Assembly (NCBI RefSeq): GCF_028771845.1
Contig: NZ_CP118270.1
Span: 5,580,001 to 5,644,000, forward strand
DNA from: Paenibacillus marchantiae
Lineage (GTDB): Bacteria; Bacillota; Bacilli; Paenibacillales; Paenibacillaceae
Direction of reading: 5' to 3'
DNA length: 64,000 nucleotides
Translations under genes and position numbers: made by a program
Part shown: piece by piece, positions 1 to 64,000 of the stretch
Position numbering within the stretch: position 1 is the stretch's first letter
Layout of the letters: the number at the start of each line of letters is the position of its first letter
Notes under the pieces: model-generated
What the model was told of the DNA's origin: nothing
The model's database searches: none
What the model saw: only the letters and a program-made list of their open reading frames with translations

Positions 1-82
1 TCAAGCAGTGTGATCTGCCTGAACTCTCTTTTGTATATATAAGACCTTTATTGAATGAATAATAACAGTAATCTAGGTTGAT

Positions 83-1594
83 TTATGCTGTTGCATTCAC
101 TTTCTGTTGCTCAGTTGTTACATGTTCAGTAGCCGGTTTTGTTTTACGGATGAAGAAGGCCAGAACCAGAGCAACGACTGTCATTGCGGTCGCTATAATA
201 AAAGCATAGTTTACCCCGTAGATGGTTGCATCTGCGGTAGCACGAAGCATTGCAGCCTTATCATCTGTAGCGATTTGGCCTGTAGCCAAGGTATCTGCCA
301 GATGGGATTTCAACTTGCTACTCATAATCGTAACGAGAATCGCTGTACCAATCGCACCCGCAACCGTACGCAGTGTGTTGGACATCGCTGTACCATGCGC
401 ATTCAGACGCTGTGGCAGCTGATTCAGACCCGCTGTTTGAATTGGCATCATCAACATCGACATACCGAACATACGAGCTGTGTAGATAAACATCATGTAA
501 CCATAAGTAGTATCGATCGACAGGCGGCTGAGCCCCCAAGTTGTGATAGCGGTAATTGCAAGACCGGCAACGGACAACCAGCGTGCTCCGACTTTATCGA
601 AGATGCGACCTGTGATTGGAGACATAATCCCCATCAAGATGGCGCCCGGCATCATCAGCAAACCGGATTCAATCGGTGAGAATCCACGAATATTTTGCAG
701 GAAAATCGGAAGCAAAATCATACCTGCAAACATCGCCATCGTAACGAGCATGTTAATAATCGTTGTTAATGTATACATGTTGTATTTGAAAATACGGAAC
801 TCCAAGAGTGGATGATCGGTTGTCATCTGTCTAATCACGAACAGAATCAAGGATAACGCCCCTACGACCAGACAAGCAATTACAATTGCACTGCCCCATC
901 CGTCTGTACCCGCATCACTGAAGCCGTACAGCAAGCTACCAAAACCGAGTGTGGATAAAATAACACCTGGGTAGTCCAATTTAGGTTTGGATTGACGTGT
1001 TACATTTTTGACAAACGCAATACCGATTGCAGTTGCAATAACGGAGAATGGCAAAATGATATAGAACAACAGTCTCCAGGAATAATGCTCAACCACATAA
1101 CCTGACAATGTTGGTCCAATGGCCGGAGCGAGAATCATCGCGATCCCCATTGTGCCCATCGCCTGACCACGCTTCTCAATAGGGAAGATCGTCAAGAATA
1201 CAACCGTCATCAGAGGCATCAGGATACCTGCACCTGCCGCTTGAATAACACGACCTACCATCAGGATAGCAAAGTTCGGACTTAAACCACAGACCAAGGT
1301 TCCTAATGTAAATAGCGTCATGGCTGTAATAAAAATTTGACGTGTGGAGAATTTAGCGATCAGATACGCCGTAACCGGAATCAACACACCATTGACGAGC
1401 ATATAACCCGTAGTCAACCATTGTGCTTTGTTCGCTCCGATGCCGAGGTCCTCCATAATTTTAGGAAGAGCTACGTTCATCAAAGTTTGGTTCAGGAAGG
1501 CGACGAATGCACCGATTAACAATGCGGCCACAATCGGGCCTTTCCTAATATTGTCCATCGCTGAGGATGGCGCTGCTGCTGCAGTAGTACTCAT
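83..1594 (-). CDS. MFS drug exporter, DHA2 family (14 TM)
   Basis: 503-residue polytopic membrane protein of the major facilitator superfamily. Its length and helix pattern fit the 14-TM DHA2 (EmrB/LmrB/QacA-type) proton-coupled drug exporters. The segment GRVIQAAGAGILMP near residues 114-127 matches the conserved motif of drug:H+ antiporters, and the C-terminus is a charged cytoplasmic tail. The ATG overlaps the stop of the upstream marR-type gene (ATGA), so the two are translationally coupled. Substrate cannot be read from the sequence; toxic hydrophobic compounds are the usual cargo. Expression is probably controlled by the MarR protein encoded just before it, through the operator at 2067-2086. 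Confidence 0.93.
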   Translation of the reverse strand: MSTTAAAAPSSAMDNIRKGPIVAALLIGAFVAFLNQTLMNVALPKIMEDLGIGANKAQWLTTGYMLVNGVLIPVTAYLIAKFSTRQIFITAMTLFTLGTLVCGLSPNFAILMVGRVIQAAGAGILMPLMTVVFLTIFPIEKRGQAMGTMGIAMILAPAIGPTLSGYVVEHYSWRLLFYIILPFSVIATAIGIAFVKNVTRQSKPKLDYPGVILSTLGFGSLLYGFSDAGTDGWGSAIVIACLVVGALSLILFVIRQMTTDHPLLEFRIFKYNMYTLTTIINMLVTMAMFAGMILLPIFLQNIRGFSPIESGLLMMPGAILMGIMSPITGRIFDKVGARWLSVAGLAITAITTWGLSRLSIDTTYGYMMFIYTARMFGMSMLMMPIQTAGLNQLPQRLNAHGTAMSNTLRTVAGAIGTAILVTIMSSKLKSHLADTLATGQIATDDKAAMLRATADATIYGVNYAFIIATAMTVVALVLAFFIRKTKPATEHVTTEQQKVNATA

Positions 1595-2037
1595 TGGTTG
1601 TTCATCTCTCTTCCTTCTAACTTTTCAATCATTTGATTATGAATTCTTAGCAGGTGCTCAAGGTCTTCCTTCGGGATATCCAGAATAGGTGACACTCGCT
1701 CCATCCACAAACGGTGTGTTTCCTCCTGAGCCTGTTCCCCTTTGTCCGTAATCTGAAGCTTTACAGATCGACGGTCCGAGTCGGATCGCGTTCGAACAAT
1801 GTACTCACCCTTGACCAGACGCTCCACCACAGCGCTCATGGAGCTGCTGCCCATATGACAGAGATCAGCCACTTCATTGATACCGATCGAAGGGCGCTCC
1901 TTCAAAATGGATAACACCATAAATTGAATCGAAGTGAGCTCAATTTCCTTGTTTTCATTCCAGAATGCCCGGAAGAGCAGTTGATTGACCTGCCGAAACG
2001 AATTAATAATGTAGAATACTTCGTATGTGTCAGACAT
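1591..2037 (-). CDS. MarR-family repressor, likely controls itself and the MFS exporter
   Basis: 148-residue winged-helix regulator of the MarR family. The core helix-turn-helix is followed by a wing with the family signature DSDRRSVKLQITDKG. I start it at the ATG at 2037, which has the ribosome site AAAAAGGGTGA five bases upstream; the open frame runs 14 codons further without such a site. It forms a two-gene unit with the exporter (4-nt overlap). A perfect 8+8 inverted repeat lies about 30 bp before the start codon, just downstream of a good sigma-A promoter, which is the classic arrangement for autorepression relieved by a ligand. The ligand is unknown. Confidence 0.93.
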   Translation of the reverse strand: MSDTYEVFYIINSFRQVNQLLFRAFWNENKEIELTSIQFMVLSILKERPSIGINEVADLCHMGSSSMSAVVERLVKGEYIVRTRSDSDRRSVKLQITDKGEQAQEETHRLWMERVSPILDIPKEDLEHLLRIHNQMIEKLEGREMNNQ

Positions 2038-2066
2038 TAATTCACCCTTTTTACTTATGGAATATA

Positions 2067-2086
2067 ATATTTCGTACACGAAATAT
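2067..2086 (-). promoter_or_regulatory. MarR-type operator (perfect 8+8 bp inverted repeat)
   Basis: ATATTTCG (2067-2074) and CGAAATAT (2079-2086) form a perfect inverted repeat around a 4-base TACA spacer. Size and symmetry match operators of MarR dimers. It lies between the promoter at 2104-2131 and the marR start at 2037, so a bound repressor would block initiation or early elongation. The binding assignment is inference from position. Confidence 0.75.
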
Positions 2087-2103
2087 CAGGGGAACAATTA
2101 CTT

Positions 2104-2131
2104 ATTATAACAAAAATATTTACATAGTCAA
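2104..2131 (-). promoter_or_regulatory. Sigma-A promoter of the marR-MFS operon
   Basis: On the minus strand, TTGACT (2131-2126) and a consensus TATAAT (2109-2104) are separated by 16 bp. Transcription would begin near 2097, immediately ahead of the inverted repeat at 2067-2086. Confidence 0.7.
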
Positions 2132-2205
2132 CTCTTTACATATAAAATTTTAGAGATTATTCTTATCCATCCAAAGCAGGCAAAACTCTTTAAAGTACAC
2201 ATCAA

Positions 2206-2255
2206 TAAAAAATAACCACAGCCCTCCTGCCTTTTCAGCAAGAGTTCCATGGTTA
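2206..2255 (-). terminator. Rho-independent terminator after the second marR gene
   Basis: On the minus strand an outer TAACCA/TGGTTA stem encloses an inner CTCTTGC/GCAGGAG stem (one G-U pair) and is followed by TTTTTT. It lies 25 bp past the stop at 2280. Confidence 0.7.
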
Positions 2256-2279
2256 CTATTATTCGTGCGTCCATCGTCT

Positions 2280-2717
2280 TTAAGATGTGGACAAGGCATG
2301 CTCTTTTGTTTTTGGTGTTGTCATTTTGCCTAATAGATAAACCAGCAACTGCTGGTTATGCATTGAAATGTTGCTGAGCACCGAATTCATAAATTCATTA
2401 CGAATCGTGATTCCCCGTTCGGTCTCCATGCGTCCCTTATCAGATAGAGATACCCATACAATTCGTCGATCCTGATCATCCCGATCCCGGCGAATCAGTC
2501 CGTTTTTTTCCATACGATCCAACAACATCGTTACTGCTGCTGGTGTTGTAGCCAGAAAAGGAATCAGATCGGATGGTTTCATCTTCTCGTGATCCTCAAG
2601 AACCTCCAGTACGGCCAGCTGCGCCTCTGTTAACGACGGTGCCAGCTCATGATCCATATGCAGCTTGTAGTCCTTGGTCAGCCTCGACCAGCACTTGGCA
2701 AAATCGGAATTATACAT
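2280..2717 (-). CDS. MarR-family transcriptional regulator
   Basis: 145-residue MarR-type winged-helix protein with the wing signature RDRDDQDRRIVWVSLSDKG. The start at 2717 is chosen because AGAGAGGAGCG sits eight bases upstream; the frame is open for 11 more codons without a better site. It is monocistronic: its own terminator follows, and the parC terminator lies before it. It is not closely similar to the MarR at 1591-2037 apart from the fold, so it probably controls something else. No clear operator or target is visible nearby. Confidence 0.9.
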   Translation of the reverse strand: MYNSDFAKCWSRLTKDYKLHMDHELAPSLTEAQLAVLEVLEDHEKMKPSDLIPFLATTPAAVTMLLDRMEKNGLIRRDRDDQDRRIVWVSLSDKGRMETERGITIRNEFMNSVLSNISMHNQQLLVYLLGKMTTPKTKEHALSTS

Positions 2718-2884
2718 CTTGAATCGCTCCTCTCTGCAACCGGTTATCACTTCACCTGCTTAAGTTTTCGCCCTTCAAAGCCGCATTCCTGCTGCCTTTT
2801 TTCAATTTCCCAGCGATCGACCGTAATCGACGAAGGTTGTTAAACTTCGCATGGAGGTCCTCTTTTAATCCGCGTTTGAACAAC

Positions 2885-2933
2885 AAAATAAGACTCCTTA
2901 CATGACAGGTTTCCCTGCTCTGCAAAGAGTCTT
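2885..2933 (-). terminator. Rho-independent terminator of parE-parC
   Basis: Minus-strand hairpin with AAGACTC/GAGTCTT arms (2890-2896, 2927-2933), an inner CAGG/CCTG stem and a T tract, starting just after the parC stop at 2947. Confidence 0.75.
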
Positions 2934-2946
2934 TATTGAATCCTTA

Positions 2947-5409
2947 TTAGGAGGAAGAAGCTGTCTGGTTCTCTGCGAGATCCATGATAAGCTCCACAAT
3001 TTCATCCTGTTTATCCACATGCACAAGCAATTTACCAATATGTTTCCGTTCAGTAATAGGTACAGCTTCGGAAGAAATGTGATGTGTTTGACCTTCCTTG
3101 GTCATCACCGTTACATTCCGTTGTTCCCGACAATAGAACGCTCCGGCAATTCGGCTACCGTTCGGTTTTACCCGTTTGCCTTCCTTGAATTCAAATGTTG
3201 CCAGTCCCTTGCCGCCACGGCTCTGCAGAGCATAATCCAGCAGTAACGAGCGTTTGCCATAACCCAAGTCAGACAATATAGCAACCTCGCCTTCATCGCC
3301 TTCCACCCACAGAACAGATACGACTTCATCCGTTTCTTTTAACTGAATACCACGTACGCCTCCAGACACACGACCCATCGGATTTACTTCATCCTCACGG
3401 AAACGGATGGCCATGGCTTCTTTGGTGATCAGCATGATGTCCTTGCCACCAGTACTTAGATGAACGGATAATACCTCATCATCCTTGCCGACTTTGCATG
3501 CGGCTACTGCGCCGGAACGCTTGGTGACGTATTCCTTCAGCTCGGTACGTTTAACCTGTCCTTTGCGAGTGACAAAGACCAGACTGTGATCCGGCTCTTC
3601 GAAGGATTTAACGGCAAGCACACTTGAGATTCGATCATCTTTTGCCAGAGGAATAACGTTGACGATCGCCGTCCCCGGATCTTTCCACTTGAATTCCGGT
3701 ACCTGATGCACAGGTAACAGGAAATACTGGCCTTTCTTCGTAAATACCAGCAAATTCTCAAGCGTGTTCACTTCAAGGACCTGAGCGATATAATCGCCTT
3801 CCTTCACACCACTTGCGTTACGTTCCCCGCCGGATCGTGTGAATGATTGCATGCCTGTACGCTTGATGTATCCCTCTTTGGACAATGTGACAAATACATC
3901 TTCTGCGTTCACCAGCACTTCCAGATTAACCTTGAGTTCTTCTACTTCGCCCTGAATGGCTGAGCGACGGTCAATTCCGTATTTCTCACGAATCTCCATC
4001 AGTTCTTTACGAATGACTCCGATCAGCTTGCGGTCACTATCCAGAATGGAGCGTAATTGCGCGATCTTCTTCATCAGTTCGCCAAGTTCCTTTTCCAGAG
4101 AAGTAATCTCCAGATTGGTCAATCGGTATAATTGCAAAGTCAGAATGGAATCCGCTTGACGTTCGGAGAAACCAAACATCCACATCAGGTTATTTTGAGC
4201 ATCCTGACGGTTCTTCGAAGCTTTAATAGCCGCAATGACCTCATCAAGGATGTTAAGAGCTTTTACCAGACCTTCCAAGACATGTGCACGGTCTTCCGCC
4301 TTCTCCAGCTCAAAGCGGGTACGGAACGTCACAACTTCACGCTGATGGGCAATATAAGCCTCGAGGATTGATTTCAATCCCAATTGCTGAGGGGCTTTGT
4401 TTACAATCGCAACCATGTTGAAGTTGTAAGTGACCTGCAAGTCGGTTTTCTTCAGCAAATAAGCCAAAATACCTTGTGCATCCGCTTCTTTTTTCAGCTC
4501 AACCACGATTCGCAGGCCTTCACGCCCACTCTCATCCCGAACTTCGGCGATTCCTTCAACCTTTTTCTCCAGCCGAATGTTCTCCATCGCTGTAACCAGA
4601 CGGGATTTTACGACCTGATAAGGGATCTCGGTAATGACGATTTGCTGTTTGCCACCGCGCATATTCTCGATATCGGTTTTGGACCGGAGATAGATCCGTC
4701 CTTTACCTGTGCGATAAGCATCCAGAATTCCGTCGCCGCCCATGATTAATCCGCCTGTCGGAAAATCCGGACCTTTGATAAACATCATAATCTCGTCCAG
4801 TTCAATCGACGGCTTCTCCATCACGGCAATACAAGCATCAATGGTTTCACGCAAATTATGTGGAGGGATCTCCGTTGCAAACCCGGAGGAAATCCCACTT
4901 ACGCCGTTTACCAGCAGGTTCGGATAACGCGATGGTAATACAACCGGTTCTTTGGCCGTATTATCAAAATTATCCTTAAACAGAACAGTCCGTTTCTCGA
5001 TGTCGCGAAGCATCTCCATAGCGATGGACGACAAACGGGCCTCTGTATAACGCATCGCTGCAGCCGGATCATCATCCTGTGATCCCCAGTTACCATGACC
5101 GTCCACGAGCATATGGCCCATTTTCCATGGCTGTGCCATCCGCACCATACCTTCATAGATGGAGGAGTCCCCGTGAGGATGGTAGTTACCCATGACATCC
5201 CCAACGGTTTTGGCTGACTTACGATATGGTTTCTCCGGCGTATTTCCTGAATCGTACATGGCGTACAGAATACGCCGCTGCACAGGCTTCAAACCATCCC
5301 GTACATCGGGAATGGCCCGGTCCTGAATAATGTATTTAGAGTAGCGACCGAAACGGTCACCTACGACCTCTTCGAGAAAGGCCGGCATAAATTGTTCTGA
5401 TAGGCTCAT
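2947..5409 (-). CDS. parC: DNA topoisomerase IV subunit A
   Basis: 820-residue type IIA topoisomerase subunit that cuts and rejoins DNA and, with ParE, decatenates daughter chromosomes. The [10 protein letters not shown] block favours ParC over GyrA (which usually has HRRILYAM). The catalytic tyrosine is in [10 protein letters not shown] (about residue 121), and the quinolone-determining stretch reads [14 protein letters not shown] with the susceptible-type Ser and Glu. The C-terminal half holds the beta-pinwheel repeats. The frame opens with GTG at 5418, but ATG 5409 is better placed behind AGAAGGTG. It follows parE after 12 bp and is followed by a terminator, so parE-parC form an operon. 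Confidence 0.96.
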
Positions 5410-5421
5410 TCCAAGCACCTT

Positions 5422-7401
5422 CTATTCTTCGTACTCTGTAAAGTCGACATTCTCTACAATCCAGCGTTTGCGTGGATCAACTTTATCACCCATAAGCGTA
5501 GATACTCGACGCTCCGCTTTCGCTGCATCAACGATCTGTACCTTGAGCAATGCACGTGTTTCCGGGTTCATTGTAGTCTCCCACAGTTGATCCGGATTCA
5601 TCTCGCCAAGCCCTTTATAACGTTGGAGCTCCACATTGGTTCCAAATTCTTTCATGTAATTCGCCAGCTCTTCATCGGTCCAGGCATAACGTACACTTGC
5701 CATTTTGCCGGATTTGCGCGTGAGTTTGTAAAGCGGCGGCTGAGCAATATATATTTTTCCTGCATCAATTAACGGTTTCATGTAGCGGTAAAAGAAAGTC
5801 AGCAATAGTACCTGAATATGTGCACCATCCGTATCAGCATCCGTCATAATTATGATTTTGGAATAATTGCTGTCTTCAACTGCGAATTCGGTTCCAATAC
5901 CCGCCCCGATCGCCGATGTAATGGCGCGGTATTCTTCGTTTTTGAGGATATCAGCCAACTTCGCTTTTTCCGGATTGAGCGGTTTCCCCTTAAGCGGGAG
6001 TATCGCCTGGATCTTGGAGTCACGCCCCTGTTTGGCTGAACCGCCTGCGGAATCCCCTTCGACGATAAACAGTTCATTCCGGGTAAAATCCTTCGATTGT
6101 GCCGGAGTCAACTTGCCATTGAGGTTGGAGCTTTCGCTGCGTTTTTTGCCCGTCCGCATCTCATCACGTGCTTTGCGTGCAGCTTCTCTGGCTCTGGAGG
6201 CCTGAACCGCTTTGCGAATCAACGTTTGCGCAACCTGCGGATTTTCTTCCAAAAACCGCTGGATGTTCTCGGACACGACAGAATCCACTGCGCTTCGCGC
6301 GGAAGCGCTACCGAGTTGATCCTTCGTTTGTCCTACGAATTCGACCTCCGACATTTTGACACTGATGACAGCCATCATGCCTTCACGCAAATCATTACCT
6401 TCAAGGTTTTTATCTTTTTCCTTAATCATGCTGGTACGCCTTGCGTAATCATTCATCACACGTGTATAAGCTGCTCTGAATCCGGTCTCATGTGTACCGC
6501 CACCTCTAGTGGGAATCGAGTTGACGAACGACGCCAGCGTTTCCGTATAACCCGCGTTATACTGGATCGCCACTTCGACCTCAATGTCATCCTTCTCCGC
6601 ATAGAAGTGAATGACATCATGCAGCACATCTTTATTTTCGTTAAGAAAAGCAACAAACTGGCTTGCTCCGCCTTCGTACATGTACTCATCCTGATTGCCT
6701 GAACGTTCGTCCTTGAGCATAATTCTCAGCCCCGAGTTCAGGAAAGCAATCTCCTGAAGACGTTCTGCCAGTGTATCATAATTAAATTGAATGCCGCTCT
6801 GGAACACGCGAATATCCGGTTTAAACGTAACTTTGGTTCCCGTTCGATTGGTATTGCCCAATACATCGAGACCAGACACCGGTTCTCCGACATGCTCAAC
6901 GCCTTTTTTGTCCTGCCAATACTCGAATCGTTGACGATGAATCTTGCCATCACGGAAAATCTCGACTTCAAGCCATTCGGACAATGCGTTCGTAACTGAC
7001 GCACCTACACCGTGCAAACCGCCTGATTTTTTGTATCCTGATCCACCGAACTTTCCGCCTGCGTGCAAAATCGTAAACACGACCTGGGGAGTAGGAATCC
7101 CTGTTTTATGTATACCTGTCGGAATTCCCCTTCCGTTATCCTGAACCGTAATAGAACCGTCCTTATGCAGCGTGATATCGATTTTGGAGCAGAATTTGGC
7201 GAGATGTTCGTCGACAGCGTTATCCACGATTTCCCATACCAAATGATGTAGACCCGAAGAGCTGGTGCTGCCGATGTACATCCCCGGCCGTTTCCGTACC
7301 GCTACCAGTCCTTCAAGTACTTGAATGTCGTCCGCGTCGTAGCCTGAAGACCCTTGTCCTCCGCCTGTCGAACCTGCCGACATATCGATTTGCTCGACCA
7401 T
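5422..7401 (-). CDS. parE: DNA topoisomerase IV subunit B
   Basis: 659-residue ATPase subunit of topoisomerase IV. In order: GHKL ATPase with EIVDNAVDE, NGRGIP and the GGLHGVGASVVNA-like loop; transducer domain; TOPRIM domain with EGDSAGGSAKQGRD and the metal motif DADTDGAH; C-terminal part with QRYKGLGEMNPDQLWETTM. TLMGDKVDPRK near the end fits ParE, and GyrB is expected elsewhere. Ribosome site GGGGGAGC precedes ATG 7401. The N-terminal extension of about 20 residues before DDIQVLEGL is Gly/Ser-rich and probably flexible. Confidence 0.96.
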   Translation of the reverse strand: MVEQIDMSAGSTGGGQGSSGYDADDIQVLEGLVAVRKRPGMYIGSTSSSGLHHLVWEIVDNAVDEHLAKFCSKIDITLHKDGSITVQDNGRGIPTGIHKTGIPTPQVVFTILHAGGKFGGSGYKKSGGLHGVGASVTNALSEWLEVEIFRDGKIHRQRFEYWQDKKGVEHVGEPVSGLDVLGNTNRTGTKVTFKPDIRVFQSGIQFNYDTLAERLQEIAFLNSGLRIMLKDERSGNQDEYMYEGGASQFVAFLNENKDVLHDVIHFYAEKDDIEVEVAIQYNAGYTETLASFVNSIPTRGGGTHETGFRAAYTRVMNDYARRTSMIKEKDKNLEGNDLREGMMAVISVKMSEVEFVGQTKDQLGSASARSAVDSVVSENIQRFLEENPQVAQTLIRKAVQASRAREAARKARDEMRTGKKRSESSNLNGKLTPAQSKDFTRNELFIVEGDSAGGSAKQGRDSKIQAILPLKGKPLNPEKAKLADILKNEEYRAITSAIGAGIGTEFAVEDSNYSKIIIMTDADTDGAHIQVLLLTFFYRYMKPLIDAGKIYIAQPPLYKLTRKSGKMASVRYAWTDEELANYMKEFGTNVELQRYKGLGEMNPDQLWETTMNPETRALLKVQIVDAAKAERRVSTLMGDKVDPRKRWIVENVDFTEYEE

Positions 7402-7477
7402 TCATGCTCCCCCTTCTTAACTTGCAACTAAAAAAATGCCTAAAATGCAAACAGATGTTTTCTTATCCTTGTCCATT

Positions 7478-8467
7478 TTAATTCAAGATATCCCGTTTCG
7501 TAAAGACAATGAATGACACAAAGAGTGAAGCAATGCCCCAAACACTAAGCACAATAAGGGAAAAACCTAAATTCATCCCTTCGATTGGTGGCAATCCGCC
7601 AGACAAATAATTCGGAAGTTCGAGGTTAACCATGAACAAATATTTGGCTGACTGCCAGGATGCGGCCATACTGGTGAGAATAGTTCCTGCTATGAGTGCT
7701 GCCATCATGATGACAATACTTGCTGCTGTACTTCGCACTAGCACAGAGACCATGAAGGCAAGCATCGCCACAATTATACTGACGAACCAGATGAGCCCTG
7801 CCTGCATTAGCATATACAACCACTGGTCCACTGCATGGACTGCTGACATATCGACATCTGTACCCACAACCTTGAATCCGGTAAAGATCGGCATACCGAA
7901 ACCTTTATATCCGAATACCGCTCCCGAAATGACATAACAGATGACGTACGCCGACACCACAATAATCGACACGAACATAATCAACGTGATGAGCTTACTC
8001 AGCAACACTTTCCAACGTTTGACCGGACGGGTCAGAAGCATTTTAATCGTACCTGTGGTGCGCTCACCGGATACCAGATCCGAGGCAATCGCCATAATGA
8101 GCAGTGGTATAAACAATCCAACGGCGTTATTCATGAATTCCCGCGTAAAAGTTACACCGCCAGGCTCCTTCGGATTGATGTCATTCTCCAGATAGTATTG
8201 CATTTGCTGGATGTACACAGTCCTGTACTTTTTGTATTCTTCAGGTACCCGGTCACTGCCAAGCGAGTTCTGATTATCCGTAATGGCTTGTTGCAGCTCA
8301 AGCCGCCAGTCGCCGCCAAACTTGTCACGATTATTTTCCGCAGATTTCATCTGGGCATACGTAAACATCGGAACCAGGACCGCGAGTACGATAAAAATAA
8401 TATAAAGACGTTTTTTCTTTACCATTTTGATCGTTTCGTTTCGGATCAGCGGCATGATGTTACTCAA
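7478..8467 (-). CDS. ABC-2 type transporter permease
   Basis: About 330-residue membrane protein. One TM helix lies near the N-terminus, a long extracytoplasmic loop follows (residues about 40-115), then five more hydrophobic segments, as in ABC-2 exporters of the BcrB/NatB type. It pairs with the ATPase encoded immediately upstream, whose stop codon lies inside its start region. The start is uncertain: GTG 8476 opens the frame, TTG 8467 has AGAAGGTG six bases upstream, and ATG 8455 lacks a good site. I prefer TTG 8467 (TTGAGTAA, overlapping the ATPase stop). Last gene of an SGNH hydrolase-ATPase-permease operon. Confidence 0.87.
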   Translation of the reverse strand: MSNIMPLIRNETIKMVKKKRLYIIFIVLAVLVPMFTYAQMKSAENNRDKFGGDWRLELQQAITDNQNSLGSDRVPEEYKKYRTVYIQQMQYYLENDINPKEPGGVTFTREFMNNAVGLFIPLLIMAIASDLVSGERTTGTIKMLLTRPVKRWKVLLSKLITLIMFVSIIVVSAYVICYVISGAVFGYKGFGMPIFTGFKVVGTDVDMSAVHAVDQWLYMLMQAGLIWFVSIIVAMLAFMVSVLVRSTAASIVIMMAALIAGTILTSMAASWQSAKYLFMVNLELPNYLSGGLPPIEGMNLGFSLIVLSVWGIASLFVSFIVFTKRDILN

Positions 8468-9425
8468 TGGATTCACCTTCTGTCATTTTTAAGAATAGCT
8501 GTTCCAGCGTAGGCTGAATCCGCTGCACTCCTTCAACCTGAATTCCGGCTTGCACCATTTGCTGGACTAGGGCCGGAATTCGATCTTCATGCATTTCAGC
8601 AACGACAGCATTCGGACCAAGCCCTGCAACAATGGTATCGTCCATAACATCTGCAGGCCGATCCACCAATGAAACACCTGCATTCAACAGCATTTTTTTA
8701 CCTTCCTCCAGCGGAGTAACATGCCATATCGCCAATTTGGAATGGTCTTCAATCAGTTCATTGACGCCGCCAACTGCCAGCACGCGCCCTGCACTGATAA
8801 TCGCCACCCTGTCACAGAGAAGTTGAATCTCACTAAGCAAATGACTGCTGACGAATACAGCCATGCCTTCACTTGCAAGCTGTTTGATAAAGACGCGAAG
8901 TTCCTTAATCCCTTTGGGATCAAGTCCGTTCGTTGGCTCATCCAGAATCAGCAGCCTTGGGCGACCAAGCAATGCCTGTGCAATGCCAAGTCGTTGACGC
9001 ATCCCCAGAGAGTAGGTTCTTACTTTATCATGAATCCGCTGATCGAGGCGTACAATATCCACAACTTCCTGAATACGGTCATTATCCACGCCTGGCTGCA
9101 TACGGGCAAAATGCTCAAGATTTTCCCATCCGGTCAAATACGTGTACACTTCCGGGTTTTCAACAATGGAACCCACATATCTCAGGGCCCGTTCAGGATC
9201 ACGGTTGACATCATACCCACAGACTTGAATTTTACCTTCTGTCGGTTTAATCAGATCAACTAACATCCGGATGGTTGTTGTCTTCCCGGCACCATTGGGT
9301 CCCAGGAAACCGAAAATTTCGCCTGGTTTAACGTCAAAAGTAACATCCTTAATGATCCATTTGCGTCCAATCTTTTTCTTCAGATGCTGCACGGACAATA
9401 CGGAATCAGTCTGTTCTTGTGCCAT
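8460..9425 (-). CDS. ABC transporter ATP-binding protein (BcrA/NatA-like)
   Basis: 321-residue ATPase with a complete nucleotide-binding domain: Walker A GPNGAGKTT near residue 40, signature YSLGMRQRLG, Walker B LLILDEP, and the switch histidine in VFVSSHLLSE. The roughly 90-residue C-terminal extension is typical of ATPases partnering ABC-2 permeases. The ATG follows directly on the stop of the SGNH gene (TAAATG). Substrate is unknown. The family includes antimicrobial-peptide immunity pumps and sodium exporters, so I do not assign one. Confidence 0.92.
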   Translation of the reverse strand: MAQEQTDSVLSVQHLKKKIGRKWIIKDVTFDVKPGEIFGFLGPNGAGKTTTIRMLVDLIKPTEGKIQVCGYDVNRDPERALRYVGSIVENPEVYTYLTGWENLEHFARMQPGVDNDRIQEVVDIVRLDQRIHDKVRTYSLGMRQRLGIAQALLGRPRLLILDEPTNGLDPKGIKELRVFIKQLASEGMAVFVSSHLLSEIQLLCDRVAIISAGRVLAVGGVNELIEDHSKLAIWHVTPLEEGKKMLLNAGVSLVDRPADVMDDTIVAGLGPNAVVAEMHEDRIPALVQQMVQAGIQVEGVQRIQPTLEQLFLKMTEGESIE

Positions 9426-10292
9426 TTATTTTCCGCTCCCTTCTGCTGGAGTCTCTGCCTGATATTCCTGTGCAATCCGAACCGCAATTTGCTCGTAGCC
9501 TTCTCCATTGGGATGAAAATGATCTGAGGACAGATATTGTCCCAGATGATTTTCAAACAGATCAAATGTAGGTACAAGTGTCATCTTGTCCTCATTGTTC
9601 AGAACCTTCATTGCAGCATCGTTCCATGCAGCTACAACCGCATTTCCTGGCTCTTTGAGTTCTTTCACATCCCCAAACGGATTGTATAGCCCTATGTAGG
9701 CAATCTGTGCATCAGGGTTAATTTCTTTCACTTTCTTCAAGATCTCCTGCAAACGCTTCGACGTCTCCGGTAATGCCGCAGCAAGTGTCTCTGCCGTGGG
9801 CGCGTCTTCTCCCTGTAAAACCTGTCCACCCTGGAATAGATCATTGGCTCCGATCGACAACAGAATAAAGTTGGACTGTTGTAAGACATAACGTACGCCT
9901 TGTTCATCTAGCTTGCTCAACAATGCGTCTGTTCTCAAACCGTTCACACCCATATTGTTAAGCACTTGCACATCATATCCCTGATCTTTGAGCAAATTAC
10001 CTGCCCGCCTTACAAAACCAAGCCCCTCATCATCCCCAGTACCTCTTGCCAGGGAATCACCGATTACAGCCATTCGAATTTTGCCATCTTTCACCACAGG
10101 TGTTGATTGCCCGCTATCCTTTGCAGGTGCCGTTGTCTGCTGTCCTGTACCTAATTGGGCATCTCCCTCAGGAAAAATGACGTCTTTAATGGCGTATCCA
10201 AATCCAAATAACAGCAGCAATGTTGTTAATATGGACACTGTACTAATGGTTCTCCAGATCCATGGCGCTGAATCAAGATTTCTTTTTTTCAT
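9426..10292 (-). CDS. Membrane-anchored SGNH/GDSL hydrolase
   Basis: 288-residue protein with an N-terminal TM anchor (about residues 15-40), a short Thr/Pro/Ser-rich linker and an extracytoplasmic SGNH hydrolase domain. The catalytic serine is in IGDSLARGTGD (block I), GANDLF supplies the block III Asn, and DHFHPNGEGY carries the Asp-x-x-His pair of block V. The family hydrolyses esters or lipids at the cell surface. First gene of an operon with an ABC-2 exporter; the three frames touch or overlap, so the products probably act together, perhaps on an exported lipid or cell-wall component. Confidence 0.92.
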   Translation of the reverse strand: MKKRNLDSAPWIWRTISTVSILTTLLLLFGFGYAIKDVIFPEGDAQLGTGQQTTAPAKDSGQSTPVVKDGKIRMAVIGDSLARGTGDDEGLGFVRRAGNLLKDQGYDVQVLNNMGVNGLRTDALLSKLDEQGVRYVLQQSNFILLSIGANDLFQGGQVLQGEDAPTAETLAAALPETSKRLQEILKKVKEINPDAQIAYIGLYNPFGDVKELKEPGNAVVAAWNDAAMKVLNNEDKMTLVPTFDLFENHLGQYLSSDHFHPNGEGYEQIAVRIAQEYQAETPAEGSGK

Positions 10293-10451
10293 TCATCACA
10301 TCTCCGCTCATGTACACCTGGCTGGGTGCTTAAAATTTAAAATGATTTTACATTAAGATGACGCTTTTTCTAAATAACATAAATGTTCTGTCGTTAATTT
10401 GCAAATTTTGCCGCTGTATTAAGCAGAATTCAGTTTCAAATATGCTTTTAC

Positions 10452-10505
10452 AAAAAAAAGCTATGTCATGCACAGCTTCGAGCTGTGATGACATAACCTT
10501 TTTTT
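10452..10505 (-). terminator. Rho-independent terminator of the CAP-domain gene
   Basis: Strong hairpin: TATGTCATCACAGCT pairs with AGCTGTGCATGACATA (one bulged base) with A/T tracts on both sides. It lies 35 bp after the stop at 10540 and could also act on the other strand. Confidence 0.85.
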
Positions 10506-10539
10506 GAACTAAAATCAAAATATTCTTCAATAAAATGAA

Positions 10540-11355
10540 TTAGTTACCGATAAATTCTTGAGCCCAATATCCGTTGTAGAATCCAACACCAATTTTCGTA
10601 AAGTTTTTACTTAGGATATTCGCACGGTGGCCTTCGCTATTCATCCAAGCTGTAACAACCTCTTGAGGTGTTTTTTGCCCTTTTGCGATATTCTCGCCAG
10701 CATAGCTGTAAGTTACTCCGAATTGTTTCATCATGTCAAACGGAGAACCATAAGTCGGTGATTGGTGATCAAAATAATTGTTGTTGCTCATGTCTTTAAC
10801 TTTGGCTACAGCCACTTTGTCCAAAAGAGCGTCGGAAGCCAATGCGCTCAGGCCAGCTTTGGCACGTTCAGCGTTCACAAGTTTTACTACTTGAACTGCA
10901 AAATCCGATTGTGTGCTCTCGCTACCACTGTTTCCTGTATTGCCTGTAGTCGTTCCAGTTCCAGTTCCACTATTTGAAGGATCTTTGGCTGGTGTAGTTG
11001 CCGGTTTCTCTTCTTGAGTTGGTTTTGCAGGTGTTACGGGTTTTGCAGGTGTTGTCGGTTGAGCAGGTTTGGTAGTTTGATCAGGTTTAGTTGTTTGATC
11101 AGGTTGTGTTACAGGCTTCTCTACTGTTGTTTGCCCCTCGCCAGTTGATACAGTGTAACCATTATCTTTCAGCCATTGTTCAATGTACGCTTTTAAGCTA
11201 TCCGCACTCGTAATTTTAAACGTTGTAGTTTTAGTAGTTGTTTTATATGATGCATCTGCAGCAGAAGCGGAAGCAGGGAGCATAACCCCTACGGCGAGTA
11301 CGGCTGTCAGACTGCTGGTTACCACGGTTTTCATCCATTTCTTCTTCAAATTCAT
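10540..11355 (-). CDS. Secreted CAP (SCP/PR1)-domain protein, YkwD-like
   Basis: 271-residue exported protein. An N-terminal signal peptide ends near ASAADA. A Thr/Pro/Lys/Gln-rich linker with repeated TTKPDQ and PAKPV units spans about residues 75-140, and a C-terminal CAP domain starts near residue 150. The CAP domain shows DHQSPTYG, YAGENIAKG and NSEGHRANIL, the family's His/Glu cleft motifs. This matches the Bacillus YkwD group, whose biochemical role is unsettled. The ribosome site AAGGAGATGA is excellent. Monocistronic, with its own promoter (11408-11436) and terminator. Confidence 0.93.
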   Translation of the reverse strand: MNLKKKWMKTVVTSSLTAVLAVGVMLPASASAADASYKTTTKTTTFKITSADSLKAYIEQWLKDNGYTVSTGEGQTTVEKPVTQPDQTTKPDQTTKPAQPTTPAKPVTPAKPTQEEKPATTPAKDPSNSGTGTGTTTGNTGNSGSESTQSDFAVQVVKLVNAERAKAGLSALASDALLDKVAVAKVKDMSNNNYFDHQSPTYGSPFDMMKQFGVTYSYAGENIAKGQKTPQEVVTAWMNSEGHRANILSKNFTKIGVGFYNGYWAQEFIGN

Positions 11356-11407
11356 TCATCTCCTTAGAAATATTAGTTATGACAACTTTGTAATTAATAC
11401 TCTAGGA

Positions 11408-11436
11408 GTATATCAATTGAATAGTAGATTGTGAAC
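11408..11436 (-). promoter_or_regulatory. Sigma-A promoter of the CAP-domain gene
   Basis: Minus-strand TTCACA (11436-11431), 17-bp spacer, TATACT (11413-11408), about 50 bp before the start at 11355. Nothing else recognisable lies between here and the terminator at 11592. Confidence 0.6.
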
Positions 11437-11591
11437 CCATAAATTATGGAAAAGTAACTTTTTTGTCATTTTTAATCCTGTTTCAAAGGGGCGTGGACGG
11501 TTTATAGTACATTGCACCATATCCTGCAACTTGCTCTTAAAACACTGGTATATCAACTAAAACCCCAACCATCAACTTTAAAATACGGCAT

Positions 11592-11633
11592 AAAAAAATG
11601 GCATCCGGACAAGAAATGCTTGCCGAATGCCAC
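11592..11633 (-). terminator. Rho-independent terminator of purT-GNAT operon
   Basis: Minus-strand stem GGCATTCGG/CCGGATGCC with an inner CAAG/CTTG pair, followed by TTTTTTT, about 65 bp after the stop at 11699. Confidence 0.85.
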
Positions 11634-11698
11634 TTATCTTCTATTTATCATTCACCACACCAAAAACGTGAAGATCGCGATATAATAAAACTCTTTTT

Positions 11699-12157
11699 CT
11701 ATAGAAGGACTTTACTGAAACGATAGCCTCTCTTCTGGAAACCAATATGCTCGTAGAAAGAATAGGTTGTTGAAGTCACTTCACGGTTCGCTCCGGTGAC
11801 AAACAATTGTTTCCCACCTTGCTGTCTGCCCCAATCCTCGGCACGAGCCATCAGACGACGGCCAATTCCGCCCCCACGATGCTCTTGCCCTACAATCAAG
11901 GACGTAATTTGTGCGGCAGGTTCCGGATAGGCATGACTTTGCACACATTGCAAGCCAATCACACCAATAATCTGTTCATCCACTTCGGCAACAAGCATGC
12001 ATGCGTTTGGATTGCTTTCCAAACATTCAATGCGCTCTTTCATGACATTGGCTGTTGTGGGATAGCTGACCTCTCGCATCAGTCCCGTTACCGCTTCAGC
12101 ATCTCGCAGTTCACACTCTCGGATCATCAGTACAGGGGCCTCAACATTATTGGACAT
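11699..12157 (-). CDS. GNAT-family N-acetyltransferase
   Basis: 152-residue acetyl-CoA-dependent acetyltransferase. Strand beta-4 ([16 protein letters not shown]) is followed by the acetyl-CoA pyrophosphate loop in [12 protein letters not shown] (QxxGxG/A-type) and the C-terminal [14 protein letters not shown] block common to GNATs. The ATG lies 11 nt inside the end of purT behind GGAGGTAAATC, so it is co-translated with purT. The substrate is unknown. Confidence 0.9.
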
Positions 12158-13334
12158 GATTTACCTCCACTTTCAGCATATTAGCGGCTTGTACCGCTGT
12201 TTTACGAGCTTCTTCCACATCTTGGCCGGCACTTAATGCTACGGCCATTCGGCGTCCCACTTTGGTCTCAGGTTTGCCAAATACACGAACCTGAGTACGA
12301 GGAAGCGCCAGTGCTTCTTCAATCCCGCCTACAGTAAAGTCAGATGTTTCATCATTAGCCTTCAGCGTTGCTGAAGCTCCCGGTGTCAGTAAATGTACAC
12401 CTGTGACCGGAAAACCAAGAATTGCACGCACATGCAGCGCAAACTCGGAACTATCTTGCGTTACCATAGTAACCATGCCTGTATCATGCGGACGAGGCGA
12501 TACCTCGCTGAACACAACTCCATCTGATGTCAGGAATAATTCGACCCCGAACAGTCCATAACCACCGAGTTCATCCGTAACCAACTTGGCAATATGACAA
12601 GCTTGTTCCCATTGCTCTGGTGTCATCGCATGAGGCTGCCACGATTCGACATAATCCCCATCTTTCTGAATATGACCGATCGGAGGACAAAATACAGTCC
12701 CTGAGACAGATCTAACAGTGAGCAGCGTAATTTCGCTGTCAAACTTCACAAAGCTTTCCACAATGACACGTACGGATTTGCCACGTGCTCCCGAAAGAGC
12801 AATGTTCCAGCAATCCTCTACGTCATCCGATGTACGGCATACACTCTGCCCTTTACCGGAAGAACTCATTAGTGGTTTGATGACGCATGGTGTACCCAAT
12901 TCACGAACAGCTTCCTGAAGTTGTTCCAGGTTGTCCGCAAAAAGATAGGCCGCTGTCGGAAGGTTCAATTGTTCGGCTGCCAGACGGCGGATGCCTTCGC
13001 GATCCATCGTTAAACGGGCAGCACGGGCCGTAGGAACGACACAAAATCCTTCTTCCTCAAGCTCGAGTAAAGCTTCTGTTGCGATTGCTTCAATCTCAGG
13101 TACGATGTAATGAGGTTGTTCCTTTCGGATCAATTGTTTCAGAGCTTCGGCATTTAACATGTCGATGCAGTAAGACCGATGCGCAACCTGCATGGCAGGT
13201 GCGTTTTCGTAACGATCAACAGCGATCGTCTCTACTCCCAGTCGTTGAGCCTCAATAACGACCTCTTTTCCCAATTCTCCGCTGCCCAGTAGCAGCATTT
13301 TTTTGGCTTGAGCCGAAAATGGAGCACCCCACAT
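12147..13334 (-). CDS. purT: Formate-dependent phosphoribosylglycinamide formyltransferase
   Basis: 395-residue ATP-grasp enzyme that makes formyl-GAR from GAR, formate and ATP, a folate-independent route for the third step of purine synthesis. The N-terminal fold has [19 protein letters not shown] and the GAR-binding [10 protein letters not shown]. The ATP-grasp core shows [15 protein letters not shown] and the Mg ligands [15 protein letters not shown]. Length agrees with PurT. The ribosome site GGGAGG is 12 bases before ATG 13334, a little far. No purine riboswitch is visible in the 136 bp upstream. Overlaps the GNAT gene. Confidence 0.95.
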
Positions 13335-13470
13335 GTTCTTTCCAATCCTCCCAAAGAGAAATCTTCTATATCTATCTCTCTATTTTCGGGGTTTTGGTTA
13401 AAGAATGCAAGAGTGCTCCCTATTTTTCTTGTGAATTTTACAAGATTTTTTGTGTTTTTTCGATCAATTT

Positions 13471-15321
13471 TTACAAAAATCTGTATTGAGCTTCTATTAA
13501 CCCATTATAAACTCCTTGTTTCTGGATAAGTTGCTCATGGTTTCCTTCTTCCTTGATTTCACCATGATCTAGCACGATAATGTTATCCGCATTTCGGATC
13601 GTGGAGAGACGGTGGGCCACCATAAAGGAAGTTCTTCCTTGCAGCAGCACTTTCAAAGCCTCCTGAATTTTAAGCTCCGTTTCGGTGTCGATACTGGCAG
13701 TCGCTTCATCCAAAATCAAGATTCGAGGGTCAGCCAGCAAGGCACGGGCAAAGGATAACAATTGCCTTTGTCCCATTGATAATACATTCCCGCGTTCTTC
13801 GACTTCCGTATCGTATCCACCCGGCAGCTTCATAATAAATTCATGGGCATTAACTGCCTTCGCAGCTTCTTCCACTTCTTCATTGGTTGCATCAAGCCGT
13901 CCAAAACGAATATTATCCCGAATGGTGCCAGAGAAGATAAACGTGTCCTGCAACACAATACTGATCTGGCTGCGCAGACTTTCAACCGTTACATCCCTTA
14001 CATCCTGACCATCAATAGTAAGACGTCCGCCTGATATGTCATAGAATCGGCTGATAAGATTGATAATGGTACTTTTACCTGAACCCGTATGACCTACAAG
14101 TGCAATCGATTGTCCGGCATCTGCAGCGAAACTGATTCCCTTCAGCGCCTGTCTGCCCTTCTCATATTCAAACACCACATTGTCGAATACAATATCTCCT
14201 TTAATAGAAGCAAGCGGCTTGGCTCCAGGTTTATCCGCAATACTTGGCTCCTCATCCATAAACTCAAAAATCCGTTCGGAGGAAGCCATGGCAACGAGCA
14301 ACTGATTGTACATCTGTCCCAGACGGTTAATCGGGTCCCAGAAGTTGCCGACATAGTTAGCAAAAGCTACGAGCAATCCGATTGTCAGCTGCCCTTCTTG
14401 AATCAGATAAGCACCAAACCAGAACAGGATTAACGTACCGAAGCCGCCCGTAATTTCAATCAGAGGACCAAAGCCTTGGTTCATGGCCGATGCTCTATCC
14501 CATGATTTTTTGCTCGACAGATTCATGTTGTCAAAATACTTCATGTTTTCTTTTTCCTGCGTATAGGCCTGAGTCACACGAATCCCCTGAATGGATTCAT
14601 TCAAATGGGAGTTGATGCGTGAGTTCTTCATACGTACATCCTGCCAGGCACGGCGGATCAGCACACGCAGTTTGGTCGAAATAATAAACATGAGCGGAAC
14701 CGTAATAATGACCGCGAGGCCCAGTTTCCAGTTGATCAGCAGCAAAATGACGATAATCCCCAACAACTGCACACAGTCAATCATGACATTGACCGCACCG
14801 TTGGTGAACAGATCCTGCAGGGAGTTGATATCATTGGTGACACGCACCAATACCGAGCCCGCAGGTCTTTTGTCAAAGAAGTTAAAGGACAGCTTCTGGA
14901 TGTGTTTGAACAAATCCGAGCGAAGATCGTAAATGACCCGTTGCCCGATAATGTTCGTCAATTTGATTCGGTACGTATTAGCCGCCCATTGAATCAGATA
15001 CAACACAAGTACAGAACCAGCAATAATATAAAGCATCGTCAAGCTTGGCAAACCCGTTGCAGGTGCAATTGCTTTATCAATCGCCAAACTGATCAAAAAT
15101 GGAACGGACAATTTCGTAATGGTACCCAAAATCATCATTAGAATAATGAGTGGCAAGAGTTGTCTTGCATAAGGTTTCATGTAAGCGAACAAACGTCCGA
15201 ACTCACGCCAGTTAAACGGTTTTTCAATTATTTCGTCGTCCTGATATACAAAACGTTCATTCATTTTCTTATCAGAGGTCTCTTTGACCTCGCGCCTATC
15301 GGCTACCGTTTCGGCACTCAT
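13471..15321 (-). CDS. ABC exporter half-transporter B (canonical Walker B, altered signature)
   Basis: 616-residue fusion of six TM helices and an ATPase domain, of the type IV multidrug/lipid exporter class (YfiC/BmrD-like). Walker A GHTGSGKS, Q-loop SIVLQDTFIF, Walker B ILILDEA with the catalytic Glu, and H-loop MVAHRLS are all present. The signature reads LSMGQ instead of LSGGQ. Together with the Asp in its partner's Walker B, this predicts a heterodimer with one catalytic and one degenerate ATP site. The ATG overlaps the stop of the partner gene by 4 nt. No terminator is obvious in the 136 bp before purT. Confidence 0.94.
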   Translation of the reverse strand: MSAETVADRREVKETSDKKMNERFVYQDDEIIEKPFNWREFGRLFAYMKPYARQLLPLIILMMILGTITKLSVPFLISLAIDKAIAPATGLPSLTMLYIIAGSVLVLYLIQWAANTYRIKLTNIIGQRVIYDLRSDLFKHIQKLSFNFFDKRPAGSVLVRVTNDINSLQDLFTNGAVNVMIDCVQLLGIIVILLLINWKLGLAVIITVPLMFIISTKLRVLIRRAWQDVRMKNSRINSHLNESIQGIRVTQAYTQEKENMKYFDNMNLSSKKSWDRASAMNQGFGPLIEITGGFGTLILFWFGAYLIQEGQLTIGLLVAFANYVGNFWDPINRLGQMYNQLLVAMASSERIFEFMDEEPSIADKPGAKPLASIKGDIVFDNVVFEYEKGRQALKGISFAADAGQSIALVGHTGSGKSTIINLISRFYDISGGRLTIDGQDVRDVTVESLRSQISIVLQDTFIFSGTIRDNIRFGRLDATNEEVEEAAKAVNAHEFIMKLPGGYDTEVEERGNVLSMGQRQLLSFARALLADPRILILDEATASIDTETELKIQEALKVLLQGRTSFMVAHRLSTIRNADNIIVLDHGEIKEEGNHEQLIQKQGVYNGLIEAQYRFL

Positions 15322-17090
15322 GAATTCACCTGCTCCCCAGCCTCCCGCTTACCGCGGGCAATATAATCTGCGTATTGAATCTCATATACGTCCCGGTAAG
15401 GTCCAGGCTCTTCAATGAGACGTTTGTGTGTGCCACGTTGAACGACACGTCCTTCATCCAGTACCAGAATCTCATCTGCGTGACGCAAGGAAGAGATCCG
15501 ATGCGCAATGATAAACGTCGTTCTTCCACGCATGACTTCCTGGAATCCGGATTGAATTTCATGTTCGGTCTCCATGTCGACTGCACTGGTTGCATCATCC
15601 AGAACGAGAATTTTCGGGTTTTTCAGCAGAGCTCTAGCAATTGCAATCCGCTGTTTTTGTCCTCCCGACAAGCCCATTCCCCGCTCCCCGACGACCGTAT
15701 CGTATCCTTCAGGGAATTCCATGATGAATTCATGTGCTTTGGCCAGTTTGGCTGCACGGATAATTTCATCCATGGTTACATTTTTGAGTCCATATGAAAT
15801 GTTGTTGCGAATGCTGGAAGAGAACAGGAACGTTTCCTGGAACACAGAAGCAATCTGACTCCGCAGGCTGCGAATTCCAATGTCCTTAATATTCTTGCCG
15901 TCCAGCTTGATGGTGCCCGAGTTCACGTTGTATGCACGCATCAGGAGCTGAATAATAGTTGATTTACCCGAGCCTGTTCCTCCCAGGAAGCCAATGACGG
16001 AGCCTGGTGGCGCATCAAAGTTAATATCGGTCACTGCCGGCATTTTATTGCCGTAAGCAAAGGTAACGGATTCAAAGGCCACATGCCCTTTGACTTGATC
16101 AGCCTCTACAATGACCGGATCTTCTGTCTCTTGTACATCTACCGGCGTATTCAAAAGTTCCAACACCCGTTCACCCGATGCTTTGGATTGCGTGTAGTTA
16201 TTGATATGGAATCCAAGGTTCCACATTGGACCGATTATGTACCAGATCAAACTGAAAAAGGCAACGAGTTCACCGAGTGTTAACGTTTTCTGAATAACCA
16301 TGTTTCCGCCAATGAGGAGCAGAAGAACTACGCTGACCGAAGCGAGAATCTCCATGATCGGAAAGTATTGACTCCATAATGTTGCTGCATGAATCTGGTT
16401 CGTTTTATAACGCTCGTTACGGACGGCAAACTTCTCCACTTCGTGAGGCTCACGTGCAAATGACTTTACAGTACGCACACCTGTAATATTCTCCTGTACT
16501 GCTGTCGTCAAAGAGCTGAGTGCCAGCCGCATTTCTTGGAATGCAGGGTGAATTCGGGATTCGAATCTCAGCGCAACGAAGGCAAGCAGAGGAATACATA
16601 TGAGCGTTAGCAAGGTAAGCTTCCAACTCATGGTCATCATCATGATTGCGCCGAATACGACCATCAGAACCATGTTGAGAATTTGAGCGAAGCCAAATCC
16701 GATAAAGTTACGGATCGCTTCGAGATCTCCCGTGAGGCGGGACATCAAGTCTCCCGTTTTGGCCGTGTCGTAATACCGGAAGGATAAAAATTGAAGCTTT
16801 TCGTAACAAGCGTTACGAAGTCGGTACGCCAAGAAGTTTCCGAGACGCCCTCCAAAAAGACCGTGTAAAAATTGCATTCCCGCTTTCAAAATAACGACAC
16901 CTAATACCGTTAAAGCAAGTTTGGGAACGTCTTCAAAATTGCGCGGAGTGATGACGTCATCAATCAGTATCCTTAGCATGTTCGGATACACCAGTCCAAG
17001 CGCGGTCGCTATGGCGAGGCATAAGATCGATAAAAATAAATACGAGCGCTTCTCCCAGAAAAAGATCTGCAATTGCCTGAGAACATCCAT
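15318..17090 (-). CDS. ABC exporter half-transporter A (Walker B Glu replaced by Asp)
   Basis: 590-residue TM-plus-ATPase half-transporter (YfiB/BmrC-like). Walker A GGTGSGKST, Q-loop ASVFQETFLF and consensus signature LSGGQ are intact. Walker B ends LVLDD, with Asp where catalysis needs Glu. I place the start at ATG 17090 directly after AGGAGGAGAGAC; the open frame extends 31 codons upstream to 17183 but without a ribosome site, and that stretch looks like leader rather than protein. It forms a translationally coupled pair with 13471-15321. Family role: export of drugs or lipids; substrate unknown. Confidence 0.94.
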   Translation of the reverse strand: MDVLRQLQIFFWEKRSYLFLSILCLAIATALGLVYPNMLRILIDDVITPRNFEDVPKLALTVLGVVILKAGMQFLHGLFGGRLGNFLAYRLRNACYEKLQFLSFRYYDTAKTGDLMSRLTGDLEAIRNFIGFGFAQILNMVLMVVFGAIMMMTMSWKLTLLTLICIPLLAFVALRFESRIHPAFQEMRLALSSLTTAVQENITGVRTVKSFAREPHEVEKFAVRNERYKTNQIHAATLWSQYFPIMEILASVSVVLLLLIGGNMVIQKTLTLGELVAFFSLIWYIIGPMWNLGFHINNYTQSKASGERVLELLNTPVDVQETEDPVIVEADQVKGHVAFESVTFAYGNKMPAVTDINFDAPPGSVIGFLGGTGSGKSTIIQLLMRAYNVNSGTIKLDGKNIKDIGIRSLRSQIASVFQETFLFSSSIRNNISYGLKNVTMDEIIRAAKLAKAHEFIMEFPEGYDTVVGERGMGLSGGQKQRIAIARALLKNPKILVLDDATSAVDMETEHEIQSGFQEVMRGRTTFIIAHRISSLRHADEILVLDEGRVVQRGTHKRLIEEPGPYRDVYEIQYADYIARGKREAGEQVNS

Positions 17091-17199
17091 GTCTCTCCTC
17101 CTCTTATATCGTTCAAAATCAGTATGAACATTTATGAAGTTTATCACCGTCCCCCCTTCGCGGCAAAGCGAATAAGCGACCATATTCAGGCTACTTTCA

Positions 17200-17235
17200 C
17201 CTTAATGCGTCATTAAGGGAGGTAGATACCCTCCT
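17200..17235. repeat. Adjacent inverted repeats in the leader of the ABC exporter operon
   Basis: CCTTAATG/CATTAAGG (17200-17207, 17211-17218) is a perfect 8-bp inverted repeat. It is followed by GGAGG/CCTCC (17218-17222, 17230-17234), and the two share one base. They lie about 110-145 bp upstream of the ABC pair. They could be a regulator-binding site or RNA hairpins; no T tract follows, so they are not an ordinary terminator. Confidence 0.5.
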
Positions 17236-17277
17236 ATCAATCAAATGTTTGAATATTCTCTTCCTTTCAGGTTGTTC

Positions 17278-17330
17278 GTACCAAAAAAGGCTCCCTGTAT
17301 ACCTTTAGAGGCAGGGGCCTTTTTTGGTAC
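17278..17330 (-). terminator. Strong bidirectional terminator after the dynamin gene
   Basis: GTACCAAAAAAGGC (17278-17291) pairs perfectly with GCCTTTTTTGGTAC (17317-17330), and CCCTG/CAGGG continues the stem inside. A/T runs on both arms allow termination in either direction. It lies 82 bp past the dynamin stop at 17412. Confidence 0.85.
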
Positions 17331-17411
17331 AACGACAACATTTCAACATATCGCTGTATATCTCATTTCGCTTTTCAACCGTTTACATACAGACATGGAT
17401 TTGAATACCTT

Positions 17412-20400
17412 TTATTCACATTCAATCTGCCCCAGTTGTACAGACAGACTCTCCCATTCTTCGGCAGGAATTCCACTGGTCAGAGTCTCATGGAGGGCAC
17501 TCACGGCCTCCTCAAGTCTCTCTTCCAATTGACGGGATTGATGCTGCAAAGACTGCCCAAGCTGGTTGTCATAGAATTGGACCAGCTTATTCTCCGCAGC
17601 AGGCAGAACATCGATCACCATCTGTTTAATAACTGGGTCAAGTGCCTCCTGCAGCCGCTGTCGTCCATCTCCTTCGAAGAACTGTTTCGGATTACGGAAA
17701 TAACTCAGATATGTTTTCCAACCCGAAGGTTCTTCCAAACGCACCTCGTCCAGGACAGGTGTACTCCAGCGTTCGTTCAGCGGCAACGACAGATCCATTC
17801 CTCCGGATAATCGTTTCAATTCATCTACACATTCGGTCACTTGTTTGTGCAGCCAAGTCTGACCCGCCTGTTCGAGTCGGAGTGTAGTAGCAAGCAGTTC
17901 CTGCTCCAGTTCGATGGCAATCATGCGCAGCAGTTCGCGACCGCAGGCTGCAAAGGCTGCTTTCAGATTCCCGCGATCCTCACGAAGAACGGATGGATGG
18001 AACGCTTCTGCCATGAACAGACCAAAACGATAACCCAGGCGCTGCCGCACATGGAACAGAAGTTCAGACGTTTCCTGAGCCAGTTCTGCCTTCATGGACC
18101 GTTCCGCAAGCAAATGTACCCTCTGAAGCGACTGTTCCTGGATTGAGCCCAGCTCATCCCGACGTCGCTGTAGAACCTCTTCCCCCTGAGTCGCATCCTC
18201 GGCACGTGTCTTCAGACGTTTTATCACCCGTGCGATCTCTTCAGAAGCTCCACCAACTGCAAGGTCCGCAAGCTCACTTCCTGCAAATCGGTTAAATTCT
18301 TTCTCGAACTGAATGAAGCCGGATTGCTCCAGCAATGTCGCATCGTTGCCCGTCTTGCCTTCCATTGCCAGCATGCTGGATACAGGAAATAGGCGTGGTG
18401 CCCGAATGCCATTACTGCGCAGCTGAGTACTCACATGGTCAAGAACCTGCTCCAACTCCTCTTCAGAGGAAGACAAATCACTTGCATTAACTACAAAGAA
18501 CATCTGATCCATCGCCGAGCTGTCTTTGACGCGTCCCAATTGATTCAGGAACTGTCGGTCTCCTTGAGAGAAGGCATGATTGTAGTACGTTACGAAAATG
18601 AGTGCATCCGCATTCTTCATATAATTGAATGTGACGCCCGTATGACGGGCATTCACGGAGTCAGCCCCTGGCGTATCTACAAGGACAATGCCTTGTTCTG
18701 TCACATCACAACTGTAGTACAGGTCAATACTGTCGACAAAGCAAGACTTCTTCTCATTAGCGACAAAGTTACGATATCCGTTCAGATCCACCAGCACATC
18801 CTGGCCGAGTTGAGCTGCGGTATCCTCCCAGCCTGCTGCAGCTGCCTGCAAAAAGCTGTAATGCGGGCGCCCCGCCGGATGCACATCCTGTGGTGAAAGG
18901 GCTTTGACGCGTTTTTGCCAGTCTGCCCCAGGCTCGCCCAGTCCAAGCAAACGGAAGGAATACGCAAGATCCTCCTGGAAGGCGTCCGGGGACTTCATCC
19001 GGACCCGGGCAGTTCCATGCTCCGCGCCACCGGACGGAGCCATGATCCGGTTAATTGCCGCTGTCGTTGGATGCGGCGAGACCGGTAACACGGCTTCGCC
19101 CAGCAACGCGTTGGCGAAGGAGGACTTACCGGCGCTGAACGCTCCGAACAGCGCCAGCGTAAACGTGCCGCCCGCAAGCGAAGCCGCGCGTGCACGCAGA
19201 TCCCGTACCGCCGACCCCATGGCGGGGTACGGCTCTACCAGCGCAGCGGCGGCTTCCAGCCGTGCCGCCGCTGCGTCCAGGCGCCGGCGGCGCTGTGCGC
19301 CAGCCGCCGGCTGCCCGTGCACCGCCGCTTTGCGCGGCGGCGGTGCCCCTGGAGTCTGTGGCTGCGCAGCCACAGACTCTGCCGTGCCCGTGTGCGGGCC
19401 GGGTGCTTCACCCGGCTCGTGCGCGGGCACGGGCGGGCCCTGCACCTCTGGCAATAGCCCGGAGGTGAGGGGGCCCGCAGGCGGCAGCAGGCTGCGCAGC
19501 CCTGCTGCCTCGGCGTCGGCGGCGCGCTGTAGCGCCGTGTAGCGCGCAGCCGACGCCGATTGCGCCAGCAGCGCTGTGCGGCTGGCGTCCAGCGCCTGGA
19601 GCGCGGCTTCGCCTTGCGCGCCCAGCGCTTCAAGCAAGCGGTCGGCCAGTATCATGGCCGACCTGCGGTAACGGGCCTCAATCTCGCCCCGTATATCTTT
19701 GCTGAATTGAAGCACATACTCAGGAGATACTTCTGCACTGGCGCTCCGTTTCATCTCCAGCAGTGCTTCATCTACCGCAGGCAGCTCCGCGTTCAGCGCC
19801 TGCTCCCACTCAGCACCCCACAGCTGATGTGCTTCACCCAACTGTCTAAGCATGGTACGAATATGCACCTCAACTTGTCCTGATGCCTGATCTTGCAAGA
19901 GTCTCACAAGTTCAGCAGCCCGACGCTGCTTCTCCTGCTCGGTCTTGCCACCAGAGAACAATAAGCCTACCCGGAAACCGGGTTTACGGCTCTCCAAATA
20001 AGCTGCCGCAGAGGTACGAATATCGGCAGGGGTTAGGTTCGCATTTGCCAGAAGGGGTTCCAACTCCGCCCGAAACTTCTCCCGTTCCCGTGATGGTTTG
20101 GAACGAAGTTCTGCTTCCTTTTGATCCAGGAGACCCAACTCCCGTTCCAGGTGTTCAATACCTTCCTTGCCCCCTACTTCCTCCAGGAGCGCTGTCTCTT
20201 CCTCTTCGCGTTCTTCCGCACGTCTAGTCAGGTGCTGCTCAGTCACATGGCTCGCAGAGCTTGCAAGGCTGTGCTTGATTAACCCTTCCTTCTCATTCAT
20301 CATATGTTCAATCAGTTGAGGAAGCTGCTTCCACTGGCTGTAACGATGCTCCTTGTCCCGAAGCGAAGTAAACAGCAGTCCATCATACCGAACTTCCCAG

Positions 20401-21083
20401 GCTGCAAAAATAGCTTCTACACCTTCAACATATTGGTCAAACGATAGCTCCCGGTCCCGATGTTTATCAATCTGGTTCACGATAAGAAACAACGGTTTGC
20501 CCCAATCGGATAGACTTTTGGCAAAAGAAAGGTTGCTTTCCGATTGCACATGGTTATAATCCATCACATAGAACACCACATCAGCAAGATGAAGTGCTGA
20601 ATGTGTTGCTAGGCTGTGCCCCTGATCGGTCGAATCCACACCTGGCGTATCAAGTAATACCGCATCATTTTTCAGTAGGGGAATGTCATCCCATACTTCA
20701 ATGGAGGTGTATGCCCCACCATTCTTGCAATACTCTTCCAATTGTTCTGGCGAAACCTCAAGAACTCCCGCTGAATTGTCAGCGCTTACGTTCGATGACG
20801 TATAAATAAGTGCTCTTGGCTCACCATTACGGATGGATACTACATTCGCACTTGTAGGTACAGGACTCGAAGGCAACACCCGCTTGCCACATAAACTATT
20901 AATCAGACTCGATTTACCTGCCGAGAAGTGTCCACAAAACGCAATCGTTAACTGTTTCATTTCCGCCTTACTGATCAAATCCGTTAAAGCCTGTACAGCT
21001 GTATGGTCCCCTGTCTGCTCCATCGCTTCTCGCAGTGGAAGCAGAGGTTTGGCCATCTCTACTGGGTAATCTGTTCTGGACAT
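17412..21083 (-). CDS. dynA: Two-module bacterial dynamin (DynA-like)
   Basis: 1,223-residue fusion of two dynamin modules, close in plan to Bacillus DynA (about 1,190 residues), a membrane-binding GTPase linked to membrane repair and fusion. Module 1: P-loop GHFSAGKSS (residues 51-59), DTPGVDST, NQIDKHRD. Module 2: P-loop GAFSAGKSS (near 646), DTPGADSVN, NASDLSSSEEE. Each GTPase is followed by long helical stalk sequence. I start at ATG 21083 behind GGGGGAAGG; the frame is open for 123 more codons, but that stretch contains a terminator hairpin and does not look like protein. The linker (about residues 470-640) is Ala/Pro/Arg-rich and is encoded by an extremely G+C-rich palindromic stretch (see 19205-19663). 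Monocistronic. Confidence 0.93.
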   Translation of the reverse strand: MSRTDYPVEMAKPLLPLREAMEQTGDHTAVQALTDLISKAEMKQLTIAFCGHFSAGKSSLINSLCGKRVLPSSPVPTSANVVSIRNGEPRALIYTSSNVSADNSAGVLEVSPEQLEEYCKNGGAYTSIEVWDDIPLLKNDAVLLDTPGVDSTDQGHSLATHSALHLADVVFYVMDYNHVQSESNLSFAKSLSDWGKPLFLIVNQIDKHRDRELSFDQYVEGVEAIFAAWEVRYDGLLFTSLRDKEHRYSQWKQLPQLIEHMMNEKEGLIKHSLASSASHVTEQHLTRRAEEREEEETALLEEVGGKEGIEHLERELGLLDQKEAELRSKPSREREKFRAELEPLLANANLTPADIRTSAAAYLESRKPGFRVGLLFSGGKTEQEKQRRAAELVRLLQDQASGQVEVHIRTMLRQLGEAHQLWGAEWEQALNAELPAVDEALLEMKRSASAEVSPEYVLQFSKDIRGEIEARYRRSAMILADRLLEALGAQGEAALQALDASRTALLAQSASAARYTALQRAADAEAAGLRSLLPPAGPLTSGLLPEVQGPPVPAHEPGEAPGPHTGTAESVAAQPQTPGAPPPRKAAVHGQPAAGAQRRRRLDAAAARLEAAAALVEPYPAMGSAVRDLRARAASLAGGTFTLALFGAFSAGKSSFANALLGEAVLPVSPHPTTAAINRIMAPSGGAEHGTARVRMKSPDAFQEDLAYSFRLLGLGEPGADWQKRVKALSPQDVHPAGRPHYSFLQAAAAGWEDTAAQLGQDVLVDLNGYRNFVANEKKSCFVDSIDLYYSCDVTEQGIVLVDTPGADSVNARHTGVTFNYMKNADALIFVTYYNHAFSQGDRQFLNQLGRVKDSSAMDQMFFVVNASDLSSSEEELEQVLDHVSTQLRSNGIRAPRLFPVSSMLAMEGKTGNDATLLEQSGFIQFEKEFNRFAGSELADLAVGGASEEIARVIKRLKTRAEDATQGEEVLQRRRDELGSIQEQSLQRVHLLAERSMKAELAQETSELLFHVRQRLGYRFGLFMAEAFHPSVLREDRGNLKAAFAACGRELLRMIAIELEQELLATTLRLEQAGQTWLHKQVTECVDELKRLSGGMDLSLPLNERWSTPVLDEVRLEEPSGWKTYLSYFRNPKQFFEGDGRQRLQEALDPVIKQMVIDVLPAAENKLVQFYDNQLGQSLQHQSRQLEERLEEAVSALHETLTSGIPAEEWESLSVQLGQIECE
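19205..19663. repeat. G+C-rich island of tiled inverted repeats inside dynA
   Basis: At least fourteen inverted repeats lie almost end to end. Spans: 19205-19230, 19243-19274 (11-bp perfect arms), 19283-19311 (9), 19319-19346 (10), 19352-19379 (28-bp perfect palindrome), 19382-19432 (nested arms, 3-base loop), 19433-19478 (nested), 19483-19509, 19510-19559 (11- and 7-bp arms on one centre), 19563-19587, 19588-19600, 19601-19619, 19626-19640, 19640-19663 (9-bp arms). By my count positions 19261-19440 are about 80% G+C, against roughly half in flanking genes. Weaker repeats continue to about 19094. The dynamin reading frame stays open throughout and encodes a low-complexity linker. Confidence 0.9.
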
Positions 21084-21233
21084 GACTGGCCTTCCCCCTG
21101 GCTCCTCTAATTTGACATCTGGTCCGATGTCTTTATCTTGTAATTCATTTATTTTACCATTATCAAGTTTGAAATTGAACGGTTTGAATGCAAGATGGCT
21201 GACAAAGAAAATTGCACATCGCAATTCTCCATA

Positions 21234-21265
21234 TAAAAAAATAAAACCGATCCTGTCGGTTTTAT
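21234..21265 (-). terminator. Rho-independent terminator of the nth operon
   Basis: ATAAAACCGA (21241-21250) and TCGGTTTTAT (21256-21265) form a perfect hairpin followed on the minus strand by TTTTTTT. It lies 114 bp after the stop at 21379 and ahead of the dynamin start. Confidence 0.8.
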
Positions 21266-21378
21266 CTGTGAAACGATTGTATTCCATAAGAAGCATGCTG
21301 CGTCCATGCCCAATGGGATCACCTTCAAAAGGATAACCCAGTGACATAGAAGCAGCATATCTTATTATTCCAAACCTC

Positions 21379-21651
21379 TTAAGAAACAGCGTTCTCCATC
21401 GAAGGCAGCAAAATTTCAAATACTTGGCCATGCTGCAAAATCGTAATGTCACGACCTTTGTCTCTCATGACAACCACTTCTGGTTTCGTGGACATACGCT
21501 CGAGATAATGTTCAGGCACATCGCCAGAATGGCTTACAGTGATACCTTCTACTTCTTTTTCTTCGTTTTCAGCCATTTCCTGTTCAACGATTTGTTCAAA
21601 AATATCGGAGAAGGCCTCAAAATTGTCAGTGTACACGGAAATGCATTTCAT
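21379..21651 (-). CDS. Small acidic protein of unknown function
   Basis: 90 residues, not recognised. It begins MKCISVYTDNFE, has an acidic middle (EQEMAENEEKEVEG), then alternating hydrophobic strands (KPEVVVMRDKGRDITILQHG and so on), and looks like a compact soluble alpha/beta protein without signal peptide or TM helix. It starts 23 bp after nth behind AAGAGGATGA, so it is probably co-transcribed with nth, and a terminator follows. Coding is supported by the ribosome site, position and tidy operon spacing. A role in repair is only guilt by association. Confidence 0.8.
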   Translation of the reverse strand: MKCISVYTDNFEAFSDIFEQIVEQEMAENEEKEVEGITVSHSGDVPEHYLERMSTKPEVVVMRDKGRDITILQHGQVFEILLPSMENAVS

Positions 21652-21674
21652 GATTACTCATCCTCTTCTACTCA

Positions 21675-22370
21675 TTAATTTATTTTTCGTTTTGGGGTTG
21701 TGGCACGTTCCTTATCTTTCCTGATTTGGGACGTTTTCATACGCTTTTTACCTTCTCTGCATATGTCCAGTAATGGACAGACATGACATTGAGGGTTTTG
21801 TGCCTTGCAATGGTAGCGTCCAAAAAATATGAACCGATGATGAGTTAAAGTCCACTCATCCCGGGGTACGCGCTTCATCAGTTTTTTCTCGACTTCAAGT
21901 ACGGAGTCATCCCAACCTGCCAGTGCCAGCCTTTTGGATACACGTTCAACATGCGTATCCACCGCAATTGCCGGGACTCCAAATGCATTGGATACAACGA
22001 CATTTGCAGTTTTCCGCCCGACACCAGGTAGCGTCACAAGCTGATCATGTTCCTGCGGTACATCACCGCCATACTGCTCTATTAAAATTCGGCACATGTT
22101 CTGAATATGCTTGGCCTTGTTTCGGTACAAACCGATACGCCGGATATCCTGTTCCAGTTCTTCGAGAGGAACAGACAGATAATCGGCAGGACTGGTGTAC
22201 TTTTTGAACAAGTCTGCGGTTACCTTGTTTACCGTTTCGTCGGTGCACTGGGCAGACAATAGGACGGCTACAGTCAATTCAAACGCATTGCTGTGATTTA
22301 ATTCGCAATGTGCATCAGGAAACATCGCTTCCATTGTTTCAAGTATATGCCTAACAGTGGCTGCATTCAT
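21675..22370 (-). CDS. nth: Endonuclease III (DNA glycosylase/AP lyase)
   Basis: 231-residue base-excision-repair enzyme that removes oxidised pyrimidines and nicks abasic sites. The helix-hairpin-helix LPGVGRKTANVV carries the catalytic Lys, and AIAVDTHVERV carries the catalytic Asp. The C-terminal C-x6-C-x2-C-x5-C motif (CKAQNPQC, then CHVC, then PLLDIC) binds the [4Fe-4S] cluster. GGGAGGTAGC precedes ATG 22370. In Bacillus, nth follows asnS-dnaD; here those genes lie about 33 kb away. Confidence 0.96.
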   Translation of the reverse strand: MNAATVRHILETMEAMFPDAHCELNHSNAFELTVAVLLSAQCTDETVNKVTADLFKKYTSPADYLSVPLEELEQDIRRIGLYRNKAKHIQNMCRILIEQYGGDVPQEHDQLVTLPGVGRKTANVVVSNAFGVPAIAVDTHVERVSKRLALAGWDDSVLEVEKKLMKRVPRDEWTLTHHRFIFFGRYHCKAQNPQCHVCPLLDICREGKKRMKTSQIRKDKERATTPKRKIN

Positions 22371-22461
22371 GAAGAGCTACCTCCCACAAAATGACTCCAC
22401 GAGGTGGAGCCTTACTTCGAAGCTTCTTTCGAGTACTTTGCGGGGACCCCAAAAATCTTGC

Positions 22462-22503
22462 AAAAAAAACGTCCTGATACGGGAAAGATCCCGCATCAAG
22501 ACG
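22462..22503 (-). terminator. Rho-independent terminator of the SLH-protein gene
   Basis: Minus-strand stem CGTCTTGATGCGGGA/TCCCGTATCAGGACG (two G-U pairs, 4-base loop), then eight T. It lies 31 bp after the stop at 22534. Confidence 0.9.
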
Positions 22504-22533
22504 GTCATTCTTTTGATCCTCGAAAAGAAACGA

Positions 22534-25272
22534 TTACTGTTTTTGGATCTCCAGTACAACGTTGTTCAGGAGATACAATACAATATTATCATTATCTTTG
22601 AGAGATTGCACGCTTAAAGTGTTGTCACCCTGGTGAACAAATGCGCCTGTACCCAGTGCAAAACGATAATTCGTGTCAGATGTGGACTCACGTTTAACCA
22701 AAATTTGGTTACCGACTCCATCATAAGACCAGAACTGTTTGCTCATGACCGTCAACACTCTGAAACGGGTGGAATTATCCGTATCCTTTGTCATCTCAAC
22801 ACGGTCACCTACAGTGAGACTGCCAAGAGTGGTTAACGTAGATCCTGATTTGACCACTTTTACAGAACCACTAACAGGAACCGTCTCACTTTGACCATTG
22901 AATAGTTTCAGTGTAACTGACGAAGCATCAACAGATGTAACCTCCGCAAGCGTACGTTTAACGACTTGAACCGCTTTAGGCGTAGTTCCCTCAAATGTAA
23001 CGTTAATCAGGTTGCCCGCTGTCAATTGTGACGCCGTAATGGTCTGACCACTTTCTCCTGTCAAAACCGCTTGATCGACATAGAACTGACTTGTCAGCGA
23101 GTCCGATTTCACGCGAACACGTCCATTGGTTTCTACAGAGACTACTTCAAATTGAGCCACGGTGTTCAAAGCCACTTTCTGCACATAGTCCTGATTCGAA
23201 CCAAGCGTAACTGTGACACTATCACCGATCTTCAGATCACTCAGACTTGCTCCAGATTTGTTGTAGATCTCAATTGTTGGAACCGTAGAGTACGGCACCG
23301 TGATCGTTTGGTTTCCAGACAACAAACTGATTTTTCTGCCCGAAGTATCAATACTGCTGATTGTGCCTTCGTATTTGTAGATCACTTTAACGGATAGCGC
23401 ACGAGTTCCCACATACGTCAGATCCAATTTGCGACCATCATTTAACAAAGACTCCAATCCAGCAAGTGTAGGCTTCGTTGTGTTGTAGTCCAGCTTCGTT
23501 TTGTCATCCAGCGTGAATACAAACGGTTTTTTATTGCTGTCGAGAACCGTCAATACTTTTGTTTTACTGTTGTAGGATACAACGGAAACCCCGTTCATTG
23601 GCTCCATCTGACGTCCGATTACTTGAATGCGCGTCACACGATCTTCAGAGTTTAGCGTAAGCTCAACCTGATCTCCATTGGTTGCGTCCGTAATCAGATC
23701 ATTCAGCGTTGCATCCTGGATTCCGTTGATGACTACTTCAGGCTTTTCTACCAGCAGCTTCGCTTCCAGCGATCCACCTTCACGTTTAAACGTCAGTGTG
23801 GACTGGTTACCACCGATCTCCACCAGTGTACCGCGTAAAGACTGCTCTACACCTTGCGACAATTCGATCGTTTGCAGGATGCTGTCTTTCACCGTATACT
23901 TCACTGCACTTCCCGCTTTGAGCTCAGCCAAGGAAAGGATTCGGTCCTGATATCGAATGATCAGATTATCGTTATACGTGTATTGCTCTGTAGTTCCGGC
24001 TGCATTGGTAAGCTTAACCGTTTTGGCAGAAGTCGTTACTTCAGCAACGACACCACTATCACTTTTGTTGACAATACCGGACTTCACACGAATAACAACT
24101 GTCTTTTTGTCAGCCGAGAACGTCTCACGTTGTACTTCAATGGTGCTATCTGCTGTAATATCAGACAGTTTGATTGCATTTCCATTTTGATCCATAAATG
24201 CTGTTGCCTCATCATAGCCGTACGTTTCATAATTCTCGCCTACAAACAAGCCAATTTTATTACCTGATAATGAACGAGCAAACGTACCTTCAACGCTTTC
24301 TACCTGCGGCGTAGCATCGACCACTTCGACATAGGAAGCCGTACCGGTAGTACCTACAATCTGAACTTTTGTATACAGCTTCACATCCGCAGACGATGCA
24401 CGGGATTCACTGTCTTTTGTAAAGTAAGGCGTACTGCTACTCACTGCGAAGTTAACAGCTTTTCCGTCCACAACAAGCGTAATCTGCCCATCTTTTAATC
24501 CTGTTACATAACCTGTGGATGTGTTCGCATACTTCGTATCCGTTAACGTTTCGCCGCGGCTAAAGAATGTAGCAAGTTGGGCACGAGTTACAGAGCCCGT
24601 TGGGTTAAACTTGTTGCCTTCTACACCTTTGGCCAGATCCAAACTTACAGCCAGATTGATGTAACCTTTGCCACTTTCGGAAATGCTATCATTATCTGCA
24701 AATCCGGTAGATTGATTGTTTTGTGCTTTCGCTTCAGCATCTTTGTTCAACGAACGGATCAGCAATTTTGTAATCCATTCACGTGATGCCTGCTTCTGCC
24801 CCCAGGATGTTTTGGATACATCCACAGTAGATTCTTCGGTTTTATCAATCAGTCCCAGTTGAAGTGCCAAAGCGACATATGGCTTGAAATAGTTTCCCAC
24901 TTCCATATTTGTCGGTAATGCCGTAGCCGTGCTGTCGTTCAACTGGTTCTCCTTGTTCATAAAACGGATCGCCATCGTCACAGCTTCCTGCTGTGTTACC
25001 GCGTCTCCTGGACGGAACAGGCCGTTGTTACCGAGAAGAATGCCTTGATAGGCCAGCTTGTACACATGTTTCTCAGCCCAATATCCGACCTTGATATCAC
25101 TGAACAAACCGGTTGGTGCAGCTGTATTGCTTACAGTTGCAGTCTGGCCTTGCCCCGTATCTGTTGATTCTGCTGCCATGGCAGCTCCGCCAGCGCTAAG
25201 GGCCATCATGCCTGCAAGCACGGCTGAAACTACTTTTTTAGAGTGTGATGGATTGTTATATTTAAAAGTCAC
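22534..25272 (-). CDS. SLH-domain cell-surface protein
   Basis: 912-residue exported protein. The signal peptide ends near AAMAAES. Three S-layer homology repeats follow at about residues 55-235 (for example GLFSDIKVGYWAEKHVYKLA and VTRAQLATFFSRGE), which anchor proteins to pyruvylated secondary wall polymer. The remaining 650 residues are repeated beta-rich units with LxVGDxV- and ITVxV-like strands, probably stacked small barrels; no enzyme motif is visible. The start is GTG 25272 behind GAGAGGGGA. It lies downstream of the amidase-GerMN pair and ends at a terminator. A structural S-layer-like or envelope-organising role is inferred. Confidence 0.9.
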   Translation of the reverse strand: MTFKYNNPSHSKKVVSAVLAGMMALSAGGAAMAAESTDTGQGQTATVSNTAAPTGLFSDIKVGYWAEKHVYKLAYQGILLGNNGLFRPGDAVTQQEAVTMAIRFMNKENQLNDSTATALPTNMEVGNYFKPYVALALQLGLIDKTEESTVDVSKTSWGQKQASREWITKLLIRSLNKDAEAKAQNNQSTGFADNDSISESGKGYINLAVSLDLAKGVEGNKFNPTGSVTRAQLATFFSRGETLTDTKYANTSTGYVTGLKDGQITLVVDGKAVNFAVSSSTPYFTKDSESRASSADVKLYTKVQIVGTTGTASYVEVVDATPQVESVEGTFARSLSGNKIGLFVGENYETYGYDEATAFMDQNGNAIKLSDITADSTIEVQRETFSADKKTVVIRVKSGIVNKSDSGVVAEVTTSAKTVKLTNAAGTTEQYTYNDNLIIRYQDRILSLAELKAGSAVKYTVKDSILQTIELSQGVEQSLRGTLVEIGGNQSTLTFKREGGSLEAKLLVEKPEVVINGIQDATLNDLITDATNGDQVELTLNSEDRVTRIQVIGRQMEPMNGVSVVSYNSKTKVLTVLDSNKKPFVFTLDDKTKLDYNTTKPTLAGLESLLNDGRKLDLTYVGTRALSVKVIYKYEGTISSIDTSGRKISLLSGNQTITVPYSTVPTIEIYNKSGASLSDLKIGDSVTVTLGSNQDYVQKVALNTVAQFEVVSVETNGRVRVKSDSLTSQFYVDQAVLTGESGQTITASQLTAGNLINVTFEGTTPKAVQVVKRTLAEVTSVDASSVTLKLFNGQSETVPVSGSVKVVKSGSTLTTLGSLTVGDRVEMTKDTDNSTRFRVLTVMSKQFWSYDGVGNQILVKRESTSDTNYRFALGTGAFVHQGDNTLSVQSLKDNDNIVLYLLNNVVLEIQKQ

Positions 25273-25344
25273 CTGTGATTCCCCTCTCTCATGTAAAACG
25301 GCCGATATTCCGCAGATTCACGGTAAAACAACATGCTGTACAAC

Positions 25345-26028
25345 CTATTCGGATCGTGTCATTGGATGCTCAAGATCCACATGGCCCATCAAACTCTCGG
25401 ATTGCTGGCCATCTACCAGCAAATCAAGTGATTTGACTTCATCAAACTGGAAGAATGTTTGCTTCAAAGCATCAATGGCAAACACTTCGCCACCTGCACC
25501 AAGACGTGCTGTATCCGGCATGTGAATATCCAGGGTAAGCGCGCCGTCTTTGAACTGAACAGATTTCAATTCAATTTCTTTCGCCCAAAGCGGAACGAGT
25601 TTGTCGTCCTTGCTTTGTTGCAGCGCCGCAAATGCAGCCTTGTACTTGGCTTCATCCGAAGCGTAAGAAATATCTGCCGATGCTTTGTGCAATTCCAACT
25701 CTTCCAGATCTGTGTAGTACACTTCAATGGTCTTCTTCTCTTTACTTTCGGAAGTTCCAGGTTTCTCTGAAGTAGTTCCACCCGATGGAGTCGTTGTACC
25801 CTCCGTAGTGCCTTCAGTGGTATCCGGTGTCGTTGTCGTTGTATCCTCCGGATCCATAGTTACAGGTTCAGTAATATCCGTCTCATTCTGATCCTCAGAC
25901 GCATTATTCTCTGTTCCCGCACCTTGAGTCTGATTTGGAGCTGGAGCAGCTGTTGGCTTGCTTCCACATCCAGCAGCAACTGTCATAACCGTTACCAGCA
26001 GCGCTGCAATCCATAATTTTTTGTTCAT
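25345..26028 (-). CDS. GerMN-domain lipoprotein
   Basis: 227-residue lipoprotein: short signal, lipobox TVAAGC near residue 21, an acidic Thr/Glu/Pro-rich linker (about 30-105), and a C-terminal GerMN domain (about 110-215), as found in the spore germination and sporulation protein GerM. GerMN domains are thought to bind peptidoglycan-related partners. It follows the amidase gene after 35 bp behind GGCGGAGTTAGA, so the two probably act together in envelope remodelling. A GerM-type sporulation role is possible but not shown. Confidence 0.87.
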   Translation of the reverse strand: MNKKLWIAALLVTVMTVAAGCGSKPTAAPAPNQTQGAGTENNASEDQNETDITEPVTMDPEDTTTTTPDTTEGTTEGTTTPSGGTTSEKPGTSESKEKKTIEVYYTDLEELELHKASADISYASDEAKYKAAFAALQQSKDDKLVPLWAKEIELKSVQFKDGALTLDIHMPDTARLGAGGEVFAIDALKQTFFQFDEVKSLDLLVDGQQSESLMGHVDLEHPMTRSE

Positions 26029-26063
26029 TCTAACTCCGCCTCCTGATCATAAGGGTTGAACCC

Positions 26064-27476
26064 TTATTTAATTCCCAGATACTCCTTGATCCCTGCAACA
26101 ATCCCTTTGGCTACACTGTTCTGGAAACTTTCAGTGAACAATGCGGCTTCATCACTCTTGTTGCTCAGGAAACCGGCTTCCAGCAAAACAGCCGGCATCG
26201 TTGTTTCACGGGTTACGTGGAGACTTGCCGTTTTTACTCCGCGGTCCTTCAGGCCAGATGATTGCAAGAGATACTTGTGCATCACCGTAGCCAATGCCTT
26301 GCTATTCGAACGGGTGTAATACGTCTCCACACCGTTTGCCGCTGCAGACCCGCTGTTCGCATGAATGGAAATAAAGATATCCGCCTTCAATTTTTCTGCG
26401 ATCTTTACTCGTTCACTCAAAGCCAAAAATGTATCATCGCTGCGCGTCAGCACAACGTCAATGTTAGATTCTTTTTTCAGCAATGCTTCCACTTTCAGAG
26501 CCATTGCCAGATTGAAGTCTTTTTCCTTCTTGCCGGTTACACCGATGGCTCCCGGGTCCTGATTACCATGTCCAGCGTCTACAACAACAACTTTTTTACC
26601 GTTGTTTCCAACAGGAGGTTGCGGTGTTGTAGTGCCTTCTTTGTTCAGATCAATCATAACCAGACCGGAGTCACTTTGCACGTCATAACCTTTGGCATTG
26701 CTCAGATCAATGACAAAACGAAGAGTAGAAGGACTATTGCTGTACAAGGAATAACGAATCTTCGACACATCCGGATATCCACTCACGACAAGCTGTCCAT
26801 TCTGGTTGCTGTCCAAAGCTTGTCCTTCACTAAAAGAGTCAGCGAATGCGGTATTTGGCAAGTCTATAACGATTCGATCCGGTCCTGTCATCGTGAAGAC
26901 GTTCGGCTTCGTATTTCCACTTGTTGCAATCAAAAAGCGGTTGTCACTGAAGCTGATGCCGTTCACCAGTACAAGACCATCCTGATCCGATCCTCCACCA
27001 TCATTACCAGAGTTCGGAGGAGTGGTTGTCCCGTTTCCGGAACCTGAATTCTGGGTAACTAATGTTACCGTCTTCGTTGTATTGTTCCAACCCACCTTAA
27101 GACCCATTTGCTCACCAATGAACCTTAAAGGCACAAGTGTGGTTCCATTTTTCACGAGTGGCGGGGCATCCAGGTTCACGTTACTGCCGTTCACCGTTGC
27201 CGTCTTCTGTCCAACAATCATCTGCATGGCAGTGTTGTCTTTGCTAATAGTCACGGTGCTTGTTGCCTGTTTCCAGTCCACACCATATCCCAGGCTCTCC
27301 GAAATAACCCTAATTGGAACCATCACGCTACTATTGATGATTTCCGCTTTGGCATCCGAAGGCTGCACAATTTCTTTCCCATCTAGGATAATGTGCGTAT
27401 CTGCTGCTGCATGACTATAGCCCGGGAAAACGAGCCCAAAGACAAATAACAGTACCAAAAAACCGAACTTCTTCAT
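26064..27476 (-). CDS. N-acetylmuramoyl-L-alanine amidase with stalk and AMIN domains (copy 1)
   Basis: 470-residue secreted zinc amidase that cleaves the lactoyl-peptide bond of peptidoglycan. Order: signal peptide; copper-amine-oxidase-like stalk domain (about 25-140, with VPIRVISESLGYGVDWK and VPLRFIGEQMGLKVGW); Gly/Thr/Asn linker; AMIN domain (about 175-265, GPDRIVIDLPNTAF); Amidase_3 catalytic domain (about 290-470). Zinc ligands are in VDAGHGNQD, the Glu of GKKEKDFN and SIHANSG; the catalytic Glu is in LLEAGFLSN. It is a clear paralogue of the gene at 27735-29141 with the same architecture. Confidence 0.95.
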   Translation of the reverse strand: MKKFGFLVLLFVFGLVFPGYSHAAADTHIILDGKEIVQPSDAKAEIINSSVMVPIRVISESLGYGVDWKQATSTVTISKDNTAMQMIVGQKTATVNGSNVNLDAPPLVKNGTTLVPLRFIGEQMGLKVGWNNTTKTVTLVTQNSGSGNGTTTPPNSGNDGGGSDQDGLVLVNGISFSDNRFLIATSGNTKPNVFTMTGPDRIVIDLPNTAFADSFSEGQALDSNQNGQLVVSGYPDVSKIRYSLYSNSPSTLRFVIDLSNAKGYDVQSDSGLVMIDLNKEGTTTPQPPVGNNGKKVVVVDAGHGNQDPGAIGVTGKKEKDFNLAMALKVEALLKKESNIDVVLTRSDDTFLALSERVKIAEKLKADIFISIHANSGSAAANGVETYYTRSNSKALATVMHKYLLQSSGLKDRGVKTASLHVTRETTMPAVLLEAGFLSNKSDEAALFTESFQNSVAKGIVAGIKEYLGIK

Positions 27477-27734
27477 CCTTCACCCCTACCATTCTCATAT
27501 TTTTTTGCCGCATGTTGTGAACCTTCAGCTCCGACTGACCACTGAGGCATTACCAGACACCTATTAGACGCCTCGTAATCTCAAAAGTTGCGAATATATT
27601 CCAACATAACAGAAAAAAAACGTTGTCAAATCAAGCTTTTTCTACATTTTATTGTCTGAATTTTTCCTTAATTATCAATTATGCATCTCGAAACAACGGA
27701 CTACCCTGACCTTCATATTTGCGCACAACCCACA

Positions 27735-29141
27735 TTAAAGACCCAAATATTCTACAATTCCGTCTACGATGGCCTGTGCACATTTGTTCTGATAATCTTC
27801 AGTCAGCATCATTGCTTCATCAGCTGGATTACTCAGAAATCCAAGTTCAATCAGAACTGCGGGCATCGTCGTTTCACGGGTTACATGCAGACTTGCCGTT
27901 TTGACTCCCCGATCCTTAAATCCTGTAATCTGCAACACATGCTTATGCAAAACATCGGCCAAATCCTTACTATCTTTACGACTGTACAATGTTTCAATTC
28001 CATTAGGAACAGGAGTTGTAAACTTGTTTCCATGGATTGACACAAAAATATCCGCCTGATTCAGCTGGGCAATATCTACACGCTGCTGCAGGGATAATTC
28101 CGTATCATCCTGCCTTGTAATCACCGTCTGAATCTCCGTATGTTGTTGCAGAAGTGCCTGAACTTTGAGTCCCACAGCCAAATTAAAGTCCTTCTCATAG
28201 GCACCTGTCACACTGACGGCCCCTGACTGTCGTCCACCATGTCCTGGATCAATAATGACAACCTTCTTGCCATCATTGGTTGGCACAGCAGGCTGACTTG
28301 TTGGTTCTCCATTACTCGCCGCAAGGTCAACAAGCAACACGTTGTTCTCGCCCAGTGACCATTTGGCAGTCGCCACTTGACTCAGATCAAGGACCACACG
28401 CACCGTTGAAGGCGTTTGGCTGAACATTGCATATCGCACCTTGGAAACCAGCGATGAATCCGTAACCAGAAGAGTTCCGCTGCCATCCGGATTGGAAGCC
28501 TGTCCCTGGATGAACTCCTTAGCAAATGTGGTGCCGGGCAGATCTACGATGATACGATCAGGTCCGCTGAGACTGGAAACCTTCAGTGTGATTTTCCCGT
28601 TCGTCGCCAAGATTAGACGGTCCCCGCCGAAGCTGATACTTTGAAGCTCAGACAGACCTTCTGGTTCAGGAGCCTCCACTGGGTCATTTTCACCTTCGGT
28701 ACCTGCTACAGGAGGAATACTTGATAGGCTTACTGTCTTGGTTCCATTGTCCCATCCCACCTGAAGACCCATGCCTTCACCGACAAAACGTAGTGGAACC
28801 AGTGTAGTCCCCTGTTTAATTAGAGGCGGAGAATCGAGACTCACCCGATTTCCATTCACGGTGGCCGCATCTTCGCCTGCCGTCATCTGGATACTGCTGT
28901 TACCTTTGAGAATACGAACAGTCTGAGTGGCTTTCTCCCATTTCACCTGATAACCGAGGTTTTCAGAGACGATCCGAATGGGCACCATCACGGTTTTGCC
29001 AGTATTCTCGGCTGGAGCTCCCGACTGCTGGTTAATGGTCACACCGTCCAGCACAATCGAGGGAGACGAATCGGCATTTGCCATGACAGGAAATAAACAG
29101 AGGAACAGAAAAACAAAGACTGCTGCCGACCATTTCTTCAT
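27735..29141 (-). CDS. N-acetylmuramoyl-L-alanine amidase with stalk and AMIN domains (copy 2)
   Basis: 468-residue paralogue of the downstream amidase, with the same order: signal peptide, copper-amine-oxidase stalk (VPIRIVSENLGYQVKW, VPLRFVGEGMGLQVGW), AMIN domain (GPDRIIVDLPGTTF) and Amidase_3 domain. All catalytic residues are kept (IDPGHGGRQ, AYEKDFN, SIHGNKF, LIELGFLSN). The linker and AMIN region have diverged more than the catalytic domain, so the tandem duplication is not recent. The 258 bp between the copies is A+T-rich, with no strong terminator; a promoter for copy 1 probably lies there. Confidence 0.95.
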   Translation of the reverse strand: MKKWSAAVFVFLFLCLFPVMANADSSPSIVLDGVTINQQSGAPAENTGKTVMVPIRIVSENLGYQVKWEKATQTVRILKGNSSIQMTAGEDAATVNGNRVSLDSPPLIKQGTTLVPLRFVGEGMGLQVGWDNGTKTVSLSSIPPVAGTEGENDPVEAPEPEGLSELQSISFGGDRLILATNGKITLKVSSLSGPDRIIVDLPGTTFAKEFIQGQASNPDGSGTLLVTDSSLVSKVRYAMFSQTPSTVRVVLDLSQVATAKWSLGENNVLLVDLAASNGEPTSQPAVPTNDGKKVVIIDPGHGGRQSGAVSVTGAYEKDFNLAVGLKVQALLQQHTEIQTVITRQDDTELSLQQRVDIAQLNQADIFVSIHGNKFTTPVPNGIETLYSRKDSKDLADVLHKHVLQITGFKDRGVKTASLHVTRETTMPAVLIELGFLSNPADEAMMLTEDYQNKCAQAIVDGIVEYLGL

Positions 29142-29334
29142 ACATCAACCACCATTCTGTTTGTCTTTTGAACCTTCGACCTGATTCGCAGTGATGCAAC
29201 ACTCGACTCTATCTACCCTTCCATAATCTACTAATCAGTTTATCAGATATTGTCACTTCATCCGGTTACAACGTTGTCATATTTAGTCGGAATATCCTAT
29301 AACTCGAAAACATAATTGCATCATTGCCAAATGC

Positions 29335-29391
29335 AAAAAAACCTCCAATTCGATCCAAGGAACGGTGAAGTTCCCTGCACGATTGGAGGTT
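29335..29391 (-). terminator. Rho-independent terminator of leuCD
   Basis: AACCTCCAAT/ATTGGAGGTT arms enclose an inner GGGAAC/GTTCCT stem and are followed by a T tract on the minus strand, 26 bp past the leuD stop. Confidence 0.85.
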
Positions 29392-29416
29392 TGAAATACA
29401 AATTACAGATGAAAGA

Positions 29417-30034
29417 TTAGACTGAGGCCGTTTGTCCGAACAGCTTTGCCGCGTGGCGTTGTTCATAAGCCCCTATTTCGTCATCATGTTGAAGCGTGAG
29501 ACCAATATCGTCCAATCCTTGCAACAGGAATTGGCGACGATGCTCATCCAGATCAAAATCAATATGCAGTCCGTATGCATCTGTAATCGTCTTGTTTTCC
29601 AGATTCACATTCATCTCATAGCCTTCATGTGTCGCTGTACGCTGGAATAGATCTTCAACCTGCTCTTCGGAAAGTTTGATCGGCAAGATCCCGTTTTTGA
29701 AACAGTTATTATAGAAGATATCCGCATACGATGGTGCAATTACACAACGGAAACCGTAGTCCATAATGGCCCATGGTGCGTGCTCACGAGAAGATCCACA
29801 ACCAAAGTTGGCGCGTGAGATCAGAATGGATGCCCCTTCGTAGCGAGGTTTATTCATTTCAAAAGAAGGATTGTTGTTACCCTCTTCGTCAAAACGCCAT
29901 TCGTAGAACAAAAATTGTCCAAATCCGGTACGTTCGATCCGTTTCAAAAATTGTTTCGGAATGATTGCATCTGTATCTACATTGACCCGGTCTACCGGTG
30001 CAACGATGCCTTGCAGTGTTTTGAATTCTTCCAT
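29417..30034 (-). CDS. leuD: 3-isopropylmalate dehydratase small subunit
   Basis: 205-residue swivel-domain subunit of isopropylmalate isomerase (second step of leucine synthesis). Recognisable blocks: [15 protein letters not shown] near the N-terminus and [16 protein letters not shown] in the middle. The open frame extends 61 codons upstream into leuC, but MEEFKTLQG at 30034 is the family N-terminus and has GGGAGA upstream. It follows leuC after 31 bp. Confidence 0.95.
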
Positions 30035-30065
30035 ATCATTCGTTCTCCCTTCAATCCGTTCGTTG

Positions 30066-31487
30066 TTAGATAGCTGCTTCCGTTTTGAAATTCCAGTCAC
30101 GTACGTCAACGAAGTGTCCCTTAACCGCTGCTGCAGCCGCCATTGCAGGAGATACGAGGTGAGTACGTCCTCCACGTCCCTGACGCCCTTCAAAGTTACG
30201 GTTGGATGTCGAAGCACAACGTTGTCCGGGTTTCAATACGTCCGGGTTCATTGCCAGACACATACTGCATCCTGCATCACGCCATTCAAATCCAGCCTCA
30301 GTGAACACTTTATCCAGACCTTCTTTTTCCGCCTGAATTTTAACACGTCCCGAGCCTGGTACAACGATCGCTGTAACATTACTGGATACGGTGTGACCTT
30401 TGGCTACCTGTGCAGCAGCACGCAAATCTTCAATCCGTCCATTGGTACATGAACCGATAAATACATAATCAACCGGAATTTCGGAGATTGGTGTTCCAGG
30501 TTCCAAGCCCATATATTCAAGCGCTTTTTCAGCGGCTTTACGTTCGTTTTCTGTTGGCAGTTCAGCCGGGACAGGAACTTTCGAAGAAATGTCGGTTCCC
30601 ATACCTGGGCTAGTACCCCAAGTCACTTGCGGAATCAATGATTCCACATCGATTTCAACCACATGGTCGAATTCAGCACCTTCGTCGGTTACAAGCTCTT
30701 TCCAGGCAGCAACCGCTTCATCAAATTGGACATCGGCAGGTACGTATTCACGTCCACGCAGATATTCAAATGTTGTTTCATCCGGTGCAATCATCCCCGC
30801 TCTTGCTCCACCCTCGATGGACATGTTGCAGACGGTCATGCGCTCTTCCATGCTCAGTTCACGGATCGATTCACCCGTATATTCAATAACATATCCAGTA
30901 GCAAAGTCTGTACCGTATTTCGCGATGACTGCGAGAATCATATCCTTCGCCGTTACACCCGGGTTACGTTTGCCGACAAAACGAACTTCCATCGTTTTGG
31001 CCTTGGCTTGCTGCAAACATTGGGTTGCCATAACATGCTCTACTTCACTCGTTCCGATCCCGAATGCGAGTGCGCCAAATGCACCGTGTGTGGATGTGTG
31101 GCTGTCGCCACATACAATCGTTTTACCTGGATGAGTCAGGCCGAGCTCAGGACCCATAACGTGTACAACACCTTGATCGATAGAATCCAGATCATACAGT
31201 TTTACGCCGAAGTCACGGCAGTTTTGTGAAAGTGTGTCGATTTGTTGTTTGGAGATTGGATCCGTAATGTTAAAACGATCTTTCGTTGGAACGTTGTGAT
31301 CCATTGTTGCGAACGTCAACTCAGGGCGACGAACTTTACGACCACTCAGACGCAGACCTTCAAACGCCTGTGGGGATGTTACTTCATGCACCAGATGCAG
31401 ATCGATATACAAAATGCTTGGTTTGCCTTCTTCCTGATGAATCACGTGGTTTTCCCAAATTTTCTCAAACATCGTTTTTTTACTCAT
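30066..31487 (-). CDS. leuC: 3-isopropylmalate dehydratase large subunit
   Basis: 473-residue aconitase-family subunit holding a [4Fe-4S] cluster. The cluster cysteines are in [12 protein letters not shown] and [11 protein letters not shown]; the substrate-site block [14 protein letters not shown] is also intact. ATG 31487 ([14 protein letters not shown]) is preferred, behind GAGGTG; the open frame begins three codons earlier with GTG. It forms an operon with leuD. The promoter at 31710-31738 carries a Fur box at its start point, unexpected for leucine synthesis. No T-box is visible in the 200-nt leader, which instead contains two simple hairpins (31650-31674 and about 31513-31558). Confidence 0.96.
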
Positions 31488-31679
31488 CATTTTCACCTCA
31501 TCATAAGTTCGGTCCTTGGAAGAGCCTCAGTAGTTTCTTTAAAAGTGAAGCTCTTGAATGACATAAATATATCACCCTGTCCTTCATTGTTCCAAGATAT
31601 AATATCTATAGATGTAATAGGTTTAACCTATAATGAGGGAAAAGCAAATAAACCACTGCTCTATGCAGAGGTTTCAATT

Positions 31680-31698
31680 GATAACAATTATCATTATC
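31680..31698 (-). promoter_or_regulatory. Fur box at the leuC promoter
   Basis: The minus strand reads GATAATGATAATTGTTATC, matching 17 of 19 positions of the classical Fur consensus. It begins about five bases after the predicted leuC transcription start. A divergent weak promoter (TTGATA, 16 bp, TATAAA, 31678-31705) overlaps it on the plus strand. Confidence 0.7.
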
Positions 31699-31709
31699 AT
31701 ATAAATCTT

Positions 31710-31738
31710 ATACTACGTTCCAGCTTCTTCGCTGTCAA
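31710..31738 (-). promoter_or_regulatory. Sigma-A promoter reading toward leuC
   Basis: Minus-strand consensus TTGACA (31738-31733), 17-bp spacer, TAGTAT (31715-31710). Start near 31703. It lies directly after the terminator at 31757-31786, so leuCD has its own transcription unit. A hairpin (AAACC-T-CTGC paired with GCAG-T-GGTTT, 31650-31674) follows the Fur box and is trailed by ATTTGCTTTT, so partial early termination is possible. Confidence 0.65.
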
Positions 31739-31756
31739 TGCTTTTTATATTAAATA

Positions 31757-31786
31757 GAAAAAAAGCAGCCCTGATGCCAGGGCTGC
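31757..31786 (-). terminator. Rho-independent terminator of the chitosanase-phosphoesterase operon
   Basis: GCAGCCCT/AGGGCTGC perfect stem followed on the minus strand by seven T. It lies about 155 bp after the stop at 31943; nothing else was recognised between. Confidence 0.85.
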
Positions 31787-31942
31787 GATGACTAATTCTC
31801 ACCAGCTCTAGACGGTCCCGTCCACACACAGTACAAACGACGTATGAATAACCGAATGAAATAAATGAGACAACGGATCAGCAGATTGAGGTCTTGAAAA
31901 AAAGTACGATCGCTACCTCCCGTATTCCCCACATCTATCCAT

Positions 31943-34531
31943 TCATTGCATTCCTGCCTCTGCTGGAAGTGAATTACTTCTTGTCCCCACTGCTTTAATA
32001 ACGAAATTGTAGGCTTTGGCAGAATCTATGCCGTTTAAAGTATAGCTGTAACTTGTCTGACCGCTGACCGCCGACACATACAAGCTCCAATTCGTGCTGA
32101 CTTTATCATTCTTCTCGTAAATCCGGTAACCTCGCACCGGCTCAGAGCTAGTTGCTGGCGCTTTCCACGAAAGAACTGCACGGTTCGCTGACTGTCTTAC
32201 TGCGCTTGGATTTTCGACTATGCCTGGTTTGCCGTCCGTCCGTTTAATACTGTAAGCATCATAGACGGCAAGAGGTTTATCTTTAACTGCTGTGTAGGAT
32301 GTAACTTTCAGCACGTCGCTTGTAATGGAAACATCCAGGAACATTTTCTTATTGGGCTGATCGTTTTTTGCTGCAAAAAACGTGTCTGCGTCTGGATTAA
32401 GAGCATAGAATTTCGAAGCGGCCGAGTTCCCCATTAGATACACGGTCCCTTTGGGATTCAGCACATTTCCATGCTCATCGGTAATGACATTCTTAATCGG
32501 AACGTTGTTCAGCATTTGAAAAGATCTCATATACATATGGTCATGTCCCTCAAACACCATATCCACACCCAGCTCATCAAATACAGGAATCAGATATTTC
32601 CGGTAAAATTCTACACGTTCGCTTTCTGCCGAAGCATTATCTCCTGAAGAATAAGCTCCCTTATGCATAGAGACGAATTTCCACTTCTTGTCGGTCCTTG
32701 CCACCTGATTCCGCATCCATTCCAATTGCTTCGTGAACTGAATATCCGCTTTGTACGGCTTGACCTCCCCTTCGTACTGGGAATTGATTTGCATAAACAG
32801 GGCATCGCCGTATTCGAAAGCATATACCGACCCGTCATGAGCACCAGTCCCCACATCTTTTGGAAGATTAAAATGGTTATAAAAATTATTATTCGGATAA
32901 TCCTCGATCTCATGGTTGCCGATTATCGGCGCAAATGGTACATTGGCAAATTCTTTTTTCGGCACACCCAAGAACCACTGCCACAGCTGCTCCAGATCAC
33001 CGTCATCCGTTAGATCCCCTGTAAGAAGAACAAACTTTGGATCTACCGTTTTCTCAATAGCTCTCTTAAAAGTATCCTGCCACAGATCGAAATTGGATTT
33101 ACTTGAGCCTTGGGTGTCGGTTACATAGAGGAAATGGAAATCCTGATTATCCGCCTTGTCTGTGGTAAAAGAACCCGTCTCGCTCCAGCCGTCCACATCA
33201 CCGTTACCGGCGCGATACATATACTTGGTTCCAGGCTTAAGACCGGTTGCAATAACCTTGTGGCTGGCGAACTTCTTATACTTCTTGGAACTTCTGTCTC
33301 CTAACGTCATTAAGGTTTCAATAATTGTTGAACTACCCTCATAAGAAGTTGCCAGCTGTTCTGGGAATTCGCTTCCTCCGGCTTTGGAGGCCTCCACTAC
33401 TTGCACTACTGTACTTCTTACGGTTTCGGCCGTATACCAGTCAAAAGCGATACTTGTCTTGGGGTCCCCATTAAAAGTCATATTCAGCAGCGTTGGTGTT
33501 TTGTTGCCGGTATCCGGAGACTTCGTCTTAAAGCTCCAAGTAATATCGTTGTCCGGTGTCCGGCCGTCCCCAGTCCCCTTAACAAGTTCTTTAGGGATGG
33601 TCACCTTGTAAGTTTTGCCGGCAGTAAAATTAGGATGGCTGACTTTAACCGTGTCTTGACCGAGGGGCGAGGCAGAGATGTTGGTAAGAGGGACATTATT
33701 TTCTGTGATTACAACTTGATGACCACTAACGAGACTAATGGCTTTATTAAACTTCACTGTAATCTCTGCGTTAAGGGAAACATCTGAAGCCCCTGAAGCG
33801 GGAGTTTTATTTACCTCAAGTGTGGGAGTGTTCCCTGGTTCGCCGCTGATGCGTGTTCCTTTAATTACCACATCTTTGATTCTGCTTGAACCTGAGCTGG
33901 ACACCGTTCCCCCGCTTACGCTTTTCGCAGAGTTTACCACCCAGCGGATATAGAGTACATCTTGATTGTTTGTTTCTGCAGGCAATGCGAGGTTCGTTAA
34001 TTTGCAGGAATTATTGGAACAATTAAAATTGTTCTGGGCAAGAACCATTTTGCCGCCCGAAACATCTGTCCATTGCTGCTGATTCGTACTGTATTGCACC
34101 TTAAAATCCCTAGGTCCTGTACTTGAAGATGTTTGCTGTGAAGAGAGGTCGATACCTTCGAAACCTTTGGTCGAAACCGTGGCAAGCCAGTACTTAATGC
34201 CCGTTCCTTCATGCCAGCCCTGGTTGCGTACGCTGTTCTCACCTAACTCATAGGTGTATGCATCCGTATTTGTTCCTACATCACGAATGGATGAAGCTGT
34301 TTGATATATCCCGTCGGTAGCCGGAAATACTCCGTTCTCACCTTTGTCTTTAAAAATCCACTGGGCAATCGTTTCCTCAACTGCAGTTGCTTCACTTGCA
34401 AGATCTTCCTCATTTTCTTCCCTTCCTGCTGAGACAAAACCGGTCAGCTCCATGGCAAGCAGCAAACCTATAACCAATAGACTAATTACCTTGGAGAATC
34501 TGTTCTTGAGATAAGATTGGTTGTTGTCCAT
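31943..34531 (-). CDS. Secreted multidomain metallophosphoesterase (purple acid phosphatase-like)
   Basis: About 862-residue exported protein. Order: signal peptide (ends near GFVSAG); an N-terminal beta-sandwich-like region (about 45-230); an SbsA-type Ig-like domain (about 235-335, beginning TPTLEVNKTPASGA); a purple-acid-phosphatase-type FN3 domain (about 345-460, SGxSxxxxxTxKP pattern GLKPGTKYMYRAG); a calcineurin-like phosphoesterase domain (LLTGDLTDDGD, IIGNHEIED, VFEGHDHMYMRS); and a C-terminal FN3 domain. All metal-binding motifs are present. The start at 34531 sits behind GGGAGATGAGG. It follows the chitosanase gene within 20 bp, so it is co-transcribed. Natural substrate unknown. 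Confidence 0.9.
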   Translation of the reverse strand: MDNNQSYLKNRFSKVISLLVIGLLLAMELTGFVSAGREENEEDLASEATAVEETIAQWIFKDKGENGVFPATDGIYQTASSIRDVGTNTDAYTYELGENSVRNQGWHEGTGIKYWLATVSTKGFEGIDLSSQQTSSSTGPRDFKVQYSTNQQQWTDVSGGKMVLAQNNFNCSNNSCKLTNLALPAETNNQDVLYIRWVVNSAKSVSGGTVSSSGSSRIKDVVIKGTRISGEPGNTPTLEVNKTPASGASDVSLNAEITVKFNKAISLVSGHQVVITENNVPLTNISASPLGQDTVKVSHPNFTAGKTYKVTIPKELVKGTGDGRTPDNDITWSFKTKSPDTGNKTPTLLNMTFNGDPKTSIAFDWYTAETVRSTVVQVVEASKAGGSEFPEQLATSYEGSSTIIETLMTLGDRSSKKYKKFASHKVIATGLKPGTKYMYRAGNGDVDGWSETGSFTTDKADNQDFHFLYVTDTQGSSKSNFDLWQDTFKRAIEKTVDPKFVLLTGDLTDDGDLEQLWQWFLGVPKKEFANVPFAPIIGNHEIEDYPNNNFYNHFNLPKDVGTGAHDGSVYAFEYGDALFMQINSQYEGEVKPYKADIQFTKQLEWMRNQVARTDKKWKFVSMHKGAYSSGDNASAESERVEFYRKYLIPVFDELGVDMVFEGHDHMYMRSFQMLNNVPIKNVITDEHGNVLNPKGTVYLMGNSAASKFYALNPDADTFFAAKNDQPNKKMFLDVSITSDVLKVTSYTAVKDKPLAVYDAYSIKRTDGKPGIVENPSAVRQSANRAVLSWKAPATSSEPVRGYRIYEKNDKVSTNWSLYVSAVSGQTSYSYTLNGIDSAKAYNFVIKAVGTRSNSLPAEAGMQ

Positions 34532-34550
34532 TCGCCTCATCTCCCTCATA

Positions 34551-35459
34551 TTATTGGAGTTTCCAGTTGGTAACTTGAAGTACTGCCGAATCTGCGCCCT
34601 TCAGGTCTGTTTCTCCCATGTTCAGCAAATTGCTCCACTGCTTCACACGATTCTTTCCGTTAGGCGGAGAGTTGTAGTCATTCGTATCCACAATCTTGGT
34701 CCGTTCTTTATAGAATGTAGTCATGAAAGTCTTCTCATCCGTGCTGCCTCCTGATTTACCCAAAAGCCCTTGAAGGGTCTCAGAACCGCCGGTCGCTCCA
34801 TGGTTCAGCGCTGCGTCCACGAAGGAACCAATCGTTAATGCCGAGTTAAAGCCGCGTTTGCGGGCCTGATCCACACTGTACTTAATATAAACATTGTAGA
34901 ATGTTTTCCACATAGCCTCTCTCCACTCGGGATCATTTTGCAAATTGCCGATTTTTTTGCAGAAACTCTTTTCGCTTTCATTGATTTCGAGGATCTTCCC
35001 TTTCATCGAACCCTTGACACCGATCCGGGCCAATGCTCCCTTAACCGAAGGATTACTCGCGCCTTTGGCAGCGTCATATTCCTTGAACAGATCCGGACCG
35101 TCGGGACCGGTATCATTTGAGCCGCCTGTAGTCGCACCGAATATTCCAATCGTATATCCGCGGTTATCATCAATATCTTCACAATATCCGTAAAACTTGG
35201 TCCAGTTCAGATCGTCCTGCTCCGGTTTGTTGACAAGCATCATAATATTGTTCCACTGCTCACCATCCAGACCTGTGTTGGTACGTAAGAATTGAAGTGT
35301 TGCAGGGGAGAAATTAGAATTAGGGTTCCCTGCCGCATAACTTTTCTGCTGAGACGTATTGGACAGAGAGCCATAAGAAAAAATCATTGAAAAACTGAGC
35401 AGGAGCATCAATGAAAATTTCATCTTCTTGAAAACCTTACTGTTCGTTGAATTAAGCAC
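34551..35459 (-). CDS. Secreted chitosanase (GH46-like)
   Basis: 302-residue exported protein: signal peptide (to about residue 40, ending QKSYA), then a lysozyme-like glycoside hydrolase domain. DIDDNRGYTIGIFGATTGG matches the GH46 chitosanase signature with the catalytic Asp; the acidic pair in NKPEQDDLNW is the likely site of the general acid Glu. Three Cys occur, so a disulfide is possible. The start is GTG 35459 behind AAGGGAGAG. Together with the neighbouring nagA and DeoR regulator, the context fits use of chitosan or related glucosamine polymers. Other lysozyme-like chitosanase families are less likely. Confidence 0.82.
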   Translation of the reverse strand: MLNSTNSKVFKKMKFSLMLLLSFSMIFSYGSLSNTSQQKSYAAGNPNSNFSPATLQFLRTNTGLDGEQWNNIMMLVNKPEQDDLNWTKFYGYCEDIDDNRGYTIGIFGATTGGSNDTGPDGPDLFKEYDAAKGASNPSVKGALARIGVKGSMKGKILEINESEKSFCKKIGNLQNDPEWREAMWKTFYNVYIKYSVDQARKRGFNSALTIGSFVDAALNHGATGGSETLQGLLGKSGGSTDEKTFMTTFYKERTKIVDTNDYNSPPNGKNRVKQWSNLLNMGETDLKGADSAVLQVTNWKLQ

Positions 35460-35688
35460 CGCAATCTCTCCCTTAATTGAATAGTATAAGCGCTTTAACT
35501 TTTAGAAATAGGAACCCTATCCCCAAACCTATCCGCCCCCCTCCTTTTTTAACGATTAATAAATTCCACTCAAGCTTATCTCAGAAAAATTAACTATACA
35601 GCACGTATTTTCTTGTAATTATTAAATTTTCATACATATATTGCTATGAACCTTAGATCAAGTCTACAATCCTCTTAGGAGGTGCTGA

Positions 35689-36528
35689 ATGAAGCCGGTA
35701 TTTTATGAGTCTGCTCTTTTTGATGTCAGCCGCAAGAAACAGGTATACACCAGCATGCCTTCAAGACACTATCATGATGCTTATGAGATTCTGTATTTAA
35801 TATCCGGGGATTTTTATTATTATATAGGCGATAGAACCTACCAGGTTGCGGGCGGAACACTGCTATTTATGGATATTCACGAAAGGCACAAACTGGTTAA
35901 TTCAGGCTGCAATATGTATGAACGAGTTACACTGCTTTTTAAGAAAGAATTCCTGCAGCAATTCTGCACCCGCGGTCAATGTGAGGATCTGCTCGAATTG
36001 TTCAAAAGTGATTACCGTGCTTTGAAGATGACCGGAAAGGATCAGCATTTCATCGAACAGCTTTTTCAGAAGATGATCCAGGAAGGGAAAAAGCAAGCCC
36101 GCGGGTATGAACAATACCAACAAATATTATTGGTAGAGTTGCTCCTCTATCTTAACCGCAAACTATTTGACAGCCTTGTCGCTCCATTGGTGGAATCCAA
36201 TCGTACACACAAGAAAGTCCTAGACATCGTTAATCATGTAAATCAACATTATATGGAACCGCTTAAGCTCTGTGAGATTTCACGGCAATTCGACATAAGC
36301 TCTTCCTACCTTTGCCGAACTTTTAAAGAATCCACCGGGTTCAGCTTCATTGAATATATCAATAACATCCGTATTAAAGAAGCTCGTGATTTGCTGGTGG
36401 GATCTTCTTTTAATGTTACTGAAATTGCGGGAATGGTTGGGTTTGATAACACTTCCCATTTTGGAAGAACCTTCAAATTAATGATGGGCATCTCGCCACT
36501 CTGCTTCCGCAAACAATTTAAATCTTAA
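35689..36528 (+). CDS. AraC-family transcriptional activator
   Basis: 279-residue regulator with an N-terminal cupin-type sugar-sensing domain (SRHYHDAYEILYLISGDFYYY, then GTLLFMDIHERH) and a C-terminal double helix-turn-helix (FDISSSYLCRTFKESTG and IAGMVGFDNTSHFGRTFK). The ribosome site TTAGGAGGTG is excellent. It is divergent from the chitosanase-phosphoesterase operon across a 229-bp A+T-rich gap, and is its probable regulator. The ligand is unknown; a chitosan breakdown product is a guess. Confidence 0.92.
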   Translation: MKPVFYESALFDVSRKKQVYTSMPSRHYHDAYEILYLISGDFYYYIGDRTYQVAGGTLLFMDIHERHKLVNSGCNMYERVTLLFKKEFLQQFCTRGQCEDLLELFKSDYRALKMTGKDQHFIEQLFQKMIQEGKKQARGYEQYQQILLVELLLYLNRKLFDSLVAPLVESNRTHKKVLDIVNHVNQHYMEPLKLCEISRQFDISSSYLCRTFKESTGFSFIEYINNIRIKEARDLLVGSSFNVTEIAGMVGFDNTSHFGRTFKLMMGISPLCFRKQFKS

Positions 36529-36681
36529 TAGCAAAATCACTGAAATACCAATCATTAAAGAAAATAAAATGCCCAATTCTTCAAAATCGGCAATGGATTC
36601 TGTAAGGCAATACGTTAGCGGATCCATCCATTACAATCACTCACTTTCCTCATCCCAATTCAAGTCGAAATTTCGTTTCCC

Positions 36682-36721
36682 AACCCAAGAACCCCTTATA
36701 AAAAAGGGGTTCTTGGGTTTA
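36682..36721 (+). terminator. Rho-independent terminator of the araC-type gene
   Basis: AACCCAAGAACCCC (36682-36695) pairs perfectly with GGGGTTCTTGGGTT (36706-36719), followed by TATTTAT. Confidence 0.75.
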
Positions 36722-36758
36722 TTTATGTAAAGCCCACTAGACTTATCTAATGGGCTTT
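36722..36758 (-). terminator. Rho-independent terminator of the deoR-nagA operon
   Basis: AAAGCCCA/TGGGCTTT arms (36729-36736, 36751-36758) extended by a near-complementary TTAGA/TCTAG. It lies 28 bp after the nagA stop and back to back with the araC terminator. Confidence 0.65.
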
Positions 36759-36785
36759 CTCTGTGGAATCGCAAATAATAGTGAT

Positions 36786-37928
36786 TTATAGAATTTGACC
36801 GCCCACCATCGTCCAGAGAACCTGAAATTCATCATCCAATAGGACCAGGTCGGCATCGAAACCAGAGGAAATTTCCCCCTTTTGTTGAAATCCAAGAATA
36901 TTGGCCGGCGTATTTGAAGCCATCTGTACGGCATCTATCAAGGGAATTCCGGTTTCGACAGTATAACGTAAGGCTTCATTCATGGTAACTGTACTGGAGG
37001 CCAGTGTTCCATCCTCTAGTCTTGCAATGCCACCCGAAACCGTGACATGATGGCCTCCAAATAGATAATTCCCATCGCCCATACCCATTGCTTGTAAAGC
37101 ATCTGTGATCAAGACCATTCCTTCCGGTCCTTTCAGGTTATGAATCAGTCGAATAATAGCAGGATGCAGATGGACATTATCCACAATAGCTTGAAGACTT
37201 ACATGTTTCTCTTCAAAAGCAGCCACGATTAGACCCGGATCTCGATGATGGATCGGCCGCATGCCATTAAAACAATGCGTCACATGACTCGCACCTGATG
37301 CAAAGGCTTGTTTGGCTTCCTCATATGTGGCATCCGAATGAGCGATCGCTATAACTACTCCCTGTTCTTTCAAAAAGGAAATCAAGTCCATTCCTCCCGG
37401 CAGCTCGGGAGCAATAGTAACCATCTTAATGAGTGACCCTGCTTCCTGGAAAATGATCTTCATTTCTTCTATGTTGGGATGCCGCAAATACTTTTCATTC
37501 TGCATTCCTTTTCGCTTCGGGTTCAGATACGGTCCCTCTAAGTGAATCCCTGCGATCTTTGCTCCCACTTCTTGTCCTATTACACGCTTGACACTACGAA
37601 TCATTTCCAGAAGATCCTCCATCGTAGAACTAACAGATGTAGCCAGAAATGAGGTACACCCCGTTAAAGCACATTGGCGTGAAACTTCTTGAATACTCTC
37701 TTCAGTACCGTCCATCATATCAAAGCCATTGGCACCGTGGATATGAACATCTATCATCCCAGGTACTAGCAAATGTCCTCTCCCATCAATCCGTTCATAC
37801 TCCCCTTCTAGCGTAGGAAGATCACCTGTGTCTACCCTCATGATTTTCCCTTCAGAAATCCACACATTGGCTGATGGAACGATACGGTTGCGAAGTGCCA
37901 TTTGTACATTATGCAAAATATAATCCAT
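36786..37928 (-). CDS. nagA: N-acetylglucosamine-6-phosphate deacetylase
   Basis: 380-residue amidohydrolase that deacetylates GlcNAc-6-phosphate to glucosamine-6-phosphate. The TIM barrel shows the metal motif DVHIHGANGFD, GIHLEGPYLNPKRKG with the metal Glu, AIAHSDATYEEA and HCFNGMRPIHHRDPG with metal His residues, and ITDALQAMG with the catalytic Asp. Length is normal. GAGGAGGATTTTT precedes ATG 37928. It is second in an operon with the DeoR-type regulator 27 bp upstream. No nagB lies beside it in this window. Confidence 0.95.
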   Translation of the reverse strand: MDYILHNVQMALRNRIVPSANVWISEGKIMRVDTGDLPTLEGEYERIDGRGHLLVPGMIDVHIHGANGFDMMDGTEESIQEVSRQCALTGCTSFLATSVSSTMEDLLEMIRSVKRVIGQEVGAKIAGIHLEGPYLNPKRKGMQNEKYLRHPNIEEMKIIFQEAGSLIKMVTIAPELPGGMDLISFLKEQGVVIAIAHSDATYEEAKQAFASGASHVTHCFNGMRPIHHRDPGLIVAAFEEKHVSLQAIVDNVHLHPAIIRLIHNLKGPEGMVLITDALQAMGMGDGNYLFGGHHVTVSGGIARLEDGTLASSTVTMNEALRYTVETGIPLIDAVQMASNTPANILGFQQKGEISSGFDADLVLLDDEFQVLWTMVGGQIL

Positions 37929-37954
37929 AAAAATCCTCCTCTTCCCGATGGTTA

Positions 37955-38740
37955 TCAGTCTTGCTTTCGAACCTCTTCATTTTCTTCCTGACACTCAATA
38001 ACAGTGATGTTCTTCTGATCCAGAACTTCTCTGATCTCACTCGGGAGTTCCTGATTTGTGACTAAAATGTCAACGAAATCAAAGTCCAGCCGATGAATAG
38101 ATTTGCCAATAAATTTTGTATGATCGGCTACTACGATAACCTGATCAGATCTTCTGGCCATTTCTTTCTTTACCCGGGCATCTTCTTCATATGGATAATA
38201 AAGTCCATCAGACCGGATCGCCGATGCTCCGATGAAGGCTTTATCAGCACGAATTTCACTTAGTTTATCGATAATGGAAGAACCATATAAAAAGCGGTGC
38301 TTTACATTCAAGTAACCACCGAGAATATAGATTTGAAGATCCTCTCGATTGGACAAGATCCCTACGTTATCAATCGAGTGCGTGACCACCGTGCAATTTT
38401 TTGCGCTAATTTGTTCCGCTACAAATTGCACCGTGGTTGATACGTCTAAAATCACAGTCTCATGGTCTTGGATAAGTTTTGCCCCAAACTTCCCTATTTT
38501 TTTCTTACTCTCGGATTCATCAATCAAACGATCCTGATAAGACAGCATTTCTTTCTGTAACTCAGGTAACGATAGCCCCCCATGAGTTCGAATCACAACG
38601 CCTTCTTGTACTAATCTAACAATATCCCTTCGTGCAGTATCCCTTGATACTTCAAACAGCGTACATATATCTGTAACACTCATCGATTGGTGATGTTTCA
38701 AGTATTCGAGTATTTTTAACAATCTTTCCTCTTGATACAC
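37955..38740 (-). CDS. DeoR-family regulator (AgaR/GlpR type), probable nagA repressor
   Basis: 261-residue sugar-phosphate-responsive repressor. The N-terminal helix-turn-helix (VTDICTLFEVSRDTARRDIVRL, then GVVIRTHGG) is typical of DeoR proteins. The C-terminal sensor domain has DVSTTVQFVAEQI and VVADHTKFIGKS, the phosphosugar-binding pattern. It starts with GTG 38740, ten bases after AAAGGAGG; an out-of-frame ATG lies between. It is first gene of an operon with nagA. Direct repeats around its promoter (38758-38827) are likely operators. Confidence 0.92.
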   Translation of the reverse strand: MYQEERLLKILEYLKHHQSMSVTDICTLFEVSRDTARRDIVRLVQEGVVIRTHGGLSLPELQKEMLSYQDRLIDESESKKKIGKFGAKLIQDHETVILDVSTTVQFVAEQISAKNCTVVTHSIDNVGILSNREDLQIYILGGYLNVKHRFLYGSSIIDKLSEIRADKAFIGASAIRSDGLYYPYEEDARVKKEMARRSDQVIVVADHTKFIGKSIHRLDFDFVDILVTNQELPSEIREVLDQKNITVIECQEENEEVRKQD

Positions 38741-38757
38741 AATACATGCACCTCCTT

Positions 38758-38827
38758 TTAAGTAAGTATAAGTTTTATTTTTAATTTTTGCAAGTTATTA
38801 TAAGTAAAACTTAAGTAAGTGCAAGTA
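38758..38827 (-). promoter_or_regulatory. deoR-nagA promoter flanked by repeated operator-like sites
   Basis: Minus-strand TTGCAA (38793-38788), 17 bp, TATACT (38770-38765). The sequence TTAAGTAAGTNNAAGT occurs twice, at 38758-38773 overlapping the -10 and at 38811-38826 upstream of the -35; a further AAGTTATTATAAGTAAAAC lies between. DeoR proteins often bind repeated short sites of this kind, so these are candidate operators. Confidence 0.6.
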
Positions 38828-38846
38828 TTTATTCCTGACTGTTCAA

Positions 38847-38890
38847 TAAAAAAGACGTTAGCCAGATGAATTTACATCCGTTAACGTCTT
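38847..38890 (-). terminator. Terminator following the hydrolase remnant
   Basis: AAGACGTTA/TAACGTCTT perfect 9-bp arms with an inner GATG/CATC pair, then a T run on the minus strand. It starts at the stop codon of the remnant 38890-39105, so it probably once ended an intact gene. Confidence 0.75.
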
Positions 38891-39105
38891 CATAAGTTAA
38901 GATTTACTGCTAAGAAAAAATTAATGAACGGATTTCGGAGCCATTTAGATGCAGCCGTATTCTTTTTTAGCATGGAATGATCAGCATTAGGCAAAAAGGC
39001 CACCGATAATAGATTTGATTGAGTATTCTGCCGATAAACAAGCTCTGTATTATTAACACCTACATTTAAGTTGTATCTGTCCAAAACGATCTTAAGTCCA
39101 ATCGA
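38890..39105 (-). pseudogene. Remnant of a gene 3' end, possibly an alpha/beta hydrolase
   Basis: A short frame with no credible start or ribosome site (only a TTG at 39084) reads IGLKIVLDRYNLNVG, then VNNTELVYRQ and VAFLPNADHSMLKK before its stop. The pattern of a strand, an Asp-Asn turn and a late His resembles the C-terminal quarter of alpha/beta hydrolases, where DxN and ADHSM carry the catalytic Asp and His. An in-frame TGA cuts it upstream. A good terminator follows. I read it as the decayed tail of a lost gene; a small real peptide is less likely. Confidence 0.4.
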
Positions 39106-39294
39106 TTCTCAATAGGTTTTTTTAATGCTCGTTGCAGAATTGGACTTCACGCTTTTCACTCCCTTGGGATAGTTCTTTTTGTTATAGTTTTGCCTGTGTT
39201 GTATTAACTCTTTTAAGCAGTTTAAGCGTTTCAGTTAAACTAATCATTTCTTATTTGTAGTGATATAATAATGGCATAACGAAAGGAATGACGT

Positions 39295-40221
39295 GTGGAT
39301 ATGGAATTCAGACAACTTCAATATACGCTGCAGATTGCGGCAGAGCGGAATTTCTCCCGGGCAGCTGAGAAGCTGCACATTGCTCAGCCTTCTTTAAGTC
39401 AGCAGCTATCCAAACTTGAAAAGGAACTGGGCGTACTGTTATTTCAGCGTAATACCAGCACCGTGGAACTGACCCATGCAGGGGTGACTTTTGTAGAGCA
39501 GGCTCAGAAAATAATTGATGCAGTCGAGCTGCTAAGACAGGAAATGTCGGACATCTCCCAGCTGCGCAAAGGTAAAGTCGTTGTAGGCAGCATGCCGATC
39601 ACTGGCTCCCACCTGCTTCCGCATGTGCTTCCCGCATTTCAGCAGGCCTATCCCGAGATTGAAGTAACCTTGCTGGAAGACTCCGGGCTGACGCTTGAAA
39701 AGTTGACGGCTAGTGGCAAGGCTGACTTAAGCCTGCTCTCGCTCCCATTGCAGGAGCCAAGCCTATCTTATGTAACGATTGGTGAAGAGCGAATTGACTT
39801 GGCGGTTCCCCCAAATCACCCTCTGGCACGCAGAGGAGATCCGGAGCATCCAGTTCCAGTACGGATGGAAGAGCTTCGAGATGAACCCTTTGTTGTGCTG
39901 AAGAAAGGACAAGGCTTCCGCAAACTTACATTTGATCTGTGTGAGGAAGCTGGGTTTGACCCCAATGTGGTATTTGAGAGTACAAATATTGAGACGGTGC
40001 AGTCACTGGTGGCTACAGGTATGGGGATTACACTGGTTCCGCGCTTTATTGCCCGTGCGCCCCGCAGTGAATTTGTTCCTGTTTACGTACCGCTAGCTGA
40101 GCCAACGCCCAGTCGTACCCTTGTAGTTGCATACCGCCAAGGACGGGTTCTCTCCAAAGCCGCGGAGGCATTCATTCATACTTTTCAACAAACCGTAGCC
40201 GAGCTCTCTCAAGGAGAATAA
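39295..40221 (+). CDS. LysR-family transcriptional regulator
   Basis: 308-residue LysR-type regulator: N-terminal winged helix (LQIAAERNFSRAAEKLHIAQ, then PSLSQQLSKLEKELGV), linker helix, and a two-lobed effector domain (about 95-300). GTG 39295 is seven bases after AAAGGA and is preferred; ATG 39301 is the alternative. A TATAAT at 39264-39269 may be its -10. It is followed by its own terminator. No divergent target gene remains: the neighbour on the other strand is the remnant at 38890-39105, which may have been its former target. Confidence 0.93.
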   Translation: MDMEFRQLQYTLQIAAERNFSRAAEKLHIAQPSLSQQLSKLEKELGVLLFQRNTSTVELTHAGVTFVEQAQKIIDAVELLRQEMSDISQLRKGKVVVGSMPITGSHLLPHVLPAFQQAYPEIEVTLLEDSGLTLEKLTASGKADLSLLSLPLQEPSLSYVTIGEERIDLAVPPNHPLARRGDPEHPVPVRMEELRDEPFVVLKKGQGFRKLTFDLCEEAGFDPNVVFESTNIETVQSLVATGMGITLVPRFIARAPRSEFVPVYVPLAEPTPSRTLVVAYRQGRVLSKAAEAFIHTFQQTVAELSQGE

Positions 40222-40267
40222 TTGGACGGTCAGCGGAATAGCACGCCATACATGGCAACAAAATAAA

Positions 40268-40299
40268 CAAAGGCTTGACCCATAAGGGCCAAGCCTTTG
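40268..40299 (+). terminator. Rho-independent terminator of the lysR-type gene
   Basis: AAAGGCTTG/CAAGCCTTT arms (40269-40277, 40290-40298) then TTCT, 47 bp after the stop. Confidence 0.7.
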
Positions 40300-40440
40300 T
40301 TCTATACTCGTCTCCCGCATCCGCAGGATAAAGTTCTTACATGGTATTAGCAGTACATCATCGTTACAGTACAATGTTGCTAAATCATCATTGAATTGTT
40401 AACGTAAAAACGTACATATGAGAATTTCAAGTTTGGCGGT

Positions 40441-40626
40441 TTATTTTCGCAAATTACGTTCATTTGTCAGCCTGTTCTGTTGATTCACAAGGCGGCCTTC
40501 GTCCTGAACAGATTGTTCAGGTGGTGATAGCCCTCCTGCCCCATTCTCTAAGAATGGCCTCAAGTGATCTACCCTAGTGTTTTCCTGTTCCAGTCTCCTG
40601 AGCGTATCTTTCACATGGTTGTCCAT
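40441..40626 (-). CDS. Small hydrophilic protein of unknown function
   Basis: 61 residues, Asn/Gln/Arg/Glu-rich, with no TM segment or recognised domain. Support for coding is a strong ribosome site (AAGGAGG, ten bases before ATG 40626), placement just downstream of mtnU on the same strand, and a composition rich in charged residues. It could be a small Paenibacillus-specific protein. I see no terminator after it. Not certain to be real. Confidence 0.5.
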   Translation of the reverse strand: MDNHVKDTLRRLEQENTRVDHLRPFLENGAGGLSPPEQSVQDEGRLVNQQNRLTNERNLRK

Positions 40627-40712
40627 TGATTGATCATCCTCCTTGGTGACGGGATAGTTATCATTACCCGCCTCCCGGATGAATAAACACTTTATTGGAA
40701 AATTACAGATTT

Positions 40713-41534
40713 TTATTTGCTGCCAAAATAAATGCCAGGTCTACGGTCTTCGAATACCGGAATACGGCCACGAACCTCATCCACAAGTGAAGGACGGATA
40801 ATTCCGGTCACGATCTCTTCTCCTTCTCCGCCTTCAGCCACAATTTCACCCCAAGGATCAATAATGAGGGAATGCCCGAAAAATTCGGTGTCTCCGCTTT
40901 TCCCTACGCGATTGCAGGCAATAACGTACATCTGATTCTCAATGGCCCTTGCTGTAAGCAGTGTGCGCCAATGATGCAAGCGCGGGTTCGGCCATTCAGC
41001 GGGGACAATTAATGCTTTGGCTCCGTTCAAGGCAAGTGTTCGAGCAAGCTCAGGGAAACGGATATCGTAACAGATCGAAGCTCCAGCGGTGAGGCCGTTC
41101 TCCAATTCGAATATTTCCGGTTCTGCACCAGGCTGCAAATACTTCTCTTCATCCATCAGGCGGAACAAATGTAATTTATCGTAACGTGTCACCTGATTTC
41201 CTTCACTATTATAGGCGTACATTGTATTGAAGATTTGGCCATCACGTTTCTCCGCAATGGAACCGCCAACGATGGAGATTCGATGTTTTTGGGCAAAAGT
41301 CGCGAGCCACTCTCTTGATTTCTGGCCCTCCGGGTCAGCAAGCTCATGAATTTGTTCCAAAGCATATCCCGTATTCCACATCTCGGGCAGCACAGCCAAT
41401 CCCAAGTCGGGAACCTGTTCTACCGCTCTTTCGAGCAAAGACTGCATATGTTTATGGTTGGCCTCAGGGTCTCCGATCTGAATATCGCCCTGAATCAGGG
41501 CTACACGCATTTCCCCTTGTTGTTGTTCTGTCAT
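40713..41534 (-). CDS. mtnU: Nitrilase-family omega-amidase of methionine salvage
   Basis: 273-residue carbon-nitrogen hydrolase. The catalytic triad is visible: Glu in AVLPEMWNTGY, Lys in RYDKLHLFRLM, Cys in GASICYDIRFPEL. It is closest in character to Bacillus MtnU (YkrU), an omega-amidase thought to remove alpha-ketoglutaramate formed when MtnE transaminates with glutamine. Start at ATG 41534 behind GAGGAG; the frame opens three codons earlier at GTG. mtnE lies 3 kb away, so the assignment is supported by context as well as sequence. It lies 48 bp after the AraC-type gene and may be co-transcribed. Confidence 0.85.
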   Translation of the reverse strand: MTEQQQGEMRVALIQGDIQIGDPEANHKHMQSLLERAVEQVPDLGLAVLPEMWNTGYALEQIHELADPEGQKSREWLATFAQKHRISIVGGSIAEKRDGQIFNTMYAYNSEGNQVTRYDKLHLFRLMDEEKYLQPGAEPEIFELENGLTAGASICYDIRFPELARTLALNGAKALIVPAEWPNPRLHHWRTLLTARAIENQMYVIACNRVGKSGDTEFFGHSLIIDPWGEIVAEGGEGEEIVTGIIRPSLVDEVRGRIPVFEDRRPGIYFGSK

Positions 41535-41582
41535 AACCAGCACTCCTCTGAACCGTAATACCTGTAATCATAGCTTGATCAT

Positions 41583-43229
41583 TCAAACATCTGCAACCTG
41601 TTTTCGTTCTGAACTCCTACATAATAACTCGGGCAACAAAGTTAACAAACGGTTGCTCGTCAGTGCATCGCCCAAATTCCATGTTGTTTCTTCCACTTCG
41701 TACACCTGCCCCTTCTGCACGGCTGTAAGTGCTCGCCAGTTTGGACTCTGCATCAACTTCTCTGTGGCCTGCATTGCAATAACGTCTTCAGGAAGCAAGA
41801 CAAATATATGGTCACCGGCATACTGACGAATCGCTTCTGACGAAATTTCCTTATACGCTCTGCCCGCGGCAAGCGCCTCCTTCACTTTCGTAACGGGTCT
41901 GAACCCCATCGGATGATACAAGAGCGAGGCCAGACCAATATTACCCATGACAAACAATCGTGCACCCCGATGATACGTGAATACGGACGCCGTTTCCCCC
42001 GGTTCAATTGAAGCATGAATCTTCATCCACATCTTTTCCATACGTTGCTGATAGGAGGAGAGCCATTGTCCAGCCTCTGATTGCTTGCCAAACCAGCTTC
42101 CCACCCTGCAAATCCGATCTTCCAGCGTTGCGTGAGAGTTGTATGCCAGTGTGGGTGCAATTCGGGAAAATTGCTCATATTGCTGTTCGTTAGTGCTATC
42201 GAAAATGATCAGGTCTGGTCTCATCCGGACTGCCTCTTCCACATTAACCGGGGCAACCGCATCATATGCCTGATCTCCTAACAGACCAATACCCAGCACT
42301 CGCAGATCTCCACCGGAATCACCATAAAACATAATTCGCTCCGGTCGTGCCGGAATATTCACATCATGACCCAACCAATCCTGAACCAGTGTTTGTTGCT
42401 GAATAGATCGGTCATATTGACGAGGCGATAATCCGGTCATTTGACGAAAACGCCTGCTAAAATAATACTCGTCCTTAAAGCCCACCCGGGTTGCTATATC
42501 CCGAAGCGGTTCATCGGATTTGCGCAGCCAATCCTTAGCATGTTTAATTCGTACATGGTTCACATAATCAAGCGGCTTGTGGCCGGTTAATTGTCTGAAC
42601 AAGGTTGTATATTGCACGGGTCGGATAGCCGCAAGACGTGCCAGTTTCGTTACTGTGATTTCTTCAGCGTAATGGTCTTCTACATACTGAATCGTGCTGT
42701 GTAGTCTGGATTCCATGCTCTGCTCCGTTTTTGGAGAAGTGTACCGGGTGATGATCATCTCCATCCATCTCTGAAACTGTGCATTCAAATGGATATATTC
42801 GGCATCTGTTTGATAATCACGAATGGCATACAATTGCTCCAACAGTCCACTTAACGGGGCATAAGGATAGCCGTTCAATTGATTTCTATGTTCGAATACA
42901 GGGCGCGTATACTGTTCCGGATCTCCTGTCAATACATGAATAACATCAAATGATATCACCATATATTTTAATTCCATTCGGTTTCCATGTTCAATTTGGT
43001 ACCCCTCGCCCGGAGAAAGCGGGTAAACACATCCGGTGGTAAAAGGAAACTGTTCATATCCTATGTATAAGCGACCTTCCCCTTCTTCGCAGATCAAAAA
43101 TGTATGTTTATCGCATGCCACTTCCAGCATCACCTGTTCTGGTTGTTCAATTCGTTGTTCCAGATGATCCAGCCGAAACATGAATGCTGAAAAATACAAC
43201 CCTCTCGCATCGGCATTCAAAGCCTGCAT
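41583..43229 (-). CDS. AraC regulator fused to a siderophore-binding domain (Btr-like)
   Basis: 548-residue protein without signal peptide. Order: N-terminal cupin-like region (1-170), AraC-type double helix-turn-helix (about 180-280; FRQLTGHKPLDYV and IATRVGFKDEYYFSRRFRQM), then a cytoplasmic copy of a periplasmic-binding-protein domain (about 290-535). This is the plan of Bacillus Btr (YbbB), which activates siderophore uptake when its C-terminal domain binds ferric siderophore. The C-terminal domain is paralogous to the lipoprotein next door (shared GETASVFT and LFVM blocks). A Fur box lies in its promoter. GAGGTGAACCACC precedes the ATG. Confidence 0.92.
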   Translation of the reverse strand: MQALNADARGLYFSAFMFRLDHLEQRIEQPEQVMLEVACDKHTFLICEEGEGRLYIGYEQFPFTTGCVYPLSPGEGYQIEHGNRMELKYMVISFDVIHVLTGDPEQYTRPVFEHRNQLNGYPYAPLSGLLEQLYAIRDYQTDAEYIHLNAQFQRWMEMIITRYTSPKTEQSMESRLHSTIQYVEDHYAEEITVTKLARLAAIRPVQYTTLFRQLTGHKPLDYVNHVRIKHAKDWLRKSDEPLRDIATRVGFKDEYYFSRRFRQMTGLSPRQYDRSIQQQTLVQDWLGHDVNIPARPERIMFYGDSGGDLRVLGIGLLGDQAYDAVAPVNVEEAVRMRPDLIIFDSTNEQQYEQFSRIAPTLAYNSHATLEDRICRVGSWFGKQSEAGQWLSSYQQRMEKMWMKIHASIEPGETASVFTYHRGARLFVMGNIGLASLLYHPMGFRPVTKVKEALAAGRAYKEISSEAIRQYAGDHIFVLLPEDVIAMQATEKLMQSPNWRALTAVQKGQVYEVEETTWNLGDALTSNRLLTLLPELLCRSSERKQVADV

Positions 43230-43254
43230 GGTGGTTCACCTCGTTCTTTAAAAT

Positions 43255-43292
43255 GAGAATGATTATCATTAAATCTGTATGAACTGATTATA
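43255..43292 (-). promoter_or_regulatory. Promoter and Fur box of the Btr-like gene
   Basis: The minus strand has TATAAT (43292-43287) with a weak -35, then TTTAATGATAATCATTCTC (43273-43255), matching 16 of 19 Fur-consensus positions, between promoter and start codon. Confidence 0.65.
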
Positions 43293-43332
43293 AGCGAGCT
43301 TTTGTCATTAATCCAGATCTGGCTGTAATCAG

Positions 43333-43374
43333 CAAAAAAAAGAGCTTTCAACGAAATGTTGAAGGCTCTTTTTT
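43333..43374 (-). terminator. Terminator after the siderophore-binding lipoprotein gene
   Basis: Hairpin AGAGC(C/T)TTCAAC with its near-complement, flanked by A and T runs on both sides, so it could work in both directions. It is 59 bp past the stop at 43433. Confidence 0.8.
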
Positions 43375-43432
43375 AGTCGGCATTTTCGTTCTTGTTCCAG
43401 TAAAATATTATGATTTATCAATCCATAAACGA

Positions 43433-44440
43433 CTATTTAATCATCTGTTTCGGTAACTCTTTCAACAGCCATTCTCTTGAAGTTGCATCACTTGAAGCCT
43501 TAACCAGATCAAAGCGATATACTTTTCCTTCTTTTACAGCGGGCAAGTTCTTCCAGATCGGGCTATCCAGCAATTCTTTGGTGGACTGCTTCGCATCATC
43601 CGTTACTGGATTAAGTATAAATACGCGATCACCCGCTATTTCGGGCAGCTTTTCAGTAGAAATCTCTGCAAAGCCCATTCCTTCATCTAATACTTTCTGA
43701 ATTTCCGCGGTTGGCTTCATGCCATCGGCTCCATATAACAACTGTGGCAATCCTGCTCCGGCCATCACAAACAGTCGATTACCAGGATACATAGTGAATA
43801 CCGAAGCTGTTTCCCCTTCTTTCAGCCCATTCTCATGAAGCTGCTTCCACATCTCTTCCGTTGCTTTTTGATGGGCCGTGATCCAAGCTTCCGCTTCCGG
43901 CTTTTTGTTCAACAGATCGCCAAGAGTACGCATGCGGTCGTCCAATGAGGCAAATGAATCAAAGGTAACCGTTGGCGCAACCTTCGAGATTTGATCATAT
44001 TGTGCCTGATCACTATTTGAGAAAATGATCAGATCAGGATTCAAGGTAAGCGCCTTTTCAACACTCATCGGGAAACCCACATCTTCCGCTTGGGCTACCT
44101 GATCATCATATACCGTTCCATCCTGACGAAGAATACCTACAGGTACAACGCCCAGCGCTAGCAAATCCCCTGTAACTTCACCATGATAAATCACGCGTTT
44201 TGGCGTAACCGGAACCTCAACTTCATGGCCTGTCCAGTCCTTGAACATCCGGGTTTCACCCTCACTGTTATCCGCGGATGCCGTCTGTTCCTGCTTGGAC
44301 TGATCCCCATCTGTCTGTGTTTCATTAACCGTTTTGGAATCATCCGTTCCAGATGGAGTCTGATTTCCGCAAGCCAGCAGAAGAATGGACAACCATGTAA
44401 CCGTCAATAATACTGCCGTATTTCGTATACCCTTTTTCAT
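43433..44440 (-). CDS. Siderophore-binding ABC transporter lipoprotein
   Basis: 335-residue substrate-binding protein of the FecB/FhuD/BtuF class. Lipobox LLLACG near residue 24, a Thr/Asp/Glu/Gln-rich linker to about 60, then two lobes joined by a long helix (VEKALTLNPDLIIFSNSDQ; GETASVFTMYPGNRLFVM). It captures ferric siderophore outside the membrane and hands it to an ABC permease. No permease or ATPase is adjacent, so it must use components encoded elsewhere. GGGGGAGAAATAGAA precedes ATG 44440, and its promoter carries a near-consensus Fur box. Confidence 0.92.
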   Translation of the reverse strand: MKKGIRNTAVLLTVTWLSILLLACGNQTPSGTDDSKTVNETQTDGDQSKQEQTASADNSEGETRMFKDWTGHEVEVPVTPKRVIYHGEVTGDLLALGVVPVGILRQDGTVYDDQVAQAEDVGFPMSVEKALTLNPDLIIFSNSDQAQYDQISKVAPTVTFDSFASLDDRMRTLGDLLNKKPEAEAWITAHQKATEEMWKQLHENGLKEGETASVFTMYPGNRLFVMAGAGLPQLLYGADGMKPTAEIQKVLDEGMGFAEISTEKLPEIAGDRVFILNPVTDDAKQSTKELLDSPIWKNLPAVKEGKVYRFDLVKASSDATSREWLLKELPKQMIK

Positions 44441-44484
44441 TTCTATTTCTCCCCCTAATAAGTGCTTCGTTCGTATTTACCAAT

Positions 44485-44539
44485 GATATTGATTATCATT
44501 ATCGAGTATTATCATAAAACAGGCTTTACCTAATCTCAA
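44485..44539 (-). promoter_or_regulatory. Promoter and Fur box of the siderophore-binding lipoprotein gene
   Basis: Minus-strand TTGAGA (44539-44534), 17 bp, TATGAT (44516-44511), then GATAATGATAATCAATATC (44503-44485), matching 18 of 19 Fur-consensus positions at the predicted transcription start. Confidence 0.8.
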
Positions 44540-44699
44540 TGGACAAAACGAAATCCCTCATTTCAGTTTTGTACAAAAACACAAATATAGGCTCCATTCA
44601 AGTATTCATGAAGTGTTTTCCCCCTATACAGCTCGGGATTGACGTGATAAATTAATGAGTACTATATTGCCATCTTTAATAACCGGAGTGATGTATAGC

Positions 44700-45908
44700 A
44701 TGACTAATCAGCCTAAAGCATCGGGTCGTTCAGCCTTTACCATACCTACATCCGATGTAATGACACAGCTTCCTACACAATTTTTTGCTACTCTTGTTCA
44801 AAATGTAAACCGCGAAATCGCAAGTGGTCACGACGTGATTAACCTGGGTCAGGGTAACCCGGATACACCTACACCACCCCACATTGTTAAAACATTGCAG
44901 GAGTCGGCGGAGAACCCGCTCTATCACAAATATTCTCCTTTTAGCGGGCATGCTTTCCTGAAGGAAGCCGTTGCGAAGCGTTACAAGGAAGATTACAACG
45001 TGGACCTGGATCCCGAAACGGAAGTTGCTATTTTATTTGGTGGAAAAACGGGCTTGGTCCAGTTGCCTCAAGTATTGCTCAATCCTGGCGACGTATGTCT
45101 CGTACCTGATCCAGGTTATCCGGATTATTGGTCCGGTGTGGCACTGGCGAAAGCGCACATGTCTTTTATGCCACTGCTAGAGTCCAATGCATTCCTGCCT
45201 GATTATGAAGCAATCTCTACCGAGGATCGGGAGAAGGCCAAGCTGATGTTCCTGAACTATCCCAACAATCCAACATCGGCAACCGCCCCGCTTTCCTTCT
45301 ATGAAGATACGGTAGAGTTCGCCATTCAAAATAAAATCGTCGTAGCCAGCGACTTCGCCTATGGTGCAATTGGATTCGATGGACATCGTCCAGTAAGCTT
45401 TTTGCAGGCAACAGGTGCCAAAGAAGTGGGCATTGAGTTCTACACGTTATCCAAAACCTACAATATGGCGGGTTGGCGCGTCGGATTTGCTCTGGGCAAT
45501 GCGGAGATCATCTCCAAAATCAATCTGCTGCAGGATCATATCTACGTGAGTCTCTTCGGAGGCATCCAGGCCGCTGCTGCTGCGGCACTGACATCTTCCC
45601 AGGAATGTGTCACTTCACTGGTTGCACGTTATGAATCACGTCGCGATGCTTTCTATGATGCACTCTCATCCATCGGCTGGCAGGCCCCTAAACCGGGAGG
45701 TTCCTTCTTTAGCTGGCTGCCTGTACCTGCGGGCTTTACTTCTGCTTCATTTGCCGACGTGTTACTACGTGAAGCAAAAGTCGCGGTAGCACCGGGTATC
45801 GGTTTTGGTTCACATGGTGAGGGCTATGTGCGCGCAGGACTGCTAAGTGATGAAGATCGATTAAGGGAAGCAGCGGAGCGGATTGGCAAGTTGAATTTAT
45901 TCAAGTAA
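44700..45908 (+). CDS. mtnE: PLP-dependent aminotransferase of methionine salvage
   Basis: 402-residue fold-type I aminotransferase. DVINLGQGNPDTPTPPHI, LNYPNNPTSA and the PLP lysine in YTLSKTYNMAGWRVGFA are intact. It closely fits Bacillus MtnE (YkrV), which converts 2-keto-4-methylthiobutyrate to methionine, the last salvage step. The frame opens at 44655, but ATG 44700 has CCGGAGTGA eight bases upstream and gives the family N-terminus. It is followed within 20 bp by the promoter of the proline T-box operon with no terminator between, so its transcripts may run into the T-box. Confidence 0.87.
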   Translation: MTNQPKASGRSAFTIPTSDVMTQLPTQFFATLVQNVNREIASGHDVINLGQGNPDTPTPPHIVKTLQESAENPLYHKYSPFSGHAFLKEAVAKRYKEDYNVDLDPETEVAILFGGKTGLVQLPQVLLNPGDVCLVPDPGYPDYWSGVALAKAHMSFMPLLESNAFLPDYEAISTEDREKAKLMFLNYPNNPTSATAPLSFYEDTVEFAIQNKIVVASDFAYGAIGFDGHRPVSFLQATGAKEVGIEFYTLSKTYNMAGWRVGFALGNAEIISKINLLQDHIYVSLFGGIQAAAAAALTSSQECVTSLVARYESRRDAFYDALSSIGWQAPKPGGSFFSWLPVPAGFTSASFADVLLREAKVAVAPGIGFGSHGEGYVRAGLLSDEDRLREAAERIGKLNLFK

Positions 45909-45928
45909 TTTACAGGTGTATAACCCCT

Positions 45929-45957
45929 TTGCATCTGCCAAGTTTCCATGGTATGTT
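45929..45957 (+). promoter_or_regulatory. Sigma-A promoter of the proBAC-mtnWXB operon
   Basis: TTGCAT (45929-45934), 17 bp, TATGTT (45952-45957). Transcription would start near 45964, just ahead of the T-box leader. Confidence 0.6.
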
Positions 45958-45963
45958 ATAAGG

Positions 45964-46213
45964 AAATATTGAACGAAACGTGATGACGGGACCAGTACGA
46001 GAGGATCAGCCGCGCCCAGAGAGTAAATTCCATCGGGCTGCAAGAATTTACCGCGGCTTCTCTCCGAAACCTACCCCTGAGCGGCCTGTGATGCACAGGA
46101 CAGTGCCTTCTGTTACAGGGCATGAAGCCGGATGATCCAATCATCAATAAAGGTGGTACCGCGGAAGTAACGAACTTTCGTCCTTTTTAACTAAAAGGGC
46201 GGGAGTTTTTTTT
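45964..46213 (+). ncRNA. T-box leader (proline specifier) upstream of proB
   Basis: The conserved T-box sequence AAGGTGGTACCGCGG lies at 46150-46164. It is followed by the terminator hairpin AACTTTCGTCCTTTT/AAAAGGGCGGGAGTT (46173-46206, several G-U pairs) with an eight-T run. Stem I contains the AGTA S-turn (near 46003) opposite a CGAAACCTACC loop, in which CCT at 46070-46072 is the likely specifier, a proline codon. Uncharged tRNA-Pro would pair with specifier and T-box and permit read-through into proB, as known for proBA in Bacillus. The specifier choice is inference; ACC (Thr) overlaps it but fits the downstream genes less well. Confidence 0.9.
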
Positions 46214-46269
46214 GTACCCAACGGTCTGCTCCAGGGTCAATCATTAATATTGTTTAAGGAAGTGAAAAC

Positions 46270-47373
46270 ATGACCTCACGTATTGTAGTTAAGATCGGAA
46301 GCAGTTCGCTTACTACGGAAGAAGGCGGGCTTGATCGAAGTGCCATTACTTTTTTTGCCGGAGAAATTGCTGCCTTGGCCGAACAGGGCCATGAGGTTCT
46401 TCTGGTCACTTCGGGAGCGGTAGCTGCCGGATTCCGGGAGATCGGTTACCCTCAGCGTCCCAAGCAGTTGCATGAAAAACAAGCTGCAGCGGCTGTTGGG
46501 CAAGCTTTGTTGATGCAGGCATATCAACAGGCTTTTGCAGCGCACCGCGTTACTACAGCACAAATTCTGCTCACCCGTACCGACTTTCACAGCCGGAAAC
46601 GTATGGGCAATGCGGGCATGACGGTAGAAGAACTGCTCAAACAGCGCGTCATTCCGATCTTTAACGAGAATGATACCGTATCTGTCGATGAATTAAAGTT
46701 CGGAGATAACGATCTCCTGTCAGCTCTGGTAGCGAATCTGGTCAAGGCACAGCATCTGGTCATTCTTACAGATACCAACGGTCTGTACACGGCCGATCCA
46801 CGAAAAGATCCGTCTGCGTTTCGTTATGACCGTATCCCCGAAATTACGGCAGAAATTTACGCCTATGCTGGCGGTTCTGGATCATCCGTAGGTACAGGCG
46901 GCATGCGATCCAAGGTAGATGCAGCCAAAGTGGCAACGCGTGGAGGCGTGCCTGTCTTTGTGGGAAGTGTGAAGGAACCTGGAGATATGCAAAAAGCGGT
47001 TGATGGCACTGGAAAAGGAACGTATTTCGAGACTCGCCTTGCCGCGCTCTCTCGTAAAAAGCAATGGCTTGGCTTCATGTCTACTCCGCTCGGTACCGTC
47101 GTTGTGGATAATGGTGCCGAAGAAGCACTCGTCCATGGTGGTCATAGTCTCCTGCCTGTAGGCGTCAAACGTGTGCTGGGTACCTTCCATGCCGGAGATG
47201 TTGTAGAGGTGCTGGGTATGGATGAAACCTTGCTCGGTCGTGGTATCGTCAATTATGATGATGACCAGCTACGGCTCATTGCAGGACTGCCAAGTGGCGA
47301 AGTAATGAAGCAGTTGAACAGCATCCATCGACTTGAGGTTATTCATCGGGACGAGTGGATTACGTTAAAATAG
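46270..47373 (+). CDS. proB: Glutamate 5-kinase
   Basis: 367-residue first enzyme of proline synthesis, phosphorylating glutamate. The N-terminal amino acid kinase domain has VKIGSSSLT, LLVTSGAVAAG, FNENDTVSVDELKFGDND and GGMRSKVDAAKVATRGG. The C-terminal PUA domain (about 275-367) is present, as in full-length ProB. AAGGAAGTGAAAAC precedes ATG 46270. First gene after the proline T-box. Confidence 0.97.
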   Translation: MTSRIVVKIGSSSLTTEEGGLDRSAITFFAGEIAALAEQGHEVLLVTSGAVAAGFREIGYPQRPKQLHEKQAAAAVGQALLMQAYQQAFAAHRVTTAQILLTRTDFHSRKRMGNAGMTVEELLKQRVIPIFNENDTVSVDELKFGDNDLLSALVANLVKAQHLVILTDTNGLYTADPRKDPSAFRYDRIPEITAEIYAYAGGSGSSVGTGGMRSKVDAAKVATRGGVPVFVGSVKEPGDMQKAVDGTGKGTYFETRLAALSRKKQWLGFMSTPLGTVVVDNGAEEALVHGGHSLLPVGVKRVLGTFHAGDVVEVLGMDETLLGRGIVNYDDDQLRLIAGLPSGEVMKQLNSIHRLEVIHRDEWITLK

Positions 47374-47466
47374 AAAACCTCTAATCCTACCGAGTGTACT
47401 TCTCAGGATCATATGATACAGCTATTAAATATTCTTTTGTTTCCACTTTATATATGGGAGGAATTT

Positions 47467-48717
47467 ATGATGAGTGAAGTCAGGGAAAAAGCGAGCAAGG
47501 CTCAAGCCGTGGTTCCACAGCTGAATCGACTGAGCACAGAACAAAAAAATAACGCCCTGCTGGTCATGGCAAACGCATTGATTGCCCAATCGGATTCCAT
47601 TATAGTAGCAAACGCTGACGATCTGGAACGTGGCAAACAGCAAGGTACGCCAGAATCGATGCTGGATCGCCTCGCTTTAAATAAGGAGCGTATCGCCGGT
47701 ATCGCAGAAGGACTGCGTCAGATCGTGGAGTTGCAGGACCCTGTGGGCGAAGTGCTGGAGACTTTCACTCGTCCGAACGGATTGCATGTTGAAAAATTGA
47801 GAGTGCCCATCGGTCTAATCGGCATCATTTACGAGGCACGTCCAAATGTTACAGTAGATGCTGCCGGACTTTGCCTCAAAACAGGTAACGCTGTACTGCT
47901 ACGAGGCGGCTCCTCGGCCCTCTCCTCCAATCGCAAAATTGTGGAGGTACTCCATCAGGCACTGGCAACAACAGATATGCCAGCTGATGCATTGCAGCTT
48001 GTTGAGGATGCAGACCGTTCCTCCGTGGACGAAATGCTCAAGTTAAATGGACTGCTCGATGTCATCATCCCACGCGGCGGCGCTTCACTTATCCGCAATG
48101 TGGTCGCCAATGCAACAGTGCCTGTGATCGAAACCGGTGCAGGTATCTGTCATACTTATGTGGATGAATCTGCTGATCCAGTCATGGCAGCGGAGATTGC
48201 CGTTAATGCCAAGGCACAGCGTCCATCCGTATGCAACTCCATGGAAACCTTGTTGCTGCACGCTGTATTCGCGGAGCAGCATCTGCCGGCTCTGGCTGAA
48301 CAACTCCGTGAGGCGAATGTCCTGTTGAAGGGTTGTGACACGGTCCGCCGTCTCGTTCCCTCTGCCCTTTCTGTGACGGAAGAAGATTATGCGACAGAGT
48401 ACAATGATTATATTTTAAATATTCGTGTAGTTCAGAACCTGGATGAAGCGATGGAGCATATCGCCCGTTATGGCACAAAGCATTCAGAGTGTATCGTCAC
48501 CAAGGATACCAGCAATGCAGAACGTTTTTTACATGATGTCGATGCGGCTGCTGTATACCATAATGCTTCTACTCGTTTCACAGACGGATTTGAATTCGGT
48601 TATGGAGCCGAAATTGGGATCAGTACCCAGAAGCTGCATGCTCGTGGACCTATGGGTCTGCCTGCATTAACGTCAACCAAATACCGTATCACTGGAAATG
48701 GACAAATCCGGCAATAA
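47467..48717 (+). CDS. proA: Gamma-glutamyl phosphate reductase
   Basis: 416-residue NADPH-dependent reductase making glutamate semialdehyde. GLIGIIYEARPNVTVDA, the catalytic Cys in QRPSVCNSMETLL and the C-terminal GPMGLPALTSTKY block are present. The open frame begins at 47413, but GGGAGG lies five bases before ATG 47467 (a second ATG follows at 47470). It comes 93 bp after proB with no terminator seen, so the T-box should control it too. Confidence 0.97.
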   Translation: MMSEVREKASKAQAVVPQLNRLSTEQKNNALLVMANALIAQSDSIIVANADDLERGKQQGTPESMLDRLALNKERIAGIAEGLRQIVELQDPVGEVLETFTRPNGLHVEKLRVPIGLIGIIYEARPNVTVDAAGLCLKTGNAVLLRGGSSALSSNRKIVEVLHQALATTDMPADALQLVEDADRSSVDEMLKLNGLLDVIIPRGGASLIRNVVANATVPVIETGAGICHTYVDESADPVMAAEIAVNAKAQRPSVCNSMETLLLHAVFAEQHLPALAEQLREANVLLKGCDTVRRLVPSALSVTEEDYATEYNDYILNIRVVQNLDEAMEHIARYGTKHSECIVTKDTSNAERFLHDVDAAAVYHNASTRFTDGFEFGYGAEIGISTQKLHARGPMGLPALTSTKYRITGNGQIRQ

Positions 48718-48753
48718 TATCGCAGCTACAGTTATATAGGAGGAACGATAAAT

Positions 48754-49614
48754 ATGAGTCAAGAACAACAGACGTTATTACAACAGAAGATTACATTTCA
48801 CGGAGCAGGTGCGATGGCTGAAGCCATCGTGCGCGGATTAATTTCCCGCCTTGTCGTTCGTCCTCAGGATATTACGATGCTGAACCGCAGCAACCAGAAA
48901 CGTCAGGAGGAGCTCAGTACCCGTTATGCCGTACATACCGGAACTGCTGCACAATCGCTGGATCATCTCTCCGCTTCTCCCGTTATTGTACTCTGCATGA
49001 AACCGAAGGATGCTGCCGCAGCGCTGCGTCAACTTGGGCCGCTCCTGTCTCCGGATCAATTAATCGTCTCCGTTATTGCCGGATTATCGATCCGTACGAT
49101 GCAATCCCTGCTGGGACGCAAGCAACCGATCGCCCGCACCATGCCGAATACGTCCAGTACAATCGGGCTTGGAGCAACCGGACTTGCCTTCTCTGAAGAG
49201 ATTACGGATGAACAGCGCAGTACAGTCATGACGATGTTCGAAGCTGTCGGAATCGTGACCATTGTGCCTGAAGATAAACTCGAAGTGCTCACAGGTATTT
49301 CCGGAAGTGGTCCGGCTTATGTATACTATTTGATGGAGGCCATGATTGCCGCAGGTATTCGTGGCGGCTTATCCAGCCAACAATCCCGCGATCTGACTGT
49401 TCAGACCGTGCTGGGTGCTTCTCGCATGGTACAACAGACTGGCCTAGAGCCAATGAAACTCCGTAGTGATGTGACCTCCCCGGGAGGTGCAACCCAGGCA
49501 GCACTAAAAACGCTGGACGAGGGAGATTTCTTTGAAAATGTAATCGCAGCCGTCAACCGCTGTGCAGAGCGCTCACGGGAGATGGGAGCTGCTTTGGAAG
49601 GAGATTTAAAATGA
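48754..49614 (+). CDS. proC: Pyrroline-5-carboxylate reductase
   Basis: 286-residue last enzyme of proline synthesis. The N-terminal NADPH-binding fold FHGAGAMAEAIVRGL is a slightly unusual variant of the GxGxMxxA motif. The C-terminal dimer domain has the signature GSGPAYVYYLMEAM and DVTSPGGATQAALKTL. AGGAGGAACG precedes ATG 48754. Its stop overlaps the start of mtnW (ATGA), linking proline synthesis and methionine salvage genes translationally. Confidence 0.96.
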   Translation: MSQEQQTLLQQKITFHGAGAMAEAIVRGLISRLVVRPQDITMLNRSNQKRQEELSTRYAVHTGTAAQSLDHLSASPVIVLCMKPKDAAAALRQLGPLLSPDQLIVSVIAGLSIRTMQSLLGRKQPIARTMPNTSSTIGLGATGLAFSEEITDEQRSTVMTMFEAVGIVTIVPEDKLEVLTGISGSGPAYVYYLMEAMIAAGIRGGLSSQQSRDLTVQTVLGASRMVQQTGLEPMKLRSDVTSPGGATQAALKTLDEGDFFENVIAAVNRCAERSREMGAALEGDLK

Positions 49615-50834
49615 ATACTATGTGCACAGCCACATATCGTCTGCATGATGATCGTGCAGACTTCCGCAAGAAGGCTGAGTCCATTGCTGTCGGCATGACT
49701 GTTGGCAGTTGGACCGAATTGCCTCAGGCCAAGCGTGAGGCGATGCAGAAACATCTGGGTGAGGTCATCAGCGTTGAGGTGCATGAAGCTGAGGGCATGG
49801 CCCCAGGTGAGCGTTACGCCGATATTACCATTGGTTATCCGGATGTAAATTTCAGCCGTGATATTCCTGCCCTGCTCGTGACGGTCTTTGGCAAAATCTC
49901 AATGGATGGACGCATCAAACTGACACGGCTTGGATTCTCAGACGGCTTCCTCAGCGCATTCCCCGGTCCCAAGTTTGGACTGAACGGTGTTCGTGATCTG
50001 CTAGGTGTACATGATCGTCCATTGTTAATGAGTATCTTTAAATCAGTTATTGGACTGGATGCAGACGAACTGAGGGAACAGTTTATTCGCCAAGCTCTTG
50101 GTGGAGTAGACTTAATTAAAGACGATGAAATTCTGTTTGAGAACAAACTGACTCCGATTGAGAAAAGAGTCGAGGTCTGCATGAAAGCTGCGGAACAGGC
50201 ACGCAAGGAGACGGGTAAGAAACTTCTTTATGCCGCAAATTTGACTGGACCTACATCACGCCTGAAACAACAGGCTGAACGTGCGATAGGTGCAGGAGCA
50301 AATGCGCTGTTGTTCAATGTCTTGTCTTACGGATATGACGTGCTGCACGAACTAAGCAGTGATCCGGACATCAACGTGCCGATCATGGCTCACCCTGCGC
50401 TTGCAGGTGCACTCTATCCTTCACCACACTATGGAATCTCGGCTTCCGTCCTGCTGGGACAGCTGATGCGACTTGCCGGAGCGGATCTGGTTCTCTTCCC
50501 TTCCCCTTACGGATCGGTGACGATGCCGAAGGAAGAGAATATGGCCATTACAGAACAATTGCTGTCACCTGAGCTTCCGGTCAGAACCAGCATGCCTGTG
50601 CCTTCGGCTGGTATACATCCAGGGCTTGTACCTCTTATTCTGCGTGACTTCGGCACCGATGTCATCGTTAATGCCGGCGGAGGTATTCATGGACATCCCA
50701 TGGGCACTGAGGCAGGCGGACGGGCATTCTTGCAGGCTATCGAGGCAGCCCAGCGTTCCATTCCACTGGCAGAGTATGCAGTCGAACATCCCGAACTGAA
50801 AAGTGCACTGGATCTGTGGGGTGGCGAACGATGA
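49611..50834 (+). CDS. mtnW: 2,3-diketo-5-methylthiopentyl-1-phosphate enolase (RuBisCO-like)
   Basis: 407-residue RuBisCO-like protein of methionine salvage. The metal and Lys motif GGVDLIKDDEIL (equivalent to the carbamylated Lys-Asp-Asp-Glu of RuBisCO), FPGPKFGLNGVRDLLG and NAGGGIHGHPMGT at the phosphate site are visible. It lacks the RuBisCO loop-6 lysine context, as expected for the enolase. It starts inside the proC stop and ends overlapping mtnX, so translation is coupled on both sides. Confidence 0.95.
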   Translation: MNTMCTATYRLHDDRADFRKKAESIAVGMTVGSWTELPQAKREAMQKHLGEVISVEVHEAEGMAPGERYADITIGYPDVNFSRDIPALLVTVFGKISMDGRIKLTRLGFSDGFLSAFPGPKFGLNGVRDLLGVHDRPLLMSIFKSVIGLDADELREQFIRQALGGVDLIKDDEILFENKLTPIEKRVEVCMKAAEQARKETGKKLLYAANLTGPTSRLKQQAERAIGAGANALLFNVLSYGYDVLHELSSDPDINVPIMAHPALAGALYPSPHYGISASVLLGQLMRLAGADLVLFPSPYGSVTMPKEENMAITEQLLSPELPVRTSMPVPSAGIHPGLVPLILRDFGTDVIVNAGGGIHGHPMGTEAGGRAFLQAIEAAQRSIPLAEYAVEHPELKSALDLWGGER

Positions 50835-51508
50835 GAAGTGATAAAAAAACGGTCATTTTCTGTGATTTCGATGGCACGATCACCCTTTCGGACAATATCG
50901 TAGCGATTATGAAACATTTTAAACCCGAAGGTATTGAAGCAATTATGAAAGACACGATTGAACAGCGAATTTCGCTCCGCGAAGGTGTGGGAGCGATGTT
51001 CGCTCTGTTGCCTTCTTCGCAGAAAGATGAGATTGTGGAATTTGTACTTGGACAGGCTGGCATCCGAGAAGGGTTCAGCGAATTTCTTGCATACGTTCGG
51101 GACGAGGGCATTGAATTCAATGTCACCAGCGGCGGAATGGACTTTTTTATCGAGCCTTTGCTCGCTCCATTCGATATTCCACAGGATCACGTTTATTGCA
51201 ATGGGGCAGATTTCACAGATGAATTTATACGTATTGAATGGCCTAATCCATGTCAGCCTCCTTGTGAGAACGGATGCGGCATGTGTAAAACGACGGTTAT
51301 TCGTACATTCCCGGAAGAACAATATAATCGTATCCTCATTGGAGACAGTCTAACGGATTTTGAAGGTGCCAAAATCGCTGATCTTGTCTACTCCCGTTCT
51401 ATTCTGACGGATAAGTGTATAGAGCTGGGTGTGGATCATGTCCCATTCACAACCTTCTACGATATTATGGAAGATATGAAACAGAAGCAAACACAAGGAG
51501 TGCTGTAA
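50831..51508 (+). CDS. mtnX: 2-hydroxy-3-keto-5-methylthiopentenyl-1-phosphate phosphatase
   Basis: 225-residue HAD-superfamily phosphatase acting directly after MtnW. Motif I is IFCDFDGTITLSDN with the nucleophilic Asp; motif II is in FNVTSGGMDFF; motif III/IV is in ILIGDSLTDFEGAKIADL. A short Cys-rich segment (CQPPCENGCGMCK) is typical of MtnX. ATG 50831 overlaps the mtnW stop (ATGA) and is preferred to the upstream GTG. Confidence 0.95.
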   Translation: MRSDKKTVIFCDFDGTITLSDNIVAIMKHFKPEGIEAIMKDTIEQRISLREGVGAMFALLPSSQKDEIVEFVLGQAGIREGFSEFLAYVRDEGIEFNVTSGGMDFFIEPLLAPFDIPQDHVYCNGADFTDEFIRIEWPNPCQPPCENGCGMCKTTVIRTFPEEQYNRILIGDSLTDFEGAKIADLVYSRSILTDKCIELGVDHVPFTTFYDIMEDMKQKQTQGVL

Positions 51509-51510
51509 AA

Positions 51511-52164
51511 ATGGGTTTTGAAAAGATTACATTGGAACATAAACGCCAGGTCCTCGAAGAGCTGGCTGATATCAAAGCGCTGTTTGCCAGCCGTAACTGG
51601 TTCCCTGGTACAAGTGGCAACCTGTCGATGCGTGTGGGCGACTTCGACCCGGAGCAATTCTACTTTGCAGTTACTGCATCAGGCAAAGACAAATCCCTCC
51701 GTACACCGGAAGACTTTCTGTTTGTGGACAAGCATGGTAAAGCCATTGAGACCACAACCCTGAAACCGAGCGCTGAAACGTTGATTCACTGCGAAATCTA
51801 TCGTTTAACTGGCTGTGGCGCGGTGTTCCATGTGCATACCGTATTTAACAACCTGATCAGTGAATTCTTTGGAGCAGATGGACACGTACCGATTCAAGGC
51901 ATCGAATTGATCAAGGCTTTCAACATCTGGGAAGAAAATGCGGAGATTCGTGTACCGGTCCTGCCTAACTTCGCTGATATTCCATCCATCGCTGAATTGG
52001 TGCCAGGTGTACTTGATGCCAACGTACCAGGAATTTTGCTGCGTAATCACGGTATTTATGCCTGGGGCAAAGATGCTTTTGAAGCGAAACGTCATCTGGA
52101 AGCGTTCGAGTTCCTGTTCGAAGTGATGTACCGTCAACTTCTGCTGAAGGGTGCTACGAAATAG
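51511..52164 (+). CDS. mtnB: Methylthioribulose-1-phosphate dehydratase
   Basis: 217-residue zinc enzyme of the class II aldolase/adducin family that dehydrates methylthioribulose-1-phosphate. NWFPGTSGNLSMRV near the N-terminus, zinc ligands in VFHVHTVFNN and LLRNHGIYAWG, and the catalytic Glu in GIELIKAFN are present. The frame is open upstream into mtnX, but ATG 51511 sits two bases after the mtnX stop, behind AAGGAGTG. Last gene of the operon, followed by a terminator. mtnA, mtnK and mtnD are not in this window. Confidence 0.95.
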   Translation: MGFEKITLEHKRQVLEELADIKALFASRNWFPGTSGNLSMRVGDFDPEQFYFAVTASGKDKSLRTPEDFLFVDKHGKAIETTTLKPSAETLIHCEIYRLTGCGAVFHVHTVFNNLISEFFGADGHVPIQGIELIKAFNIWEENAEIRVPVLPNFADIPSIAELVPGVLDANVPGILLRNHGIYAWGKDAFEAKRHLEAFEFLFEVMYRQLLLKGATK

Positions 52165-52197
52165 CAATCATTTATTCGAAATAAAAGCTGCAAAACC

Positions 52198-52243
52198 AAA
52201 AACACGCCAAGGCTAATATACATAGTCCTCGGCGTGTTTTTTT
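52198..52243 (+). terminator. Rho-independent terminator of the proBAC-mtnWXB operon
   Basis: AAACACGCC/GGCGTGTTT arms (52200-52208, 52231-52239) with a continuing T run. It is 34 bp after the mtnB stop and is the first convincing terminator after the T-box. Confidence 0.85.
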
Positions 52244-52328
52244 ATGTTTGGGGAATTGTAGCGATTGGAAGGTTACTCTATCATCGTAGTGTCAGTGTAA
52301 CTATTCTTTAGTTCAACTAAGTAAAGCT

Positions 52329-53639
52329 TTACAGACGATCGTCCCGATCCTTGAATAAAAAGAGACTGTCCGCTCCCTCATCATTTCGATGAGCCGCACT
52401 ATGGATACCCGTCCCCCTCTGCTTGCCAAACAACAGCTTCAGACCGCCAAAAATGAGCAGCAAGGACACAATGACGGTGTTCACATACGAACGAATCTCG
52501 TACGTCATAAATGCATCCGGGAACATCTCATTCAGCTGTGGAATGACCAAGCGGATAAACAGATAGTACAATCCCAATGCAGCAATTCCGAATCCAATCA
52601 GGCGCTGGTGACGAGCCCAGTCCTTAAAAATAGGTTGATCTGTCAACGGTTCGCGGCCATACCGGCTTGAACACTGAAGTCCGTCAAAGAAGCTGTAGAA
52701 CCAGATCAACGGAATCATGAACAGGAACACCGATAAATGAAGCAGGTCCAGAACGTAGATACTGCCGAGAAACAGGAACATGAGTTGCATGCCTCTTTTT
52801 TGCAGTCCCAGATACAGATGACCCGCACCCGGAAAGGCTGATAACAGGGTTGCCAGCACTTTGCTTCGCCGTCCAGAAGCCCTGCCCATCTCCAGCTCCT
52901 CGAACAACGTACGATCCTGCAATACCTCACCGGCCTGCTTGCGATGCACATGCTGGACCGCATCAAACATGCAGTAAACCCAGATGACAGGCAGAATGAG
53001 CAAGAACATCAGAAATACGGATTCATTCGTAATAGAAGCTACAAAAACCATCATGGCAAATGAACCGAAGAACGCGATAAGGAATGATAAACCGCGATGT
53101 AACAGTCCGAGATGAAGATGTCCCAGACCTGGAACAAAGGAAAGCAGAATCGTGAAGAATCGTTCGCTTTCACTGCCTTTTTGATACATGGGTTGACCAT
53201 AAGGAGCCGCAGGCACGCCATACTCACCGTTCTGATGCTGATGTATTCCCTCCATGTCCATGTCCATCTCCATCTGTCCCAGATGACCTTCCTGACCAGT
53301 GTATGCTCCCTGATATGCCGCCCCCTGATGCGGTCCACTGTAATGTGCACCATATCCATGGTATCGGGCATCATTAGGCGATGGGGCACGTAGCAGAACG
53401 ATAATCATATCCAGCATGCTGACACACCAGAAGAATATGGTCCCCAAAGCCCCAAGAATCATTAATTCTCTCTCACTCACCAGAATTGCCAGCATAAACG
53501 AACCAACAGCTGTCCCAAAAAAGAGTAATGGATAGATTACAGCTCTGGCAGGCCGACCCCAATAGAGAAAACCCAGACCCGGAATCAGGTTTAATAAGAA
53601 TGCAAGTAATTTGTTACGATCTGATTGCACAGTCGTCAT
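52329..53639 (-). CDS. Polytopic membrane protein with three TM2-like repeats and a His/Met-rich loop
   Basis: 436-residue membrane protein, function not recognised. A unit resembling a TM2 domain occurs three times: NLIPGLGFLYWG near residue 17, SFVPGLGHLHLG near 167, and SAFPGAGHLYLG near 270. Each is followed by a basic turn and two hydrophobic helices, and two more helices follow at about 345-405. Between units 1 and 2 (about residues 85-155) lies a soluble loop rich in Tyr, Gly, His, Met and Asp, including MEMDMDME and HQHQ, possibly metal-binding. ATG 53639 is placed right against its ribosome site; GTG 53630 (eight bases from AAAGGA) is an alternative start. Third gene of an ECF sigma operon. 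Confidence 0.87.
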   Translation of the reverse strand: MTTVQSDRNKLLAFLLNLIPGLGFLYWGRPARAVIYPLLFFGTAVGSFMLAILVSERELMILGALGTIFFWCVSMLDMIIVLLRAPSPNDARYHGYGAHYSGPHQGAAYQGAYTGQEGHLGQMEMDMDMEGIHQHQNGEYGVPAAPYGQPMYQKGSESERFFTILLSFVPGLGHLHLGLLHRGLSFLIAFFGSFAMMVFVASITNESVFLMFLLILPVIWVYCMFDAVQHVHRKQAGEVLQDRTLFEELEMGRASGRRSKVLATLLSAFPGAGHLYLGLQKRGMQLMFLFLGSIYVLDLLHLSVFLFMIPLIWFYSFFDGLQCSSRYGREPLTDQPIFKDWARHQRLIGFGIAALGLYYLFIRLVIPQLNEMFPDAFMTYEIRSYVNTVIVSLLLIFGGLKLLFGKQRGTGIHSAAHRNDEGADSLFLFKDRDDRL

Positions 53640-53667
53640 CCTTTCTTTTCAGGCAATGCATATAAAT

Positions 53668-54105
53668 TTACGGTTTAGGTTTAAAGTGATCCAGCCAGGA
53701 AGTGGCTGCCTCCGTCCATTTTTCCGTGAATGACCCTCTGTAATCACCATCCTGGAACTTATGATAAGGCGCTACCTTGTCAAACAATCCCGAGGAGAGG
53801 AAGATTAACGTCAGACAAGCCGCTACGGCATAATGAAACACTTTGTGATCCAGCCAGATACGTCTTCGTCCAGAACGCGATTTGCGCTTTGGCTTGGAGG
53901 ATTGCATTTCCGTAATTTGATTCATGACCGAATCGGCGAAGCCTACCGGGTCCTTCAGTTGTGGCAAATCCCGATGAATGCCGAGTGCTTCGAGATAGTT
54001 GTCCATCGCTTCCGGAACGTCCATAAGCATCTGTTCCATCATACTTGCCTGGTCTGCAGTCATACGGCCTTCAATATAATCAGTCCATTCCTGAACGGTA
54101 TACAT
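53668..54105 (-). CDS. Probable anti-sigma factor (single TM)
   Basis: 145-residue protein starting four bases after the stop of the ECF sigma gene (ATG 54105; the open frame extends 20 codons further without better signals). The N-terminal cytoplasmic part (about 1-75) is helical and lacks the zinc motif HxxxCxxC, one TM helix follows (VFHYAVAACLTLIFLSSGLF), and the C-terminus of about 45 residues is outside. The size, topology and position are those of an anti-sigma factor. The name rests on context; sequence alone does not prove it. Confidence 0.8.
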   Translation of the reverse strand: MYTVQEWTDYIEGRMTADQASMMEQMLMDVPEAMDNYLEALGIHRDLPQLKDPVGFADSVMNQITEMQSSKPKRKSRSGRRRIWLDHKVFHYAVAACLTLIFLSSGLFDKVAPYHKFQDGDYRGSFTEKWTEAATSWLDHFKPKP

Positions 54106-54109
54106 CCTT

Positions 54110-54730
54110 TTATTCCTCACGCCACTCATCCTCCTTCCAATGATTTCGAATCCACTGCCGGGCACGATACAGACGGGACTCCACGGTTTTCACTGCCACC
54201 TGTGCATCACGGGCAATCTGCTCATAATTTTTTTCGCTTAAGTAATACGCAGTAATAATGTCCCTGTGCTGGGCAGGCAGTTGATTGATTCGCTCGCGCA
54301 ACTTCTCCTGACGCTCTTCACGCACGAGGCGGGCAAGAACATCTTCTTCACGACCGGGCATGTTCATTATTTTTTCTTCTCCGCCCAGATCCTCAGCGCT
54401 TCGTCTGCCCAGCTTGCGTTTGGCATCTATTGCTTTGTGAAAGGCAATTCGGGTTAACCACGTTTTGAAACCTTCGGATCGATAATCGGGGAGAGATTTA
54501 ACCATCTGAATGAACGCCTCCTGCGCTGCATCCTGTGCATCCTGATCGTTCCGCAATACGGAGTAGGCCACATGGTATACATGCTGGCTGTACTTTTCGA
54601 TCAACAAGCGCATCTGGGATGTATCGCCTTGACGGATTTGTTCGATTAAGCGCGCTTCATCAATGACTCTCCCCTCCTCTCCACTACAATAGACGACAAC
54701 TTGTTTGTTGACCCCTGCGTATTCATTCAT
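54110..54730 (-). CDS. ECF-type RNA polymerase sigma factor
   Basis: Sigma-70 family protein with regions 2 and 4 only. Region 2 runs from LIEQIRQGD through LRNDQDAQDAAQEAFIQMVK to FKTWLTRIAFHKAIDAKRK; region 4 contains LPAQHRDIITAYYLSEKNYEQIA and VKTVESRLYRARQWIR. The start is odd: ATG 54730 has no ribosome site, whereas a very strong GGAGAGGAGGGGAGAG precedes an in-frame ATT at 54664, exactly where the family N-terminus (DEARLIEQI) begins. The protein is 206 residues from the ATG or 184 from the ATT. It heads an operon with the anti-sigma candidate and the TM2-like protein. Confidence 0.92.
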   Translation of the reverse strand: MNEYAGVNKQVVVYCSGEEGRVIDEARLIEQIRQGDTSQMRLLIEKYSQHVYHVAYSVLRNDQDAQDAAQEAFIQMVKSLPDYRSEGFKTWLTRIAFHKAIDAKRKLGRRSAEDLGGEEKIMNMPGREEDVLARLVREERQEKLRERINQLPAQHRDIITAYYLSEKNYEQIARDAQVAVKTVESRLYRARQWIRNHWKEDEWREE

Positions 54731-54813
54731 TTTTTTATAAAAAGGTTACACATTGCCTGAAAAGTCAGTTCCACCGGGAACTTAACGTATCTTACTTAAC
54801 ATCTCTATAATCT

Positions 54814-54850
54814 AAAAAAACAGGCACAGAATAAATTCTGGCCTGTTTTT
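54814..54850 (-). terminator. Rho-independent terminator of asnS-dnaD
   Basis: AACAGGC/GCCTGTT with inner CAGAAT/ATTCTG, A and T runs on both sides; 43 bp past the dnaD stop. Confidence 0.85.
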
Positions 54851-54892
54851 GGTTTATTCTGAATAAAATTGTTGCTTAATCTAACATTGGTA

Positions 54893-55615
54893 TTAACGTC
54901 CACCGTTACGGAACCGCTGCGTATATGCCTTGGCATCCTGCACATTCTTCACGCGGTTACGGCTCCATTCAAGCAGGATTCGATCTATATAGCGGAAATG
55001 CACTTTACCAGCAAACACCGCTTCCTTCAATGCCATGAGAATCAGTTCCTCCTGATAGCGATCCTGATCCAACCAGCTGGATATCGTCTCGCATTCCATC
55101 GGGGAAAGCGGGCGGCCAAATTCTTTTTCAAAAATAGAGAACATATTTCGTTCTTCCTCTTCTTTTTGAACACTGTTCGAATCCGGGCGCAGTGCATTAC
55201 TGTCCAGCTGCTGCTTGCGGGCCACGGCCATATCCTCTGCTGTACATCCTGCCAGCTTCGCATATAATCCATGCAGATCATACCGTTCATACTGAATGTC
55301 ACGCTCTTCATCCCGATGCTCGTCAATGTGAATGTACCCGTCTCTCATAAGACGCTGCAGCATTCTGGCGATGCCTTCAGGAGCAAGACCCATACGGGTT
55401 GCAAGCTCTTCAAGCGTTGGAAACTCATTGAATTCGACTTGCCGGAATCCAAACAATTGAATCAGCAGAAGCACCTCTGCGTCACTTAGCCCCAGCTGAT
55501 GATAATAGCGCAATAAAGCATATGGGAGCTGCGCTGTCCCTGATGCCATACCGTAAGCTGCTCCGTTCAACCAGGCTTTGGAGCCGGTTTCTTCCATGGA
55601 CTCGCGGTTAAGCAT
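54893..55615 (-). CDS. dnaD: DNA replication initiation protein DnaD
   Basis: 240-residue primosome component that, with DnaB and DnaI, loads the replicative helicase in low-G+C Gram-positives. The N-terminal winged-helix DDBH1 domain (FPTLEELATRMGLAPEGIARMLQRL) and the C-terminal DDBH2 domain with the YxxxI-type block (FRYIDRILLEWSRNRVKN) are both present, separated by an acidic linker. Its ATG overlaps the asnS stop (TAATG); a second ATG six codons on is possible. The asnS-dnaD order is conserved with Bacillus. Confidence 0.94.
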   Translation of the reverse strand: MLNRESMEETGSKAWLNGAAYGMASGTAQLPYALLRYYHQLGLSDAEVLLLIQLFGFRQVEFNEFPTLEELATRMGLAPEGIARMLQRLMRDGYIHIDEHRDEERDIQYERYDLHGLYAKLAGCTAEDMAVARKQQLDSNALRPDSNSVQKEEEERNMFSIFEKEFGRPLSPMECETISSWLDQDRYQEELILMALKEAVFAGKVHFRYIDRILLEWSRNRVKNVQDAKAYTQRFRNGGR

Positions 55616-56910
55616 TAAGGGTACAGACGATAGAGCATACGTGGGAATGCAATTGTTTCACGTACGTGATCCAATCCACAGATCCATGCTACCGTCCGCT
55701 CCAATCCCAGACCGAAGCCGGAGTGAGGAACCGATCCGTATTTACGTAAGTCCAGATACCACTGATATGCCTCTTCCGACAATTGATGCTCATCAAAGCG
55801 CTGCTGCATCAGTTCCGGATCATCAATACGCTGGGAACCGCCAATGATCTCTCCGTATCCTTCTGGTGCGATCATATCTGCACAGAGGACCACTTCAGGA
55901 CGATTTGGATCAGGTTTCATATAGAATGCCTTGATTCCAGCCGGATAATGGGTAATAAAGACCGGTGTTTCGTATTTCTCGGCAATCGCCGTTTCGTGTG
56001 GAGCACCAAAGTCTTCTCCCCAAGGAATATCGAAGCCTTGTCCATTCAAGAATTCAATCGCTTCATCATACGTAATGCGCGGGAATGGAGCTACAATGTT
56101 TTCAAGCTTGGATACATCACGTCCGATGGACTCCAGTTCAGCACGGCAGTTTTTCAGAACCGTTTGAACCACGTGCGCAATAAACTTCTCTTGCACTCGC
56201 AGGCTTTCCTCGTGATCCACAAACGCCATTTCCGGCTCAATCATCCAGAACTCGATCAGGTGACGACGTGTTTTGGATTTCTCGGCACGGAACGTAGGAC
56301 CGAAGGAGTATACTTTGCCCAGCGCCATTGCTGCAGCTTCCATATACAACTGTCCACTTTGTGTCAGATAGGCATCTTCATCAAAATATTTGATGTGGAA
56401 CAAGTTCGTCGTTCCTTCAGCAGATGAAGGTGTAAGAATCGGAGGATCAACCTGTGTGAATCCGTTACCATCAAAGAACTGTTGAACAGCGCGGATGATT
56501 TCCGCACGAATAACCATAATCGCACGTTGTTTTGTCGAACGCAGCCACAGATGGCGATGATCCATCAGGAAGTCTACCCCATGCTCTTTCGGAGTAATTG
56601 GATAATTTTCAGTAAGATGAATAATGTCCACGCCAGTAACCGTCATCTCATAACCGGATGCACTACGTGGTTCTTCACGGATAATTCCTGTTACATACAA
56701 TGAACTTTCTTGAGTCAAGCTCTTGGCAGCATTCCAGATATCTTCGCTGACTTCACTTTTAACGACTACCCCTTGAATATATCCGGTTCCATCACGCAGT
56801 TGCAAAAATTGAATTTTGCCGCTGGAACGTTTGTTGTTAATCCAGGCGCCGATCTTAACAGTCTCGCCCACATGCTCACTCACATTACGAATTACACAAT
56901 CCGTACTCAT
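55615..56910 (-). CDS. asnS: Asparaginyl-tRNA synthetase
   Basis: 431-residue class IIb aminoacyl-tRNA synthetase. An N-terminal OB-fold anticodon-binding domain (about 10-105; [18 protein letters not shown]) precedes the catalytic core with motif 2 ([26 protein letters not shown]) split around FRAE and RHL, and motif 3 ([16 protein letters not shown]). FxxPxRxT-type features favour AsnRS over AspRS. AAGGAGAGAT precedes two in-frame ATGs (56916 and 56910); 56910 has the better spacing. Confidence 0.95.
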
Positions 56911-57013
56911 GCACATATCTCTCCTTGGAATCCTGAATTTGAAAATGCAGCGGGCAGGCTATATGCCTGTCCCCTGCACTTCCTTGTCATGCTATATTCA
57001 CTTTACAATTAGA

Positions 57014-58219
57014 TTACAGAGAATTCAATACGATTCGGTGTGTATCTCTTGCAATCACCAATTCTTCGTTCGTAGGAACTACGAGAACGTCCACTTTGGA
57101 ATTCGCTGTTGTGATGCGGCGTGGTTCTCCAGAGCGGATTGCATTCAGCGCTTCATCCAGTTCAACACCCAGGTACGTGAGTTGCTCACATACTTTTTGG
57201 CGAAGAACAACGGAGTTTTCACCTACACCAGCCGTAAATACGATCACGTCTACACCGTTCATTGCTGCTGCATAAGAACCGATGTATTTACGCAAACGGT
57301 ATTCGTACATCTCGAATGCAAGCGTGGAATTAGCATCGCCAGCTTCCATACCTTCCGTGATTTCACGCATGTCGCTGCTGATGCCGGAGATTGCAAGAAG
57401 TCCACTATGTTTATTCAACATGGAGTTTACTTCGCTCACGCTCAGTTCTTCCTTGTTCATAACATAAGGTACAATTGCCGGATCCAGGTCACCACTACGT
57501 GTTCCCATCATCAATCCTTCGAGTGGAGTCATGCCCATGGACGTGTCCACGGATACACCGCCCTGTACAGCCGTTACACTACCACCATTACCAACATGGC
57601 ATGTGATGATCTTCAGATCTTCCAATGGACGATCCAGATATTCAGCTGCTGCCTTGCTTACGTAATCATGGGAAGTACCATGTGCTCCATAACGACGCAC
57701 TTTATACTTTTTATAAAGCACACGTGGAATGGCATACAGATATGCTTTTTCCGGCATCGTTTGATGGAAAGCCGTATCAAAGACCATTACCTGTGGTACC
57801 CCTGGCATATTGGATTCAGCCGCACGAATACCCATCATTGCTGCTGGGTTATGCAGTGGAGCCAGATCGAACAGACGGCGGATTTCTGCTTTGGATGCAT
57901 CATCAACCAATGCGGATTCCTTAAATGCTTCACCACCGTGAACTACACGATGTCCAACAGCCTGAATTTCATCAACGGAACCAAGCACACCGTTTTCTTT
58001 GTCTGTCAGGATGTCAATAACTTTACGAATCGCTGTAGTATGTTCGAGAATCTCGCTTACTTCCGTTACATCCTCACGGCCTGTTGGTTTATGAGTCAGA
58101 ATGGAAGAGTCCATCCCGATCCGCTCTACGAGACCTTTGGCCAATACGGATTCATCCGTCATGTTATACAATTGATATTTGAGCGAGGAACTCCCCGCAT
58201 TAATTACGAGTACTTTCAC
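57014..58219 (-). CDS. ackA: Acetate kinase
   Basis: 401-residue ASKHA-family kinase interconverting acetyl phosphate and acetate with ADP/ATP. VINAGSSSLKYQLY at the N-terminus, HRVVHGG, FDTAFHQTMP, CHVGNGGSVTAV and VFTAGVGENS are all present. GTG start overlapping the stop of the dehydrogenase gene by 4 nt (GTGA). A long antisense open frame over this gene (56816-58543) is a shadow. The coupling with a 3-hydroxyacyl-CoA dehydrogenase suggests fermentative or overflow carbon metabolism. Confidence 0.96.
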   Translation of the reverse strand: MKVLVINAGSSSLKYQLYNMTDESVLAKGLVERIGMDSSILTHKPTGREDVTEVSEILEHTTAIRKVIDILTDKENGVLGSVDEIQAVGHRVVHGGEAFKESALVDDASKAEIRRLFDLAPLHNPAAMMGIRAAESNMPGVPQVMVFDTAFHQTMPEKAYLYAIPRVLYKKYKVRRYGAHGTSHDYVSKAAAEYLDRPLEDLKIITCHVGNGGSVTAVQGGVSVDTSMGMTPLEGLMMGTRSGDLDPAIVPYVMNKEELSVSEVNSMLNKHSGLLAISGISSDMREITEGMEAGDANSTLAFEMYEYRLRKYIGSYAAAMNGVDVIVFTAGVGENSVVLRQKVCEQLTYLGVELDEALNAIRSGEPRRITTANSKVDVLVVPTNEELVIARDTHRIVLNSL

Positions 58220-59088
58220 AGCCGGTCACCATCCTTGTCGTACTTGAAGAATCCTTCGCCTGTTTTGACACCCAGGTGTCCTGCACGCACCATTTTCTTC
58301 AGGACTGTGGAAGGACGATATTTCAATTCACCGAATTCACGGAACATTCTTTCGAGTGCAGCTTCTACCGAATCCAATCCGAAACGGTCTGCCATCTCAA
58401 GCGGTCCGTGCTGGAAATTGTATCCGATACGCATAGCGTCATCAATATCTTCAGCGGAAGCGACACCTTCCTGCAGTACATGCAGCGCTTCGTTGATCAG
58501 AAGACAGATCAGTCTGGACGTCACAAATCCAGGTGATTCATAGATCATAACGCCTTTTTTGTCCGCTACTTCCTCCACAAAACGTCTCGTTTCTGCAAAA
58601 GTGCTATCGGATGTTTTCAGACCACGAATAATCTCTACAAGATCAACCCGGGAAACCGGGTGAATAAAGTGCATACCAATAACACGCTCTGGGTATTTGG
58701 TTGAGCTTGCAAGCTCAGTCAAACTCAGCGTGGATGTATTACTAGCAAGAATTACGTTGCTTGGGCAAACTTGGTCCAGTTGACTGAATACCGCTTTTTT
58801 CGCTTCCAGATCTTCAGAAATAGTCTCAATGACCATATCGCAAGTTCCGAGTTCAGCCAGATGAGCAACTTTGGTAATACGGGAGAGAATCAATTTCTTC
58901 TCAGCCTTTGTAATCGCCCATTTCTCCAGTTGTTTATCGAGGTTCGTCTCAATCATGTTATATGCATGATCCAGCTTCTCCGTTGTGTGTTCCACCAGAA
59001 GCACATCAAGTCCTTTGGCTGCAAGCATCTGGGAAATACCTTGCCCCATCGTGCCGCCGCCGACAACTCCTATCTTTTTGAAAAACAT
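58216..59088 (-). CDS. 3-hydroxyacyl-CoA (3-hydroxybutyryl-CoA) dehydrogenase
   Basis: 290-residue NAD-dependent dehydrogenase. Rossmann motif GVVGGGTMGQGISQ (residues 6-19), catalytic His in VIGMHFIHPVSRVDLVEI, and C-terminal dimer domain with ESPGFVTSRLICLLINEA. Length matches MmgB/Hbd-type single-domain enzymes, which reduce acetoacetyl-CoA or oxidise 3-hydroxyacyl-CoA. No thiolase or crotonase gene is adjacent. It shares 4 nt with ackA downstream. Confidence 0.93.
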   Translation of the reverse strand: MFFKKIGVVGGGTMGQGISQMLAAKGLDVLLVEHTTEKLDHAYNMIETNLDKQLEKWAITKAEKKLILSRITKVAHLAELGTCDMVIETISEDLEAKKAVFSQLDQVCPSNVILASNTSTLSLTELASSTKYPERVIGMHFIHPVSRVDLVEIIRGLKTSDSTFAETRRFVEEVADKKGVMIYESPGFVTSRLICLLINEALHVLQEGVASAEDIDDAMRIGYNFQHGPLEMADRFGLDSVEAALERMFREFGELKYRPSTVLKKMVRAGHLGVKTGEGFFKYDKDGDRL

Positions 59089-59195
59089 GGTTCTGCTCCA
59101 TCCTTTCGGTTCTCTATTTCTCTATTGTACCCTGTTCGCCGAAAATTACAAATTTCGACCCAACATATAATAATATCTTAGCACGACTGAAATGT

Positions 59196-59231
59196 AAAAA
59201 AAAATAACCGACATAAATAAATTATGCCGGT
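59196..59231 (-). terminator. Rho-independent terminator of the FtsH-like operon
   Basis: Minus-strand ACCGGCAT/ATGTCGGT (one G-U pair) followed by TTATTTTTTTTT. The stop codon of the FtsH-like gene lies inside the stem. Confidence 0.8.
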
Positions 59232-60724
59232 AAAAGGGCGCTGTCACGAAATTGACAACGAAATTGATCGCCAGACAATACTTCTTCCCTGAGCAACGTG
59301 TCGAGGGAATTGTCGAAAATTGTCCGCTGTTCTTCAAGCAATCGTTTGGTCTGTTCCATCAGGTCTTGCAGGATCAATTTGTTCTCCCGCATTAATTCTT
59401 CCGTAGTGACCATATCCATGTTAACAATACCCAACGTTGTGAGGCCGGAAGCCATCATCGTCTGTACCACATTCGTTGCTTGCTCAAAGTCATTGCGTGA
59501 TCCTGTACTGCGTCCACCGTAGTACATTTCCTCCGCTGCTGCACCTCCGAGGGCAATCATGATTTGCTCTTCAAGGAAGCGCTTCGTGTACAGAAATTGC
59601 TCTTGTTGCGGGTTATGACGTACATATCCCAAGGCCTGTCCACGAGGGCTGAGTGCAACCTGACTCACACTGCCAGGACGAACCAGTTCAGCCATGATGG
59701 CATGTCCCAATTCATGAATAGCCACTCTTTTCTTCTCTTCCACGCTGGATTCGCGGTCTGTCTTCTCACCCATCATTACTTTATCAATCGCAAGGGACAG
59801 ATGACGCTGTTCAATGTTGAGCAGCCCGTCTCTCATCGCGTAAATTGCCGCTTCGTTCATCACGCTTTCCAGCTGTGCTCCAGAGAAACCATAGGATTCT
59901 TCTGCTGTCTTCTCAAGGCTGACCCCTTCCAGAAGAGGTTTATTGACTGCATGCAGCTCCAGTATGTGTTTTCTGCCTTTCTTATCCGGCAAGTCTACCT
60001 GAATATGACGGTCAAAACGACCTGGACGCGTCAGCGCGCTATCCAGCATTTCTTTTCGGTTCGTAGCGGCGATCACGAGTATACGTGGTGTTTCGGAAGA
60101 GTATATGCCATCCATTTCCGTCAACAGCTGATTCAGCGTCTGATCATATTCACGCTGTTGTCCGCCTTCCCGTTTTCCACCGATCACATCAATTTCATCA
60201 ATAAATATAATGGCATTTTCCTTATTTTCTTTAGCGGCGCGAGTTCTTGCATCACGGAACAAATCACGTATTCTGCCTGCACCTACACCAACATACATCT
60301 CAACAAACTCACTGCCTGAAGCAGCTACAAAAACAGAGTCGGTATAATGAGCAGCAGCTTTGGCCATCAAGGTTTTACCAGTTCCTGGAGGGCCAGTAAG
60401 CAGTATACCTTTCAAAGGACGAATACCAAACTTCTGAATTTCTTCATGTCGAATGAGAAAATCAAGCGCTTCCCGCAGTTCCTGCTTGGCACTCTCCTGA
60501 CCACCGATTTCTTCAAAAGTCAGCTTGGAAGGGCCTTTTTTCTTGCGTTTACGTTCCTGACCTGCCCCCACCGTAATCCCACCCCGCATTTGCATCATGA
60601 GCAGCAGAGCTCCCACAAGCATTACAGCGATCAGAATGGGAATCATGTTTACACCGATAAAAGCGAGAAAGATAATTAATACGGGTACAAATCCAATGGC
60701 AATTTCTTTCGTCCATTTAGGCAT
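59222..60724 (-). CDS. FtsH-like membrane AAA protease (short, lacking the external domain)
   Basis: 500-residue AAA-plus zinc protease. Two TM helices close together (about 9-25 and 28-45) replace the usual pair separated by a roughly 70-residue external domain in FtsH. AAA module: Walker A TGPPGTGKTLMAK, pore loop in SGSEFVEMYVGVGA, Walker B IIFIDEIDVI, second region of homology ATNRKEMLDSALTRPGRFDR. M41 protease: HELGHAIMAEL with both His, and third zinc ligand Asp in STGSRNDFEQAT. Residues for both activities are intact. Probably a second FtsH besides the housekeeping one. It overlaps the upstream gene by 8 nt. Confidence 0.93.
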   Translation of the reverse strand: MPKWTKEIAIGFVPVLIIFLAFIGVNMIPILIAVMLVGALLLMMQMRGGITVGAGQERKRKKKGPSKLTFEEIGGQESAKQELREALDFLIRHEEIQKFGIRPLKGILLTGPPGTGKTLMAKAAAHYTDSVFVAASGSEFVEMYVGVGAGRIRDLFRDARTRAAKENKENAIIFIDEIDVIGGKREGGQQREYDQTLNQLLTEMDGIYSSETPRILVIAATNRKEMLDSALTRPGRFDRHIQVDLPDKKGRKHILELHAVNKPLLEGVSLEKTAEESYGFSGAQLESVMNEAAIYAMRDGLLNIEQRHLSLAIDKVMMGEKTDRESSVEEKKRVAIHELGHAIMAELVRPGSVSQVALSPRGQALGYVRHNPQQEQFLYTKRFLEEQIMIALGGAAAEEMYYGGRSTGSRNDFEQATNVVQTMMASGLTTLGIVNMDMVTTEELMRENKLILQDLMEQTKRLLEEQRTIFDNSLDTLLREEVLSGDQFRCQFRDSALLPA

Positions 60725-61244
60725 TAGGCCACACTCCTATCTGACCGGGCACACGCGGCAGAATAATAAACTTACTGGCATCTCCATCTCTGAGACTGAC
60801 ATATACATTATTGTCATCCATGGCTGTATTTACCTTGATCCCATTTGTAGCCATTTTAGACAAGGTCGGTGTAATTTCGGTGTATTGCTTGTTCTCCATC
60901 GCTTGTGCTACGGTAAACATCGCGCTTCCCCACCAGCTCTCTAATGCTTCGTTGGAATGATCCACGACATCCAGCTTCAACGAACGAGTGCCAATCAAGG
61001 TTTGTCCTTCTTTGTGAATATATTGTACCAACCTGCCCAGATCAACATCCGGCTGCAGATCGAGTTTCAACTGTACATCATTGCGGTTAATAGTTAATTG
61101 AACATCATTGACTCCATCGTACTGGGTAACCATCTTTTCAATTGGGCTTTGCACAGCCACATGACGATACACAAACCAACCTCCAAACAACACAACGGCT
61201 GAAATGACGGCAGTTAGAGCAATAGGCAATACTTTTATCTTCAA
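60717..61244 (-). CDS. Single-TM extracytoplasmic protein of unknown function, partner of the FtsH-like protease
   Basis: 175-residue protein with an N-terminal TM helix (LPIALTAVISAVVLFGGWFV) and an external domain of about 145 residues with alternating strands and helices; no family recognised. The open frame reaches 61385, but a TTG at 61244 lies seven bases after AGGAGGGG and gives a clean membrane anchor, so I use it. The last codons overlap the FtsH-like start, implying coupled translation. It may supply the external domain the protease lacks, or be an adaptor or substrate. Confidence 0.8.
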   Translation of the reverse strand: MKIKVLPIALTAVISAVVLFGGWFVYRHVAVQSPIEKMVTQYDGVNDVQLTINRNDVQLKLDLQPDVDLGRLVQYIHKEGQTLIGTRSLKLDVVDHSNEALESWWGSAMFTVAQAMENKQYTEITPTLSKMATNGIKVNTAMDDNNVYVSLRDGDASKFIILPRVPGQIGVWPNA

Positions 61245-61546
61245 GTGAGTTACCCCTCCTAAATTTTGGCCCATCCTATAACTTGTAGGCAAGAATATGA
61301 ATATGTGTACGTAATGTCCTGTGATGTGCCTAACAGGATTTATTTGTGTATGATGTATCCTTGAATACATATTTGAGTATATCACATCGTATATACAATA
61401 TCTAAGGCGAAAATATGAATAAATTATTAATTTTAACTATTCAAATCCAAAATGATCAACAAAGTACGCCAAAGAACCGGACCAGTCGGGTTTCCGTCTG
61501 CCGGTTCTTTAATGTATTCTTTTGGACGATAGTATTTATGCTAATT
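61245..61546. other. Intergenic region with a hairpin after the TseB-like gene
   Basis: About 300 bp without a gene. AAAGAACCGG/CCGGTTCTTT (61471-61480, 61501-61510) is a perfect 10-bp inverted repeat 37 bp past the stop at 61547 and is probably its terminator, although the T tract is poor. The rest is A+T-rich and should hold the promoter of the gene at 60717-61244; I could not pick one confidently. Confidence 0.5.
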
Positions 61547-62077
61547 CTAGCTATTTGGTATCGTATAGACCAGATCCACCTGTTCCCCGTTACTGAAGCG
61601 GTAAAACCGATAATAGTTGTGAGTATCATCATTATAATACACTTGCCATACATAGATTCCATTCACAACGCCTGGCATGATTCGTTTGATCTCCCCACCG
61701 GGAACTTCAGAGCTGAACCGATTTCGAATCTGAGCTTCATTCATGCCGTTCTTTAACAGTTCACCGTGTACTGCATTGGTTCCCGTCACGGGTTTGTTAT
61801 TCTCATCAAACTTGATCCACACCATGACATCCTGGTTATCCTTATTTTTGCCGATCAGGGTCCAGTATATGTTGTCTCCGCCGTCTTTCTGCCCCCAGAC
61901 ATACTTACGCAGCTCTTCGTGGGACGTAATCCCCAGCTGTTCCTGGGCCGCCTGTATGGCCAACGCCTCTTCCTTGCGCTGATCCTGGGTAACATAGACA
62001 TAATAACGCTGAAGTCCAAACAGAATCAGAACCAGGAGCAGCAGCGAAATCCATATCCACTTCTTTTTTTTCTTCAA
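61547..62077 (-). CDS. TseB/YpmB-like membrane-anchored protein (DUF5590-type)
   Basis: 176-residue protein: a lysine-rich start, one TM helix (IWISLLLLVLILFGL) and an external domain with two related halves, the second containing VNGIYVWQVYYNDDTHNYYRFYRFSNGE, shown here in part as a PepSY-like fold. This resembles Bacillus YpmB (TseB), a cell-wall elongation regulator whose gene also lies near asnS. It starts at TTG 62077, behind AAAGGAAG. It lies 41 bp after the deaminase gene. Confidence 0.82.
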   Translation of the reverse strand: MKKKKKWIWISLLLLVLILFGLQRYYVYVTQDQRKEEALAIQAAQEQLGITSHEELRKYVWGQKDGGDNIYWTLIGKNKDNQDVMVWIKFDENNKPVTGTNAVHGELLKNGMNEAQIRNRFSSEVPGGEIKRIMPGVVNGIYVWQVYYNDDTHNYYRFYRFSNGEQVDLVYTIPNS

Positions 62078-62118
62078 AAGCCGAACTTCCTTTCCCTATG
62101 ACGATGCTGTCCTTGTAA

Positions 62119-63423
62119 TTAACGGGCAAGCAAACTGTCAAATGCCAGCTGAGACTCACGCAGAATGCGCTCTTCATCCATCGTAAGACATTCGCCATGT
62201 TTAACCACTTGTTTACCATCCACCCACACATGCTCCACATCTTTGGCCGATGCCGAGTAGACCGTATGGGAAATCAGATCCGTATGCGGATAGAAATGGG
62301 CCTGTTCGATGTTCAACGCGATGAAGTCAGCCTTCATGCCAACTTGCAGAGCGCCTGTATTGTTCAGGAATATGGATTTAGCACCATATGAAGTTCCAAG
62401 CAGAAGCGCTTCCCCTGCCGGCACTGCAGTAGGGTCACCGGACACACCTTTGTGAATCAACGCAGCCAATCTCATCTCTTCAAACATATCCAGGTTATTG
62501 TTACTTGCTGGTCCGTCTGTTCCCAGAGACACAGTCACGCCTGCTTTCAACAGATCAGGCACACGCGCAACACCCGAAGCCAATTTCAGGTTACTGCCTG
62601 GATTGTGGGAAACTGCTACATCATGCTTTGCGAGAATCTCGATCTCTTCATCATTCAGATGTACCGCATGTGCAACCAGAGATGGACGGGAGAAAAATCC
62701 TAGCTTCTCCAGATGTGCGACTGGACGCAGTCCGTAATCAGCCACGTTCTGTTCCACTTCGCGAAGCGTTTCAGACATATGCGTATGCAAAGGCAGATTC
62801 AGATCATGAGCAACCTGTACCAGCTTCTCTATGTAATCCGGAGGGCAAGTGTAAGGGGCGTGCGGAGAGATTACGGTTGTAATTCTTCCGTCTGCTTGTC
62901 CATTCCATTGACGGGCAAATGCTGCGGACTCTTCGAGCTTGCGCAGTTGTTCTTCTTCTGAGCAAAGCCCGATTACCCCACGTGCCAGAGCAGCCCGAAC
63001 GCCGGATTGTTCCACCACTTTCGCAACCTGATCCATATGATCATACATATCTAGGAAAGCTGTTGTTCCACCCTTCAACATTTCAAGCACGGAAAGTGAT
63101 GTGCCCCAATATACGTCTTCAGACGTCATTTTGGCTTCCATTGGCCACATTTTCTCCTGCAACCATACTTGTAACGCCAGATCGTCTCCATGGCCTCTGA
63201 GGAGCGACATGGCCGCGTGACCATGCGTATTGATCAGACCCGGCAAGAAGAACAGTCCTTTTCCGTCCACCTTTGTCAGGCTTTCGTCTCCTTCCGGCAA
63301 TGTCTCACCAATATGCACAATCTTGTCATTCTCAACAACCATAAAACCTTGAACCACGTTCCAATTCGTACCTTCACTCACGGCAAATTTGCCGTTGTGA
63401 ATTACCCATCTATTTGTCGTCAT
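62119..63423 (-). CDS. mtaD: 5-methylthioadenosine/S-adenosylhomocysteine deaminase
   Basis: 434-residue amidohydrolase of the MtaD/TrzA group that deaminates MTA and SAH. Metal ligands: GLINTHGHAAMSLL, LPLHTHMSET, VAHAVHLND and the Asp in LGTDGPASNNNLDMF. Length and order fit. The start at 63423 lies 14 nt inside the end of rex. The open frame runs 23 codons further into rex but without support. MTA disposal links it to the mtn genes 10 kb away. Confidence 0.92.
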   Translation of the reverse strand: MTTNRWVIHNGKFAVSEGTNWNVVQGFMVVENDKIVHIGETLPEGDESLTKVDGKGLFFLPGLINTHGHAAMSLLRGHGDDLALQVWLQEKMWPMEAKMTSEDVYWGTSLSVLEMLKGGTTAFLDMYDHMDQVAKVVEQSGVRAALARGVIGLCSEEEQLRKLEESAAFARQWNGQADGRITTVISPHAPYTCPPDYIEKLVQVAHDLNLPLHTHMSETLREVEQNVADYGLRPVAHLEKLGFFSRPSLVAHAVHLNDEEIEILAKHDVAVSHNPGSNLKLASGVARVPDLLKAGVTVSLGTDGPASNNNLDMFEEMRLAALIHKGVSGDPTAVPAGEALLLGTSYGAKSIFLNNTGALQVGMKADFIALNIEQAHFYPHTDLISHTVYSASAKDVEHVWVDGKQVVKHGECLTMDEERILRESQLAFDSLLAR

Positions 63424-64000
63424 CTTCCTCGTCGTCCTTTCCATTCTCCAAGTAATAAGCCAGGCTAAGTAGATCCGTCGTAAAATCAGCATGATGAATG
63501 CGAATATGCGGCGGGGTCTTCAGGATCGTTGGCGCAAAGTTCAGAATCGCTTCAATTCCTGACTCAATCAGCTGATCTGCAACATTTTGGGCTTCCGTAT
63601 CCGGAACCGTGATAATACCTATACGAATGTTATCTTTTTTGACCGAATCCGTTAATTCATTCATCGGTTGTACCGTCAAACTGTTGATTTGACTCCCAAT
63701 TTTCGGACCGTAGGCATCAAATACAGCGACGATCTTCATGTTGTCTTTGAGATAGGCATTGTAATTGGACAAGGCATGTCCCAAATTACCTGCTCCGACA
63801 AGAGCTACATTGATCTGCTGGTCTATTTTTAAAATATGGCGGATTTTCTCAATGAGATATGAAACGTCATATCCAATCCCTTTACGACCAAAGTCACCAA
63901 AGTAAGCCAAGTCTTTACGAATCTGGGCCGGATTCAAATCCAGCCTCAGTCCAAGTTCTTGTGAAGAAACCGTATTGACTTCCCGCTGATGCAGTTCATT
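63410..64000 (-). CDS. rex: Redox-sensing repressor Rex (5' end outside window)
   Basis: 197 residues of the C-terminal part are visible; the gene runs off the right edge. The last part of the winged helix (TVSSQELGLRLDLNPAQ, IRKDLAYFGDFGRKG) is followed by the NADH-binding Rossmann domain (NVALVGAGNLGHAL, VAVFDAYGPKIG) and the C-terminal swapped helix. Rex represses fermentation and respiration genes until NADH rises. The protein ends in an acidic tail (DDEEDDDK) whose codons double as the ribosome-site region of mtaD. Confidence 0.95.
   Translation of the reverse strand, partial: NELHQREVNTVSSQELGLRLDLNPAQIRKDLAYFGDFGRKGIGYDVSYLIEKIRHILKIDQQINVALVGAGNLGHALSNYNAYLKDNMKIVAVFDAYGPKIGSQINSLTVQPMNELTDSVKKDNIRIGIITVPDTEAQNVADQLIESGIEAILNFAPTILKTPPHIRIHHADFTTDLLSLAYYLENGKDDEEDDDK

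Follow-up and report, generated by a model that had tools for sequence, protein, structure and literature searches.

The palindrome cluster within the dynA gene of Paenibacillus marchantiae belongs to a class of coding islands, GC-rich and dense in palindromes, that occupy fixed places in unrelated genes. The islands have not been inserted; they fold more than codon usage and protein sequence demand, their silent sites change slowly, and the changes that do occur keep pairing irrespective of strand. This suggests that the DNA itself, beyond the protein it encodes, is preserved in them.

The cluster was analysed in a window of 64,000 nt with a mean GC content of ∼0.46 (contig NZ_CP118270.1, positions 5,580,001–5,644,000); coordinates below refer to this window unless marked as genome positions. 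Elsewhere in the window, GC skew was positive over ∼7 kb (45001–52000) and otherwise mostly negative. The true start of dynA probably lies downstream of the listed GTG. Features of the gene and its island were as follows; only the reading frame is assigned a strand.

17412–21452, minus strand: dynA open reading frame, host gene of the island; Pfam Dynamin_N in two stretches, corresponding to two dynamin-type GTPase modules
18962–19679: whole dynA island; GC 0.72, silent divergence 0.08–0.26 against 0.36–0.50 elsewhere in dynA
19205–19663: palindrome-dense core of the island; inverted repeats cover 0.69 of it, as compared with 0.42 in codon shuffles
19242–19275: hairpin with perfect 12-bp arms (19242–19253 and 19264–19275) and a 10-nt loop
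19283 and 19303: further perfect 9-bp arms
19319–19328 and 19337–19346: perfect 10-bp arms
19352–19379: perfect 28-bp palindrome, arms of 14 + 14 bp without a loop
19382–19432: nested hairpin of 51 nt; 24-bp arms, 83% complementary, 3-nt loop
19382 and 19424: further perfect 9-bp arms
19398 and 19409: further perfect 8-bp arms
19433–19478: hairpin with outer 8-bp arms (at 19433 and 19471) around another hairpin
19483–19509: hairpin with 9-bp arms (at 19483 and 19501) and a 9-nt loop
19510–19559: hairpin with 19-bp arms, 95% complementary, and a 12-nt loop; 11 bp are perfect (19510–19520 and 19549–19559)
19640–19663: hairpin with 9-bp arms (at 19640 and 19655) and a 6-nt loop

The repeats named in the original prediction are present with minor corrections of coordinates. 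The 28-bp palindrome, the 11-bp arms within 19510–19559 and the 51-nt hairpin with its 3-nt loop were all recovered, and the arms described as 11 bp at 19243–19274 exist but are 12 bp long and begin one base further out. The claim that nearly every base belongs to an inverted repeat was overstated: 66% do so when loops of up to 40 nt are allowed, and 69% are covered by arms of at least 6 bp. A GC content of about 80% had been given for 19261–19440, and 0.80 was measured there, as compared with 0.76 in 19205–19663. Although the repeats do lie within 19205–19663, the feature is wider, since silent divergence is low over ∼18962–19679; its border is abrupt near 19679 and gradual near 18962.

The density of inverted repeats was compared with that in 5000 permutations of synonymous codons, which leave both protein and codon usage unchanged. 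Arms of at least 6 bp covered 0.693 of 19205–19663, whereas the shuffles gave a mean of 0.422 (sd 0.060, maximum 0.618), and none of the 5000 reached the observed value. Folding energy of the dynA region had a z of −7.5 on both strands when set against 100 codon shuffles, and close orthologues gave minimum free energy (MFE) z values of −5 to −10. An excess of inverted repeats was present in the linker of all 34 of the closest species. Because codon shuffles, which the original prediction had named as a test that could refute it, never match the coverage and folding is so extreme, the cluster is real and no mere effect of a GC-rich linker. The composition of the linker does demand GC, as would be expected if this were ordinary coding for an Ala/Pro/Arg-rich linker with palindromes arising by chance. 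We give that reading almost no credence, however: it is excluded by the shuffles, by the conservation of silent sites, and by a helicase gene, part of which is GC-rich without any such excess (z −1.9).

Each of the 60 Paenibacillus genomes searched yielded a DynA, and 57 of the loci fetched had an intact linker. In these 57 orthologues the linker measured 134–157 aa. Because its length is near-constant, whole palindromes have been neither inserted nor lost; no gain or loss of a whole palindrome, and no empty site, was seen across the 57 sequences. The linker DNA and its tightest hairpins gave no significant match in the genome other than their own locus. The cluster had been likened to in-frame palindromic elements that move or expand, such as those of Rickettsia (RPE); whole-unit insertions or deletions among relatives and further copies of the arms were to be expected, and neither was found. 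In-frame palindromes do sit here in a protein-tolerant linker, as RPE would, but length polymorphism of element size is lacking in the 57 orthologues, there is no second genomic copy, and the islands have no sequence in common. An RPE-like insertion is thus extremely improbable, and a mobile element is ruled out by constant linker length together with the absence of further copies.

The original prediction also called for a search for other genic GC islands, and such islands were found. We scanned 2.06 Mb of the 6.98-Mb genome (46% GC), comprising 1.26 Mb examined for GC peaks and a further 0.8 Mb, and found 14 intragenic islands of ∼0.4–1.6 kb and 63–80% GC, in unrelated genes, whose folding exceeds that of codon shuffles. 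Six came from the first 1.26 Mb: dynA, sbcC, a MurJ-like flippase gene, a ligase-like gene with a Wzy_C domain, thiE, and an Orn/Lys/Arg decarboxylase gene. The further 0.8 Mb held nine longer GC-rich coding stretches, eight of which had a folding excess; from their translations we take the genes of these stretches to be metE, efeB, ggt, tsaB, nnrDE and genes for a glycoside hydrolase, an MBL-fold protein and a helicase. The tail of the helicase gene, GC-rich yet with no folding excess, serves as a natural negative control. Fold excess was therefore present in 14 of the 15 GC-rich coding stretches scanned, or ∼7 per Mb, and by extrapolation from the 2.06 Mb the whole genome would carry roughly 45–50 islands. 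Among 3,088 coding windows of 300 nt, mean inverted-repeat excess was about zero below 60% GC (∼3,070 windows) and an excess was present in the 15 windows above 60% GC.

The islands keep their positions in orthologues (sbcC, n = 30; MurJ-like, n = 30; ligase-like, n = 12; thiE, n = 30; dynA, n = 57). A search for a protein-binding or methylation motif found none common to the islands, which have only composition in common. Those of dynA and sbcC sit in linker or coiled-coil regions; nevertheless, islands are not a property of flexible linkers, because ThiE, a single-domain enzyme, carries one. The most GC-rich island seen (genome 771315–772392, 1077 bp, up to 83% GC) lies in a glycosyltransferase/TPR-like gene and has a weak folding excess, and the longest, of 1.6 kb (genome 1688638–1690236), lies in a gene resembling an NAD(P)H-hydrate repair enzyme. 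Two GC-rich tandem repeats of a different kind were also encountered: ∼three near-identical copies of a non-coding unit of ∼85 bp (GGCCCGAAGGTGCCTCAAGGAGAGAGCCAGCCCGCCGGAGGAGCGAAGCGTCCGGCA...) upstream of ileS (genome 6038988–6039480), and an array (genome 390407–390628) whose frame repeats APLKHQDAHGFALLAMVAIAFGS and which looks non-coding.

Silent change within the islands is slow. Among the 34 closest species, silent divergence in dynA was 0.08–0.26 at residues 591–830 (∼18962–19679), as compared with 0.36–0.50 in the rest of the gene; four-fold sites had undergone 2.0 inferred changes per site in the island against 6.5–6.8 outside. The sbcC, MurJ-like and ligase-like islands have bell-shaped profiles of GC and silent divergence, ∼600–750 bp wide, with silent minima of 0.05–0.1 against 0.35–0.5 outside. 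In thiE, silent divergence was 0.03–0.26 as compared with 0.28–0.48 in most neighbouring genes. Each of the five islands tested had a silent divergence ∼0.2–0.4 of that in its flanks, and in four of them G↔C changes were suppressed: in dynA they numbered 0.46 per G/C site in the island and 1.82–1.87 outside, and silent G↔C change was likewise reduced in the three others, the reduction being ∼4-fold or more in most island site classes.

Gene conversion with a GC bias leaves G↔C changes unaffected. Since silent G↔C changes are suppressed in the islands too, GC-biased conversion alone is insufficient and is ruled out as the sole cause. The broader proposal, that the islands are recombination hotspots subject to GC-biased conversion with palindromes as a by-product, draws on the bell-shaped GC and divergence profiles about a centre (600–800 bp wide), on high GC3 and on the shift of the proteins to Ala, Gly, Pro and Arg. 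Against it stand the suppression of G↔C changes, the existence of GC-rich windows without fold excess (the helicase gene; dynA in clade B, below), and the proportionality of island distance to flank distance, which is unlike recombinational homogenization; we consider it quite unlikely. Silent distance in the islands was 0.3–0.6 of that in the flanks, mostly 0.33–0.43, over all evolutionary distances, and on the strength of this near-constancy we reject homogenization of the region by interspecies recombination. The ratio was slightly higher at the shortest distances, 0.47–0.60 below 0.1 as compared with ∼0.35–0.4 beyond, from few pairs. An overlapping antisense reading frame was also considered: the longest open runs differ between species in nearly every frame, and at such a GC content one would expect long frames in any case.

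The slowdown is not confined to stems. Silent sites that hardly ever fall within a perfect stem are ∼3-fold slow as well (GC-major sites, 0.9–2.2 changes against 3.1–6.5 outside), so stems alone do not carry it. Second codon positions in dynA and sbcC show no slowdown, which fits simply neither with a lower mutation rate nor with selection at the level of DNA.

The changes that did occur preserved structure. In 26 of 28 species comparisons, real silent changes kept folding better than the same changes placed randomly at equivalent sites; the comparisons share tree branches and so are not independent, although the four genes are. Mean z in this test was −1.2 to −2.8 for islands and +0.5 to −1.0 for control segments, on either strand. 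In dynA, stems had undergone 13 double changes from one Watson–Crick pair to another on single branches, as compared with a null mean of 1.5 and a maximum of 6 in 1000 runs, and with 0–3 for slid structures. Outer pairs of the 28-bp palindrome at 19352–19379 covary across species (A–T to C–G, T–A to C–G, and T–A to A–T), as do one pair of the hairpin at 19242–19275 (G–C, A–T, T–A) and two outer pairs of that at 19510–19559 (G–C to T–A). Several of the double changes in dynA (T–A to A–T, A–T to C–G) lack a G–U intermediate, as one would expect if both changes were templated. Covariation was weak in the sbcC, MurJ-like and ligase-like islands, with 3–6 double stem changes against ∼1 expected, and ∼12% of stem cells in dynA are broken relative to the reference.

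Such structure could in principle be that of the mRNA, selected because it slows ribosomes or protects the transcript; the original prediction had raised slowed translation between the two GTPase modules. The very high predicted stability of folding (MFE z −5 to −10 among close orthologues of dynA) and the location of the dynA and sbcC islands in linker or coiled-coil regions are in keeping with this. However, folding is as extreme on the antisense as on the sense strand, and at reference stems G.T and A.C mispairs occupied 375 cells each; the corresponding events stood at 113:77, where mutation alone leads one to expect ∼1.2–1.3 (C>T:G>A outside, 1.22). Because the pattern is strand-symmetric and G.U is not favoured over A.C, RNA pairing is unsupported, and the test for RNA selection came out negative; these data argue, with moderate power, against RNA pairing being what is preserved. 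A known RNA family can be set aside, no Rfam family reaching threshold in the islands and nothing coming near a gathering score. Similar islands in the single-domain ThiE and TsaB, together with the lack of an RNA-strand signal, leave slowed translation between modules unsupported as a general account, and selected mRNA structure of either kind seems to us unlikely.

Outside the clade of closest species, the dynA island, defined by an excess of inverted repeats and a linker GC content well above that of the flanks, is seen again in many Paenibacillus at 39–50% protein identity, and some Paenibacillus do not have it. It was absent from Bacillus, Brevibacillus, Aneurinibacillus, Anoxybacillus, Parageobacillus, Heliobacterium and Saccharibacillus, and absent or weak in Cohnella; genera without the island have linkers of similar length to those of Paenibacillus, except for a shorter one in Brevibacillus. 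Linker DNA is 73–78% GC in the 34 closest species, in a gene of ∼50% GC. Within Paenibacillus, clade B has a GC-rich linker in which inverted-repeat excess is weak and silent change is not slowed, whereas clades A and C combine inverted-repeat excess with low silent divergence, the linker of clade C also being GC-rich. This ties slow change to folding and not to GC. Draft assemblies had six contig ends and two N gaps at the linker among 80 dynA loci, and in the family search ∼10 of 41 genomes, from other genera, had dynA split between contigs in or near it (G062, G072, G076, G080, G084, G085, G088, G092, G093 and G094). These breaks are consistent with strong hairpins in vitro.

The mechanism we infer, and offer as a proposal, is that repair templated by the arms and biased towards GC maintains the islands as hairpin-forming DNA; we regard it as quite possible, at a little under an even chance. 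During replication or repair the DNA arms would fold back, and one arm could then serve polymerase or repair enzymes as template for the other, by template switching or quasi-palindrome correction. A new mutation in a single arm would usually be reverted, because copying it into the other arm would often change an amino acid, and would occasionally be copied into both. GC-biased repair at the mismatched positions would raise GC, and stronger hairpins would be corrected more, so that islands would be self-reinforcing. The inverted-repeat excess of dynA, the fold excess in 14 of 15 stretches, the fixed positions, the low silent distance at every evolutionary distance, the 26 of 28 comparisons that keep folding, the double changes in dynA and the lack of an RNA-strand signal all favour this account; an excess of double stem changes on one branch, expected of template switching, was found in dynA (13 against a null mean of 1.5). 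Against it stand the slow sites outside stems, which arm correction alone does not explain, covariation that is strong only in dynA, and the unslowed second codon positions of dynA and sbcC. Of the original prediction, the idea of a hairpin hotspot with GC-biased repair is what remains, except that the island is slow and conserved and not expanding, and GC bias alone does not suffice given the ∼4-fold or greater suppression of G↔C changes.

The main rival is purifying selection for DNA secondary structure, in which cruciforms or single-strand hairpins, for instance, might serve to buffer supercoiling or as binding sites for proteins of the nucleoid, condensin or the primosome. Low silent divergence that extends to G↔C changes, structure-keeping substitutions, covariation and strand symmetry all speak for it, as does the coincidence of inverted-repeat excess with low divergence in clades A and C when clade B, with high GC, has a weak excess and no slowdown. 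The higher ratio at the shortest distances, from few pairs, would also fit mildly deleterious changes that still segregate. In contrast, the islands have no common motif and no common gene function, broken stem cells make up ∼12% of those in dynA, and sites outside stems are slow as well; we hold this explanation to be possible but rather doubtful. No single model, whether arm-templated correction, lower mutation or selection on DNA structure, simply explains all the data.

Arm-templated repair, the reading we prefer, rests on known processes. Template switching is documented, with compensatory double changes and homogenized arms in coding genes (PMC8794818, PMC8604942). Quasi-palindrome correction or template switching is the nearest known process (PMC8794818, PMC8604942), alike in its concerted double changes in stems, arm homogenization, occurrence in coding DNA and expected lack of RNA strand preference; its known cases are single events, whereas the islands are dense, genus-conserved, GC-rich and slow, including at non-stem silent sites. 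RPE also place in-frame palindromes at protein-tolerant coding sites, but the islands have no repeat family and no insertion polymorphism, and orthologous linker length is constant. Extragenic REP/BIME palindromes (PMC3733652) are likewise clustered and GC-rich in a bacterial chromosome, whereas the islands are intragenic, without a shared consensus, and not dispersed copies. Hotspots of GC-biased gene conversion resemble the islands in their local, bell-shaped rise of GC within genes but not in G↔C suppression, low divergence or palindrome excess. Conserved RNA structures in coding sequence (synonymous-constraint elements) share reduced silent divergence, structure-keeping changes and covariation; in contrast, the islands are strand-symmetric, have no common structure and occur in dozens of unrelated genes. 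We found no description of comparable islands in Paenibacillus or other bacteria in the open-access literature searched.

A bolder possibility, which we advance tentatively and with considerable doubt, is that in Paenibacillus dozens of coding islands are kept as hairpin-forming, GC-rich DNA by a dedicated, undescribed process or function at the level of DNA, which would act independently of RNA and override the choice of codons and, in part, of amino acids. Such a DNA-level function or dedicated maintenance, if shown, would be categorically new.

Silent sites are widely taken as a neutral yardstick in bacteria. A recurrent class of coding islands with silent change slowed ∼3-fold and pairing kept without an RNA signature would imply that local DNA structure can set rates of mutation or fixation across hundreds of bases. 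Hairpin islands probably also explain why contigs break at the same spot in many draft genomes of Paenibacillaceae. The islands provide a natural system in which to ask whether hairpin-templated repair shapes genes.

Follow-up and report, generated by a model that had tools for sequence, protein, structure and literature searches.

In Paenibacillus marchantiae, the leuCD operon lies on the minus strand of the window (the whole stretch of 64,000 nucleotides that was analyzed). Read toward leuC, the DNA in front of it contains, in this order, a promoter (P1), a Fur box, a hairpin with a U-rich tail, a 16-nt linker, and the operator of a second promoter (P2). The gene of a LysR-family regulator lies farther away on the opposite strand. 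The features are as follows.

31710..31738, minus strand: promoter P1, with -35 hexamer TTGACA at 31738-31733, -10 hexamer TAGTAT at 31715-31710, a 17-bp spacer, and a predicted start at ~31703
31679..31699, minus strand: Fur box TGATAATGATAATTGTTATCA; its core 19-mer occupies 31680-31698, ~+5 to +23 of P1
31650..31674, minus strand: hairpin AAACC-u-CUGC....GCAG-u-GGUUU of the predicted P1 transcript, conserved and weakly terminator-like
31646..31653, minus strand: U-rich tail UUUAUUU, with 0-1 changes per column over most of its length
31633..31648, minus strand: pyrimidine-rich linker of 16 nt, neutral (4.7 changes per column, compared with 4.2 at leuC third positions)
31591..31632, minus strand: LysR-type operator TATAGG-N5-CCTAT...TATAGATATTATATCTTGGA, upstream of P2, with 0.4 changes per column in the subclade
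31566..31595, minus strand: P2, the main leuCD promoter, TTGGAA-18-TATATT with an extended -10 (TGA), conserved family-wide
31490..31509, minus strand: leuC ribosome-binding region AACTTATGATGAGGTGAAAA, the predicted partner of linker plus operator (31643-31625)
30066..31487, minus strand: leuC, large subunit of 3-isopropylmalate dehydratase, an iron-sulfur enzyme (TIGR00170, 796 bits)
29417..30037, minus strand: leuD, small subunit (TIGR00171, 293 bits)
39295..40221, plus strand: LysR-family regulator, ancestrally the divergent neighbour of leuC and now ~8 kb away, 81% identical to the leuC-adjacent regulator in a relative

Tandem promoters upstream of leuC

P1 is oriented toward leuC, and its hexamers give 10 of 12 matches in a promoter scan, in line with the preliminary description of this DNA, which had read TTGACA-17-TAGTAT toward leuC (31738-31710, minus strand). 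The 17/19 Fur site that the same description had placed at about +5 is equally present: the core 19-mer GATAATGATAATTGTTATC (minus strand, 31698-31680) agrees with the consensus GATAATGATAATCATTATC at 17 of 19 positions, and the first nucleotide of the box falls 11 nt past the P1 -10, at ~+5, so that the box overlaps the P1 start region. A chance origin of the box is unlikely, because the 7-1-7 Fur motif (15 bp, at most 2 mismatches) occurs 126 times in the 6.98-Mb genome, both strands summed, and its reversed control only 4 times. These observations support a putative Fur-type operator that covers the start region of P1, a promoter close to consensus and directed at leuCD.

The same Fur motif precedes the gene of a siderophore-uptake lipoprotein (43433-44440). 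The two promoters had been credited with the same geometry; the layout is indeed similar, but at the lipoprotein gene the box begins 7 nt rather than 11 nt past the -10, and the hexamers are different (TTGAGA-17-TATGAT). The region 41583-44440, near the LysR gene, encodes this lipoprotein together with a Btr-like AraC/substrate-binding fusion regulator.

The genome encodes five Fur-family proteins, and the operator might be bound by one of the others (PerR or Zur). The half-site TGATAAT is, however, of the Fur type (TTATAAT being the PerR type). It might also be bound by Fur with no regulatory consequence, as B. subtilis Fur is at many intragenic sites in vivo where no effect on expression was measurable (PMC6212828). 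Against both stand the lipoprotein gene, which carries the same motif, and the 21 invariant columns of the box described below, which imply function; we regard binding by another family member, or binding without effect, as very improbable.

P2 lies ~80 bp beyond the Fur box, toward leuC, and the region between the Fur unit and leuC reads TATAGGTTAAACCTATTACATCTATAGATATTATATCTTGGAACAAT...TGATATATT. The P2 operator consists of a LysR-type interrupted dyad, upstream of the -35, and a second site that abuts the -35. In congeners that have no Fur unit, and likewise in the genera sampled from the family, the same arrangement of operator and P2 precedes leuC; a divergent LysR gene adjoins it in many relatives. 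We considered a riboswitch or T-box for this conserved block and rejected it: the block has no Rfam match, and its recurrence before leuC in the sampled genera, with -35 and -10 unaltered, marks it as the LysR operator and P2. On this comparative evidence, the ancestral promoter of leuCD is P2, together with its LysR operator, and P1 is an addition to it. The heading under which P1 was originally described, as the leuCD promoter, is accordingly not borne out, since the family-wide promoter with its LysR-type operator is P2, downstream.

P2 resembles the promoters of LysR-regulated biosynthetic operons in its TATAG-N7-CTAT type site, in the further site directly against the -35, and in a LysR gene that was ancestrally divergent; it differs in that the regulator has no named NCBIfam equivalog (none scored above cut-off). 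The LysR regulator and its family-wide operator thus form what is apparently an undescribed regulator of the leucine pathway, separated here by ~8 kb of inserted genes. Isopropylmalate as its ligand would be no more than a guess.

In many of the genera sampled, leuC and the LysR gene are divergent neighbours. Among the 47 genomes with the Fur unit, it adjoins leuC in 24 and is non-adjacent in 23, this genome included. Parsimony places about 7 separations of the LysR gene from leuC, and in each of them the Fur unit remained by leuC. This bears on whether the box serves leuCD at all, or acts instead on the divergent LysR regulator or on a transcript of the plus strand. A plus-strand hexamer pair does overlap the box, and in those 24 genomes the LysR gene adjoins leuC divergently. 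In the other 23, however, P1 and the box are unchanged beside leuC although the regulator is elsewhere, and the plus-strand -10 varies among genomes. A divergent transcript from this overlapping promoter had been listed earlier as an alternative. It has lost support, as its -10 is not conserved and the regulator has moved away; we rejected the box as a site for a plus-strand transcript, and give almost no weight to a divergent target of either kind.

Conservation and distribution of the Fur unit

We examined 75 congeneric genomes, each with a single copy of leuC, and defined as a subclade the 48 genomes whose LeuC is at least 94% identical. The exact 19-mer is present in 47 of these 48, at 211-218 nt before leuC codon 2. 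Changes per column were counted by parsimony on the leuC tree for the 47 genomes, which form one clade, so that counts of genomes are not independent observations. Conservation in relatives, on which the reading of the box had been made to depend beforehand, was thereby checked: the extended Fur box shows 0 changes in 21 columns, the P1 -35 shows 0 in 6 columns, and the -10 shows 0 in 5 of 6 columns, while leuC third positions average 4.2 changes per column and only 12% of their columns have none. On this comparison, the 21 invariant columns imply a function for the box. An invariant box is also found at the siderophore-uptake lipoprotein gene (30 orthologs), equal to the leuC box; extra invariance of the leuC box as a sign of an RNA seed was therefore rejected.

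The spacing between the Fur box and the LysR operator is 46-47 nt in all unit-bearing genomes. No Fur box was found upstream of leuC in the 22 other congeners examined or in the sampled other genera, and a search of this genome for a further copy of the unit returned only Fur-box matches. By this distribution, the Fur unit is a later addition, specific to the subclade.

The one exception among the 48 genomes, G064, was first a candidate for loss of the Fur site, which we rejected: the whole unit is present, with the box intact, ~37 kb from leuC. It was moved by an integrative element of ~37 kb, with a tyrosine integrase, an ImmA-like protein and an Xre repressor, inserted in the LysR operator. 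Both junctions of the element have CTATTACATCTATAGATAT in common (G033, where the unit is in place, served as the comparison genome), and the LysR regulator and Fur unit lie on one flank of the element, with leuCD on the other. Read from these junctions, G064 is a recent displacement of the unit. The element, observed at L160 2700-6300 and L161 about 2300-2420 of G064, has the leuCD LysR operator as its attachment site.

The hairpin and the predicted RNA from P1

The hairpin that the preliminary description had named at 31650-31674 is present, and its folding energy lies well below that of shuffled sequences (mean z = -3.6). It is more stable on the minus (P1) strand than on the plus strand in 33 of 36 unique sequences, which argues that it is conserved as RNA of the P1 strand, because greater stability on that strand is expected if G-U pairs count. 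The stem shows compensating changes (CUGU/ACAG) and replacements of the U-U mismatch by A-U or G-U, and it has mostly 0-4 changes per column, compared with 6-12 in the loop. The hairpin and tail look like the end of a small transcription unit, to judge from their sequence. The d'Aubenton score is nevertheless only ~0-10 in most genomes (about 3 for the hairpin here), compared with 68 for a control terminator just upstream; because this score is low, read-through is likely. Both a short RNA and a read-through RNA are thus the predicted products of P1. Conservation of the hairpin as RNA of the P1 strand favors the earlier suggestion of a short regulatory RNA that ends there.

Such a short RNA could have a function of its own: P1, hairpin and tail may constitute an autonomous Fur-repressed gene for a trans-acting RNA of ~60 nt, whose position before leuCD would be incidental. 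The conserved block does stop at the U-rich tail, with the neutral linker next, the hairpin is conserved on the RNA strand, and the unit in G064 has kept its box 37 kb from leuC. But a single integrative element caused that displacement, which does not have to reflect retention for function, the terminator is weak, and no Rfam family fits (the locus gave no relevant Rfam match). Moreover, there is no conserved unpaired seed: loop and linker vary freely, and outside the stem and tail the only invariant segment is the Fur box, which is already explained by DNA binding. We therefore consider a trans-acting RNA unlikely.

The read-through RNA would carry the linker and the operator into the leuCD leader. 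In predicted foldings to codon 10, the leuC Shine-Dalgarno (SD) sequence is unpaired with a probability of ~0.22-0.23 in the P1-started leader and 0.91 in the P2-started leader, in all 47 genomes. Equally long hypothetical leaders from relatives that do not have the unit bury the SD similarly (unpaired 0.28 and 0.29), and for that reason we rejected SD burial alone as evidence of repression. A more specific feature is a predicted helix between UUUUCCCUCAUUAUAGGUU, from linker plus operator, and AACUUAUGAUGAGGUGAAAA, which forms in 44 of the 47 unit-bearing genomes, in 0 of 22 congeners that have no unit, and in 4 of 24 genomes of other genera. The duplex averages -19.1 kcal/mol (z -2.9) in unit-bearing genomes and -9.0 (z +0.5) in the congeners lacking the unit; in the other genera z is -0.3. 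The helix is lost in L050 and L052 and nearly lost in L041.

Substitutions in this helix tend to keep the pairing: C-to-T and A-to-G (wobble) changes predominate at a number of positions in the arm, and in L055/L056 both partners of one pair have been replaced. The linker arm evolves at about the neutral rate. Preservation of pairing is significant when substitutions are placed independently, and a tree-preserving permutation gives P = 0.075; with the tree kept, we did not accept the pairing as proven selection. Selection for pairing of linker and operator with the SD is thus suggestive in this folding model, not established.

Predicted direction of the iron response

Bacteria usually reduce their iron-sulfur enzymes in iron starvation through small RNAs repressed by Fur. 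In B. subtilis, the iron-sparing RNA FsrA has leuCD among its listed targets and is reported to lower it (PMC8464778). We rejected an FsrA homolog here, since the FsrA covariance model (RF02273) finds no match in this genome and detects the B. subtilis control. With FsrA the leuCD unit has in common a link between leuCD and an RNA that is Fur-repressed, here putatively so, and a ribosome-binding site that is predicted to be occluded; FsrA, however, is an 84-nt trans RNA with C-rich loops, whereas the RNA here lies in cis, directly upstream of leuCD, and has no conserved C-rich seed.

The anatomy of the locus suggests the following sequence of events. When iron is plentiful, Fur would occupy the P1 start region and leuCD would be transcribed from P2 alone. 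Iron starvation would switch P1 on. Most of its RNA would probably end at or near the hairpin, giving a product of ~60 nt, and a fraction would continue through the P2 operator into leuCD. In the resulting 5'-extended mRNA, linker plus operator could pair with the leuC SD, and transcription across the operator could disturb P2. The net effect would most likely be a drop in LeuCD during iron scarcity, a form of iron sparing in cis. Of the readings considered, we tentatively favor this one, in which a Fur-repressed unit upstream of P2 acts in cis and most likely lowers LeuCD in iron scarcity, over a promoter that raises LeuCD and over a trans-acting RNA. The more detailed proposal, that derepressed P1 lowers LeuCD through SD occlusion in the extended mRNA and interference with P2, and needs no trans-acting small RNA, is possible yet doubtful. 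Counting against a cis-lowering unit is the hairpin itself: a terminator-like hairpin is unneeded if read-through is the point.

The opposite direction had been drawn originally from Fur repression, namely that an iron-sulfur enzyme would be more expressed when iron is scarce. That conclusion does not follow, because P1 RNA must pass the terminator-like hairpin, and the RNA that does so is predicted to pair with the SD. It would hold only if P1 RNA is well translated, and the predicted anatomy argues otherwise. The idea can still be framed as compensation: P1 would be an ordinary second leuCD promoter whose activity in iron starvation raises LeuCD and offsets enzyme that has lost its cluster, with the hairpin tuning read-through or stabilizing the mRNA. 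P1 faces leuCD and stays by P2 in 47 of 47 genomes despite the separations of the LysR gene, the distance from box to operator is constant, and the weakness of the terminator would let transcripts through. A plain promoter would not, however, be expected to carry a conserved terminator-like hairpin and U-rich tail, the SD of its read-through RNA is predicted to be occluded, and the response reported in Bacillus has the opposite sign (PMC8464778). Compensation is, in our judgment, somewhat unlikely. The cis-lowering reading would agree with Bacillus, because FsrA is reported to lower leuCD there.

With the Bacillus promoters that Fur represses through 7-1-7 boxes, such as those of siderophore genes, P1 shares a GATAAT-type inverted repeat over the start of a sigma-A-like promoter. 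It differs from them in its target, an iron-sulfur biosynthetic operon, and in having a hairpin at the end of the unit, ahead of the promoter that belongs to the operon. For a Fur promoter, both target and layout are unusual. In the literature searched, Fur control of leuCD is not reported for Paenibacillus; the B. subtilis Fur ChIP-seq paper (PMC6212828) does not name leuC in its main text, and a C. difficile Fur paper mentions leucine fermentation and not leuCD. A parallel for the cis-lowering arrangement is LUTI, in which a budding yeast kinetochore gene is repressed through a longer, poorly translated mRNA isoform (PMC5655150; PMC5948300). Both have an upstream regulated promoter in tandem with the main one (the P1-P2 order is present here); the other shared features, which at leuCD are predictions, are a 5'-extended isoform with poor translation and transcription that crosses the main promoter. 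At leuCD, by comparison, the long isoform and its effect are predicted from sequence, any occlusion would come from RNA pairing, and the hairpin may be where most P1 RNA ends.

In one clade, then, Fur appears to reach an iron-sulfur operon directly, by a tandem promoter and hairpin RNA added to a conserved LysR-controlled promoter. If P1 lowers LeuCD, this would be a protein-and-cis-RNA route to iron sparing, in which the repressor of the uptake genes saves iron at this operon with no need of a small RNA in trans; if P1 raises LeuCD, it would be one of the rare cases in which iron scarcity directly induces an iron-sulfur enzyme. The two readings predict opposite signs of the change in LeuCD, and either outcome would be informative.

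Two minor observations concern the leader downstream of P2. In several relatives, the open frame of leuC continues upstream (31472-31560; frames of 499-520 aa, MSFKSF...). A small upstream ORF was rejected, since its start is lost in L040 and L050 and mid-region indels are not in threes; the upstream extension is unconserved and probably untranslated. The P2 leader (31500-31560) has a 5' hairpin, AAGAGC...GCTCTT, with an invariant stem and a loop of varying length (28-34 nt between the stem motifs); relatives have other stems in its place, and it is perhaps a stabilizer of the mRNA.
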